Positions 1 to 44,611 of a DNA stretch of 44,611 nucleotides are shown piece by piece. A model generated the notes under the pieces. The model did no database searches and was not told the DNA's origin. It saw only the letters and a program-made list of their open reading frames with translations. Origin of the DNA: Candidatus Jettenia ecosi (GTDB lineage: Bacteria > Planctomycetota > Brocadiia > Brocadiales > Brocadiaceae); the NCBI GenBank assembly GCA_005524015.1, contig SULG01000023.1:1-44611 (forward strand), read 5' to 3'. The position numbers were made by a program, and so were the translations under genes. The number at the start of each line of letters is the position of its first letter. Position 1 is the first letter of the stretch.

Positions 1-42
1 TAATGTATAGGAATTTCAAAGTTTGTATCATAGCATACGAAA

Positions 43-114
43 CAACCCCCTGAATCCCCCTTTTCTAAGGGGGACTTGAAGAAATCCCCCTTAAGAAAGG
101 GGGCTAGGGGGTTG
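43..114. repeat. Imperfect inverted repeat of C-run/G-run type
   Basis: Arms of the form CAACCCCCT...CCCCCTTT (from 43) and AAAGGGGGCTAGGGGGTTG (96-114) can pair, with a second internal CCCCC/GGGGG pair between them. This looks like a dispersed intergenic palindrome. A related but decayed version lies at the far end of the window (44507-44580). No gene is seen in 1-260. Confidence 0.6.
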
Positions 115-260
115 TCTCTGTTAGTAAAGAGGGTCAGGAGGTTATTTTTAACCGATATTTTCCGTATATTCAAAAAGTCGCTGCCAAAGGCAGCTTAATT
201 TAATATTAAGAAATTTCAATTGTGGTAGAACTGAGGATTTTCAGTCCCTATAAATTTAGC

Positions 261-1109
261 ATGAAAACATATTCTATCAAGTGGGGTTTTTTTCTCTTCA
301 CGGTAACACTCTTAGCTGGCTGTGCAACCTACAGGGCCCCGGCTTTACAAAAATCTATCTGGGAAGATACATCATATATTTTAAGGGATATTCAGGGAGA
401 GGCGCGCGATCTCTCATTACAAGAGATATGGGAAATTTTAATTTCCAATAATGCCCATCTTACCTCATTGCGTTCAAACGTAGATATAACTCTTTACACA
501 CCAGATCTCAAAAACCCCCTTCGCTGTAATGGATTAGTATTATACCAAAAACCGAAAAGCTTACGGATAATAGGTTCTAAATTTGCCACAACGCTGTTTG
601 ATATCATCTCCGATAGCAATAAGTTTTGGTTGTATATTCCTGTAGAAAATAAGGTTTATACCGGTACATGCAATACATCTCATAAGATTGAGGCGCTTGG
701 TATCAATATATTTCCGGGGGATATAGTAAGTCTGTTTAATTACCAGGAGCACTTAGCCGGGAAAAGGCCTGCCCTGGAAACGTGGCCTTCCTACTGGCTG
801 GTTCATCTCCTGGAGATGGATAAGGAGTATCTCAGCCTTAAAAAAAACTTATCGATAGACAGGGTAAACGCTGAAGTATTTCGATGTGAATTGTTTAATA
901 CAGATGGTTCGATACGATTACAGGCTATATTCAGCAATTATACAACTCATAACGGATGCAGGATACCCCAGAGGATAGATGCGCGTTGGCCTGAGTATAG
1001 TACCGCCCTTGGCATAGCCTTTTCTCATATTACCGTCAACGCGGAATTCAACCCAAAGGTATTTACCCTCACAATACCAAAGGGAGCGCGCGTAATTGAT
1101 CTGGACTAA
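261..1109 (+). CDS. Exported lipoprotein, DUF4292/LolB-like
   Basis: The protein starts MKTYSIKWGFF, followed by a hydrophobic stretch and the lipobox LAGC, so it should be exported and lipidated, probably to the outer membrane. An upstream in-frame GTG at 222 would add 13 residues ahead of the signal peptide. I prefer ATG 261 because it puts the signal peptide at the N-terminus, although neither start has a strong ribosome binding site. The mature part is predominantly beta-type sequence, with phrases such as GLVLYQKPKSLRI and FWLYIPVENKVYTG. These resemble the LolA/LolB and DUF4292 lipoprotein-sorting fold, so a role in lipoprotein or lipid handling at the outer membrane is possible but not proven. 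The stop codon overlaps the stop of the convergent rpiB (TAA at 1107-1109, TAG read from 1108-1106). Confidence 0.75.
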   Translation: MKTYSIKWGFFLFTVTLLAGCATYRAPALQKSIWEDTSYILRDIQGEARDLSLQEIWEILISNNAHLTSLRSNVDITLYTPDLKNPLRCNGLVLYQKPKSLRIIGSKFATTLFDIISDSNKFWLYIPVENKVYTGTCNTSHKIEALGINIFPGDIVSLFNYQEHLAGKRPALETWPSYWLVHLLEMDKEYLSLKKNLSIDRVNAEVFRCELFNTDGSIRLQAIFSNYTTHNGCRIPQRIDARWPEYSTALGIAFSHITVNAEFNPKVFTLTIPKGARVIDLD

Positions 1110-1558
1110 ATTACCTCTTCGTTTTCAGCATCCATAATCTTTTCTACACGGCGGGTATGTCTTCCTCCGTCAAAAGGGGTTTCCAGCCATAGTTTAACCT
1201 TTTGCTCCAGAAGCTCTTCGTCTACAATATCAGCGCCGATACATAACACATTGGAATCATTATGTCTTCTGCTCATTTCTACCGTATAAAGATTATGACA
1301 GAGCGCAGCCCGCACACCCTTTACTTTATTAGCGACAAGAGACATACCGATTCCGGTGCCGCAGATAAGAATTCCCCTGTTACACTTGCCGGAACCCACA
1401 GCCCGGGCTGCTTTTATTCCAAAATCCGGATAATCTACGGATTCGGCGTCTGTCGTGGTGCCAAAATCTACAACCGCGTGCCCCATTTGAGTCAACAGAG
1501 ATGTTACACGTTTTTTAAAATCAAAACCTCTGTGATCTGATGCTAATGCAATCTTCAT
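1106..1558 (-). CDS. rpiB: Ribose-5-phosphate isomerase B
   Basis: This 150-residue protein is the usual length for RpiB/LacAB enzymes, which interconvert ribose 5-phosphate and ribulose 5-phosphate in the cytoplasmic pentose-phosphate pathway. Visible family signatures are the N-terminal IALASDHRGFDFK, the middle DYPDFG, the catalytic-cysteine segment GILICGTGIGMS, and RAALCHNLYTVEMSRRHNDSN with the phosphate-binding His/Arg residues. It lies 37 bases downstream of tsaC on the same strand, so the two are probably cotranscribed. Its stop overlaps that of the convergent lipoprotein gene. Confidence 0.95.
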   Translation of the reverse strand: MKIALASDHRGFDFKKRVTSLLTQMGHAVVDFGTTTDAESVDYPDFGIKAARAVGSGKCNRGILICGTGIGMSLVANKVKGVRAALCHNLYTVEMSRRHNDSNVLCIGADIVDEELLEQKVKLWLETPFDGGRHTRRVEKIMDAENEEVI

Positions 1559-1595
1559 GTGTTGTGTTTATCCATAAAAACTTTTCATAGGTATT

Positions 1596-2228
1596 TTACA
1601 TAGTATGCTTTGCCAGGTTGTTTTCAATACAACTTCGTATTGCAGACTCCGAGATAATGCCATGGCGAACGATTTCTATCGTTTCGCCGTGTACCTTTGC
1701 CACCGTAGAAGGAGAACGAAGCCGTGTTGAACCGCCATCGAGGATCATGGGAATTTTCCCTCCGAGATCCATGAGCACTTGCTGCGCGTCTGTAGCAGGT
1801 GGGTAGCCGGAGATGTTTGCGCTCGTTGTAACGACAGGTACTTTTGCAGCGCGGATCAAATCGCGCGTTATCGTATTATCGGGAAGTCGTATACCAAGGC
1901 TTGAGCCATCCTTGAAAGGAAAAATAAGAGTTAACGCGCCAGGCCAAAAGAGATCCATCAGTTTTTTTGCTGTTTTCGGGACATGATTGATATATTTTCT
2001 CACATCATCCCGATCTGCGATCATCAGAGTAAGTCTCTTTTCTTCCGGCCTGTTCTTTACTTCGTAGATGTGCGCTACAGCCGCAGGATTGTCTTTATGC
2101 GCACCCAATCCATATACCGTTTCTGTAGGAAATGCAACCAGTTCACCAATCCTCAATGCCTGTGCCGCTGCTTCTATATGGCTCCAATAAAGTCCTTGTT
2201 CTTTTACATTCAGTACTATCGTCTTCAT
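1596..2228 (-). CDS. tsaC: Threonylcarbamoyl-AMP synthase (Sua5/YrdC/TsaC family)
   Basis: The protein has 210 residues, a single YrdC domain without the C-terminal Sua5 extension. It makes threonylcarbamoyl-AMP from threonine, bicarbonate and ATP, the first step of t6A modification of ANN-decoding tRNAs. Diagnostic motifs are FPTETVYGLGAH (residues about 34-45), KNRPEEKRLTLMI, FWPGALTLIF, GIRLPDN, VTTSANISG and SPSTVAKV. It is the first gene of an apparent tsaC-rpiB pair. The ribosome binding site is weak (purine-rich AAAGAAAAA upstream of the ATG). Confidence 0.93.
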   Translation of the reverse strand: MKTIVLNVKEQGLYWSHIEAAAQALRIGELVAFPTETVYGLGAHKDNPAAVAHIYEVKNRPEEKRLTLMIADRDDVRKYINHVPKTAKKLMDLFWPGALTLIFPFKDGSSLGIRLPDNTITRDLIRAAKVPVVTTSANISGYPPATDAQQVLMDLGGKIPMILDGGSTRLRSPSTVAKVHGETIEIVRHGIISESAIRSCIENNLAKHTM

Positions 2229-2312
2229 AGTAATATTTTTCTTTAGTCTATAAAAATAATATTATACCATAGTCTAAGTTCTCCGCGTAAATATTTCAAC
2301 ATCTTTTATGCC

Positions 2313-2342
2313 TTGACAACAAATTGTTAAATTTGGTAGAGT
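2313..2342 (+). promoter_or_regulatory. Possible sigma-70 promoter giving a near-leaderless transcript
   Basis: TTGACA (2313-2318), an 18-base spacer and TAGAGT (2337-2342) lie directly ahead of the ATG at 2349. If used, transcription would start at or next to the start codon. No Shine-Dalgarno sequence is visible there. A small GTAGA/TCTAC hairpin also sits against the start. The -10 match is weak. Confidence 0.3.
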
Positions 2343-2348
2343 TTCTAC

Positions 2349-4166
2349 ATGAAATTAAAAATACCGTTATTCCTCTGTTTTTCTATGCTTTTCGGCGCTT
2401 TTTCTATCCTTATGCCCTTCAGCAGTACGTCGCTTATTGCCGGGGAAGAGATTATGAATATAGATGAGGTGCAGCCTGGTATGAGAGGATACGGTAAAAC
2501 GGTTTTCACCGGCGACCGGATTAGTCTCTTTAATATTGAGGTGTTGGGGATATTAAGAAACTGGGATGCAAAGAGCAACATGATCCTGATAAAGGTGTCG
2601 GGCGGGCCTTTGGAGAAAACAGGTGTTATTGCCGGTATGAGCGGGAGTCCTGTATATATTAACAACCGTTTAGTCGGCGCTCTTGCTTACGGGTGGACTT
2701 TTACTAAGGAGGCTATTGCAGGCGTTATCCCGATTAATGAAATGAGAAATTCCCTGCTTCATACGCCGGCTCAGGAAGTTCCCATACAGCCTGCTCCCAT
2801 AGATTGGGAGCTACCGCCTTCCATACATGATGATATAGCAAAAGGGCCGCGCGTTACTTCTTTGGTGCCTCAAAACATAATGGAGAATGATGCGAATGCT
2901 ATAAGGCTCACACCAATCTTATCCCCTTTAGTAATATCTGGCATTGATAATAGGGTCCTACAAGGTATGCAATCCCTCTTTGGAAATTATGGATTATATC
3001 CTATACAAGGAGGAAGTTATGCTTCTCATACGAATTTGTCCGGGAAAGCAGATCTGGTTCCGGGCGCATCGGTTGCCGCCGTCCTGATTAAAGGCGATCT
3101 TAGCGCTGCCGTTGTTGGTACAGTAACGTATGTGGAAGGAAATCATATCCTTGCGTTTGGACACCCATTTTTACATACAGGAAACACAAACCTTCCTATG
3201 GCATCTGCGTATGTCCATACCATTCTTTCAAGCCAGTCTAATTCGGTAAAAATGGCTTCTCCGGTAGGAATTGTAGGCCGGATAAGTCAGGATAGGAAGC
3301 CTGGAATTGCTGGTATTCTTGGTGAATCATCAAGGATGATACCTTGCCATATTGAGGTTCTGGGTTCACAAAACCTTACCTATAGTTTTGAGATCGTTGA
3401 TAATAATGTCTTAATGCCCAGCCTTATCTTAATGGCAGCTCAAAGCGCCGTCTTGTCTACGGAAAGAAAATTAGGGGAGAAATCGGTAAATATAAAACTC
3501 TCCATGCAAGTCCAGGGGCATGAGGAACCCATTGTTGTTGAAAATGTTTTTTATGAACTCGACCAATCGTGGCTTCCTCTTACCCATATAATTCAGCCTT
3601 TATCTATGATAATGAATAACCAATTCCAAAAGGTAAGACTAAATCATATTGATCTTAAAATGGAGGTGTCTGATACCAGGAGAACGGCCTATATTGAGGC
3701 TATTAAGGTAGATAAAAAGCATGTCAAGCCGGGCGATACCGTACAGGTCGATGTATGCCTCAAGCCATTTACCGGAGAGAGTTTTTATCAAACGGTAATG
3801 ATGAAAATACCCGAAGATACCCTTCCGGGAAGCACGCTCAATATTACCGCTTGTGATGCTACGTATGGCCAGGCCTTAAATATGGGTCGCGCCGCTGGAA
3901 GGTATTTGCCTGTCGATTTCCATCAGCTTTTACATTATGTTGAGAATATGGAAAAAAATAATAATCTTACCGTACGTATCCTCCTGCCAAAAAGAGGGCT
4001 TACCTATAAGGGAGAAGGATTTCCTTCGCTCCCTTCTTCGATGCTCTCTATTATGAGTTTTTCCAACCAAAGCGGGATTGGTCCACTCATGGATGAAGTA
4101 ATATCGCGTGTGCCGACATCGTATATGCTGCTCGGGAATCAAAGTATTTCAATATCGGTTAAATAA
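2349..4166 (+). CDS. Exported SpoIVB-type (S55 family) peptidase
   Basis: This 605-residue protein begins with a long hydrophobic signal segment (residues 1-31). Next comes the region typical of SpoIVB peptidase S55 proteins: VQPGMRGYGKTVFTGD (about 41-56), then VIAGMSGSPVYINN, where Ser100 is the expected nucleophile. HILAFGHPF, carrying His272, is the likely catalytic histidine motif. In the sporulation protease SpoIVB the histidine motif precedes the GMSGSP motif; here the order is reversed, as in long non-sporulation members of this family. The remaining 300 residues are beta-rich and unassigned. The gene is followed after 16 bases by a secreted beta-propeller gene, suggesting an operon. 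The substrate is unknown. Confidence 0.82.
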   Translation: MKLKIPLFLCFSMLFGAFSILMPFSSTSLIAGEEIMNIDEVQPGMRGYGKTVFTGDRISLFNIEVLGILRNWDAKSNMILIKVSGGPLEKTGVIAGMSGSPVYINNRLVGALAYGWTFTKEAIAGVIPINEMRNSLLHTPAQEVPIQPAPIDWELPPSIHDDIAKGPRVTSLVPQNIMENDANAIRLTPILSPLVISGIDNRVLQGMQSLFGNYGLYPIQGGSYASHTNLSGKADLVPGASVAAVLIKGDLSAAVVGTVTYVEGNHILAFGHPFLHTGNTNLPMASAYVHTILSSQSNSVKMASPVGIVGRISQDRKPGIAGILGESSRMIPCHIEVLGSQNLTYSFEIVDNNVLMPSLILMAAQSAVLSTERKLGEKSVNIKLSMQVQGHEEPIVVENVFYELDQSWLPLTHIIQPLSMIMNNQFQKVRLNHIDLKMEVSDTRRTAYIEAIKVDKKHVKPGDTVQVDVCLKPFTGESFYQTVMMKIPEDTLPGSTLNITACDATYGQALNMGRAAGRYLPVDFHQLLHYVENMEKNNNLTVRILLPKRGLTYKGEGFPSLPSSMLSIMSFSNQSGIGPLMDEVISRVPTSYMLLGNQSISISVK

Positions 4167-4182
4167 AGCAAAAGGGATAATT

Positions 4183-6402
4183 ATGAAAGATTTTTTAGTG
4201 TTAAAGCTGTTCATGGTGTTTTTTTTAATCCTCCTGTTTTCGCATGCCGATGGCGCAACCACTGCCACGTGGATACAATCGAAAGAATCTGAATTTAATA
4301 AAGGCATTACCCAAAATGTATCTATTCACAGCACAGGCGAGATACAACTTTCTCCGAGAATAGAAGAAATCTCCGGGATTAAAAGCGCTTTTGTCTGGTC
4401 GATGGCAACGGATGCACAAAATCAAATATTTGTTGGCACGGGCGATCCCGGAACGGTTCATCTTATAAAGAACGGTTCAGAGGCCGTAGAACTTTTCAAA
4501 TCGCCTGAGCTGTATGTTCAGAGTCTTGCTACGGATACCTGCGGAAATCTTTATGTAGGAACTTCACCCAGAGGGGTTATTTACAAAATAAATAATCGTG
4601 GCGAGGCATCGGTATTTTGCAGCTTGCCGGTATCATATATCTGGGACATGGCAACAGATAGCAATTCAAATCTTTTCGCTGCAACAGGGAATGGAGGTAT
4701 TCTATTCAAAATTTCTCCTGATGGTATCCCGGAAATATTTTTTGATACTACAGAAACGAATCTGTTAAATGTCCTGCTTGATCAGGATAATACTATCTAT
4801 GTTGGAACAGAACCGAATGGTTTAATCTACAGGATTGCGCCATCGGGACAGGCACAAATACTCTACGATGCAAACGAGAGTGAAATCCATTGCCTTGCAA
4901 TAGATTTGCTGGGTAATGTATATGCCGGAACAGCATCGGGCGCACAAACACAAGTACCCGCTGCGGCAATAACCCAGCCGGCGCCCCAGGCAGGATCGGT
5001 CGCTCCGGTTTTAAAAGAAGGATTGGCCTGGGATCTGAACATTCCCGAAGAACTGCCTATGGCACAGCCTGTGCCAATGGCAATGCAAAGAGCTGTGTCA
5101 AGGGACATTGGTGCGCCATCAAGAGTTGCAGGCGTTCCAAACATACCAAACTACATTTATAAAATTACCCGGGAGGGGCTTGTTAAAAAAATATTTGAAA
5201 TCGATCAGGCATTTATCCTTGGCATGTCTTTAGATAAGCAGAATAATCTCTACGCAGTTACCGCCAATAATTCCGGAATATATAAAATCAACCAGAACGA
5301 GATCTCCAGCAGTCTGGCAAATATAGAAGAAGTACAGGTGCTTTGCTGTCTCAGCACGCAGAATGATGAGGTGTATATTGGCACGGGGAATACGGGAAAG
5401 GTTTGTAAGATATCTCCTTCTTATGCAAAAGAAGGTGCCTTTTTATCAAATGTACTTGATACAGCAACGCTATCAAATTGGGGTTGTATTTCCTGGACAA
5501 ACAAACAGCCTGAGGGCACACGCGTTATGCTTGCTACCCGTTCAGGGAATTGCGAAAAGCCGGATATGACGTGGGATAACTGGTCGCCGCCTTACCTGTC
5601 CCCTGGCCGGAAAATAACGAGTCGCCCTGCGCGTTTTATACAGTACAAAGCAATTTTAGAGACAACGAATACTGAGGCTACTCCTTCACTCAACATGGTA
5701 TCGTTATCATATCTTCCAAAAAATCATCCCCCTGCAGTTATCAGTTTTACGATAGAGAAGGATGTTCCTTCATCGCAAAAATCCTCTAAAACAAATGGTA
5801 AGGTGGAAACAAAACCGCAGACACCTGCTGGCCAAAAACCACATTATCAAATAGCGCAAAAAAGTATTCAATGGGAAGTGGAAGACCAAAATAACGATAC
5901 CGTACAGGTGGTAGTGTATTATAAAGGCGTTGATGAAAAGGCATGGAAAATTATTGATAAAAATATACAAAAGAAAGGGACGTATGCATGGGATACCTTG
6001 CGCCTGCCTGACGGAGAATATCAAATCAAATTGGTAGTGAGCGACGAACCTGACAACCCACCCGAAACAGCTCTCAGCGCAGAAAACACAGCGCCGCCCG
6101 TGGTGGTTGATAATTCAAGGCCTGTCATCCAATCTTTGAGCGCTATGGATAAAGCAGACGGAAGGTGTGTTATCTCAGGTTCAGCAAAAGATAACCACAG
6201 TTCTATTGTAAAGGTTCAGTACACCGCCGACGGGCAGGAGTGGATCTCTGCCTATCCGGTGGACGGTGTTTTTGATAGCACAGAAGAAGCTTTTCAAATC
6301 ACCACGAAACCCCTCGCTCCTGGTGATTACACCCTTATCATCAATGCATTTGATGGCGAAGGAAATATTGGAGCGGAGAAGGTAATGATAGAGAAAAAAT
6401 AA
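4183..6402 (+). CDS. Secreted beta-propeller (NHL/SBBP-like) protein with C-terminal Ig/Fn3-like domains
   Basis: The start at 4183 is preferred over an in-frame ATG at 4108 because it follows AAAGGGA and begins a clear signal peptide (MKDFLVLKLFMVFFLILLF). Residues about 50-270 contain repeated blades of the pattern 'sATDsxxNLYVGTxxxGxIYKI', typical of NHL or SMP-30-like propellers. A low-complexity Ala/Pro/Met-rich linker follows (about 265-320), then further blades. The C-terminal 250 residues contain repeated beta-sandwich phrases (WEVEDQNNDTVQVVVYYKG, YAWDTLRLPDGEYQIKLVVSD, RPVIQSLSAMDKADGRCVISGSAKDN), suggesting two or more Ig/Fn3-like domains. The protein is probably periplasmic or surface-exposed and is encoded in an operon with the S55 peptidase. 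No enzymatic function is evident. Confidence 0.75.
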   Translation: MKDFLVLKLFMVFFLILLFSHADGATTATWIQSKESEFNKGITQNVSIHSTGEIQLSPRIEEISGIKSAFVWSMATDAQNQIFVGTGDPGTVHLIKNGSEAVELFKSPELYVQSLATDTCGNLYVGTSPRGVIYKINNRGEASVFCSLPVSYIWDMATDSNSNLFAATGNGGILFKISPDGIPEIFFDTTETNLLNVLLDQDNTIYVGTEPNGLIYRIAPSGQAQILYDANESEIHCLAIDLLGNVYAGTASGAQTQVPAAAITQPAPQAGSVAPVLKEGLAWDLNIPEELPMAQPVPMAMQRAVSRDIGAPSRVAGVPNIPNYIYKITREGLVKKIFEIDQAFILGMSLDKQNNLYAVTANNSGIYKINQNEISSSLANIEEVQVLCCLSTQNDEVYIGTGNTGKVCKISPSYAKEGAFLSNVLDTATLSNWGCISWTNKQPEGTRVMLATRSGNCEKPDMTWDNWSPPYLSPGRKITSRPARFIQYKAILETTNTEATPSLNMVSLSYLPKNHPPAVISFTIEKDVPSSQKSSKTNGKVETKPQTPAGQKPHYQIAQKSIQWEVEDQNNDTVQVVVYYKGVDEKAWKIIDKNIQKKGTYAWDTLRLPDGEYQIKLVVSDEPDNPPETALSAENTAPPVVVDNSRPVIQSLSAMDKADGRCVISGSAKDNHSSIVKVQYTADGQEWISAYPVDGVFDSTEEAFQITTKPLAPGDYTLIINAFDGEGNIGAEKVMIEKK

Positions 6403-6418
6403 CTAAGGTTCTTTTTCC

Positions 6419-6447
6419 AGAGACGTTCCGATGGAACGCCTCTCTTT
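6419..6447 (+). terminator. Probable rho-independent terminator
   Basis: AGAGACGTTCC / GGAACGCCTCT form a stem with one mismatch around a GAT loop, followed by a short CTTT run. It sits 16 bases after the propeller gene stop codon. Confidence 0.5.
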
Positions 6448-6598
6448 AGATGTTCTGAAGAAATATGGTCTATGCGTTTTTACGGCGCCAGAAATGCCTT
6501 CATGGAGAAGTCCTGCCAGGTGTCTCTATCATAACATAAAAGATTCTATTTGACTTCGGACGATAAAATCGATAAAAGAATACAGAAGAAAAATAATT

Positions 6599-6677
<79 letters not shown>

Positions 6678-6804
6678 TATACTGGAGTAAGAGGTAATTA
6701 TTTATCATGAAAAATTCACAAAGGATACGTAGCTTTGTATAGCGACTATAATTTCGCAAAAGACCTCATGCTGAATATGGTTCACGTATTGCTTTCCTTA
6801 TAAC

Positions 6805-7896
6805 ATGCCTATAGAGGACAATCGCAAGGTATTACCCTTATTCCCGAAATTTAGCTTTTGGCATTATCTGTTATTGTTAATGCCTATCTCCGTTATTGCC
6901 TACCACAATCATTTTCCTGCTCTTATCACTTTTGCCCTGGCTTCGGCAGTCCTCGTACCCCTTGCCCACTTTCTGGGCGAGGCCACAGAGGTGCTTTCTG
7001 AAAAAACGGGAGAACACTTTTCCGGCATTATCAATGCTACTTTTGGCAATGCTGCGGAACTAGTTATTGCCATCCTTGCGATCAAGAGTGGTCTGATAGA
7101 TATTGTGAAATATTCACTGATAGGGTCTGTCATTGGTAATATCCTCCTCATTTTAGGACTAAGTATATTTGCGGGAGGTATAAAATTTGGAGAGTTAAAG
7201 CTTAGTCCTAAAATTACCGGTCCTACGATCATCCATCTCTCTATGGCTGCTATGTGTTTCGCTGTACCCTCAGTCTTTGCAAAAGAAGATAGCTTGCTCT
7301 TAATTAACAAATACAGCGTCAGCATCGCAGTCGTTCTGTTAATAGTTTACTTTGTAGGGATGCTTTATACGATTGTTCATCGTGAGGATAAAGAGGCTTC
7401 CCGGGTTATCCACGAGGCCATTGAAGCCACAGCGCCTCGCTGGAGTACGGCAAAAAGTCTTACTATCCTGGTTTTGGCAACAGGCGGACTTGTCTATATG
7501 TCAGAAATATTAGTGCACCAGATTGAGCCTCTTGTTGAATCGGCGCACATCCCGCCAGCTTTTATGGGCCTCATCATATTACCGCTTGTTGGCAACGTGG
7601 CTGAACACTCGGTAGCCATCAGCAGCGCAATGAAGAACAAGATCAATCTGAGTCTTGCTATTGCCGGAGAAAGCAGTGCGCAGATTGCACTCTTTGTTTC
7701 GCCTATTTGTGTCCTTATCGCCGGTGCCTTTGGTGAAAATTTTAACCTGATCTTTAATAAGATCGAGTTGATTACCCTGGGCATGTCTATCGGCGGCACA
7801 TGGCTTGTTGTCCATGATAATAAGAGTAATTGGTTGGAAGGATTTTTGCTGCTGGCCTTTTATCTCATTATTTCCATCACCGCTTATTTCTTGTAA
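6805..7896 (+). CDS. cax: Ca2+/H+ antiporter, Cax family
   Basis: The 363-residue multi-pass inner-membrane protein has about eleven hydrophobic segments in two homologous halves. The two CaCA alpha-repeat motifs of the Cax/Vcx1/ChaA branch are clear: SGIINATFGNAAELVIAI (about residues 72-89) and PLVGNVAEHSVAISSAM (about 255-271), each with the acidic residue needed for Ca2+ coordination. The family exports Ca2+ or other cations in exchange for protons. The start lacks a good ribosome binding site; I kept ATG 6805 because the first hydrophobic segment begins about 15 residues later. It is monocistronic as far as can be seen, followed by a tract of mobile-element-like repeats. Confidence 0.92.
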   Translation: MPIEDNRKVLPLFPKFSFWHYLLLLMPISVIAYHNHFPALITFALASAVLVPLAHFLGEATEVLSEKTGEHFSGIINATFGNAAELVIAILAIKSGLIDIVKYSLIGSVIGNILLILGLSIFAGGIKFGELKLSPKITGPTIIHLSMAAMCFAVPSVFAKEDSLLLINKYSVSIAVVLLIVYFVGMLYTIVHREDKEASRVIHEAIEATAPRWSTAKSLTILVLATGGLVYMSEILVHQIEPLVESAHIPPAFMGLIILPLVGNVAEHSVAISSAMKNKINLSLAIAGESSAQIALFVSPICVLIAGAFGENFNLIFNKIELITLGMSIGGTWLVVHDNKSNWLEGFLLLAFYLIISITAYFL

Positions 7897-7924
7897 ATCG
7901 TTTTTCTTTTCTGATACACGATGC

Positions 7925-8096
7925 TATAGTACTCAATAGATGAAACCGAACAGTACTATAGATAGGGTGGCACGGACAAGCCATGTCCCCGTATGTCTTG
8001 AAAGGGGATTGTTTGTCCGTGATGGTGTAATGAAATCTTGGCTCATTTTGTCTGGTTTCATTATGTGCTGTTCGGTTTAATCTGTTGGATACTATA
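7925..8096. mobile_element. MITE-like element, type A copy 1 (172 bp)
   Basis: Terminal inverted repeats begin TATAGTACTCAATAGATG and, read from the other end, TATAGTATCCAACAGATT; both continue into AAACCGAACAG. The interior carries a second palindrome with GGCACGGACAAGCCATG and TTGTTTGTCCGTG arms. A copy of identical length at 26760-26931 differs at about eight positions by eye. There is no coding capacity. TA lies at both outer ends, as expected for elements moved by IS630/mariner-type transposases; that is inference. Confidence 0.8.
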
Positions 8097-8097
8097 A

Positions 8098-8522
8098 TAT
8101 AGTAATCTCAAAACAAAATGTCATAGAGTAGAGTAAAATTTCCCAGAAAGTACAGATCGGTTTTTCCTTATCCCAAAGAAACGGCGTGACAGAGTATCAA
8201 AGTGTTTTTGTCTCATAATCCCGAAGGGATGGTATGATTATAGCAAAAGAGCGGAAGAAAGGATTTGAACCCCGAAGGGGTGGCATGGAAAACCCGTGTA
8301 TACCTGTCATTGCCTGGGAATTTGCCGTTGTTTTCTGATAAGTATTTCACCCCTTCAGGGTTATTGATTTTGCGGTTATTCATTATCTATAATCATGACA
8401 GCCCTTCGGGCTTGAAATAGAGATCATCTTCACTTTATCTGTTACCGCTTTTGAATCATAGGATATTTTTGTAATATCATAATCTCAAAAATAAAGCGAC
8501 ATTTTGTTTTAACATTACTATA
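8098..8522. mobile_element. Second MITE-like element (425 bp) abutting the first
   Basis: A 25-base inverted repeat bounds this region: TATAGTAATCTCAAAACAAA... at 8098-8122 and its near-complement at 8498-8522 (about 22 of 25 matching). The interior is non-coding and contains several short CTTCGGGG-type palindromes (around 8214-8240, 8270-8285, 8347-8362 and 8397-8412). Together with the 172-bp element it fills most of the gene-free stretch 7897-8704. The remaining 180 bases before the ABC transporter are AT-rich and show no clear feature. Confidence 0.6.
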
Positions 8523-8704
8523 GATCAGAGGTAAATTAAGAAAAATAGAAGTTGCAAATTGTCTGATATTGTGTATTATTCTATGGAGTTTTATTTTTAC
8601 ATTCTGAAAAACAAATTCTTAACGAGTAGCGAATCCAACCATTTATACAGACCTTGAGTAAGCATTGCTAGTAGCAAATTCACGCCTCGTAATACAATAA
8701 GCCT

Positions 8705-10471
8705 ATGTTAAATTTTGTTATAAGTCCCTCGCTGAAGAAATTTTTATCTTATGTAAAGCCGTATCGCTGGTCAATCATAGCAGCGACCTTTTGCGGATTG
8801 CTGAAATACAACATTCCTATAATCTTTCCCTGGGTTTTTAAAGATGTGGTTGATCGTTTGCTGTCGCCTTCTTCGTATAATATTATAGAATTACATTATA
8901 CTATGCTGGGCTTGATTGCCGTCTTTACATTTTGGGCTGTGGTTACCTATTTAAGATCCTATCTCGCTGACCGAACCAGCCAAAGACTTATTTTCGATTT
9001 ACGGCATGAGTTATATGTCCACCTTCAGCGCATGTCCCTGAGTTTTTATGAGAAGCGCAGGGTGGGGTCAGTTGCATCTCGCCTGCTGGGAGATATCTCG
9101 GTTGCTCAAAATTTTGTAGGCGCGGCCTTTACGAATACGGTAATGGACGCAAGCTCGTTATTCCTGATTGCTTTTCTTCTTTTTCTCATGAACTACAAAT
9201 TGGCGCTGGTGTCTATCGCTATTTTTCCTTTTTATGTTTTCTTAAACAGTCTTTTCAAATCCCGAATCAGAAAAACCAGTTTACTGGCTCGTGAAAAAAT
9301 GGAAGAGATATCCGGAGACGTTCATGAAAAGCTCAGTGGTATTTCCATCATACAGTCTTACACGCGGGAGAAGTCAGAAGAGAAAAAATTCTTTCAGGAT
9401 AACCGTGAGTATTTATCCTATCAGTTGGAAAATGTAAAGCATAATGCCGCTGCCGCATCCGTAATCGGTTTTTTAACTTCTATCGCCCCTGTTCTTGTAG
9501 TCTGGTATGGAGCTGTGCAGGTTATTCATGGCCATCTTACCGTTGGAGAGTTGACTGCGTTTTTTGCCTATTTGGGCATGTTTTATACTCCTCTCAACCG
9601 GCTTACTGAACTCAATATCCTTTTAGCTAACTCCCAGTCTGCGATAGAGAGGATTTTCGAGGTATTTAATACTTCGCCAGAAGTTGTCGATCATCCTGCT
9701 GCCAGGGAAAAGGGACCTATGAAGGGCGAGATCGAATTTTCGAATGTTTATTTTGCCTATGAATTATCAAAGATTGCCCTGAAGGATATCAGCCTGCGCA
9801 TACCGGCGAACAGTACCGTGGCGCTCGTTGGCCCGAGTGGTTCTGGTAAATCTACTTTTGCCAAACTTATCCCGAGATTTTATGATGTCTCGGCAGGAAC
9901 AATTACTATTGACGGCTTCAATATCCGGGATCTCAAATTAAGTTATTTAAGAAGGAAAATTGCTACGGTGCCCCAGGACCCTATTTTGTTTTCCGGAACA
10001 ATTTATGAGAATATTATATTCGGTAGACCCAACGCCGCAAAAGAAGAAGTCTCCCTTGCTGCTATTTCTGCTAATGCCCATAATTTTATCTGCAAACTGT
10101 CAAAAGGATATCAAACAGAAATAGGTGAAGACGGCCTGAAACTTTCAGGCGGGCAGAGACAGCGCGTTGCGCTGGCGCGGGCTTTTTTAAAAAATGCGCC
10201 AATCCTGATTCTCGACGAAGCAACTTCTTCCCTGGATTCCGAAGCGGAGAATCTGATTCAGCAGGCATTAAAAAGATTAATGCAAAACCGGACAACCATA
10301 ATCATAGCCCATCGACTCTCTACCATTCAGTCGGCAGATATAATTGTTGTCTTTGATGGCGGAAGAATTGTAGAAGTCGGAAGTCATCAAGAACTGTTGG
10401 AGTCATATGGACTCTACCATCGGCTTCATGAAGAGCAATTTCATAAGATGCTTATGGAATCTGTCGGATAA
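8705..10471 (+). CDS. MsbA-like ABC exporter (fused permease and ATPase)
   Basis: The 588-residue half-transporter has six transmembrane segments in about residues 15-310 and one nucleotide-binding domain. Walker A is GPSGSGKST (376-384), the Q-loop lies in VPQDPILFSG, the signature is LSGGQRQRVALARAF (from 480), Walker B is ILILDEATSSLDSE, and the H-loop is IIAHRLSTI. Length and layout match the MsbA/lipid A and multidrug exporter branch, which works as a homodimer in the inner membrane. Lipid A-core transport would fit a genome that also encodes a WaaF-like heptosyltransferase nearby, but drug or peptide export cannot be excluded. No ribosome binding site is evident upstream of ATG 8705. 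Confidence 0.9.
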   Translation: MLNFVISPSLKKFLSYVKPYRWSIIAATFCGLLKYNIPIIFPWVFKDVVDRLLSPSSYNIIELHYTMLGLIAVFTFWAVVTYLRSYLADRTSQRLIFDLRHELYVHLQRMSLSFYEKRRVGSVASRLLGDISVAQNFVGAAFTNTVMDASSLFLIAFLLFLMNYKLALVSIAIFPFYVFLNSLFKSRIRKTSLLAREKMEEISGDVHEKLSGISIIQSYTREKSEEKKFFQDNREYLSYQLENVKHNAAAASVIGFLTSIAPVLVVWYGAVQVIHGHLTVGELTAFFAYLGMFYTPLNRLTELNILLANSQSAIERIFEVFNTSPEVVDHPAAREKGPMKGEIEFSNVYFAYELSKIALKDISLRIPANSTVALVGPSGSGKSTFAKLIPRFYDVSAGTITIDGFNIRDLKLSYLRRKIATVPQDPILFSGTIYENIIFGRPNAAKEEVSLAAISANAHNFICKLSKGYQTEIGEDGLKLSGGQRQRVALARAFLKNAPILILDEATSSLDSEAENLIQQALKRLMQNRTTIIIAHRLSTIQSADIIVVFDGGRIVEVGSHQELLESYGLYHRLHEEQFHKMLMESVG

Positions 10472-10513
10472 TAGCTCAACAAAGATTCTCCTATTTTCTA
10501 TCGGTATTTTCCC

Positions 10514-10544
10514 GTAGGGGGTAGGTTTAAAACCTGCCCCCTAC
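10514..10544. repeat. Palindromic repeat just downstream of the ABC exporter
   Basis: GTAGGGGGTAGGTTT pairs with AACCTGCCCCCTAC around a central AA. It lies 42 bases past the stop codon and could act as a transcript-end hairpin. It resembles, but is distinct from, the CAGGTT palindromes found elsewhere in the window. Confidence 0.55.
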
Positions 10545-10650
10545 CCATTGCGGATTCAATTTTGTACATTGAGTCCATATATTTTGTACAGAATCAATAA
10601 TGCTATCGTTCTCATAGTCTCGGCACCGGGGAAATATTCCCAATTAAGGC

Positions 10651-10667
10651 TCAGGTTACAAACCTGA
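10651..10667. repeat. Lone degenerate copy of the CAGGTT REP palindrome
   Basis: TCAGGTTACAAACCTGA is the core of the palindrome that occurs twelve times between 33.6 and 39 kb. It shows that the family is also present outside that cluster. The rest of the 10472-10965 gap holds no gene I can support; a CTTCGGGG-type short palindrome is present near 10870. Confidence 0.6.
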
Positions 10668-10965
10668 ACCTGCCTGGAGCATAGAAATGGGCTTTGAGAG
10701 GTAATTCCATTAAAACAAGGATTGAAACCTCTTTTGGAAATGGTTCTCCAGATAATGTATTTTCTATTTTCGTTTTAGTAAAAGCAAATAGTGCTCAATA
10801 CTTTTGCGGCAAAGCTTGAACAAGGAGTGTTTGCGGGAAATAATTGCAGGTGTATTTTATCTAGAATCATTTCACTCCTTCGGGGTTAAATGCGGTATGT
10901 TCGGCCTCTGCAACAATGGTAAATTACCCTGTAAATTTTAAGAATTGTGTGTATAATATTGAGTC

Positions 10966-11172
10966 TATAGACTTCAAGGATGAAACCGAACGTATCGTCA
11001 ACTGACGAAAAACTACCCCAAGGAGCAATCCTTTGTATGTTTCAGAAGAGATTGCTTCGGGAAAATCCCTCGCAATGACATTTTTAAGGACTCCGTATGT
11101 TCCGTACATTTGCATACAACCAAAGATCAACTTTCGCAGCATTCTGTTCGGTTTCATCTGTTGGATGCTGTA
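10966..11172. mobile_element. MITE-like element, type B copy 1
   Basis: The ends match the type A element (TATAG...GATGAAACCGAAC on the left, CTGTTCGGTTTCATCTG then TTGGATGCTGTA on the right). The interior is different: GATTGCTTCGGG and CCCTCGCAATGACA, the hallmark of a widespread REP-like palindrome. It is related to 38532-38765. It ends 65 bases before the start of the YrbG-like antiporter gene and may contribute to its leader. Confidence 0.7.
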
Positions 11173-11237
11173 AATTAAAGGAACAAACTATTCCTTGTAT
11201 AGTACCTCTTTACTTTAACTTTTTATTGTGAAACCCT

Positions 11238-12191
11238 ATGCCACTACAAATCATATTATTTTTTATTGGTCTTGCCGGACTCTATTTTGGAGCTGAATGG
11301 CTCGTGAAAGGGGCGTCCAGATTTGCCCGTTCTTTCAATATCCGGCCAATAGTTATAGGACTTACCATAGTGGCCTTCGGCACTTCAACCCCGGAACTTG
11401 TTACGAGTGTAATGGCTGGTATTAAACATCTAAACGATATTGCTATAGGAAATATCGTCGGAAGTAATATTGCAAATATTGGCTTAATATTAGGATCGAC
11501 AGCCATCGTTCAGCCTCTTAAAGTTGACATGAAACTCATCAACAGGGAAATGCCAATTATGATTGGTATCTCTTTGCTTTTATATTTTATGGGATGGGAT
11601 AGTATCCTGAGCCGTCGGGAAGGGATCGTACTTATGGTAGGTATTCTTGCATATACCGTTTATGTTTATCGTGCAGCCCTGAGAGAATCAAAGTCTGTAG
11701 AAAAGGAATTTCTGGAATATGAGGAATCTATCGGCGCAACACACAACAATTTAAAAACGGATATAATGTGGATCGCAATCGGCCTTGGGACGCTTGTTGT
11801 GGGTGCATACCTGCTGGTTCATTCAGCAACATACATCGCCAGGGTTGTAGGAATTAGTGAGCTGGTTATAGGACTTACCGTCATTGCTGTAGGCACCTCC
11901 CTGCCAGAGTTGGCTACCTCAATGGTCGCTGCTATCCGTAAAGAATCCGATATCAGCGTGGGTAATGTATTGGGCAGCAATATCTTTAATATCCTTGCAA
12001 TCCTTGGCATTGCTTCAATAATTCAACCATTACAAATCAATACTGCGTCTCTCCGCATCGATATGCCGGTTATGTTGCTGTTTGGCATAGTCCTTGTGCC
12101 TATAATTACCTGGAAATTCATGATCACCCGTATACAGGGATTTTTCTTATTGGCTGGGTATAGTATTTACATACTGTGGTTGTTCAAATAA
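11238..12191 (+). CDS. Na+/Ca2+ antiporter of the CaCA family (YrbG type)
   Basis: The 317-residue inner-membrane protein has ten hydrophobic segments arranged as two inverted repeats. The alpha-1 motif is GLTIVAFGTSTPELVTSV followed by GNIVGSNIANIGLILG. The alpha-2 motif is GLTVIAVGTSLPELATSM followed by GNVLGSNIFNILAILG. These GTSxPEL and GSNIxN signatures define K+-dependent or K+-independent Na+/Ca2+ exchanger-like proteins such as YrbG. It is a different CaCA branch from the Cax protein at 6805. It presumably exports Ca2+ using a cation gradient; the coupling ion cannot be read from sequence. Confidence 0.92.
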   Translation: MPLQIILFFIGLAGLYFGAEWLVKGASRFARSFNIRPIVIGLTIVAFGTSTPELVTSVMAGIKHLNDIAIGNIVGSNIANIGLILGSTAIVQPLKVDMKLINREMPIMIGISLLLYFMGWDSILSRREGIVLMVGILAYTVYVYRAALRESKSVEKEFLEYEESIGATHNNLKTDIMWIAIGLGTLVVGAYLLVHSATYIARVVGISELVIGLTVIAVGTSLPELATSMVAAIRKESDISVGNVLGSNIFNILAILGIASIIQPLQINTASLRIDMPVMLLFGIVLVPIITWKFMITRIQGFFLLAGYSIYILWLFK

Positions 12192-12269
12192 TCTTGTAAA
12201 GGTGGAAGTGAAGAGTGTCAATAAAAGAATCACAACTACAGACACAAACACTTCTCACTGTCACTTTTA

Positions 12270-13325
12270 TTACGTATACTTACTCATGAAATCCAATCCT
12301 ACCCTGGCAACCCTTTCTGGCTTTATTGCTGTCATGCATCGATGATCTTTCGGACATACCTTGCGATGGCAGGCAAGACAATCCACATCGGCTCTGATAA
12401 CTTGCCCTATCTCTGCCGGAGAATCTGTATACCGTGGATCGTTTGGCCCCATCAGGGTTACCACAGGCCTTTTGAAGGCAACAGCAATATGCCGGGGACC
12501 AGAATCAACAGTTATCAATAAGGCGCATCTTTTTATGAGCGCTTTAAGGACATCCAGGGTCATTATCTGATTTCCCAGGTTTATCAATCTTGATTTTGCT
12601 TTTTGCTCAATATCCATGGCTAATTTTATCTCTTGCGGCGCACAGACAATGGCTATATTGCAATCCATTTGTTTTTTTATAAGATCCGCCGTTTCGGCAA
12701 ATCCCTCTGCTGTCCAGCATTTGGAAGAACCATATGCCGCACCCGGATTTAACAAGATAAGGGGGCGACCATTCGTAAGTTTGAACTTCTCACCTATTTC
12801 ATCCACACGATGCTGGCTTTCCTGGCTCAGAAACAGTTCCAATTCTTTTGAGCGTACCTTACAACCAATCCCTGTACACAGATGCAGGTAATAGTCCACC
12901 ATATAGGTTGGACAAAAACGCCCATTCTCATAAAGCCTGTCTAGCGTGTCAGTCAATAGCCATGAGCGCGCATCTCGTTTATAACCGATGCGCTGTTTCA
13001 CACCAGCGAGCCAAAACATGAGTGCGGAGCTGAAAGAATTCGGAAGCAGAAAGCCAAGATCGTACTTTTTGGCTCTTAGTTCTTTTATAAAAGAAATATA
13101 CTGCATACCCTTAAGGTGTTGTTCTTTTGAGTCTAAAGGAATTACGGCATCGAACCAGGGAGCGCCTTCAATAAGCCTTTGTACATAGGATTTCAGGATA
13201 ATCGTTATTTTTGCTTGAGGAAAATTTTCCCGAATACACCGGAAGGCAGGAGTTGCCATAACAACATCGCCTACCCAGTTGGGAGAACGGATAATAATAT
13301 TATTTACTTTGGCAGGTTTTATCAA
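12270..13325 (-). CDS. waaF: Lipopolysaccharide heptosyltransferase II-like (GT9 family)
   Basis: The 351-residue protein is typical of GT9 heptosyltransferases, which add ADP-heptose to the inner LPS core on the cytoplasmic side of the inner membrane. Evidence: N-terminal IIIRSPNWVGDVVMATPAF (about 10-28), the C-terminal donor-site region VTVDSGPRHIAVAFKRPVVTLMGPNDPRYT, and a late Cys cluster (DCLACHRKVCPKDHRCM) characteristic of WaaF. This argues for a Gram-negative envelope with LPS. It converges with the YrbG-like gene and is alone on its strand. Whether it is heptosyltransferase II rather than I or III rests on overall resemblance. Confidence 0.85.
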   Translation of the reverse strand: MIKPAKVNNIIIRSPNWVGDVVMATPAFRCIRENFPQAKITIILKSYVQRLIEGAPWFDAVIPLDSKEQHLKGMQYISFIKELRAKKYDLGFLLPNSFSSALMFWLAGVKQRIGYKRDARSWLLTDTLDRLYENGRFCPTYMVDYYLHLCTGIGCKVRSKELELFLSQESQHRVDEIGEKFKLTNGRPLILLNPGAAYGSSKCWTAEGFAETADLIKKQMDCNIAIVCAPQEIKLAMDIEQKAKSRLINLGNQIMTLDVLKALIKRCALLITVDSGPRHIAVAFKRPVVTLMGPNDPRYTDSPAEIGQVIRADVDCLACHRKVCPKDHRCMTAIKPERVARVGLDFMSKYT

Positions 13326-13580
13326 CAGAAGTCGTAGTAATAATTCAATTCTTAGATATTTTATATTGGTTTTATAACGTTCAGATTTTACAATAATACC
13401 CTATACATTGTCAAGGTAAGCGATTGATAATTACACATTCTTAGGCTTTTTCTATTGACAGGGATTTCTTTTACTCCTCATAATAATATAAGATATTTGT
13501 TTTTCGTAAGCAATTCTGCAATGAAAGATACGTTGTTATTCATAATGAGGCCTTCAGCAACTTTTATCTCTTCGTAAGAT

Positions 13581-13657
13581 GTAGGGCAAGGCTTTAGCAT
13601 CCGCCCCCCACTTGAATATATAGACAGGGGGATAGCAACCGTAAAGGGTTGCCCTAC
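13581..13657. repeat. GTAGGGCAA...TTGCCCTAC bounded repeat
   Basis: The left boundary is GTAGGGCAAGGCTTTAGC, the right boundary GGGTTGCCCTAC, with a CCGCCCCCC / AGGGGG pair inside. It belongs to the family also seen at 27804, 31269 and 39122. The 13326-13695 gap otherwise holds no visible gene. Confidence 0.55.
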
Positions 13658-13797
13658 AGGATTACATGATTAAATAAGTACCAGACCACAAGTTTTTGTA
13701 CATTTGTTTATCAGGGAAAAACATTTTCTCCGCGTCAAGCTCAGTACGATTGACGTGTGAGCGTCTTACCGGAAGAATTTGGGAACAAGATGGAAAG

Positions 13798-15999
13798 ATG
13801 GAAATTCCTATACATCAAGCCATGCTGGTTCAATCAAAGGCGATGAATCAATATGGAACAGAAAAGGGTCTATCAGAAAACCACACACATATGCCACTTT
13901 ACGAAATTATATCACTTATAGGTTTTATCCTTGGAACCATCCTGCACATAGTGCTCTCCATCCTGATTGTACAACGAAAACAGAAAACGAGAAGCGAGCT
14001 TATATTTCTCTTCCTGGTTATCAGTGTAGCTATGTGGCACTTTGGAAATACCGTCTATCTTTTTAGCTTTCTCTTATTTGGTAAGGACATTGCTTCTGTT
14101 AATCTTGTTTCTGATGCAATTTCTTATATAGGGATTGGTTTTATGCCCAGCCTTCTTTTGCATACGGCAGTCTTGTTTCTTTTCGAGAGCAAGCCTCACA
14201 TCAGGAAATCTTTGCAGCGGATTATTTTTTTTGGTATTTACCTTCCCGTCATTCCCTTTTCGGTAGTAATAAAAAATTTTATTCTATCAGAAGATATGCA
14301 TCTAATGACAACTGCAACTCCTTATATAAAGCCCTTTGTTGTATGGCTAATTATCTCGTTGTTTATTGCAGCAAATATCTCAAAATGGCTGGCAAAAACG
14401 GTGGATGAAAAGGAAGAGCAGAAGTTCTACATGGCTATCTTTTGGGTGATAATCGCTATTGCAATATTTATTGGATTTACGGTACTCTTTGAAGGGAATA
14501 AAATCCCCTACGCTGGTGATTACCTGGTACTCGTTTCCATGTTGTCTTCAATATTCCCCAGTATTATTTTCTCTTATTATGTGTATCGGTACAATTATAT
14601 GGAATTTGTACTCCGCCGGAGTGTTTTTTATTCATTCCTTACCCTTATCCTGATTTGTCTCTATTATTTTGGGATAAAAAAATTGAGTAAATCGCTGGAG
14701 CAATATTATTCGGTAAATGCAAAGATCCTGGAGCCTGTCTTTGTTATCAGCCTTGTATTCTGGTTTCCAACCCTGAAGGAAAGCGTACAAAAATTGTTTA
14801 GAAAACTGATATTCCACCGTATTGCAGATAGTGAGTATTTGCTGAATGAATTAAGTCACGTCATTAGCACCGATCCTCTCGTTAATCTCGTAAAACTCCT
14901 TGAACAGGTAGTTGAATCTATCAAAAAGGCTACAGCTATTAAATCTACAAATCTCCTTCTTTTTAAGAGTGAGCGGATTCAGGTTATTGGCGATAAAAGA
15001 TACGAGCACATTAACCAATCGGATATACAGCATATTGTACAGTTCTTTGCTAATGGTGAATTTGTTGTGCTCAATCGCTATGAGGTAAAAGACGCCCTGA
15101 TTATTAATGAAATGCGGCCGATGGACGCAATTTTCATTTTCCCCGTATTTGTAAACCGGAAACTTACGGGTCTTTTAAGTTTGGGACGTGCCAGACGTGG
15201 TTTGCCCGTTGCATCTGATCATCTGGATCAGTTAATGATTATTGCTAATGAAATAGGTTCTGCGGTGGAAAAATCGAAAATTATCGAAGAGAAACTTCAT
15301 CTGGAAAGGAAGATATATGAGAATGAAAAATTATCCAGCCTTGGACGCCTTTCCACAAGCGTAGCGCATGAAGTCAAAAATCCCCTCAGCTCTATAAAGG
15401 CTATTGTTCAGGTCATGCAGGAAGATTTAAAGAAAAACGATCCGTTACAAGAAGACCTGGCGATTATTGTCGATGAAATAGACCGGTTAACCAAGGTCGT
15501 CAATCAATTGTTGCAATTCGCAAAACCGGGCAGTGTGGTAAAAACCCATGTCAGGATTGGAGAAGTAATAAACTCCACACTGGTTGTGCTCAGTAACGAA
15601 GCAAAGCAAAATAAGATTGTAACACAATGTCAAATCCCCGGCGACCTCCCAGCAATCCTTACTGACAGAGGGGCATTGAAGGAGATATTTTTTAACCTCC
15701 TTCTTAATGCCATTCAGGCTATGCCTTCCGGAGGGAAGATACATATACGCGCTGATTATATGCCTTACAACCAAATGATCAAGGTAACGATCTCCGACAC
15801 AGGCCCTGGCATACTGCAAGAGTGCATGCCAAAGATATTTGAACCTTTTTACACGACAAAGCAAACGGGGACGGGACTTGGTCTTTCTATCGTAAAAAAG
15901 AAATTAGAGGATATGGAGGCTACTATTCATGTTGAAAGTAATGAGAATGGAGCATCATTTATTGTAAGTTTTCCCTCAGAAAGGTCTATGCAAACATAA
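13798..15999 (+). CDS. Membrane-bound sensor histidine kinase
   Basis: The N-terminal half contains about eight transmembrane segments, beginning MPLYEIISLIGFILG and ending near YSFLTLILICLYYFGI. This resembles 7TM-type sensor histidine kinases. A GAF-like region follows (LVKLLEQVVESIKKATAI ... FVNRKLTGLLSLG). Then come the HisKA domain with SVAHEVKNPLSS (His524) and the HATPase domain with NLLLNAIQAM, SDTGPGI and TGTGLGLSI. The start is uncertain: a TTG at 13696 opens the frame and ATGs exist at 13798, 13822, 13843 and 13891, none with a convincing ribosome binding site. It lies 68 bases before its likely partner, a sigma-54-dependent regulator. The signal sensed is unknown. Confidence 0.88.
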   Translation: MEIPIHQAMLVQSKAMNQYGTEKGLSENHTHMPLYEIISLIGFILGTILHIVLSILIVQRKQKTRSELIFLFLVISVAMWHFGNTVYLFSFLLFGKDIASVNLVSDAISYIGIGFMPSLLLHTAVLFLFESKPHIRKSLQRIIFFGIYLPVIPFSVVIKNFILSEDMHLMTTATPYIKPFVVWLIISLFIAANISKWLAKTVDEKEEQKFYMAIFWVIIAIAIFIGFTVLFEGNKIPYAGDYLVLVSMLSSIFPSIIFSYYVYRYNYMEFVLRRSVFYSFLTLILICLYYFGIKKLSKSLEQYYSVNAKILEPVFVISLVFWFPTLKESVQKLFRKLIFHRIADSEYLLNELSHVISTDPLVNLVKLLEQVVESIKKATAIKSTNLLLFKSERIQVIGDKRYEHINQSDIQHIVQFFANGEFVVLNRYEVKDALIINEMRPMDAIFIFPVFVNRKLTGLLSLGRARRGLPVASDHLDQLMIIANEIGSAVEKSKIIEEKLHLERKIYENEKLSSLGRLSTSVAHEVKNPLSSIKAIVQVMQEDLKKNDPLQEDLAIIVDEIDRLTKVVNQLLQFAKPGSVVKTHVRIGEVINSTLVVLSNEAKQNKIVTQCQIPGDLPAILTDRGALKEIFFNLLLNAIQAMPSGGKIHIRADYMPYNQMIKVTISDTGPGILQECMPKIFEPFYTTKQTGTGLGLSIVKKKLEDMEATIHVESNENGASFIVSFPSERSMQT

Positions 16000-16067
16000 C
16001 CTGTTGTAAACGATGCAAATGAATCGCCCTTTTAAAAAAATGATAAAAAGCATTCAATAGGAAAACT

Positions 16068-17447
16068 ATGGTTACACCATCGATATTAATTGTAGATGAT
16101 GAAAAAGCTGCTCGTTACGGGATGAGAAAGATTCTTCAAAAGGATAGCTACACAATATACGAGGCAAAGGATGGCGCCAATGCGCTCCACATGATAAAGA
16201 CATTACAACCTGCATTAGTGTTTCTGGATATCAATATGCCGCAGATCGATGGCATGAAGACTTTGGAAATGATCAATGCCATGAGGAATCCTCCCCTTGT
16301 AGTTATCGTTACTGCTTATGGTTCTGAAAAACTTGCCGTTGAGGCCATGAAAAATGGCGCATACGATTACATTGCAAAGCCTTATGAGATCGATGAACTC
16401 CGAATCATCGTCAAAAATGTTTTCGAAAGACTTGCCTTACAGGAAGAAAATGCCCGGCTCAGATCTGAAATAGACCGATTAGAGGGCATGGGAGAACTTA
16501 TCGGCCAAAGCAAACCTATGAAAGATGTCTTTGATAAGATTGAAAAAGTCGGCACAACAGACGTTACCGTACTCATTCAGGGTGAGAGTGGCAGCGGAAA
16601 AGAGATTGTTGCCAGAGAAATTTACAAACGCAGTAAGCGCCGGAATGAACCTTTCATCATCGTGAATTGCGCTGCAGTGCCAGAAACACTGATCGAAAGC
16701 GAACTCTTCGGACATGAAAAGGGCGCATTCACCGGCGCAACAGAAAGGCGCCTGGGGAAGTTCGAATTAGCAAATAAGGGAACGCTTTTCCTTGATGAGA
16801 TCGGAGATATGAGTCTTAGCACACAATCAAAACTCTTGCGGGTATTACAGGAACAGAAATTTGAGCGACTTGGTGGTATAGAAACGCTCGCTGTTGATGT
16901 ACGAGTCGTGAGTGCTACGCACCGCAATCTTGAGGAGGAAATTGAGGAAGGCAGGTTTCGGGAAGATCTTTATTATAGAATTAAGGTAGTGAACATAAAA
17001 CTGCCGCCTTTGAGACACAGAAAAGAGGATATCCCTCTTTTGGTAAACCGATTTATACAATACTTTTCTGAAAAACACCAAAAGCGTATCCTGTCAATTT
17101 CTCATGAATCGATGAAATCTTTAGTGTCTTACAATTGGCCTGGAAATGTCCGGCAACTCAAAAATGTGATTGAAAGTTCTGTAGTTCTTTCCGATAATGA
17201 AGTTCTTAACAACGTAGATCTTCCGGAAGAGACACATCATCAGGATACCGCATTGGTATTGAAGAATATTGATTACAATCTCTCATTCCGTGATGCGAAG
17301 AAGATACTTATAGAAAATTTTGAACGCGATTTTATAAAAAAGAAATTAGAAGAATGTAATGGAAATATTAGCCGTGCCGCTGAAGCGCTGGATATGCACC
17401 GTCAAAACCTTCAGCAAAAAATACGGGAACTCCATATAAACAAATAA
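16068..17447 (+). CDS. NtrC-family sigma-54-dependent response regulator
   Basis: Three domains are evident in 459 residues. The receiver has phospho-acceptor Asp54 (VFLDINMP), acidic pair Asp10-Asp11 and the conserved TAYG and KPY. The AAA+ sigma-54 interaction domain has Walker A GESGSGKE (172-179), the sigma-54 contact loop GAFTGA (219-224) and Walker B TLFLDEIGDM. The Fis-type helix-turn-helix is at the end (NGNISRAAEALDMHRQNLQQKI). It should activate sigma-54 promoters after phosphorylation by the kinase encoded immediately upstream. A strong terminator follows directly after the stop. Targets are not identifiable within the window. Confidence 0.95.
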   Translation: MVTPSILIVDDEKAARYGMRKILQKDSYTIYEAKDGANALHMIKTLQPALVFLDINMPQIDGMKTLEMINAMRNPPLVVIVTAYGSEKLAVEAMKNGAYDYIAKPYEIDELRIIVKNVFERLALQEENARLRSEIDRLEGMGELIGQSKPMKDVFDKIEKVGTTDVTVLIQGESGSGKEIVAREIYKRSKRRNEPFIIVNCAAVPETLIESELFGHEKGAFTGATERRLGKFELANKGTLFLDEIGDMSLSTQSKLLRVLQEQKFERLGGIETLAVDVRVVSATHRNLEEEIEEGRFREDLYYRIKVVNIKLPPLRHRKEDIPLLVNRFIQYFSEKHQKRILSISHESMKSLVSYNWPGNVRQLKNVIESSVVLSDNEVLNNVDLPEETHHQDTALVLKNIDYNLSFRDAKKILIENFERDFIKKKLEECNGNISRAAEALDMHRQNLQQKIRELHINK

Positions 17448-17478
17448 AAAAGGGGAAAGATGAGATCTTTCCCCTTTT
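17448..17478 (+). terminator. Strong rho-independent terminator, probably bidirectional
   Basis: AAAAGGGGAAAGAT pairs perfectly with ATCTTTCCCCTTTT around a GAG loop, starting one base after the regulator's stop codon. The A-run on the left gives a U-tract on the minus strand, so it may also end the convergent gene at 17522. Confidence 0.9.
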
Positions 17479-17521
17479 CAATTCACGAAAATACAAAATA
17501 TGCTTAATTTCCGGCATATTT

Positions 17522-18376
17522 TTATTTTAAATTTTTTAATGCGTTCTCCATTCTGGAAAGTAATATGCTTACTTCGGAAAGAGACATGGTAGGCGAAGTA
17601 ACTCTCTCACGCAGTAAGGCAAATGCTTTATCCAGATCTTCAGCCGCAGATGAGTCCATAAGCGGAAAATGTGGCTGTTCTGTTGTGGATGGAGTTTGTG
17701 AAGGCGAAGTTTGTGGGGTAGTGGAAGGTCCCTGTTCTTTAATCTTCGCTAATTCCTGCTCCAGAACCTCTTTTGCCTTTTGAAGTTCTTCAACATTCTT
17801 TCTCTTTTCTGCAAGCTCCTGCTCAGCAAGCTTCTTCGCTTCGTTGCTATACATGAGCTGATTTTTCAAATCTTCCTGACTTCTCTTCATATCAGCAACC
17901 TGCAAATCAGATTTTTCAGTCCCCTTTTTGCTTTCTTCTTCCAGAGAAGCAATCTGTTGTGTTAACCTGGCCCTCTCTTCCTCTATTGTATTCAACCTGT
18001 TTTGTTGTTCCTGGATCGTATTCTGTAATCCGCTCAACTGCACTCCAACAGCGGCTTTAATGGCGCCAAAAGTGTCCACTTCCTTCTGCAATTCAGCTAC
18101 TTTTGTTGTCAGACCTTCTTTTTCTGAGGCACAGGTGGTAAATTTCTCCTCAGTTTCTTTCTTTGCAAGTTCAACCTTATCTAAATTTTCCATCAATTCC
18201 GGAACTTTTAATACCTCTTTACGCCCGGCGCCAAGCTGTCTTTCAAGGGCATGTACCCGCTCTTTTTGTACTCTGTATTTTTCCGTAACTGATACTGCAA
18301 AACCAACACACAGCAATCCGAAAAGACCTACCAATACAACCATAATAGCCTTTGCTTTTGTGCCACAACTAGACAT
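17522..18376 (-). CDS. Membrane-anchored coiled-coil protein of unknown function
   Basis: The 284-residue protein has one N-terminal transmembrane segment (about residues 10-30, KAIMVVLVGLFGLLCVGFAV). It is followed by about 190 residues of Lys/Glu-rich heptad sequence that should form a long coiled coil. Next is a short Ser/Thr/Pro linker (about 222-237) and a compact C-terminal helical tail. The predicted topology is an inner-membrane anchor with a periplasmic rod. AAGGGGGT just upstream of the ATG (reading on the minus strand) is a plausible ribosome binding site. Similar architectures occur in envelope-spacing or cell-division scaffold proteins, but I do not recognise a family. It converges with the two-component system and shares its terminator. 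Confidence 0.8.
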   Translation of the reverse strand: MSSCGTKAKAIMVVLVGLFGLLCVGFAVSVTEKYRVQKERVHALERQLGAGRKEVLKVPELMENLDKVELAKKETEEKFTTCASEKEGLTTKVAELQKEVDTFGAIKAAVGVQLSGLQNTIQEQQNRLNTIEEERARLTQQIASLEEESKKGTEKSDLQVADMKRSQEDLKNQLMYSNEAKKLAEQELAEKRKNVEELQKAKEVLEQELAKIKEQGPSTTPQTSPSQTPSTTEQPHFPLMDSSAAEDLDKAFALLRERVTSPTMSLSEVSILLSRMENALKNLK

Positions 18377-18638
18377 TGGATACCCCCTTTTGGTGTATTT
18401 TAATAATGTTCTTTTACCTTAGAATCTTATGAATATTCAAAAATAATTTTAGCTAAAAATCAGGTAGGCACCATAATAGCAAAAGGTTAATGAAGTTTCA
18501 AGTAAAATTGTTGTCCAAATAGAGCTTGATTTTCTGAACGATATCGTAGCATAATACCGGACAGAAAATATCAATGAGTGCTTTTGTCACCACAGTATAA
18601 TTTCTTTTCCTTAACAACATTATTTATCGGGTATATAC

Positions 18639-21600
18639 TTGAGTAAAGATACTTTTATACACCTTCATGTCCATAGTGAATACAGCCTCCTTGACGGCGC
18701 CTGCAAGATAAGTGATCTTGTAGAGAAAGCCGTCCAGCTTAACATGCCTGCCCTTGCCCTTACAGACCACGGGAATATGTTTGGCGCTATAGAATTTTAT
18801 GAAACAGCAAAGTCACGGGGAATAAAACCTATCATGGGTTATGAGGCATATGTGACAAAAGGAAGTCGTCTGGATAAGGAGTCGAGAAATGGGAAAGAAT
18901 CACTTAGCCATATCACCCTTCTTGCTGAGAATTACGAGGGTTACCGCAATCTTTTAAAACTCACCACCTCGGCATACCTGGAAGGTTTTTACTATAAACC
19001 ACGGATCGACAAGATACTCCTGAGAACCCTTTCCAAAGGGATTATTTGCCTGAGTGGGTGTATGACTTCAGAAATCAATCATTGCTTATTAAATAACCGT
19101 TATGAGGAAGCAATAATGGTAGCAAGAGAATACCAGGACATCTTTGGTCCCGATCATTTTTATCTGGAGGTTCAAAACAACAAGATTGAGCAACAGGCGG
19201 GACTGGTGTCAAAAGCGATCGAAATAGGGAAGGAATTGGGTATACCCCTGGTGGCAACGAATGATATTCATTACATGAATGCAGACGATGCGACGGCCCA
19301 TGATGTTCTCTTATGCATTAATACCGGAAAACATCTGTCAGATGTACAAAGACTGCGCTTTGGAACAAGTGAGTTTTACTTTAAAAATCCCGGTGAAATG
19401 TACAACATCTTTCAGCATCTGCCTGAGGCCGTTGAAAACACTCTAAAAATTGCCGACCGGTGCAATGTGGAAATGCCCTTTGGAAAGATGCATCTGCCAA
19501 AGTTCATTTCACCACAGGGTATGACCAACAATGCCTATCTCAGGAAGCTTTGTGAGGAGGGCTCAATCCAAAAATACGGTTCTCTTACACAACAGGTTCG
19601 TGAGCGGCTGGATTACGAGCTGCAGGTTATCGAATCTACCGGTTTTGTGGATTATTTTTTAATCGTTTGGGACTTTATTTATTTTGCCGTACAACATCGC
19701 ATACCTGCCACGGGGCGAGGTTCCGGCGCAGGCAGTCTGGTCGCTTATTTATTGAATATTACCAATATCGATCCTCTCGAAAACGACTTGCTCTTTGAGC
19801 GGTTTCTTAATGCAGAAAGAATTTCCATGCCTGATCTCGATATTGATTTCTGTGCGGAAGGTCGTGAAAAGGTTATCCAGTATGTAAGGAAAAAATACGG
19901 CGGGGATAGCAATGTAGCTCAAATCATTACCTTTGGAACAATGAAGGCAAAGGCCGTTATTCGCGATGTAGGCCGGGTAATGAGTATCCCCTTATCGGAA
20001 GTTGACAAAGTGGCTAAACTTATTCCCAATACAGTCAATATAACCTTAAAACAAGCCCTGGAGCAGGAACCTGCATTAAAGACACTCTATGAAGGCGAAA
20101 AACATATCCGTGAACTGTTCGATATTTCTAAAAAGCTGGAAGGATTATGCCGCCATGCATCAGTGCATGCAGCAGGTATTGTAATCTCAGATGAACCACT
20201 CACTGAGTATGTGCCTCTGGCAAAAAGCGGAGACGTTGTTACAACACAATTCTATGATGAAATATTGGTAGATAAAATCGGTCTGTTAAAGGCCGATTTT
20301 CTTGGCGTTCGGAAATTAACCGTCATCGATAAGGCCATAAAATTAATTCATGAAACTACCGGGAAAGATATCGATCTTACAAAAATTCCTATGGACGATA
20401 AGCGGACGTATGAGTTATTAGCCCGTGGGGATGTAAAAGGGATTTTCCAGGTAGAAACCAGCCGCGGATTCAGGGAATTGTTAAAAAAGCTAAAACCTGA
20501 TAAATTTGCTGATATTTTACCTCTCGTAGCCTTGTACAGACCAGGTCCATTGCAGAGTGGGATGGTGGAATCTTTTGTTAACCGAAAACACGGAAGAGAA
20601 GAGGTAACCTATATTCATCCTTCACTGGAACCTCTCCTGAAAGAAACCCACGGAGTAATTTTATACCAGGAGCAGGTTATGCGTATTGCCAACCGCCTGG
20701 CCGGTTTCTCTCTCAACCAGGCTGACAATCTCCGTAAAGCGATGGGAAAAAAGAAACCTGAGATTATGGCAAAATTTAAAGACCAGTTCGTAAACGGGGC
20801 TATCGCACATGGGATTCCTGAAAAAACTGCAAGAAGTATCTTTGAACTGATGGAATATTTTGCAGGATATGGCTTCAATAAATCCCATTCCGCAGCGTAT
20901 GCGGTAATCACTTATCAGACTGCCTATTTAAAGGCAAATTACCCTGTTCAGTATATGATCGCACAGTTGAGTTGTGAAAAAGAAAATACAGAGAAGACTG
21001 TGGAGTATATTGAAGATTGCCGCCGGATGGGTATCGAGGTAATGCCTCCGGATGTCAACGAGAGTCAAAATGATTTTACTATTTCAGATGGAAATAAGAT
21101 ACGGTTTGGACTGGGAGCTATCAAAAATGTAGGGGACAAAGCTATCGAATCAATCGTCCTGTCCAGAAATAAGGGGGGACGATTTACCTCAATCCTGGAT
21201 GTATGCAAACGGGTTGATATGCGGGTCGTTAATAAGCAGGTAATCGAATCGATGATCAAATCAGGATGTTTCGACTCGTTGCATGATAATCGCGCGCGGC
21301 TGCTTGCAGGACTTGATACAACTATGCAGATGGGAAGCGTAGCAAACAAAGACAGGCGTACCGGTCAAAAATCCTTGTTTGCTATCGACACCGATATGGA
21401 TATATTTGGGAAAGGCGACCCGGGGAAAGACAGCGATACGAACCAATGGTCAGAAAAGGAACTGCGGCAAGCAGAAAAGGAGAGTCTTGGCTTCTACCTG
21501 AGCTCCCATCCCTTGCATGCCTATCATGAAAAAATCAAACAATTATCCACCACGTCATCTGCAGACGTATCGGAACTTTCTGAGGGAGACGAAGTAATTA

Positions 21601-22094
21601 TAGGGGGTATTATTACAAATCTCAGGCAAAGCACTACAAAACGAGGCACCCCCATGCTCTATATTACCCTCGAAGATACGAAAGGCATAGTTGAGTGTAT
21701 TGCTTTTCACAAAGAAACAAAGACATATAAGCCACTATTCAACATAGATGAGGTTGTTTTTGTGAAAGGCCAGGCCGGCTTCCAAAGCACTGTCCCCACC
21801 GTACGGATAAAGGAGGTTATTGCCGAAAAAGATGCATTCACACGCCTCGTTACATGCATAGCCATTCGCTTTGATGCCTCTCATTTTGAAGAGGCAAAAT
21901 TCCTGCAATTAAAAGAAATTATTAAACTCCACAGCGGCGCATGTCCCCTGTTTTTTGATATCATCACTACTCAGGGCGCTTATCAAATCAAGACATCCCG
22001 TCAATATTTCATCTCAGCAACAGATGCCTTCGTATCGCATATACAAGAACTCTTCGGTTCGGATGCTCTTCTGATAAATCAGGCGGAATACTAA
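18639..22094 (+). CDS. dnaE: DNA polymerase III alpha subunit
   Basis: This 1151-residue DnaE-type replicative polymerase starts at a TTG codon with the family's N-terminal PHP motif TFIHLHVHSEYSLLDGA. The PHP domain looks well conserved (LALTDHGNMFGAIEFY, VATNDIHYMN). The palm contains RGSGAGSLVAYLL and the catalytic aspartates in PDLDIDF. The tau-binding/thumb region and helix-hairpin-helix follow, with an OB-fold near the C-terminus (VIIGGIITNLRQSTTKRG). An upstream ATG is not available without losing the motif spacing. It heads a co-directional block with the NDP-kinase-like, MBL-fold and gyrA genes. Confidence 0.96.
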   Translation: MSKDTFIHLHVHSEYSLLDGACKISDLVEKAVQLNMPALALTDHGNMFGAIEFYETAKSRGIKPIMGYEAYVTKGSRLDKESRNGKESLSHITLLAENYEGYRNLLKLTTSAYLEGFYYKPRIDKILLRTLSKGIICLSGCMTSEINHCLLNNRYEEAIMVAREYQDIFGPDHFYLEVQNNKIEQQAGLVSKAIEIGKELGIPLVATNDIHYMNADDATAHDVLLCINTGKHLSDVQRLRFGTSEFYFKNPGEMYNIFQHLPEAVENTLKIADRCNVEMPFGKMHLPKFISPQGMTNNAYLRKLCEEGSIQKYGSLTQQVRERLDYELQVIESTGFVDYFLIVWDFIYFAVQHRIPATGRGSGAGSLVAYLLNITNIDPLENDLLFERFLNAERISMPDLDIDFCAEGREKVIQYVRKKYGGDSNVAQIITFGTMKAKAVIRDVGRVMSIPLSEVDKVAKLIPNTVNITLKQALEQEPALKTLYEGEKHIRELFDISKKLEGLCRHASVHAAGIVISDEPLTEYVPLAKSGDVVTTQFYDEILVDKIGLLKADFLGVRKLTVIDKAIKLIHETTGKDIDLTKIPMDDKRTYELLARGDVKGIFQVETSRGFRELLKKLKPDKFADILPLVALYRPGPLQSGMVESFVNRKHGREEVTYIHPSLEPLLKETHGVILYQEQVMRIANRLAGFSLNQADNLRKAMGKKKPEIMAKFKDQFVNGAIAHGIPEKTARSIFELMEYFAGYGFNKSHSAAYAVITYQTAYLKANYPVQYMIAQLSCEKENTEKTVEYIEDCRRMGIEVMPPDVNESQNDFTISDGNKIRFGLGAIKNVGDKAIESIVLSRNKGGRFTSILDVCKRVDMRVVNKQVIESMIKSGCFDSLHDNRARLLAGLDTTMQMGSVANKDRRTGQKSLFAIDTDMDIFGKGDPGKDSDTNQWSEKELRQAEKESLGFYLSSHPLHAYHEKIKQLSTTSSADVSELSEGDEVIIGGIITNLRQSTTKRGTPMLYITLEDTKGIVECIAFHKETKTYKPLFNIDEVVFVKGQAGFQSTVPTVRIKEVIAEKDAFTRLVTCIAIRFDASHFEEAKFLQLKEIIKLHSGACPLFFDIITTQGAYQIKTSRQYFISATDAFVSHIQELFGSDALLINQAEY

Positions 22095-22218
22095 CAACGG
22101 CTTAAAAATGTTTGACCTGCCTCAATTATTGTGTTATAGTTAAACGTTTATTATTTATAATTATATGCTTATTCTTATATCATTAATGTCATTCTGAATC
22201 TCGGAGAGAAACAAATTT

Positions 22219-23409
22219 ATGGCGGATGAACTTACGTATGCGCTGATTACTCCCTACAGCCTTCTCAAAAGCCGGACTGGCGGTATTCTGGGGCGTTTAC
22301 TTTCGTTAGCAAATCTTGAGCTTATCGGGGCAACAATGTTTGCGCCAAGTGATGATTTCGTCGATAAATATTGCAAAACTATTGAAGAACAGGATATCAA
22401 GCAAGCATGGAAGAAAGTTATGATTAACTATATCAACAGTAACTTTCGTAAGGAAAATAAATTTGGGATTACCAACCGGACGGTATTGCTTTTCTTTAAG
22501 GGTCCCCATGCTATTGAAAAGTTAAAGGATGATGTAATCGGACCTATTACCAGCTTCCAGGGACATACCATCCGGGGCAGCTTTGGGGATTTTGTAGAAA
22601 ATTCTGATGGCACCATGGAGTATTTCGAGCCGGCAGTGGTCACTTCGGCGGACCCTGTTACTAACGACAAACAACTTTCCTTATTTGCCGAATATCTGCC
22701 AAAAGATGGAGGCGTTTTGGAAGATATCATTAAGTTTCCTGAAGGGGTGAAGGCAGAAACAACTTTGGTTATCCTGAAACCGTTTGAGGAACAAAGTCCA
22801 CTACCCGGCAATATCATCGACATGTTTTCCCGAACGGGTTTATTCATTGTTGGACTAAAGCTCTTGAGAATGAGTATTGGACAGGCTGAAGAATTTTATG
22901 GCCCTTTAATAAACATATTTCGTGAAAAACTAAAACCAAAACCAGAAAAGATAGCAGAAAAATTAAAAGAAAGTTTTAAATCCTGCTTCACCTTCGAAGT
23001 GCCAGAGGCTATTATTAAAAACCACGCAGCAGAATTATCGGAACAATTAAAAGATATGAATGCTATGCATGAATTCAATAAGATCATCCAGTATATGACA
23101 GGCCTGGACCCTGAAAAAACAAGCCCGTCCGATAAAGAAAAACCAGGGACTGCGCGTTGCCTTGCCCTTTTATACCGGGGACCGGATGCCATCCGTAAAA
23201 TCAGGAATATTCTGGGGCCTACCGATTCAAAGAAAGGGGAGCCTGGTAAAGTCCGCAGAATTTACGGAGAAGATATCATGAAGAATGCTGCCCATGCCTC
23301 AGATGCTGTGGAAAACGCGGAGAGGGAACGAAAAATTATCGGATTATGGAAGAACAAGGAACCGTATGAGCTTAAGGAAATAATCGAAGATTATTTACGG
23401 AAAAAGTAG
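22219..23409 (+). CDS. Tandem double-domain nucleoside-diphosphate-kinase-like protein
   Basis: The 396-residue protein contains two NDP-kinase-like halves. Domain 1 (about 4-140) starts ALITPYSLLK, where the usual IKP lysine is Thr, and it has no NxxHGSD active-site segment. Domain 2 (about 178-375) keeps LVILKP and ends KVRRIYGEDIMKNAAHASD, where His359 matches the phospho-histidine. It also carries an extra helical insert of about 60 residues (around 235-300). A normal NDK has about 140 residues, so this is a duplication with one apparently dead domain. NDKs transfer the gamma phosphate among nucleotides; location between dnaE and gyrA fits dNTP supply, but activity is unproven. A GGAGAG ribosome binding site precedes the ATG, and the MBL-fold gene follows after 4 bases. 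Confidence 0.82.
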   Translation: MADELTYALITPYSLLKSRTGGILGRLLSLANLELIGATMFAPSDDFVDKYCKTIEEQDIKQAWKKVMINYINSNFRKENKFGITNRTVLLFFKGPHAIEKLKDDVIGPITSFQGHTIRGSFGDFVENSDGTMEYFEPAVVTSADPVTNDKQLSLFAEYLPKDGGVLEDIIKFPEGVKAETTLVILKPFEEQSPLPGNIIDMFSRTGLFIVGLKLLRMSIGQAEEFYGPLINIFREKLKPKPEKIAEKLKESFKSCFTFEVPEAIIKNHAAELSEQLKDMNAMHEFNKIIQYMTGLDPEKTSPSDKEKPGTARCLALLYRGPDAIRKIRNILGPTDSKKGEPGKVRRIYGEDIMKNAAHASDAVENAERERKIIGLWKNKEPYELKEIIEDYLRKK

Positions 23410-23413
23410 AACT

Positions 23414-24088
23414 ATGCTTATTCAAAAGATACCTGTAGGACCATTAAAGGTATGCTGTTATATTGTTGCAGGTAAAATTTCAAACGACGCAATGATCATC
23501 GACCCAGGCGCAGATGCGGAAGCTATCATTGATTTTCTGAAAAAAGGGCGTCTAACACCTAAAATTATTGTACTTACCCATGGTCATGGCGATCATATCG
23601 GCGCCAACGCTGCTCTTAAAAAAGCATTCCCCGATATTCAAATTTGTGTACATGAGGAAGATCAGGACATGCTCCCTTATCCGGCAAAAAACCTTTCTAT
23701 CCTTTCCGCCTTTTACGGCGGCCCAACGGTACGGTCGCCTCTGGCAAACCGATTACTCAGGGATGGAGATACGATCACTGTGGAGGAATACATCTTTGAC
23801 GTAATCCATACACCGGGGCATACTCCCGGCGGAATATGCCTCTCCAGTAAAAAGCGGGAGAACGGAAAACCTCCCATATTATTTTCCGGAGATACCTTAT
23901 TTAAAGAGAGTGTCGGCCGGACAGATTTCCCGGGAAGTAATCAGGAAAAACTTCTTCGCGCTATCAAAGAACGATTGTTTGTTCTGGATGAAGATACAAT
24001 TGTATACCCTGGACATGGTCCATCAACAACTATTTTAGAAGAAAAGAAACATAATCCATTTGTTACCGAGGTAACCATGCATGGTTGA
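23414..24088 (+). CDS. MBL-fold metallo-hydrolase (glyoxalase II-like)
   Basis: The 224-residue protein has the metallo-beta-lactamase fold. Metal ligands are visible in THGHGDHIGAN (HxHxDH motif, about residues 55-64), HTPGHTPGGICL and FSGDTLF, with a late YPGHGPST histidine. These fit the GloB/YcbL-like thioester or hydroxyacylglutathione hydrolase branch. It starts 4 bases after the NDK-like gene and overlaps gyrA by 8 bases (gyrA ATG at 24081, this stop at 24086-24088), indicating translational coupling in one transcript. The substrate cannot be assigned. Confidence 0.87.
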   Translation: MLIQKIPVGPLKVCCYIVAGKISNDAMIIDPGADAEAIIDFLKKGRLTPKIIVLTHGHGDHIGANAALKKAFPDIQICVHEEDQDMLPYPAKNLSILSAFYGGPTVRSPLANRLLRDGDTITVEEYIFDVIHTPGHTPGGICLSSKKRENGKPPILFSGDTLFKESVGRTDFPGSNQEKLLRAIKERLFVLDEDTIVYPGHGPSTTILEEKKHNPFVTEVTMHG

Positions 24089-26588
24089 AAATATAAAAGA
24101 CCTATTCATTGAAGAAGAGATGAAGGATTCGTATCTGAATTATGCCATGAGCGTTATCATGAGCCGTGCGCTTCCCGATGTAAGAGACGGCTTAAAGCCG
24201 TCACAAAGACGCATCCTCGTTGCCATGAATGACCTTGGTTTGGGACCTCGTTCCAAATTCAGAAAATGCGCTAAAATTGCGGGTGATACTACGGGTAACT
24301 ACCATCCTCACGGCGAGCAGGTAGTTTATCCGACCCTTGTCCGTATGGCACAGGATTTCAATTACCGTTATCCTCTTATCCAGGGACAAGGAAATTTCGG
24401 CTCTATCGATGGAGATCCTCCTGCAGCTATGCGTTATACAGAGGCCCGCATGACAGAGGTCACCATGATTATCATGGAAGATCTTGAAAGGGAAACCGTT
24501 AATTACGTGCCCAATTACGATGATACGCGGCAAGAACCGATTGTCCTTCCATCGAAATTCCCCAATCTGTTGTGTAACGGCTGTTCCGGCATTGCGGTGG
24601 GTATGGCTACCAGTATCCCGCCACACAATGTACATGAAATTTGTGATGGAATTATAAAAATTATTGATAATCCTGATGTCACTATTGATGAATTAATGCA
24701 TATTATCAAAGGGCCGGATTTTCCTACAGGCGCATTGATTTGCGGTACCGGAGGTATTAAAGAAGGGTATCGGACAGGACGCGGAACGATTACGGTACGG
24801 GCACGCGTACATACAGAAACCACGAAGAGCGGGAAAAAAAGTCTTGTAGTAACCGAAATACCCTATCAATTGAACCGGGATAACATCCTGGAACGAATTG
24901 CTGACCTGGTAAAGGAAGACCAGCTTAAAGGTATCTCGGATATCCGTAACGAGAGTGATCGGGAAGGAAGCCGCCTGGTTATCGATTTGAAAAAGGGCGA
25001 GGATGAAGAAGTAGTTCTCAATCAACTTTACAAGCACACAAAACTTCAGGATAGTTTCAGCATTATTATGATTGCCCTGGTTAACAATCGGCCGGAGACG
25101 CTTAACCTAAAACAGATGTTAGTATACTATATCGAGCATCGGAAGGTTGTTATTATACGCAGGACTCAATATTTACTGGCAAAAGCGCAAGCGAGAGCTC
25201 ATATCCTGGAAGGACTGAGGATCGCACTCCAAAACATTGATAAAGTTATCCAGTTAATCAAGACCTCCAGCTCTATCGATCATGCGCGACAGGAACTTAT
25301 CAGTCAATTTTCCTTTTCTGAAATTCAAGCGAATGCTATTCTGGATATGAGGCTTCAAAGGTTAACCGGTTTGGAGCAAGAGAAGATTGAGGAAGAGTAT
25401 AAAAAATTATGCGCCGATATTAAAGAATACGAGGGCATTCTTGGCAACGAAAAATTAGTATTGGCTATTATCAAAAAGGATATTGAAGAAGTTAAAGAGC
25501 GTTTTGGCGATAAACGACGCACAGAAATTGTTAATGCAATTACCGAACTCAATCTGGAAGATCTTATCGCAGAGGAGAATGTCGCCGTTATCATTACCCA
25601 TGAAGGGTATATTAAGCGGCTGCCACTTACCTCATACCGGAAACAACATCGCGGTGGTAAAGGCGTTACTGGTGCCGAGATGAAAGAAGGAGATTTCATA
25701 GAACATCTGTTTGTAGCATCAACGCATGATTATATCCTGTTTTTTACTGACCAGGGCAGGGTTTACTGGCAAAAGGTTTACGATATCCCGCAAATGGGCA
25801 GGACATCAAAAGGACGGGCGCTCATTAATCTGTTAGAACTGAAAGAGGATGAGAATGTAACCTCTCTCATTCCGGTACGGGATTTTGATGAACGGCAGTT
25901 GGTTATGGCAACCAGCAACGGCATTATTAAAAAGACGGCGTTGTGCGCTTATGGCAATCCGAAAAAGGGTGGTATTATTGCCATTACCCTCGATGAAGGG
26001 GATAAATTAATCTGTGTTAAATTAACCAACGGTAAACAAGATATTATTCTGGGCACAGAACAAGGAAAAGCCGTGCGTTTCTCCGAGACAGATGTGAGAA
26101 CTATGGGGCGTGTAACTCATGGCGTAAAGGGAATAACGCTTAAGGAGGGTGATAAGGTCCGGGGTATGGTAATTGTAGATGAAAACGCTTCCCTGCTGAC
26201 TGTTTGCGAGCACGGCTTCGGGAAACGCACCGATTTCGGAGAGTATTCAGCTCACCATCGGGGCGGTCAAGGCGTTATTAATATTAAAACCACCGATAGA
26301 AACGGGAAGGTTGTGGCGCTGCTTGATGTCAGAGACGAGGATGAATTGATAATGATAACTGCAAAAGGCATGGTTATTCGTACGTCGGTAAATACTGTTC
26401 GTGCCATCGGAAGAAATACCCAAGGGGTAAAACTCTTTTCCGTAGTAGAAGGTGATAAACTCGTTTCTGTTGCCCGCGTTGTCCCGGAAGAGGCAACTCC
26501 TGAAGGCGGTATAGAAGAACCATTGGCGGGGGAAATTACCAATAAAGAGATAACGGAAGAAAGCTCCCAGGAAGAACCGGAAGAGTAA
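24081..26588 (+). CDS. gyrA: DNA gyrase subunit A
   Basis: The 835-residue protein has the full GyrA/ParC breakage-reunion domain. It includes SRALPDVRDGLKPSQRRIL, the catalytic Tyr119 in AAMRYTE, and GIAVGMATSIPPHN. The C-terminal beta-pinwheel (from about 500) contains a GyrA box of form QHRGGKG (522-528), favouring gyrase over topoisomerase IV. An acidic tail ends the protein. The quinolone-determining region reads HPHGEQVVYP: the positions equal to E. coli Ser83 and Asp87 are Gln80 and Pro84. Both normal drug-bridging residues are therefore missing. The gene overlaps the upstream MBL-fold gene by 8 bases; gyrB is not in this window. Confidence 0.93.
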   Translation: MVENIKDLFIEEEMKDSYLNYAMSVIMSRALPDVRDGLKPSQRRILVAMNDLGLGPRSKFRKCAKIAGDTTGNYHPHGEQVVYPTLVRMAQDFNYRYPLIQGQGNFGSIDGDPPAAMRYTEARMTEVTMIIMEDLERETVNYVPNYDDTRQEPIVLPSKFPNLLCNGCSGIAVGMATSIPPHNVHEICDGIIKIIDNPDVTIDELMHIIKGPDFPTGALICGTGGIKEGYRTGRGTITVRARVHTETTKSGKKSLVVTEIPYQLNRDNILERIADLVKEDQLKGISDIRNESDREGSRLVIDLKKGEDEEVVLNQLYKHTKLQDSFSIIMIALVNNRPETLNLKQMLVYYIEHRKVVIIRRTQYLLAKAQARAHILEGLRIALQNIDKVIQLIKTSSSIDHARQELISQFSFSEIQANAILDMRLQRLTGLEQEKIEEEYKKLCADIKEYEGILGNEKLVLAIIKKDIEEVKERFGDKRRTEIVNAITELNLEDLIAEENVAVIITHEGYIKRLPLTSYRKQHRGGKGVTGAEMKEGDFIEHLFVASTHDYILFFTDQGRVYWQKVYDIPQMGRTSKGRALINLLELKEDENVTSLIPVRDFDERQLVMATSNGIIKKTALCAYGNPKKGGIIAITLDEGDKLICVKLTNGKQDIILGTEQGKAVRFSETDVRTMGRVTHGVKGITLKEGDKVRGMVIVDENASLLTVCEHGFGKRTDFGEYSAHHRGGQGVINIKTTDRNGKVVALLDVRDEDELIMITAKGMVIRTSVNTVRAIGRNTQGVKLFSVVEGDKLVSVARVVPEEATPEGGIEEPLAGEITNKEITEESSQEEPEE

Positions 26589-26759
26589 CAGAATAAACAA
26601 AACCAAAGAAATAGGTAATTGCTTAAAGACAAGGTGTAAATGATAGCGAATAATACGGAGCAAGCATATTCGTACCTGTTTTTGCAAATATTTCTTCCAT
26701 TCTCTTCTCATACGTAATAATCTCAAGAAAATACTTCATTCCAATTTACGACAACCTGT

Positions 26760-26931
26760 TATAGTACTCAATAGATGAAACCGAACAGTATTTTAGATAG
26801 GGTGGCACGGACAAGCCATGTCCCCGTATATCTTGAACGGGGATTGTTTGTCCGTGATGGTGTAATGAAATCCTGGTTCATTTTGTCTGGTTTCATTATG
26901 CGCTGTTCGGTTTAATCTGTTGGAAACTATA
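26760..26931. mobile_element. MITE-like element, type A copy 2 (172 bp)
   Basis: It has the same length and ends as 7925-8096, with about eight differences by eye. The terminal inverted repeats, the internal GGCACGGACAAGCCATG/TTGTTTGTCCGTG palindrome and the outer TA bases are all retained. The high similarity suggests recent spread. The 26589-26759 stretch before it shows no feature. Confidence 0.82.
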
Positions 26932-26938
26932 ACTTAAT

Positions 26939-27088
26939 ATGATACATAAATATCGGATATACAATATACTCTATTCAGCTTTTCTGCTATTCCTGCCTTC
27001 AGGGGTTGGAATTGGGGAAACATTAGAGAGTAAAGATAAGATACATGCACAAATGTTATGGCGCTATATAACCAGAGAGAATCCATAG
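26939..27088 (+). CDS. Possible 49-residue secreted small ORF (doubtful)
   Basis: ATG at 26939 opens 49 codons, ending TAG at 27086-27088. The peptide begins MIHKYRIYNILYSAFLLFLP, a plausible signal sequence, then a short polar tail. No ribosome binding site is visible, and the start lies only 7 bases past the end of the MITE. It could be a gene remnant cut by the insertion or chance. I do not recognise it. Confidence 0.25.
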   Translation: MIHKYRIYNILYSAFLLFLPSGVGIGETLESKDKIHAQMLWRYITRENP

Positions 27089-27155
27089 CAATCTTTTTTG
27101 TTGACATCTCTAAACCATTAAATTATATTTCATATTAATTAACAATCATTTTTCT

Positions 27156-27168
27156 TTATAATTTATAA
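27156..27168. promoter_or_regulatory. Possible Fur/PerR-type operator
   Basis: TTATAATTTATAA is two TTATAA palindromic half-sites separated by one T. It resembles a shortened PerR box (TTATAATNATTATAA) and sits just ahead of the Fur-family gene's ATG at 27173. Autoregulation is inferred. The surrounding sequence is very AT-rich, so chance is possible. Confidence 0.4.
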
Positions 27169-27172
27169 TACT

Positions 27173-27589
27173 ATGGAATCTGTAGAAAAATTAACTACTG
27201 TATTACGAAATAACGGTATGAAAATCACCCCACAACGGCTGATGATTTTTAAAATTTTAGAAAATAATACTTCTCATCCATCTGCCGAAGAAGTTTTTAA
27301 AAGGGTAAAGAAGATCTATCCTGCCGTATCATTTACCACAATCTATAAGACTTTAGAGACCTTAAGAGATCTTGGTGAGGTTAAAGAGCTTATTATCGAC
27401 GAAGACCGTAAACACTACGACCCCAACACGAATTCTCACCATCACTTCATCTGCTCTACCTGCAAAAAGATACTCGACATCTTTGAAGATTTCTCCTCAC
27501 ATATTAAACTACCTAATTCTCTCAAAAGCGATTACACAGTTTTTGGATTTCAGATATCTTTCTACGGTATCTGCAAAGAGTGCGGCTAA
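27173..27589 (+). CDS. Fur-family metalloregulator, PerR-like
   Basis: The 138-residue protein has an N-terminal winged helix (GMKITPQRLMIFKILE, then VSFTTIYKTLETLRDLGEV as recognition helix). The C-terminal dimerisation domain carries the HHHFICSTC metal region. Two CxxC pairs (Cys94/Cys97 and Cys134/Cys137) should form the structural zinc site found in PerR and many Fur proteins. The DPNTNSHHHF segment is closest to PerR, which senses peroxide through Fe-catalysed histidine oxidation, but Fur or Zur roles remain possible. A palindromic AT-rich site overlaps its leader. No oxidative-stress gene is adjacent, so the regulon cannot be read from context. Confidence 0.88.
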   Translation: MESVEKLTTVLRNNGMKITPQRLMIFKILENNTSHPSAEEVFKRVKKIYPAVSFTTIYKTLETLRDLGEVKELIIDEDRKHYDPNTNSHHHFICSTCKKILDIFEDFSSHIKLPNSLKSDYTVFGFQISFYGICKECG

Positions 27590-27803
27590 AAAACCTGCAC
27601 GGCAAGGCAATCTAAAAAACAAAAATGACAGGAAGACCACCGTAGATTATACAAATCCAAAACCGATGTGTTTTTCCATAATCAGGGTGAACACAAGGTT
27701 CGCCCCTACCGCTATTATTTTGCGCCATATTTTAACTATAGATAACTTTATGAGGATTATGGTATATCCTTGGTTTACTGTTGAGGAATTCCAATTCCGT
27801 TCC

Positions 27804-27953
27804 GTAGGGCAAGGCTTTACAGGCTGTCCGAGAATGCTTTCACACGACCAAGCCTATACTATATGCTGATAAAATATTATCACGACAACAATATTTAGTA
27901 TGGTATTTGTGGGTCGATTGAATTCTCGGACAGCCTGTAAAGCCTTGCCCTAC
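27804..27953. mobile_element. 150-bp element with perfect 32-bp terminal inverted repeats
   Basis: The left arm (27804-27835, GTAGGGCAAGGCTTTACAGG...) is the exact reverse complement of the right arm (27922-27953). The 86-base interior is AT-rich and partly self-complementary (CGACC near the left, GGTCG near the right). It is non-coding and MITE-like. The right arm supplies the stop codon of the amidotransferase gene. Upstream (27590-27803) there is only a small GGGTGAAC/GTTCGCCC palindrome near 27684-27706. Confidence 0.8.
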
Positions 27954-28651
27954 GAGGCATGAATAAGGGCTTGAAATAAGGATGCATGGCATGGATTGTC
28001 TATCATACGTTCAGGATGCCATTGAACCCCTAAAAGGAATGGATAATCATCTGTCCCTTCAACAGCTTCTATAATACTATCAACAGCATGGGCTGTATCT
28101 TTTAAACCCTTACCCAATCTTTTAATAGCCTGATGGTGTATGCTGTTAGTCTCAATAGAGCCTGACCCGGTAATGCTATAAAGGAGAGAATCCTTCTCTA
28201 TCATTACAGAGTGCGTATAACTTTTGTTGTGCTGGTCCTTATGAATGATTGAGGATTTATATTCTGAAGGTATATCCTGTATAAGAGAGCCACCTAAGAT
28301 AACATTTACCAGTTGAACACCATAACAGATAGCCAGAATAGGCTTTTTCATTTCAAGAGCTGTTTGTAACAGAACAAAATCGGAAGCATCTTTATCGGAA
28401 TGGACACATACAGTTTTTGTATGTCTTTTTTCTCCGTAGTGTTCGGGCGGAACATCGTTCCCACCCGTGAGAAGCAGGCCATCAGTCCTTCCCAGAAAGG
28501 ACTCTACATCGCGTTTATCCTTAATGACGGGCAGTAGGAAAGGGACGCCGCCAGCCCCAATGATGGCTTCACTGTAATCTCTATACAAAAAAGAATAGGG
28601 TAATCTGCCTTTCTCTTCGTAATCGCAATTTATACCAATAATTGGCTTCAT
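27950..28651 (-). CDS. Class I glutamine amidotransferase-like peptidase C26 (PuuD-type hydrolase)
   Basis: The 233-residue protein matches gamma-glutamyl-GABA hydrolase-like enzymes. It shows KPIIGINCDY at the start, LLLTGGNDVPPEHYG (about 59-73), nucleophile Cys109 in AICYGVQLVN, and the His212/Glu214 dyad in QWHPERM. The common ICRG motif is ICYG here. It cleaves gamma-glutamyl bonds in related proteins; the substrate here is unknown. I chose the ATG at 28651 rather than an in-frame ATG at 28672 because GGGG precedes it at good spacing. The stop codon and final Ser codon lie in or next to a repeat arm, so the original C-terminus may have been slightly altered. It is upstream of nothing on its strand; hslU ends 85 bases before its start. 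Confidence 0.87.
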   Translation of the reverse strand: MKPIIGINCDYEEKGRLPYSFLYRDYSEAIIGAGGVPFLLPVIKDKRDVESFLGRTDGLLLTGGNDVPPEHYGEKRHTKTVCVHSDKDASDFVLLQTALEMKKPILAICYGVQLVNVILGGSLIQDIPSEYKSSIIHKDQHNKSYTHSVMIEKDSLLYSITGSGSIETNSIHHQAIKRLGKGLKDTAHAVDSIIEAVEGTDDYPFLLGVQWHPERMIDNPCHASLFQALIHAS

Positions 28652-28735
28652 ATTTTTAACCCCATATTTCACAGATAAAAGATTTTATTTTTAAACTTTT
28701 TATTTATCCGTGTAATCTGTGGTTTCAAATATCTT

Positions 28736-30070
28736 TTATAAAATATACCGGCTCAAATCTTCGTCTTTCGCTATGGCTTGTAATTTATTCTCCACGTACT
28801 TCGCATCAATAATAATCTCTGCGCCGTTCATATCCGGCGCATCGAAAGAAGCATCTTCCACCAGTTTTTCCATAACGGTATGCAATCTTCGTGCGCCAAT
28901 ATTCTGAGTACGCCTGTTAACCTGCACAGCAATATCAGCAATAGCTTCAACAGCATCATTTTCAAATCGTACCTTAATTCCTTCCGTCTCAAGAAGCGCC
29001 TTATATTGTTTAATTAAGGCATTTTTTGGTTCAGTTAAGATACGCAAAAATTCTTCTTTCCCGAGATCCTCTAATTCCACACGAATAGGGAAACGTCCCT
29101 GAAGTTCAGGTATTAAATCTGAAGGTTTGGATACGTGAAATGCGCCTGCTGCAACAAAGAGAATGCGGTCCGTCTTAACGATCCCGTATCTCGTGTTTAC
29201 AGTTGTGCCGTCTACTATCGGCAACAAATCTCTTTGCACACCCTGCCGGGACACATCGGGACCATGAGTAGATTCACGCCCTGCAATCTTATCAATTTCA
29301 TCAATAAAGATAATGCCAAACAACTCAGTTCTCCGGATTGCCTCCTGCATAACCTTTTCTTTATCGATAAGTTTTTCAGCCTCCTCTTGTATCAAAATCC
29401 TTCTTGCTTCGGGCACGGAGACCTTTCGCATTTGCGCGCGTGGAGGAACCATTTTTTCCAGCATATTCTGGAAGTCCATTCCTATCTCTTCTACCCCTGC
29501 CACAAAACCCTGAAGTACATAGGGTTTTTCGTGAATAGTCAATTCCACGGTACGATTTGAAAGCTCACCATCTTGTAATTTTTTCCGGAATTTTTCCCGC
29601 GTGCTGAGACGCTGTTCTTCCGCTTCAGTAGCAGGCTGCTCTGTATTTTTCGGCAAAGGGGGCAAGAGTAAATCGAGAAGCCTTTCCTCGGCCATCCTTT
29701 CTGCTTTTTCCTGGACACCTTGTATCATTTCCGTTTTGACCATGTTCACACCAATCTCGGTAATATCACGTATCATAGACTCCACGTCCCGTCCGTGGTA
29801 ACCAACCTCAGTATATTTTGAGGCCTCCACTTTAAGAAAGGGAGCCTTGACAAGGGCAGCCATACGTCTTGCAATCTCTGTCTTTCCCACACCGGTAGGA
29901 CCGATCATAATGATATTCTTCGGCAATACCTCTTCTCGTAATTCATCAGCAAGTTGATGCCTGCGCCATCGGTTACGAATAGCAATTGCCACCGCGCGTT
30001 TGGCATTTTTCTGGCCGATAATATATTTATCAAGAGCTTCTACAATCTTACGGGGCGTCAGTTTATCCAC
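28736..30070 (-). CDS. hslU: ATP-dependent protease ATPase subunit HslU
   Basis: This 444-residue AAA+ unfoldase pairs with HslV to form the cytoplasmic HslUV protease. Motifs: [25 protein letters not shown] at the start, Walker [10 protein letters not shown], the pore-loop region [15 protein letters not shown], Walker [12 protein letters not shown], and sensor segments through [13 protein letters not shown]. The C-terminal DLSRYIL is the tail that docks into HslV. It begins at a GTG whose first base is the last base of the hslV stop (1-base overlap), with GAGGAG as ribosome binding site, so translation is coupled. Confidence 0.97.
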
Positions 30071-30609
30071 TACTTGATCTCCTCTACCTTGATATTTTTA
30101 TTGGTATAGATACAAATGTCTGCTGCAATATTGAGGGATTCTTCCACAACCTCTTTTGCTGTTAACGACGAGTGTTTTATCAGTGCCCTGGCTGCTGCAA
30201 TCGCGTATGAGCCTCCAGAACCAATACCAATGATACCATCATCTGGCTCAATTACATCACCACCGCCAGATATTAAAAAGGAGTAATTTTTATCTACGAC
30301 AACAAGCAGTGACTCCAATCGTCTCAAAATTTTATCTGTTCTCCACTCTTTCGCCAGTTCATGAGCGCTGCGCAGGACATTCCCCTGGTACTGTTCAAGC
30401 TTGGCATCGAACCTTTCCATAAGGGCAAAAGCATCCGCTGATGAACCAGCAAACCCAACAATAACCTTATCATGGTAGAGCTTACGAATCTTTTTCGCGT
30501 CTTTTTTAACTACTGCAGCGTTCATGGTAACTTGACCGTCGCCGCCAATAGCAACATGTCCATTTTTCCGAACTGCTAAAATTGTTGTAGATACAATGGT
30601 AGGTTTCAT
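30070..30609 (-). CDS. hslV: ATP-dependent protease peptidase subunit HslV
   Basis: The 179-residue proteasome-like peptidase forms the double-hexamer core of HslUV. The expected N-terminal nucleophile lies in the [11 protein letters not shown] segment, so the first seven residues (MKPTIVS) would be a short propeptide removed to expose Thr8. Other family marks are [30 protein letters not shown] and the sodium/metal region [19 protein letters not shown]. It is the first gene of hslVU. AGGGG about 10 bases upstream of the ATG is a likely ribosome binding site. It is divergent from the CBS-domain gene. Confidence 0.97.
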
Positions 30610-30708
30610 AATACGAGCCCCTTTTTTAGTATAGAATATTTCAGATGATGAACATAAATGTTATCAAGTTGTATAAGAGTTATCAAGGCTTTTCTCATTT
30701 CTTACTGT

Positions 30709-30736
30709 TTGACAAACAAGGAATTAGGCGTATAAT
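30709..30736 (+). promoter_or_regulatory. Consensus sigma-70 promoter for the CBS-domain gene
   Basis: TTGACA at 30709-30714 and TATAAT at 30731-30736 are perfect consensus hexamers with a 16-base spacer. Transcription would begin near 30743, giving a leader of about 65 bases before ATG 30808. Confidence 0.85.
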
Positions 30737-30807
30737 AAATTTAAATTTCTCAGCATGTTAAGGAATAATCTGAAGGTAAATAAAAACCTATGAAGGGAGG
30801 TTGTATC

Positions 30808-31215
30808 ATGATAAAGAAGACAGCCAAAGATATTATGAATAAAATTGTTACTGCAGCAAAAAAGAAAACGATTGGCAGAGATCTGGCTGTAAAATTATTA
30901 TCGGGTATGTATAGTGGTTTACCTGTTGTAGACGATAATGGAAAGGTCATTGGGGTAGTCAGTGAATTTGATCTTTTAAAGGTTATAAAAAATGGGAAGG
31001 CATTGGAACAAGTAACGGCAGAGGAAATCATGTCAAAAAACCCTATATGCGTTTCTGAAAATACCCCCGTCGATGAGATTATAGACCTCATGACAAAACA
31101 TAATATTATTCGTGTCCCTATTATAAGAAACGATGTCCTGGTGGGAGTCGTATCAAGATGTGACATCCTCAGCAGCATTGTGGAACCTGAATTTGTCACG
31201 GTTTTTGCCGATTAA
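30808..31215 (+). CDS. Small protein with two CBS domains
   Basis: The 135-residue protein is essentially one Bateman module. CBS1 starts TAKDIMNKIVTAAKKKTIGRD and contains GLPVVDDNGKVIGVVSEFDLL. CBS2 contains AEEIMSKNPICVSENTPVDEI and IIRVPIIRNDVLVGVVSRCDIL. Such stand-alone modules bind adenine nucleotides or related ligands and modulate partner proteins. ATG 30808 is preferred over ATG 30790 because GGGAGG lies between them at ideal spacing from 30808. A perfect-consensus promoter upstream suggests strong constitutive expression. The partner is unknown. Confidence 0.88.
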   Translation: MIKKTAKDIMNKIVTAAKKKTIGRDLAVKLLSGMYSGLPVVDDNGKVIGVVSEFDLLKVIKNGKALEQVTAEEIMSKNPICVSENTPVDEIIDLMTKHNIIRVPIIRNDVLVGVVSRCDILSSIVEPEFVTVFAD

Positions 31216-31268
31216 GGTAGTAAGAGCCGCTACCTTATGATAAGGAAATTGGGTATTTAGGCTTATTT

Positions 31269-31348
31269 GCAAGGCTGAAGCCTTTGCCCTACGTATGCAC
31301 TTGCAAGGCTAAATAAAATGTAGGGCAAGGCTGAACAGGTTGTCCTAC
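31269..31348. repeat. GTAGGGCAAGGCT repeat copies
   Basis: Two adjacent half-elements: GCAAGGCTGAAGCC...TTTGCCCTAC at 31269-31292 and GTAGGGCAAGGCTGAAC...TGTCCTAC at 31320-31348. They are degenerate relatives of the 27804 and 39122 repeats. A separate hairpin, CATTCGGCG/CACCGAATG around a T-rich loop (31378-31407), lies between this and copA. Confidence 0.5.
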
Positions 31349-31418
31349 AGAATTGAAATTCCTATACATTACATGAGGCATTCGGCGACTTTTTTAAAAC
31401 ACCGAATGAACTAAAAAA

Positions 31419-33620
31419 ATGGCTGAACAAACTATAAAATTTGATATTATCGGCATGCACTGCGCCAATTGCGCCATGACTATTGAGCGAAAGCTGAAAG
31501 ATGTTAAAGGGATTAAGTCGATAAGGGTTAATTTTTCCAGTAATGCAGGGATGGTAACCTATGATACTGATATCATAAACAAGGCTCACATTTTTAAACA
31601 AATGAAAGATATCGGTTACCCCGCAAAAGAACGGTTCCAGCTGGATCAAACCTCAGCACGATATATTCAAATGGGATGGCTTATCTTGAGTGTTGTAGCT
31701 TCCATTGCTATTATGATCCTGATGTATGTGCCTTTTCCCGGTTTAACACATACGCACACATCCTATATCATGATGATCATTACTACCGTAACGATACTTG
31801 GACCAGGAATGGATTTTTTCATAAGCGCATATAAGTCCATCAAAAACCTTTCCGCCAATATGGATGTGCTGGTCTCAATAGGTGTATTATCCGCTTACCT
31901 CTATAGTGTTTTAGCCTTGTACGGCATCTTTGGTATGACAGGCCACTCGTTTTTTGAAACAGCCGTAATGCTGATCGCCTTTATTCGTATCGGGAAATAT
32001 ATGGAAGAACGGGTAAGGGGAAGGGCAGGACAGGCGCTGCAAAAGCTCCTGAGACTACAAGCGGGCAGGGCGCGATTACTGTCACCGGAAGGGAAAGAGC
32101 TAGAGGTAGATGCATCCGCCATTCAGAAGGACGATGTGGTAGCAGTCAGGCCCGGAGAGATTATTCCTGTAGATGGAGAAGTTACGCAGGGTATCTCATC
32201 TGTGGACGAATCGATGGTAACAGGCGAATCAATGCCTGTTGTAAAACAAAAAGGTGATACGGTAGTGGGAGCAACAATTAATAAGACAGGGGTCCTTATC
32301 GTGAGAACTACGAGGGTAGGTGAAGAAACCGTCTTGTCACAGATTATCAACATGGTTGAAGAAGCCCAGATGGATAAACCACCCATCCAGCGATTTGTAG
32401 ACAAGGTAACGAACATATTTGTACCGGTGGTAATAGGACTTTCTCTCGTAACATTTATGTGCTGGTACTTTCTTTTCTATAATTTTATTGGAGAACACTA
32501 TTTTCTCTGGGCATTAAAGACAGCAATCGCCGTATTGGTAATCGCATGCCCCTGTGCAATGGGACTAGCCACTCCAACGGCTATTATGGTAAGCAGTGGC
32601 ATAGGTCTCAACCGCTCTATCCTTATAAAACGTGCCAGCGCACTTGAAAAGATCGCACAGCTCAATATCATAATCTTAGATAAGACAGGAACAATTACTG
32701 AGGGGCATTTTGAAGTAACGAACCTTATCGCATCAAAAGCCGCTCATGAAACCGAACTCCTTGCCATCGCAGCAGCCGGATGCGCCTTTTCCAATCATCC
32801 CCTTTCCCAATCGGTTATAGAAGAGGCAAGGAAAAGGGGGCTTGTATGGGATACCGTGCAGGATTTTCAGGAAGAGCCAGGAGCCGGCATTACCGGTAAA
32901 TATAACGGGAAGGATGTATTCATTGGAAATAAAGGCCTTATGACATCGCATCAAATAAGAACCGATGAAATAGATGATAAGGCGAAAGAATTAGAGGCTC
33001 ATGGGAAGTCGCTTATCTATGTGGCTTATGATCAGGCGCTTTTGGGTGTTATAGGTCTCATGGATACGATAAAGCAGAATGTACACGATGCGGTAAGATT
33101 ATTAAAGCACATGAACATACAAACCGCCATGATAACCGGCGATAGCGAACAAGTGGCAAAAGCAGTGGCATCAGAGGTTGGTATTGAGGAGTACCGGGCC
33201 AGGGTATTACCATCAGAAAAGATGGAAATTGTGAAGGGCTTTCAAAAGGATGGCATGCAGGTTGGAATGGTTGGAGACGGCATTAACGATGCCCCTGCGC
33301 TGGCACAGGCTGATATAGGGATTGCCATAGGAGCTGGGACGGATGTTGCAAAGGAAACCGGTGATATCGTCCTGGTAAGAAACGACGTGATGGATATCGT
33401 AAGGGCTATTCAGTTAGGGCGGCGGACATTAACCAAAATAAAGCAAAATCTTTTCTGGGCATTTTTTTACAACATCATCGGAATCCCCATCGCCGCTGGA
33501 GTCCTGTACCCATTCTTCGGTATAAGCCTGAAGCCTGAGTATGCAGGGCTAGCAATGGCATTTTCATCGGTATCGGTAGTAACAAATTCCTTATTATTAA
33601 AACGCATTTCCTTCACATAA
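31419..33620 (+). CDS. copA: Copper-translocating P-type ATPase (P1B-1)
   Basis: The 733-residue inner-membrane pump has one N-terminal heavy-metal-associated domain (GMHCANC, Cys15/Cys18) and eight predicted transmembrane segments. It carries MVTGESMPV, the intramembrane Cys377-Pro-Cys379 site, the phosphorylation motif with Asp421 (DKTGT), FSNHPLSQS and [14 protein letters not shown]. The TM7 YN and TM8 [12 protein letters not shown] residues identify the Cu+ (P1B-1) subgroup, which exports Cu+ from the cytoplasm. No CsoR or CueR gene is adjacent. A CATTCGGCG/CACCGAATG hairpin lies 12 bases before the start and may influence expression. No Shine-Dalgarno is obvious. Confidence 0.94.
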
Positions 33621-33686
33621 GATTACATACCTATTGTAAGGTCTCCTTGCAGGTTCACTTCTTTGCAAACCCCACAGGTCTCTTGC

Positions 33687-33831
33687 GGGTTCAGGTTTGC
33701 AACCTGAACCCTACAGTTATAACACCAGTTCAACTATGATTTTGCTCTCAATATCTGCAAATGACCACGCTCCAACCTTTTGGTATGAATATCGTTTATC
33801 TTCTGGAATATCTGTGCCTCATTCCTCCCGC
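33687..33831. mobile_element. REP palindrome plus RAYT 3'-end remnant
   Basis: A 25-base palindrome (33687-33711, core CAGGTTTGCAACCTG) is followed by about 120 bases matching the 3' end of the RAYT gene (compare TTATAACACCAGTTCAACT here with TTATAACACCGATTCAACT at 33862). It lacks coding ability and abuts the palindrome of the next unit. Confidence 0.7.
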
Positions 33832-34402
33832 GGGTTCAGGTTTGTAACCTGAACCCAATAATTATAACACCGATTCAACTTTGATTTTACTCTCACCATT
33901 TGCAGATGACCATACCCAATCTTCAGGACTTTTCACGTACTGTTTCCGTACCGGATTGGCGTGAATATAGTTTATCTTCTGGATTACATACGCCTCACTT
34001 TTAATCACCTTCGGCATATTCGTCTTCTCCCAAAATTCGTATGTACCATTCCCTCTATCAAAAACCTTAATACATTTGGTTCCGTAGCAATGATGTTCTT
34101 CTACATCTCTTTTGAAGTAAACTTCTTAAAATCTCTGACAAAAGCAATCATATCAGGCGCCGATACAATGAGGTGGATATGATTAAGCATAAAAACATAG
34201 GCATACAACGTAAGCCCTTTGTGTTTTTGGCAATACGTTAATGAATCAGCAAGTATCTCAAACCGGTGGTGCCTATCAAACAGGTAATACCAATTCCTTA
34301 CTGTAAACGTAAGATAATAAATCCCTGAAATATATTCTTTTGAAATCCTTACCGATGGCATACTGTTTCAAATTCTGAGTTCAGGTTTGCAAACCTGAAC
34401 TC
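33832..34402 (-). mobile_element. RAYT/REP unit: transposase-like gene bracketed by palindromes
   Basis: A CAGGTTTGTAACCTG palindrome (33832-33856) and a fully symmetric 26-base one (34377-34402, core CAGGTTTGCAAACCTG) bracket the RAYT reading frame. This is the usual arrangement of REP sequences around a REP-associated tyrosine transposase. It appears to be the parent of the shorter units described below. Confidence 0.82.
33862..34361 (-). pseudogene. REP-associated tyrosine transposase (RAYT), frameshifted
   Basis: The N-terminal part (34361 down to about 34104) encodes MPSVRISKEYISGIYYLTFT and the HUH motif NHIHLIV (His61, His63), typical of Y1/IS200-like transposases. After FKKFTSKEM the frame meets TAG. 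The -1 frame continues without a stop to 33862 and encodes FWEKTNMPKVIKSEAYVIQK then INYIHANPVRKQYV, the characteristic RAYT C-terminus. The two parts together give about 165 residues, normal for the family. The break lies near an AAAA run, so it may be a true frameshift, an assembly error or recoding. RAYTs process single-stranded DNA at REP hairpins. Confidence 0.85.
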
Positions 34403-34467
34403 GCGTAAGTTATGATTTTATCCCTAAGATTTGTGGACGACCACACCCACTAGCGGGTTCCCCCTGC

Positions 34468-34681
34468 GGGTTCAGGTTTGTAACCTGAACCCTACATTTG
34501 TAGCCCTAACTTGATTTTAACCTTATTCTCAATTTTTATAGACAACTTATAGGTAATCCTTAGAGCCTTCATGTATTAATTTGTATACCAGATATATAGC
34601 GTATTTTCTGACATACATATCAATTTATCATTATCTATAGCATGGTGCTAAAACATGGGTTCAGGTTACAAACCTGAACCC
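34468..34681. mobile_element. Paired REP unit with short RAYT remnant
   Basis: Palindromes in opposite orientation (34468-34492, core CAGGTTTGTAACCTG; 34657-34681, core CAGGTTACAAACCTG) enclose 164 bases. The first 50 or so resemble the RAYT 3' end (ACTTGATTTTAACC... against ACTTTGATTTTACTC); the rest is unrecognised. Confidence 0.65.
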
Positions 34682-34749
34682 GCATACGACCCACATGCGG
34701 TCATTAAAGGCAATTCTCAAAAAATCTGTTAAGCAGGACCTGCGCTCAC

Positions 34750-35706
34750 TTACCCAAATACAATATCTAACGCCTTAGCTACTTTAACCATCTGATTAGC
34801 CCATGCCCTTTCAGCTCTTGGGCTTGGGTCTCTTTCTCCAGCAAAATGCAGCCCTACAGCCTTAAAGCTTGCGACATCTAACCATACAGAACCGGAATCC
34901 CCACCCATGCTAATCTCACCGTTAGGACTTGGACGCGCAGGATCAGGGATCACCGTAAATCCTCTCAAGCCCACACCATCAATAGTCCCATAAGTTACTC
35001 CAGATGCTATTCCAGATTTGGTAACATGCATCCCCAACAAAGGCCGTCTTACACCTGTTGGTTTTTGACTGTAGCGTAGAATCTCTTTCGAAATCTTCCT
35101 GGTATTGTTAAAAGTACAAACGGCACAGTCCAGACCTTCATCCGAACGGATAAGAGTACCCACGACCGTGACAGCATCCGGCTCAGGCGGGTCCATATTA
35201 ATGTTCCCTTGCTTAATAGGATCTCCTTGCTTTCCTTGCTCACGAACAAATACATGATGGTTTGATAAGCCCAGAGGCTCTGAGGTCCTGGCATCAAAGA
35301 CTATCATTCCAAGCGTACCAGGAAATGCATAGCGAGGATTCCAGACCGCAATGCCTCCTCTCAAAGGATCAAAGAGTTTGTTACTTACGAGCCAATTAGT
35401 CGCAGTTTCCTTCAAATTATTCGCGGCTTCCTTTGAAAGAAAGGGTATCTCGGGATTGCTTTGAATCACATCGGTAAGAATTTCTTCTATACGAGGGGGA
35501 ATCACTTGCGATGGGTCGAGTTCATCAAGTTTTTTCTTCTCAAGAACATGGGCACGTATAGATAGTATATCATCTATTGGATTTCCATCTTTAAATTTGT
35601 ATCCAACATCCACGTAGTGGACACCTTCAAAGGCTTTTAATTCCTGCTCGTGTTTTTCAAGAATGTTCAACAGATCATCTAGTTCATTTTCAGAGACTGG
35701 TTTCAT
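34750..35706 (-). CDS. Trypsin-like serine protease without signal peptide
   Basis: The 318-residue protein has an N-terminal helical region (1-110) and a chymotrypsin-fold protease-like region. Proposed triad: His151 in GLSNHHVF, Asp193 in EGLDCAVC and Ser271 in SMGGDSGSVW. The LSNxHV spacing recalls Nal1-like and related S1-type bacterial proteases. No signal peptide or membrane segment is seen, so it is cytoplasmic or exported by an unrecognised route. AAGGAG is well placed before the ATG. It is the last of several minus-strand genes here and is separated from its neighbours by REP palindromes. The substrate is unknown. Confidence 0.78.
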   Translation of the reverse strand: MKPVSENELDDLLNILEKHEQELKAFEGVHYVDVGYKFKDGNPIDDILSIRAHVLEKKKLDELDPSQVIPPRIEEILTDVIQSNPEIPFLSKEAANNLKETATNWLVSNKLFDPLRGGIAVWNPRYAFPGTLGMIVFDARTSEPLGLSNHHVFVREQGKQGDPIKQGNINMDPPEPDAVTVVGTLIRSDEGLDCAVCTFNNTRKISKEILRYSQKPTGVRRPLLGMHVTKSGIASGVTYGTIDGVGLRGFTVIPDPARPSPNGEISMGGDSGSVWLDVASFKAVGLHFAGERDPSPRAERAWANQMVKVAKALDIVFG

Positions 35707-35790
35707 GATTTTTCTCCTTCCTTATTAACTGATTAATCGTATTAGTAAGATTTGCTCTCATAAACAGCTAGTTCCTTGCCTCCCTCCAGC

Positions 35791-36028
35791 GGGTTCAGGT
35801 TTGCAACCTGAACCCGCATAGATGAATAGTATAACATTTGTTTGCATAACCAGGTTGTACTGCTACTGGATCTTCTGCCCTTTGTGCCTTTACATACGTT
35901 GGAGCATTACTTGCAATCAAAAGAGCAAAACCCACAAATAATAATACATTTTTTACAAAACGTATCTTCATAAATTCTTTCCCCTCATAAATCTTCCAAA
36001 TATGGGTTCAGGTTGCAAACCTGAACCC
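35791..36028. mobile_element. REP pair bracketing a small secreted ORF
   Basis: Oppositely oriented palindromes at 35791-35815 (core CAGGTTTGCAACCTG) and 36004-36028 (core CAGGTTGCAAACCTG) flank 188 bases. Unlike the other units the interior is not RAYT remnant but a small ORF with its own ribosome binding site. Confidence 0.7.
35795..35971 (-). CDS. Small secreted protein, 58 residues, probably truncated by a REP palindrome
   Basis: The ATG at 35971 follows GAGGGGAAAG at good spacing and opens a clear signal peptide (MKIRFVKNVLLFVGFALLIA, predicted cleavage after YVKA). The mature part is only about 29 residues (QRAEDPVAV...CYTIHLCGFRLQT). The last seven codons and the TGA stop lie inside the REP palindrome at 35791-35815, so the palindrome has probably cut a longer gene. 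It lies between the carboxypeptidase-regulatory-like lipoprotein and the trypsin-like protease on the same strand. Function unknown. Confidence 0.6.
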   Translation of the reverse strand: MKIRFVKNVLLFVGFALLIASNAPTYVKAQRAEDPVAVQPGYANKCYTIHLCGFRLQT

Positions 36029-36045
36029 GCATAGATTAAAGGATA

Positions 36046-36525
36046 CTATGGATGCCTTAGTCCAAAGTTCTTTGTGACGTAGCCGCCAGAAGTTATTGTT
36101 ACGGATTTAGTCTGTTTTACAAAACCAGAAGCTGAGGCTTCTAGTGTAAAGGTACCTGTTGGTGCTGAAAGCGTATATACTCCATCAGGCCCCCTACTAA
36201 TTGGACCAGCAATGACATTAGAACCAAGAAGAAGGCGCATACTTGGACCAGGTATGGCCGGGTCATTTGCATCATAGCCATTCATATCTGAGTCGTCCCT
36301 GACTGTTCCTGCAACTACTCCTCCTGGCTCTATAATGGAATTTGATATGCCGGGATCATTTGTACCATAGTCACTCAAATTTGAGTCACCCTTGGCTGTT
36401 CCTAAAACCATTCCTGCTGGCTCTGGAATGCCGCATGGACAGCTTTTACAACCTATAACTGATACACTTAATAACGCGGCTAGCACTGCCATTAGTCCAA
36501 ACAAACGTACATTTTTATTCCTCAT
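36046..36525 (-). CDS. Lipoprotein with carboxypeptidase-regulatory-like domain and internal duplication
   Basis: The 159-residue protein starting at 36525 has a lipoprotein signal ending VIGC (Cys26). An in-frame ATG at 36579 would add 18 charged residues, and the hydrophobic core argues for the shorter form. Residues about 33-63 and 65-94 are two copies of a 31-residue unit (EPAGMVLGTAKGDSN / EPGGVVAGTVRDDSD, each ending in NDP). The C-terminal 60 residues look like the beta-sandwich of CarboxypepD_reg domains (GVYTLSAPTGTFTLEASASG). It is likely surface or periplasmic. The duplicated segment appears to repeat the start of this domain, including a dockerin-like Asp/Asn-rich DxNxxDYGxND stretch. 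Confidence 0.78.
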   Translation of the reverse strand: MRNKNVRLFGLMAVLAALLSVSVIGCKSCPCGIPEPAGMVLGTAKGDSNLSDYGTNDPGISNSIIEPGGVVAGTVRDDSDMNGYDANDPAIPGPSMRLLLGSNVIAGPISRGPDGVYTLSAPTGTFTLEASASGFVKQTKSVTITSGGYVTKNFGLRHP

Positions 36526-36603
36526 ACTCACTTTTTCTCTCCCTTCTAACTTGTATTTGTCTCTGAAAGTAGGGTACATACCCTATACCGAATGCCTCTA
36601 GGC

Positions 36604-36941
36604 GGGTTCAGGTTTGCAACCTGAATCCAATAGTTATAACACCGATTCACCTATAATTTTATTCTTACTATTTACGAATGACTACATCCAGTATTCAGGA
36701 ATTTTCACATACTGTTTTCGCACCAGACGGCATGAATATGGCGTATCTTCTGGAATACCTATGCCTCGCCTTTCGTTATCTTCAGCATATTCGTTCTTTC
36801 CTAAAACTTGTATGTACCATTCTCTTTATCAAAAAGCCTTAAAACATTAGGTTTTGTAGCAACGATGTTTTCTCCATCTCTTTTGAAATTCATATCGACG
36901 GCATATTACAAATGGTGGGTTCAGGTTGCAAACCTGAACCC
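36604..36941 (-). mobile_element. Internal-deletion derivative of the RAYT unit
   Basis: Palindromes at 36604-36628 and 36917-36941 (opposite orientation) enclose a sequence clearly homologous to the RAYT 3' part (TTATAACACCGATTCA at 36637 against 33862). It then jumps at TCTTTTGAA to sequence matching the RAYT 5' end, near the start codon (ATCGACGGCATA against ACCGATGGCATA). The missing middle corresponds to about 34117-34340. The remnant has many substitutions and no intact frame. Confidence 0.8.
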
Positions 36942-36963
36942 GCGTATGGCAATCTAACAAAGA

Positions 36964-38307
36964 TTAAAAATACACAATGACGGAAGCAAGGAACAGGTGC
37001 TCATTGAGGTCAAAAGTGCCTGGTAAACCGAAGTCCGCACCGTCAACGTCATTTGCCCATCGGAACTGATATGCTCCATCAATACTTACCCTCTTAAAGG
37101 TAATACCACTTCCCGCACTGAAGCCGTACACATGGGTAGGTTCGTCTAAAGACGGTCTGGGGTCGTAAAAAAGTCCGCCACGGATGGGAATAATCATCTT
37201 TTGCCTAAACAGGAGGTACTCGGTACCAAACCGTACTGCATAGGTATCGTCAATATCCCTCTTGGCAGATACAAAACCCAAAGGACGTAGCTCGTTACCA
37301 AACTCATCCTTCTGTTTAAACTCTGACCAATCGGTCCATGTTGCATCCATGGAGAAGGATAATGAGTCGCTATAACGGAAACCCAATCCAGCGCCAAAGG
37401 ACATAGGATAATCTATTTCGAGATGCATCCTTTCATGAAATTGAGACTCGACTATCTGTGATGAAGTAACAAAAATATCACGGAAATTGGTAACGCGGTC
37501 AACATCTGCTGTATAGGGAGAATGGAAAACGGCACCAAAGGTGAGGCGCTTATTCTCCTTTTCCCATACATCCCAGAGTATGCCTGCCGTTACATTGACT
37601 GCCTGAAAATTTTTAAATGTAACATCTGTATCGGAAGTATTACTAAATGGAGTTATACCAGACGTACCAGACCTAAACTCGTGGATTTTTTCCTTCCACG
37701 CAAAGTCACCAAAAAATTCATCCGTATAGATATTTACCGCTACGCCTATTGATAATTTTGGCAGAATCTGCATGGCAATCGTAGGTGTCAGGGCGCCAAT
37801 GCCGCCTTTTAATTCGAAATCTGTAGCATGATTTTCACTTAATATAGGGGTTTCATTTTTAAAATTATAATCGACATCCAAATGAAAATCATATTTTTGC
37901 TGGTAATTTAAAGAAGCAACAAGGTTTTTCCTAAACACCTCAAATGGGTATGCAATACTGGCATAATTCAAATCTCCCCGGGATACCGATTCATTATCAA
38001 GTGTGAATTCCGATGCAAATCCTAGCCTATCGGGAGGATCAAAATCCTGTTGTGTGGATAAAAAGGAACCTACTACGGAAAGTTCTGGTCTTTCCAACTG
38101 TGTCAAACCGCCAGGATTCCACGATGCCGCCGTGGCATCATCGGCAACCGCAATAAAGGCGCCGCCCATTCCTAAAGCCCTGGCACCTGAACCAACGGGA
38201 AGCGGGACGGCGCTAACTTGACTGGTTAGTTGAGCAAAAGAGGTTTTGGTTAATAACGTGGAGAAGGGAATAAATATCACTATGAATAGAAAATATTTCG
38301 ATCTCAT
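36964..38307 (-). CDS. Outer-membrane beta-barrel protein, FadL/PorV-like
   Basis: The 447-residue protein has a signal peptide (MRSKYFLFIVIFIPFSTLL..., cleavage near residue 25). The family hallmark GARALGMGGAFIAVADDATA then SWNPGGL (about 42-68) is shared by FadL-like, PorV and UPF0164 outer-membrane proteins. Alternating hydrophobic strands and many aromatic residues continue to the C-terminal strand ending ASVIVYF, as in outer-membrane barrels. AGGAAAGGAAG lies upstream as ribosome binding site. It probably transports hydrophobic compounds or serves as a secretion partner; neither can be decided. It sits between the lipoprotein at 36046 and the CsgG-like genes. Confidence 0.83.
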   Translation of the reverse strand: MRSKYFLFIVIFIPFSTLLTKTSFAQLTSQVSAVPLPVGSGARALGMGGAFIAVADDATAASWNPGGLTQLERPELSVVGSFLSTQQDFDPPDRLGFASEFTLDNESVSRGDLNYASIAYPFEVFRKNLVASLNYQQKYDFHLDVDYNFKNETPILSENHATDFELKGGIGALTPTIAMQILPKLSIGVAVNIYTDEFFGDFAWKEKIHEFRSGTSGITPFSNTSDTDVTFKNFQAVNVTAGILWDVWEKENKRLTFGAVFHSPYTADVDRVTNFRDIFVTSSQIVESQFHERMHLEIDYPMSFGAGLGFRYSDSLSFSMDATWTDWSEFKQKDEFGNELRPLGFVSAKRDIDDTYAVRFGTEYLLFRQKMIIPIRGGLFYDPRPSLDEPTHVYGFSAGSGITFKRVSIDGAYQFRWANDVDGADFGLPGTFDLNEHLFLASVIVYF

Positions 38308-38382
38308 ATCTGCACTTCCTTTCCTCTAAGTGGATTCAAGCTTGCATTTCAGGTTCAGATTTACCTTCCCGCGGGTCCGCGC

Positions 38383-38867
38383 GGGTTCAGGTTTGTAACC
38401 TGAACCCTCTATTTATAGTACCAATTCAAGCCTGATTTTACTCTCGATGTTAGCAAATGATCACTTCCAATCCTCAGAACTCTCAACCTATTGTTTCCGC
38501 ACTGGAGATAATGAATTCCAATTTTTGGAATTATAGTATCCAAATGATGAAACCGAACATATCATCAACTGAAGAAGGATTACCCTGTCTGTCATTGCGA
38601 GGGTATTTTCCGAAGCAATCTCTTCTAAAATATTCAAGGGATTGCTTCGGACACTACCCTCGCAATGACATGTTAAGAATCCTCTCCATTTCATACACTT
38701 ACCTATGAGCCAAAGACTCTCAACTTTCCCCACATTCTGTTCGGTTTCATATGTTGGATGCTATAATCGTATAATCCCCAAGAACGGAGGACAATTCTTC
38801 AGGCTTTTCTAATGAAAAATTTTTCACAAATTTCAAACTATAGGGTTCAGGTTACAAACCTGAACCC
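38383..38867. mobile_element. Paired REP unit interrupted by a MITE
   Basis: Palindromes 38383-38407 and 38843-38867 (opposite orientation) enclose RAYT 3'-end remnant (38408 to about 38531; AATTCAAGCCTGATTTTACTC against ATTCAACTTTGATTTTACTC). A complete type B MITE follows, then about 75 bases of unrecognised AT-rich sequence. The nesting shows that the MITE inserted after the REP/RAYT unit. Confidence 0.7.
38532..38765. mobile_element. MITE-like element, type B copy 2 (234 bp)
   Basis: Ends TATAGTATCCAAATGATG...AAACCGAAC and CTGTTCGGTTTCATATG...GGATGCTATA match the terminal repeats of the other MITEs. The interior contains a full REP-like palindrome: CATTGCGAGGG...GAAGCAATC paired with GATTGCTTCGG...CCCTCGCAATG. 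It is related to 10966-11172. Confidence 0.78.
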
Positions 38868-38950
38868 GCATGTTGCCTTAACCTGCAAGGAACCCTACAC
38901 CCGCATGTAGATTCACATATAGCGCATTAATATCACCAAACCCTCTGGGC

Positions 38951-39090
38951 GGGTTCAGGTTTGCAACCTGAACCCTTATTTATAGCACCGACTTAACTAT
39001 GATTTTACCCTCGACGTTTGCGGATGACCATATCCAATCTTCAGGACTTTTTACATATTGTTTCCATACCAGGTTGGCATAAACAGAGAG
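38951..39090. mobile_element. REP palindrome plus RAYT 3'-end remnant, single-ended
   Basis: The palindrome 38951-38975 is followed by sequence matching the RAYT 3' end (ATAGCACCGACTTAACTATG..., CAATCTTCAGGACTTTT), breaking off near 39090. No partner palindrome is seen to its right. Confidence 0.65.
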
Positions 39091-39121
39091 TAAACAACTT
39101 AAATACATTGATATTTTCTTT

Positions 39122-39196
39122 GTAGGGCAATCCTTTAGAATTACTATCCCCAATCATATGTTCCAGCAGAGGTGCAAGGCTGAAGCCTTGCCCTAC
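39122..39196. repeat. GTAGGGCAA...TTGCCCTAC bounded repeat
   Basis: It begins GTAGGGCAATCC and ends GCAAGGCTGAAGCCTTGCCCTAC, whose last part is itself a hairpin (AAGGCTGAAGCCTT). It lies 16 bases beyond the stop of the TPR/CsgG-like lipoprotein gene and may end that transcript. Confidence 0.55.
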
Positions 39197-39212
39197 ATTA
39201 TCTCAATCTGTC

Positions 39213-41405
39213 TCATTTTGTTATCACAAAATCCCTCTTCTTTACCTTCTTTGCACCCTTCGTGCTTATTTTAGCAAATGAGGTATCGGGCTGTACCAGT
39301 ACAATCCTGGCAATGGCGTCCAAAGGTTCTTTGAGCACAAAATCGCCTTCTTTTACTTCACGAAATAAGAGCAGTTTCATCCCTAATTTAAGACCACTGG
39401 TTCCGCCGGCATCGATGTGGAACCCATTCCCTGAAACCCGGATAACGTTCCCCTCTATCAAGGGGAACTGTCGTTTCATTTTGAGCGATAATCCGTGCAC
39501 AAGCCAAGCAAGATTCTTCATACTTTTATCCTCATCATACACATCGACATGGGCAAGCACCTTTGTCGTTTCTGTATCTACGAGTTGCAGCGTTATGGTA
39601 ACACCTCTCAAATCCTCCTCCACAGCGCCAAAGAATATACCTTCGGCTGCATGGATTTTCCCGATCTTCACGGCCGTATCAGGAGAGGCAAGTTGTGTAT
39701 TGCTGATTTTTTGCTCACGGAGAATTTCTGCGAGTTTCGCCTGATCCCTTTCCACAAAGTTGAACCTCTTCGGTTCTTCGTCAAATGCCTTGAGCAGCAT
39801 AGAATAGAGGATTTCAGGTGAAACCTCCCGCTCCTCAAATGCCCTCAGGGGCAGCCACGCAACGGTATACCGGGCATCCGTTTCCAGCAGTTCAAAGGTC
39901 CTTTTGGTAATTTTTACCGGTGAGAGTTGCGCCTCATTTCCCTGGATGTCAATGGCTCTGACGGTAACGACATTTTCCCCCATAGTAAGCGGCAACAAGT
40001 AATTGAAGAAGATGTGTTTTCCTGGACGGATTTCTAATGGATATTGATTCACGAAGAGTTTGGCAACACCGCTGTCGTCATGTGCATCCATGCTAAAGAA
40101 GAGGTTTGCATCATGGACAATGGCAGGTTTTAAATCGGTATGTACGACAGGTGGGATATTATCCGAAGCAACACCTTGCGCAGGAGTTGATCCTTTTCCT
40201 TCCTTCTCCATATCTTTGCTGGTATAAGAGGAGGAAGAAGTACAGGGTGACAGCGCGGCAACTGCCTCGTGAGATGCTAAAAGACTCCTGGCTATGTACC
40301 TGTCCATTTTGCCCGATGCAACCATGAGAGGTGTATTTGCACGGTTAGCATATTGCCTCTTGTTCAGGATGTCTTCTGGCCATAATAGCGATGCCTTTTT
40401 CCCGATCTGCTCCTCGCCCTTTGTTTCATTTCCTGCTGCGTCGATTACTTTCAATGAGATTTTATCCAGGCTCGTTACAATAATATCCTGTTTAAAATGC
40501 ACCTCTTTACCCGGAATGATGGGTATCTCTGTATTATTGATATAGAGACGTTTTGCGGCATGGTCATCCTCAATAATCCCCTGGATAGTAGCGGTGTGCT
40601 TACCGTCTCTTTTGGTCATTTGTATATCATCCAGATAGAGAATTGGCGGGTGTATGTCCAGAATAAGGTTAAACTCCTGGCGGATACTCTTTCCCAGAAG
40701 GTCAAGGGCCTCAAGACTTATCGTATTTCTACCGGTATGAAGAAGAATATCCTCCTGAAAATACAGCCTCTTCTCGGCAAGTTCTACAAAAAGTCTCTTT
40801 CCGTGAACATGCATATCGCCAATATAGAAATCATCGGTGGCAAATCCTTTTAATTTTACCAGAGGCGTATTGACAACCATACCATCGGTATGAGAAGTAA
40901 TTTTGATCTCCGGCGGTTTCTGATCTCTTCCCGTGAGTTTCAGGATTGCCTCGTTACATTTATTTAAGTAGAATTTAGCCCTTGCAGAATCTTCTGTGGA
41001 AAGAGAGGTTTCTAGCTCCGCCTTCGCATCCTCGTATTTTTTCTGTTGGTAATAAACTATCCCAAGCTCACGATGGGCAAAGTACTCCCAGAAATGGAGT
41101 CCATAGCTTCTCGCCAGGCGTTGATCTTTGCTGCGAAGATTGATAGATTTTTTAAAATCACGGGCAGCCTCATCATAGTATCCCTCCTCGGCAAACCATC
41201 GTCCTCTTGCGTAATAGTTCCACCACTTCCCCTTATAAAGATTGAAGTCTTTGGCGATTTCTTCTTTTGAACGTCCAGGCCTAAAATAGTCCCGCCAGTT
41301 ATCCGTACTAACCGGTGACAGCGTTGTACAGCTTGCAAACGGTAAGGCAAATAATAGTACGGTAGTAATGTATTTGATTTCTTTATAGAGTATCTGTTTG
41401 CGCAT
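39213..41405 (-). CDS. Lipoprotein with TPR, Ig-like and CsgG/FlgO-like domains
   Basis: The 730-residue protein has a signal peptide ending FASC, so Cys26 is the probable lipidation site, although the -3 Phe is unusual. Residues about 60-160 contain TPR-like helices (WFAEEGYYDEAARDFKKSI, AHRELGIVYYQQKKYEDAKA). Residues 165-490 hold three or more repeated beta-domains with the pattern 'GRNTISLEALDLLGK' and 'GENVVTVRAIDIQGNE', like Ig/glucodextranase-B repeats. Residues about 505-640 resemble the CsgG/LpoB/FlgO nucleotide-free alpha-beta fold (FNFVERDQAKLAEILREQ, GKIHAAEGIFFGAV). The final 90 residues resemble FlgT-C. The start at 41405 lacks a good ribosome binding site. It is downstream of the caspase-like gene on the same strand. 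Confidence 0.78.
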   Translation of the reverse strand: MRKQILYKEIKYITTVLLFALPFASCTTLSPVSTDNWRDYFRPGRSKEEIAKDFNLYKGKWWNYYARGRWFAEEGYYDEAARDFKKSINLRSKDQRLARSYGLHFWEYFAHRELGIVYYQQKKYEDAKAELETSLSTEDSARAKFYLNKCNEAILKLTGRDQKPPEIKITSHTDGMVVNTPLVKLKGFATDDFYIGDMHVHGKRLFVELAEKRLYFQEDILLHTGRNTISLEALDLLGKSIRQEFNLILDIHPPILYLDDIQMTKRDGKHTATIQGIIEDDHAAKRLYINNTEIPIIPGKEVHFKQDIIVTSLDKISLKVIDAAGNETKGEEQIGKKASLLWPEDILNKRQYANRANTPLMVASGKMDRYIARSLLASHEAVAALSPCTSSSSYTSKDMEKEGKGSTPAQGVASDNIPPVVHTDLKPAIVHDANLFFSMDAHDDSGVAKLFVNQYPLEIRPGKHIFFNYLLPLTMGENVVTVRAIDIQGNEAQLSPVKITKRTFELLETDARYTVAWLPLRAFEEREVSPEILYSMLLKAFDEEPKRFNFVERDQAKLAEILREQKISNTQLASPDTAVKIGKIHAAEGIFFGAVEEDLRGVTITLQLVDTETTKVLAHVDVYDEDKSMKNLAWLVHGLSLKMKRQFPLIEGNVIRVSGNGFHIDAGGTSGLKLGMKLLLFREVKEGDFVLKEPLDAIARIVLVQPDTSFAKISTKGAKKVKKRDFVITK

Positions 41406-41529
41406 ATATAACTTTAATTTTTTTGCTTAGAGGTCATTCCAAGGTCTTAATTCAGTGTTTAGAATCTTTGAGATATAGTATATATAAGGAGAGAGATTTC
41501 ATACTCTGTAAGCCAATTCCAGGCTGGAT

Positions 41530-41588
41530 GGCACGGACAAACCATCCCTGTTCAAGACATACAGGAACGGGGATGGTTTGTCCGTGCC
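41530..41588. repeat. Large perfect-stem palindrome between the two CsgG-like genes
   Basis: GGCACGGACAAACCATCCC pairs with GGGATGGTTTGTCCGTGCC around a 21-base loop that is partly self-complementary (CTGTTC...). The same palindrome in diverged form is the core of the type A MITEs, and half of it recurs at about 44377-44427. It lies between 41405 and 41632 and could attenuate or stabilise the transcript. Confidence 0.8.
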
Positions 41589-41631
41589 ACCTCAAATACT
41601 GCTTAAGCTAACGCTTATGTAAGTAGCACCC

Positions 41632-43563
41632 CTATAACTTCCGCTTAGCAGTGATCTTCTCTTTGATCTTTATAGCGACATCGTTAGCCACAGTCCTCAA
41701 ATTTTCATCACCCTGAAAGGCATGCTCAAGGGTATCGATGAGGGTAGTTGTCGTATCCACAATCTCCATTCTTAAAACAAGCCGGCTAGATGCTTCTCCG
41801 AGGGAGACTCCACCGAAGCAGAGGAAGGCTGCCCCTTGTATCTTTCCTAACTCTATTCTGAATAACTCATCAGCAAGGATAGAGCCGCCAAGCCTTTGTT
41901 CCCTTAAAATCTCTTCCTGAAATTCCAGGTCCCTCTCTACCACGCTCAAATCCTCTTGATCCAATAACGCATCGATGATTTTTTGACGAAGTTTTTCCAT
42001 CTTACGTCTATTTGATAAAACCCCCATCTTCAAGCTGAATTCTTTCATAGATATAGGTATAACCCGTGGGACTTCTTCTGGCTTAGGGCTATTTTCTCTT
42101 GTTTTTTTCGAGATCTTAGATTTATTCTCTTTTAACTGTTCCTTTGCCATAGATTCTAATTCCTTAATAAGCGCATCAATATTCTCCTTTGTTTTTTCTA
42201 TATCTACTTTATTACGGGGAGATTCCGCATATTCCAGGCTACGCATAGATTCAGTATGTTCCAATTGCGTTTCATGCAAGGTGGCAGGATTTGCCCTTGC
42301 GAGTTCACGTTCTTCAACATTGATCAACTCTATATATGCATCTGTCGTCTCATCTGAATTAACAAAAACGATATCTGACACATCCGCGCAATTCCTCTTT
42401 TTTAATGTTATCGGATAGGTACCGCTCATGAGCTTAATATTCAAAGGGGTTGTACCAACCTCCTTCCCATCCACATATACCGATGCTCCTTCAGGATTTG
42501 TAGTAATTTGCAAGGTTCCCAGACATGATATCTCAGTTATCTTCTCATTTTCTCTGAGAGAAGTTTTCACACCGGGAAATCCAAGAGGAAGGTTGTTGTC
42601 GAAATTACCTGATGTATCGGGATGTTGGGTGTTCTGTGTTGCCCGTTTTACCTTTTCCTCTAAAAAGTCGAATGCCTCCACAAGGGTCACAATGCCATTT
42701 CTATTTCCCTCTTCATCTGCCTTCCCCTTCATTCCTTCCAGCAAATAATAGGTAAATACGCCATGTCCCCCTCCCCAGAGATCAGATTCCATAGAGGCCT
42801 CACTAGCCCGGCTGGCGCTCACAACCCCCCAACCTTCTCTCGTTGATTTCAGGGTGGAAATCGCTACATTGACGGTATTTGAAACACCTCTCGTGCCTAT
42901 GGTACTTGTAGTAAGCCCTGTGCCATGACAGACATCAGCAAAAAATACAAGTCTCCTGGATGAGATATACCGCTTCATATCAGCATTCACATGCTCCATA
43001 AGATAAGCCGTTGCAGGTAAACTATTGAGTTTGCTATCATACGTCAACAAATAGAGGTCATCGGGCCTGCCTGGTTCGGGTTCACCATGGCATGCCATAA
43101 AGATCATAACAAAATCAGAATCGGTTGCTTGCCTGAGAAAACCTGTAATGGCTAATTTAACATTCTTAAGGGTTGCCTGATTGTTCTTTAACAGCAAGAC
43201 ATTTTCTTTATGGAAACTGCCACCAACCGGGCTTGTTATAAAATCATAAAAGGCCTGAGCGTCAGCATCGGCATATTTTAAATCGGGTATCTTTGGATCT
43301 TTATAATCAGATATACCAACCACAACGGCGTAACGCTGGATGTGCTTGTCCTCAAAGTATTGTTTTGGTGGTACTATGCCCCGGATGAGTTGCCTACTGG
43401 CGTGTACAATATCCCTGTCGTGCAACAATCCATTATTCTTTTGATTATCCGTAACTACCTTTTCAGCGCTTTGAGAAAATACTGAGGTATTAAAACCAAA
43501 TAGAAATAAAGGCAATAGAAGGCGGATTAGATTTTTTGTCATGCGGGAGGGGTTATTACTCAT
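41632..43563 (-). CDS. Secreted caspase-like protease with PEGA and CsgG/FlgO-like domains
   Basis: The 643-residue protein has a signal peptide (about 1-30) followed by a C14 caspase-like domain (75-330). The catalytic dyad is visible: His159 in IFMACHGEPE and Cys212 in FFADVCHGTG. A PEGA domain follows (about 349-412, LQITTNPEGASVYVDGKEVG), then a charged coiled-coil stretch (about 415-510). The C-terminal domain, with LSVVERDLEFQEEILREQ and GKIQGAAFLCFGGV, closely resembles the C-terminal region of the neighbouring 730-residue lipoprotein. AAAGGA lies 10 bases before the ATG. The probable location is periplasm or envelope. Caspase-like proteases usually prefer Arg/Lys or Asp at P1; specificity here is unknown. 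Confidence 0.87.
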   Translation of the reverse strand: MSNNPSRMTKNLIRLLLPLFLFGFNTSVFSQSAEKVVTDNQKNNGLLHDRDIVHASRQLIRGIVPPKQYFEDKHIQRYAVVVGISDYKDPKIPDLKYADADAQAFYDFITSPVGGSFHKENVLLLKNNQATLKNVKLAITGFLRQATDSDFVMIFMACHGEPEPGRPDDLYLLTYDSKLNSLPATAYLMEHVNADMKRYISSRRLVFFADVCHGTGLTTSTIGTRGVSNTVNVAISTLKSTREGWGVVSASRASEASMESDLWGGGHGVFTYYLLEGMKGKADEEGNRNGIVTLVEAFDFLEEKVKRATQNTQHPDTSGNFDNNLPLGFPGVKTSLRENEKITEISCLGTLQITTNPEGASVYVDGKEVGTTPLNIKLMSGTYPITLKKRNCADVSDIVFVNSDETTDAYIELINVEERELARANPATLHETQLEHTESMRSLEYAESPRNKVDIEKTKENIDALIKELESMAKEQLKENKSKISKKTRENSPKPEEVPRVIPISMKEFSLKMGVLSNRRKMEKLRQKIIDALLDQEDLSVVERDLEFQEEILREQRLGGSILADELFRIELGKIQGAAFLCFGGVSLGEASSRLVLRMEIVDTTTTLIDTLEHAFQGDENLRTVANDVAIKIKEKITAKRKL

Positions 43564-43645
43564 AGTTGTGTTATCCTTTACAAATTGATTGATACGATCA
43601 AATTTCAGGAAAAACCAACAGTGTATGGTTAAAAAAGCAACATTA

Positions 43646-43679
43646 ATATTATAATAGCAAAAATATTATAATAGCAAAA
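43646..43679 (-). promoter_or_regulatory. 17-bp perfect tandem duplication containing two TATAAT boxes
   Basis: ATATTATAATAGCAAAA occurs twice in a row at 43646-43662 and 43663-43679. On the minus strand each copy reads ...GCTATTATAATAT, giving two -10-like hexamers 17 bases apart, about 90-110 bases upstream of the caspase-like gene. A matching -35 box is not clear. Confidence 0.4.
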
Positions 43680-44113
43680 AAAGTACCATGTATATTGTTA
43701 TTCCTGTATATTTCCCATGTTGCCACCGTATGCTCTCGTTCATGCTGTTTTCTGAATAGAAATACTTGATACTATACCTGAAGAATGAAGGTAAAAGAGC
43801 ACAAGATACTGCATAATATACCTTTATCACAAATCGATTATCTTTTATATCCCATAATTTTATCCTGGTGTTCTCTCTACTGATAATGTATCTAATCTAT
43901 CAATAAAATTACTATAAACGAAGAAGTTATAAATACTTAAATACAAATATACTGAAAGATCATAGTCATTTTGCAATACAGAAATTTTTTAAGATATAAC
44001 TACATGTATACATTACCTATCAGATCTTTTCACGAAATGATGCAATTACTTTATTTAAGTAACAAACTTTCCTTATAAAGTAATTTTCTTTTATGAGACG
44101 TTTTGGCTTAAAT

Positions 44114-44181
44114 GATACAAAAGTGTCTCACGAGACACTTTTGTCTTGGGACACTTTTGTATCATGAGACACTTTTGTATC
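44114..44181. repeat. Cluster of four GACACTTTTGT motifs, one inverted
   Basis: GATACAAAAGTGTCTC (44114-44129) is the exact complement of GAGACACTTTTGTATC (44166-44181). Two more direct copies lie between (GAGACACTTTTGT at 44132 and GGGACACTTTTGTATC at 44148). The 68-base array can form alternative hairpins. It could be a transposon end or multi-site protein-binding array. Confidence 0.7.
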
Positions 44182-44506
44182 AGATGGATCTGATATTCGA
44201 GGGATTCTTCTCTTAAGTCGAAGAAATATTTTTTATCTGACCCAGTCGAAATATGGAGAAGGGAAGAAAAAAAGGAAAGGATACTGGATTCCCGATAAAG
44301 ACATTCGGGAATGACAAATATAAAACAGGGAATGAGAGAAAAAACATGTAGGGATGACAGGAAAAACACCTGGGGATGAACTCTGCATGGACAAATAATC
44401 CCTGTTCAAGACATACAGAGGCATGGCCCCATATGCATCAAGCTAAGAATAGTTTTCCATGAAAAAGGGGTATCCCTTTGGAAAAAGAACAATGCGTGTC
44501 CCTGTT

Positions 44507-44580
44507 CCCCTCTAATCCCCCCTAACCCCTCTTTAAAAAAGGAGGAAAGAAGGTAAGTTTAGAAAAGGGGGAAGGAAGGA
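44507..44580. repeat. Decayed CCCCT...AGGGG inverted repeat
   Basis: CCCCTCTAATCCCCCCTAACCCCT on the left and AGAAAAGGGGGAAGG on the right loosely mirror the better-preserved repeat at 43-114. The repeat is imperfect. Confidence 0.4.
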
Positions 44581-44611
44581 TTTTCTCTTTCGTAAAGGAG
44601 AGAATGAGGAA

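Follow-up and report, generated by a model that had tools for sequence, protein, structure and literature searches.

An exported caspase, a CsgG-like lipoprotein and a FadL-type barrel are encoded by a conserved cassette in anammox Brocadiales, a candidate surface-sensing or processing system

The window, a 44,611-nucleotide stretch from an anammox bacterium of the order Brocadiales (genome G000), carries on its reverse strand successive genes for a secreted caspase-PEGA-CsgG-like protein (P0001), a TPR/Ig/CsgG-like lipoprotein (P0002), a FadL/TodX-type outer-membrane barrel (P0003) and a small lipoprotein-like protein (P0004), the features of which are collected in Table 1. The initial annotation had described P0001 as an exported protein with a His159/Cys212 caspase dyad and a PEGA domain, and each of these features was recovered: a Sec-type signal is recognisable by eye, Pfam identifies the PEGA domain, and in an alignment of 16 orthologues His159, Cys212 and Asp210 are invariant with the dyad correctly placed, on account of which we regard the caspase as probably active. 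Asp101 is likewise invariant, and together with Asp210, two residues before the Cys, it would fit a pocket for a basic residue, as for cleavage after Arg or Lys. The model of the caspase domain has the metacaspase/legumain/MALT1 fold (Z 14-17); sequence searches of the PDB with the caspase, by phmmer and by profile, gave no match. The partner protein had been described as an exported lipoprotein, and this too was confirmed, as a lipobox-like FAS-Cys26 can be seen by eye, its Cys being present in 15 of 16 aligned sequences; with Thr and not Asp at position +2, the E. coli +2 rule would direct it to the outer membrane. The Pfam CsgG match of this lipoprotein (E 4e-5) lies over the gathering cut-off, and a PDB search with its profile returned a weak TPR match alone. 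P0003 scored 72.6 bits against PF03349 (cut-off 29.7), its profile matched FadL and a Pseudomonas homologue in the PDB, and the NPA-like hatch motif of its family, ADDATAASWNP, is invariant in 15 sequences. Relatives of P0004 adjoin the barrel gene in four other genomes, making it a frequent but inconstant neighbour.

Table 1. Features of the caspase cassette (positions in the window; all on the reverse strand)
Feature	Position	Strand	Basis
P0004, small lipoprotein-like protein, C-terminal carboxypeptidase-regulatory-like domain	36046..36579	-	PF13620 E 4e-6, below cut-off
P0003, FadL/TodX-type outer-membrane barrel, 447 aa	36964..38307	-	PF03349 E 2.8e-20; third cassette gene
P0002, TPR/Ig/CsgG-like lipoprotein, 730 aa	39213..41405	-	orthologues in 22 genomes
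P0002 FlgT_C-like C-terminal tail, ~residues 651-730	39216..39455	-	PF16538 in 5/16 orthologues, best E 5e-6
P0002 CsgG/LpoB-like domain, ~residues 505-650	39456..39893	-	CsgG in 15/16, LpoB in 11/16 orthologues
P0002 third Ig-type domain, ~residues 418-503	39897..40154	-	model strands pLDDT ~80; Big_13 in 12/16
P0002 two Ig/Glucodextran_B-type domains, residues 165-335	40401..40913	-	Pfam; fold matches
P0002 TPR helical region, ~residues 61-158	40932..41225	-	Pfam TPR_2; HOP TPR2A match, Z 15
P0002 lipobox Cys26 (FAS-Cys26, Thr next)	41328..41330	-	Cys in 15/16 aligned
P0001, secreted caspase-PEGA-CsgG-like protein, 643 aa	41632..43563	-	orthologues in 20 Brocadiales genomes
P0001 CsgG/LpoB/PelC-like C-terminal domain, ~residues 502-642	41638..42060	-	HHalign to P0002 97.9%; Foldseek
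P0001 PEGA domain, residues 349-414	42322..42519	-	Pfam E 3e-17
P0001 caspase (C14) domain, residues 77-318	42610..43335	-	Pfam Peptidase_C14 E 1.5e-14
P0001 Cys212	42928-42930	-	catalytic dyad, invariant
P0001 His159	43087-43089	-	catalytic dyad, invariant
P0001 Sec-type signal peptide, ~residues 1-30	43474..43563	-	basic n-region, hydrophobic core, small residue before Gln (by eye)

That the caspase and the lipoprotein end in a similar domain of the CsgG/LpoB type, as the initial annotation had claimed, was substantiated by several comparisons. Both C-termini carry the motif VERD..EILREQ..GKI.AA..FG.V, each retrieves the other from a search of the whole genome (E ~4e-6 and 7.5e-6), and the alignment of their profiles by HHalign gave a probability of 97.9% (E 4e-13, 98 columns), while six control comparisons stayed below 2%. 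The domain is assigned directly by Pfam CsgG in P0002 and through HHalign to P0002 in P0001, and the identity between the two copies is only ~30%. In P0001 the predicted order of strands and helices is b-a-b-a-a-b-b-b-a, and Foldseek matched its model to PelC, CT253, GNA1162 and CsgG (E 2e-3 to 1e-2) over a region that lies partly below 50 pLDDT. The AlphaFold models of P0001 and P0002 are weak overall, with mean pLDDT of 53 and 62 and low-confidence C-terminal parts, and in the VIA-align lists for both the matches are taken up by the caspase, TPR and Ig domains. As the VERD..ILxEQ signature is common to the CsgG/LpoB/FlgO families at large, its presence in both proteins is by itself no proof that the caspase binds the lipoprotein.

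The pairing itself is strictly conserved within the order. Lipoprotein orthologues were found in 22 genomes and caspase orthologues in 20 Brocadiales genomes, in every one of which (20/20) the two genes are adjacent; these genomes span the Brocadia/Kuenenia family and Anammoxibacter. Kuenenia hertensis is among the carriers of the cassette, and within the window's genus the close relatives G027 and G028 lack it. The initial annotation's pair thus stands as a unit, which is, however, larger than had been described, as the third gene, encoding the barrel (36964-38307), had been missed: it lies downstream of the lipoprotein gene in 18 genomes. Across genomes the caspase and lipoprotein genes are often separated by 7-20 bp or overlap; in the window the corresponding distance is 226 bp, and 905 bp separate the lipoprotein and barrel genes. 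One of these two gaps contains a dispersed palindromic repeat. In the window's lineage the three retained genes have dN/dS values of 0.11, 0.12 and 0.16, indicating purifying selection.

In its older form the operon has two further genes, for a CHASE2-class III cyclase and for a pseudo-legumain beta-propeller protein, and its caspase bears a FecR-like N-terminus. In seven mapped loci the cyclase gene lies immediately upstream, its class III residues being conserved, and the cyclase occurs together with the outer parts in relatives such as G039, G040, G020, G029, G030, G001 and G002, while none of this kind was found in the window genome. The FecR-like N-terminus, a label that derives from a motif and is unrecognised by Pfam even at E 10, is present on 13 caspases, of which 12 belong to cyclase-bearing genomes, and all seven caspases lacking it come from genomes without the cyclase, a co-loss that represents a single event on the tree and not independent replication. 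The window's clade has lost the cyclase, the propeller protein and the FecR-like N-terminus. The large propeller protein was considered as a second active peptidase, an idea that we dropped because Asn replaces the catalytic Cys of its C13-like domain in all 13 sequences; the His is also often missing.

With the CHASE2-cyclase and the pseudo-legumain propeller protein in the older operon, a function in trans-envelope sensing or processing becomes more likely. As our preferred reading, to which we assign a probability of roughly 0.4, we propose that the cassette encodes an outer-envelope complex in which a tethered caspase joins a FadL channel and a lipoprotein scaffold, and which would form the outer arm of such a system. 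The barrel would admit or sense a hydrophobic or surface signal, the long TPR/Ig lipoprotein would serve as the scaffold from its outer-membrane anchor, and the secreted, catalytically competent caspase would be held close to it through its PEGA domain and through oligomerisation between the like CsgG/PelC-type domains of the two proteins, in keeping with the recruitment through a shared fold that the initial annotation had suggested. Once the complex is engaged, the caspase would cut a periplasmic or surface substrate. Since the older operon had the FecR-like N-terminus, the cyclase and the surface propeller protein, its complex probably passed a signal to the inner membrane in the form of a cyclic nucleotide. 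Of the two arms, the window's clade would have retained the outer, proteolytic one and given up that of the cyclase, and as the window genome has no such cyclase, signalling cannot run there as it may in relatives. A more specific relay seems doubtful to us: the FadL-type barrel, as an outer-membrane sensor, would activate a periplasmic caspase sitting in a ring of the CsgG/PelC kind, and in the full operon the caspase would use its FecR-like domain to switch the CHASE2 receptor cyclase; if true, surface proteolysis would set cyclic-nucleotide levels.

The closest functional precedent is NsrA of Sinorhizobium meliloti, an outer-membrane barrel receptor on which perception depends and which signals to the inner-membrane CHASE2 adenylate cyclases CyaD1, CyaD2 and CyaK (PMC7529298, PMC13001267). 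The older Brocadiales operon likewise encodes a barrel and a CHASE2-cyclase, but the NsrA system has no described caspase or CsgG-like lipoprotein (PMC7529298, PMC13001267), its barrel occupies about residues 600-1200 of a large protein whereas P0003 is a FadL-type barrel of 447 aa, and its CHASE2 cyclases have no counterpart in the window genome. In magnetotactic bacteria, the gene for MtxA, which has TPR and Ig-like features, adjoins a CHASE2-adenylate cyclase gene, and the excerpts of that report mention no caspase, PEGA or CsgG-like domain in the cluster (PMC4439547). Prokaryotic caspase homologues, or orthocaspases, which share the C14 domain and His-Cys dyad of the window caspase, occur in operons with envelope proteins and in one CHASE2 fusion according to a survey, text searches of which gave no PEGA or FlgO association and no cyclase (Asplund-Samuelsson 2012, PMC3501461). 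Compared with the CsgG/PelC/LpoB/FlgT family, the same domain type stands at both C-termini here, and the CsgG-like and FlgT_C-like ending of the lipoprotein recalls FlgT, but the domains are fused to caspase-PEGA and to TPR-Ig parts; no curli, Pel or flagellar genes were recognised beside the two genes. A literature search for caspase, PEGA and CsgG together retrieved no paper on the combination, the co-occurrences being due to chance.

The main rival, which we nevertheless consider unlikely, is a surface-protein maturation device like the PorU/PorV pair of type IX secretion, where a clan CD peptidase adjoins a FadL-superfamily barrel; in that case the caspase would process proteins, as a protease or transpeptidase, and the barrel would shuttle cargo that ends in a carboxypeptidase-regulatory-like beta-sandwich domain (CarboxypepD_reg). 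Proteins with such an ending recur beside the barrel family (P0004; L123:16-963 and its G027 equivalent; L134:5244-6062), and the full operon's big propeller protein is another example; the anammox S-layer model is matched by this type of domain, and caspase and PorU are both members of clan CD. However, it is a C14 and not a C25 peptidase, with no PF01364 match in the window genome, the PorV-family models stay below cut-off (52.6 versus 90 bits) where FadL/TodX scores well, and many secreted proteins have CarboxypepD_reg domains. A search for SprA found it in none of 10 genomes, with control genomes equally silent. It is also rather improbable that the two CsgG-like domains do not bind each other, each forming a homo-oligomer or being a leftover of duplication, with the caspase engaged in quality control of the envelope at large and co-transcription of the genes a matter of convenience. 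CsgG, PelC and LpoB domains mostly form homo-oligomers or have unrelated partners, which we count in favour of independence along with the low identity of the two copies and the wide, in one case repeat-containing, gaps in the window; against it stands a pairing kept in every genome with the caspase, in two families and with tight spacing in many.

Most discussion of bacterial caspases treats them as cytoplasmic enzymes of death or defence, and a cell-death or anti-phage module, with the caspase as an executioner released by damage and the cyclase in an alarm circuit, would agree with their known occurrence in such systems, with a PADLOC caspase match (E 4e-11) and with Pycsar-cyclase matches of a relative's cyclase domain. 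Yet both proteins of the pair are exported, the cyclase has a CHASE2 domain, the operon has neither a Pycsar effector nor NLR/EACC-type partners, and the EACC1-caspase model NF047832 stays below cut-off (81 versus 140 bits), so that we hold this explanation to be very improbable. Equally slim is the chance that the caspase acts in the anammoxosome, the anammox organelle, and not in the outer envelope: organelle and envelope proteins of anammox cells share Sec signal peptides, and Sec-exported proteins may go to the anammoxosome too (PMC2881027), which counts against our envelope reading, but the constant partners of the caspase are the lipoprotein and the FadL-type outer-membrane barrel. Here gene order ties a conserved, exported and apparently active caspase to a lipoprotein, to an outer-membrane channel and, in relatives, to a receptor cyclase. 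The cassette offers a route to the physiological role of a secreted bacterial caspase, and in anammox bacteria, the envelope biology of which is poorly known, it is a candidate system for surface sensing or processing.

Recurrent co-occurrence of the pair in many genomes, which the initial annotation had named as support, is confined to Brocadiales in our data. Within the order, neither of the two outcomes named there as refuting, C-terminal regions of different fold or homologues never found as neighbours, was obtained. Outside the order, we searched 53 Planctomycetota genomes for CsgG neighbours of caspase relatives, and among the matches listed none were adjacent in the 22 genomes that encode a CsgG-domain protein as well as a caspase relative (0/22). 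On a deltaproteobacterial contig (L112), two genes upstream of one for a caspase with 47% identity over 269 residues, lies the gene for a CsgG-like lipoprotein whose match is weak and below cut-off, a possible parallel to the Brocadiales arrangement.

The caspase-PEGA protein P0001 and the TPR/Ig/CsgG-like lipoprotein P0002 of the anammox bacterium Candidatus Jettenia ecosi (genome size 3.86 Mb; named relatives Brocadia, Kuenenia hertensis and Anammoxibacter) are encoded side by side, and an anammox-specific S-layer model was matched near the pair. We found the caspase orthologue in 20 of 62 Brocadiales genomes, and in all 20 a lipoprotein orthologue adjoins it on the same strand, often spaced by a few bases or overlapping, so that the recurrent co-occurrence raised by the initial annotation was indeed observed; at four of these loci the contig breaks within or right after the pair, and in two further Brocadiales genomes the lipoprotein orthologue lies at a contig end. 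The conserved unit is larger than this pair: a gene for a FadL/TodX-type outer-membrane barrel (P0003 in the window) comes after it in 18 genomes, with a shortened lipoprotein paralogue intervening in Brocadia carolinensis, B. pituitae and related genomes. A profile search of the PDB with P0003 matched E. coli FadL and a homologue from Pseudomonas. One barrel gene (L079, G014:C61:33981-35319) is divided between two frames by a frameshift or sequencing error. The 171-bp stretch around the repeat separating caspase and lipoprotein genes has about 49 further genome matches, two of them in the window (7966-8021 and 26801-26856), and several palindromic repeats occupy the 905-bp gap before the barrel, which holds two 89-bp copies 567 bp apart.

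Features of the caspase-lipoprotein-barrel region (window positions unless residues are given)
Feature	Position	Strand	Remarks
P0001, caspase-PEGA protein	41632-43563	minus	643 aa
P0001 signal peptide			Sec-type
P0001 C14 caspase domain	residues 77-318		
P0001 PEGA domain	residues 349-414		
P0002, lipoprotein	39213-41405	minus	730 aa; downstream of P0001 gene; lipobox-like Cys26, TPR repeats, Glucodextran_B/Ig-type domains, CsgG-family domain
P0003, FadL/TodX-type barrel	36964-38307		
Palindromic repeat, dispersed	41529-41589		between caspase and lipoprotein genes
Palindromic repeat cluster	38376-39065		GGGTTCAGGTTNNNAACCTGAACCC and TGTCATTGCGAGGGTA...; lipoprotein/barrel gap
21-nt unit	44112-44182		TGTCTCACGAGACACTTTTGT; tandem and inverted copies; upstream of caspase gene

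The similar C-terminal domain noticed earlier in both proteins was borne out by profile-profile comparison (97.9% probability, E 4e-13, 98 columns), six control pairs of other domains each giving less than 2%, and genome-wide the best other match of P0001 and of P0002 was the C-terminus of its neighbour (E 3.8e-6 and 7.5e-6). Judged by sequence comparison, the common domain is real. Foldseek with the P0001 model returned caspases at the top and PelC, CT253, GNA1162 and CsgG after them, and the strand and helix order predicted for its C-terminal domain agrees with a CsgG/PelC-type fold, relatives of which form rings; the predicted models were of modest confidence (mean pLDDT 53 for P0001, 62 for P0002). 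P0002 orthologues matched CsgG (15/16), LpoB (11/16) and, at the tail, FlgT_C (5/16), and therefore the P0002 end recalls flagellar FlgT.

The proposed caspase-like dyad, His159 and Cys212, is invariant across 16 P0001 orthologues, as is Asp210, the other members being 44-97% identical to the window's protein. Structural alignment of the modelled caspase domain gives Z 14-17 with metacaspases, legumains and MALT1, and the enzyme is probably active. The acidic Asp101 is invariant like Asp210, and together they would fit cleavage following Arg/Lys, as is the case for paracaspases and metacaspases.

The operon's older form is seen in four genomes (G020, G039, G030, G040), which carry two extra genes ahead of the caspase, encoding a large propeller protein and a CHASE2-class III cyclase with its class III catalytic signature retained; the cyclase is present with no propeller gene beside it in G001, G002 and G029, and the propeller gene adjoins the caspase in G012, G013 and G034. 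The large protein, about 1400-1500 aa where complete, combines a PQQ/BamB-type propeller, PKD and C13-like (legumain-like) domains with C-terminal CarboxypepD_reg domains, and since Asn stands at the catalytic Cys position in 13 of 13 aligned C13-like sequences, this domain is a pseudo-peptidase. Among the genomes compared, this secreted pseudo-legumain (L073:811-5037 and relatives) is confined to cassette-bearing ones. Caspases outside the window's clade have an additional FecR-like N-terminal segment, not recognised by Pfam; 12 of 13 such caspases come from cyclase-bearing genomes, the exception being G012 (84% complete), as against none of the seven lacking the segment. On the tree both absences trace to one loss, basal to the window's clade (support 98/96), so the co-loss is coherent, yet it is no repeated evidence.

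Of the three genes of the core, one would encode a channel in the outer membrane, one a lipoprotein scaffold of the same membrane and one an exported protease, the latter two with a common domain; read most simply, the products would form a single complex of the envelope that tethers and gates the protease. Once the cyclase is counted in, the core resembles NsrA/CHASE2-cyclase signalling, in which perception of an outside protein depends on a barrel protein and cyclases respond with cAMP (PMC7529298, PMC13001267); the TPR/Ig-type protein MtxA, too, has its gene next to that of a CHASE2-cyclase (PMC4439547). The main rival to an envelope signalling complex is surface-protein processing, favoured by CarboxypepD_reg-ending proteins that repeatedly adjoin P0003's barrel family, as cargo might. 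Anammox organelle proteins also carry Sec signals (PMC2881027), so that the Sec signal of the caspase is compatible with either an envelope or an organelle location. Of the initial annotation, the adjacent pair and its shared domain are confirmed, and the reading as an envelope-located proteolytic assembly is supported in part.

When GTDB genomes were scanned with the caspase, 17 loci came from Brocadiales, and the five remaining, more distant matches were confined to the caspase domain. Of the matches listed for 392 Planctomycetota genomes, those from outside Brocadiales align over the caspase domain but leave out the C-terminal domain. CsgG-domain proteins occur in 22 of 53 non-Brocadiales Planctomycetota genomes with a caspase relative, in none of those 22 beside a caspase, among the caspases listed. 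On a deltaproteobacterial contig (L112), a caspase 47% identical to P0001 comes after genes for a TPR protein, for a lipoprotein with weak CsgG similarity and for an unknown protein, possibly a parallel arrangement. The individual domains are already known; their combination is a conserved operon, undescribed as far as the searched literature goes.

Values of dN/dS between the Jettenia genome and G027 were 0.11 (caspase), 0.12 (lipoprotein) and 0.16 (barrel), so purifying selection acts on the three genes that the window's lineage has kept. The cassette was lost in other lineages; G028 keeps a 47-aa remnant, G016 has caspase fragments containing stops, and the single-contig G031 of the Kuenenia group (L085, G031:C1:1360001-1379000) lacks the caspase and has stop codons interrupting its orthologues of the lipoprotein and the barrel. 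P0003 and its G027 counterpart (L069:8765-10048) differ at dS 1.2, against 0.14-0.23 for two adjoining genes, as if the barrel copy had been exchanged in one lineage. Elsewhere in the Jettenia genome there is a second barrel gene (L123, G000:C39, 1032-2402), whose product shares about 65% identity with P0003 and which adjoins LemA and TPM-domain genes and one for a PKD-CarboxypepD_reg protein (16-963), an arrangement also found in G027.
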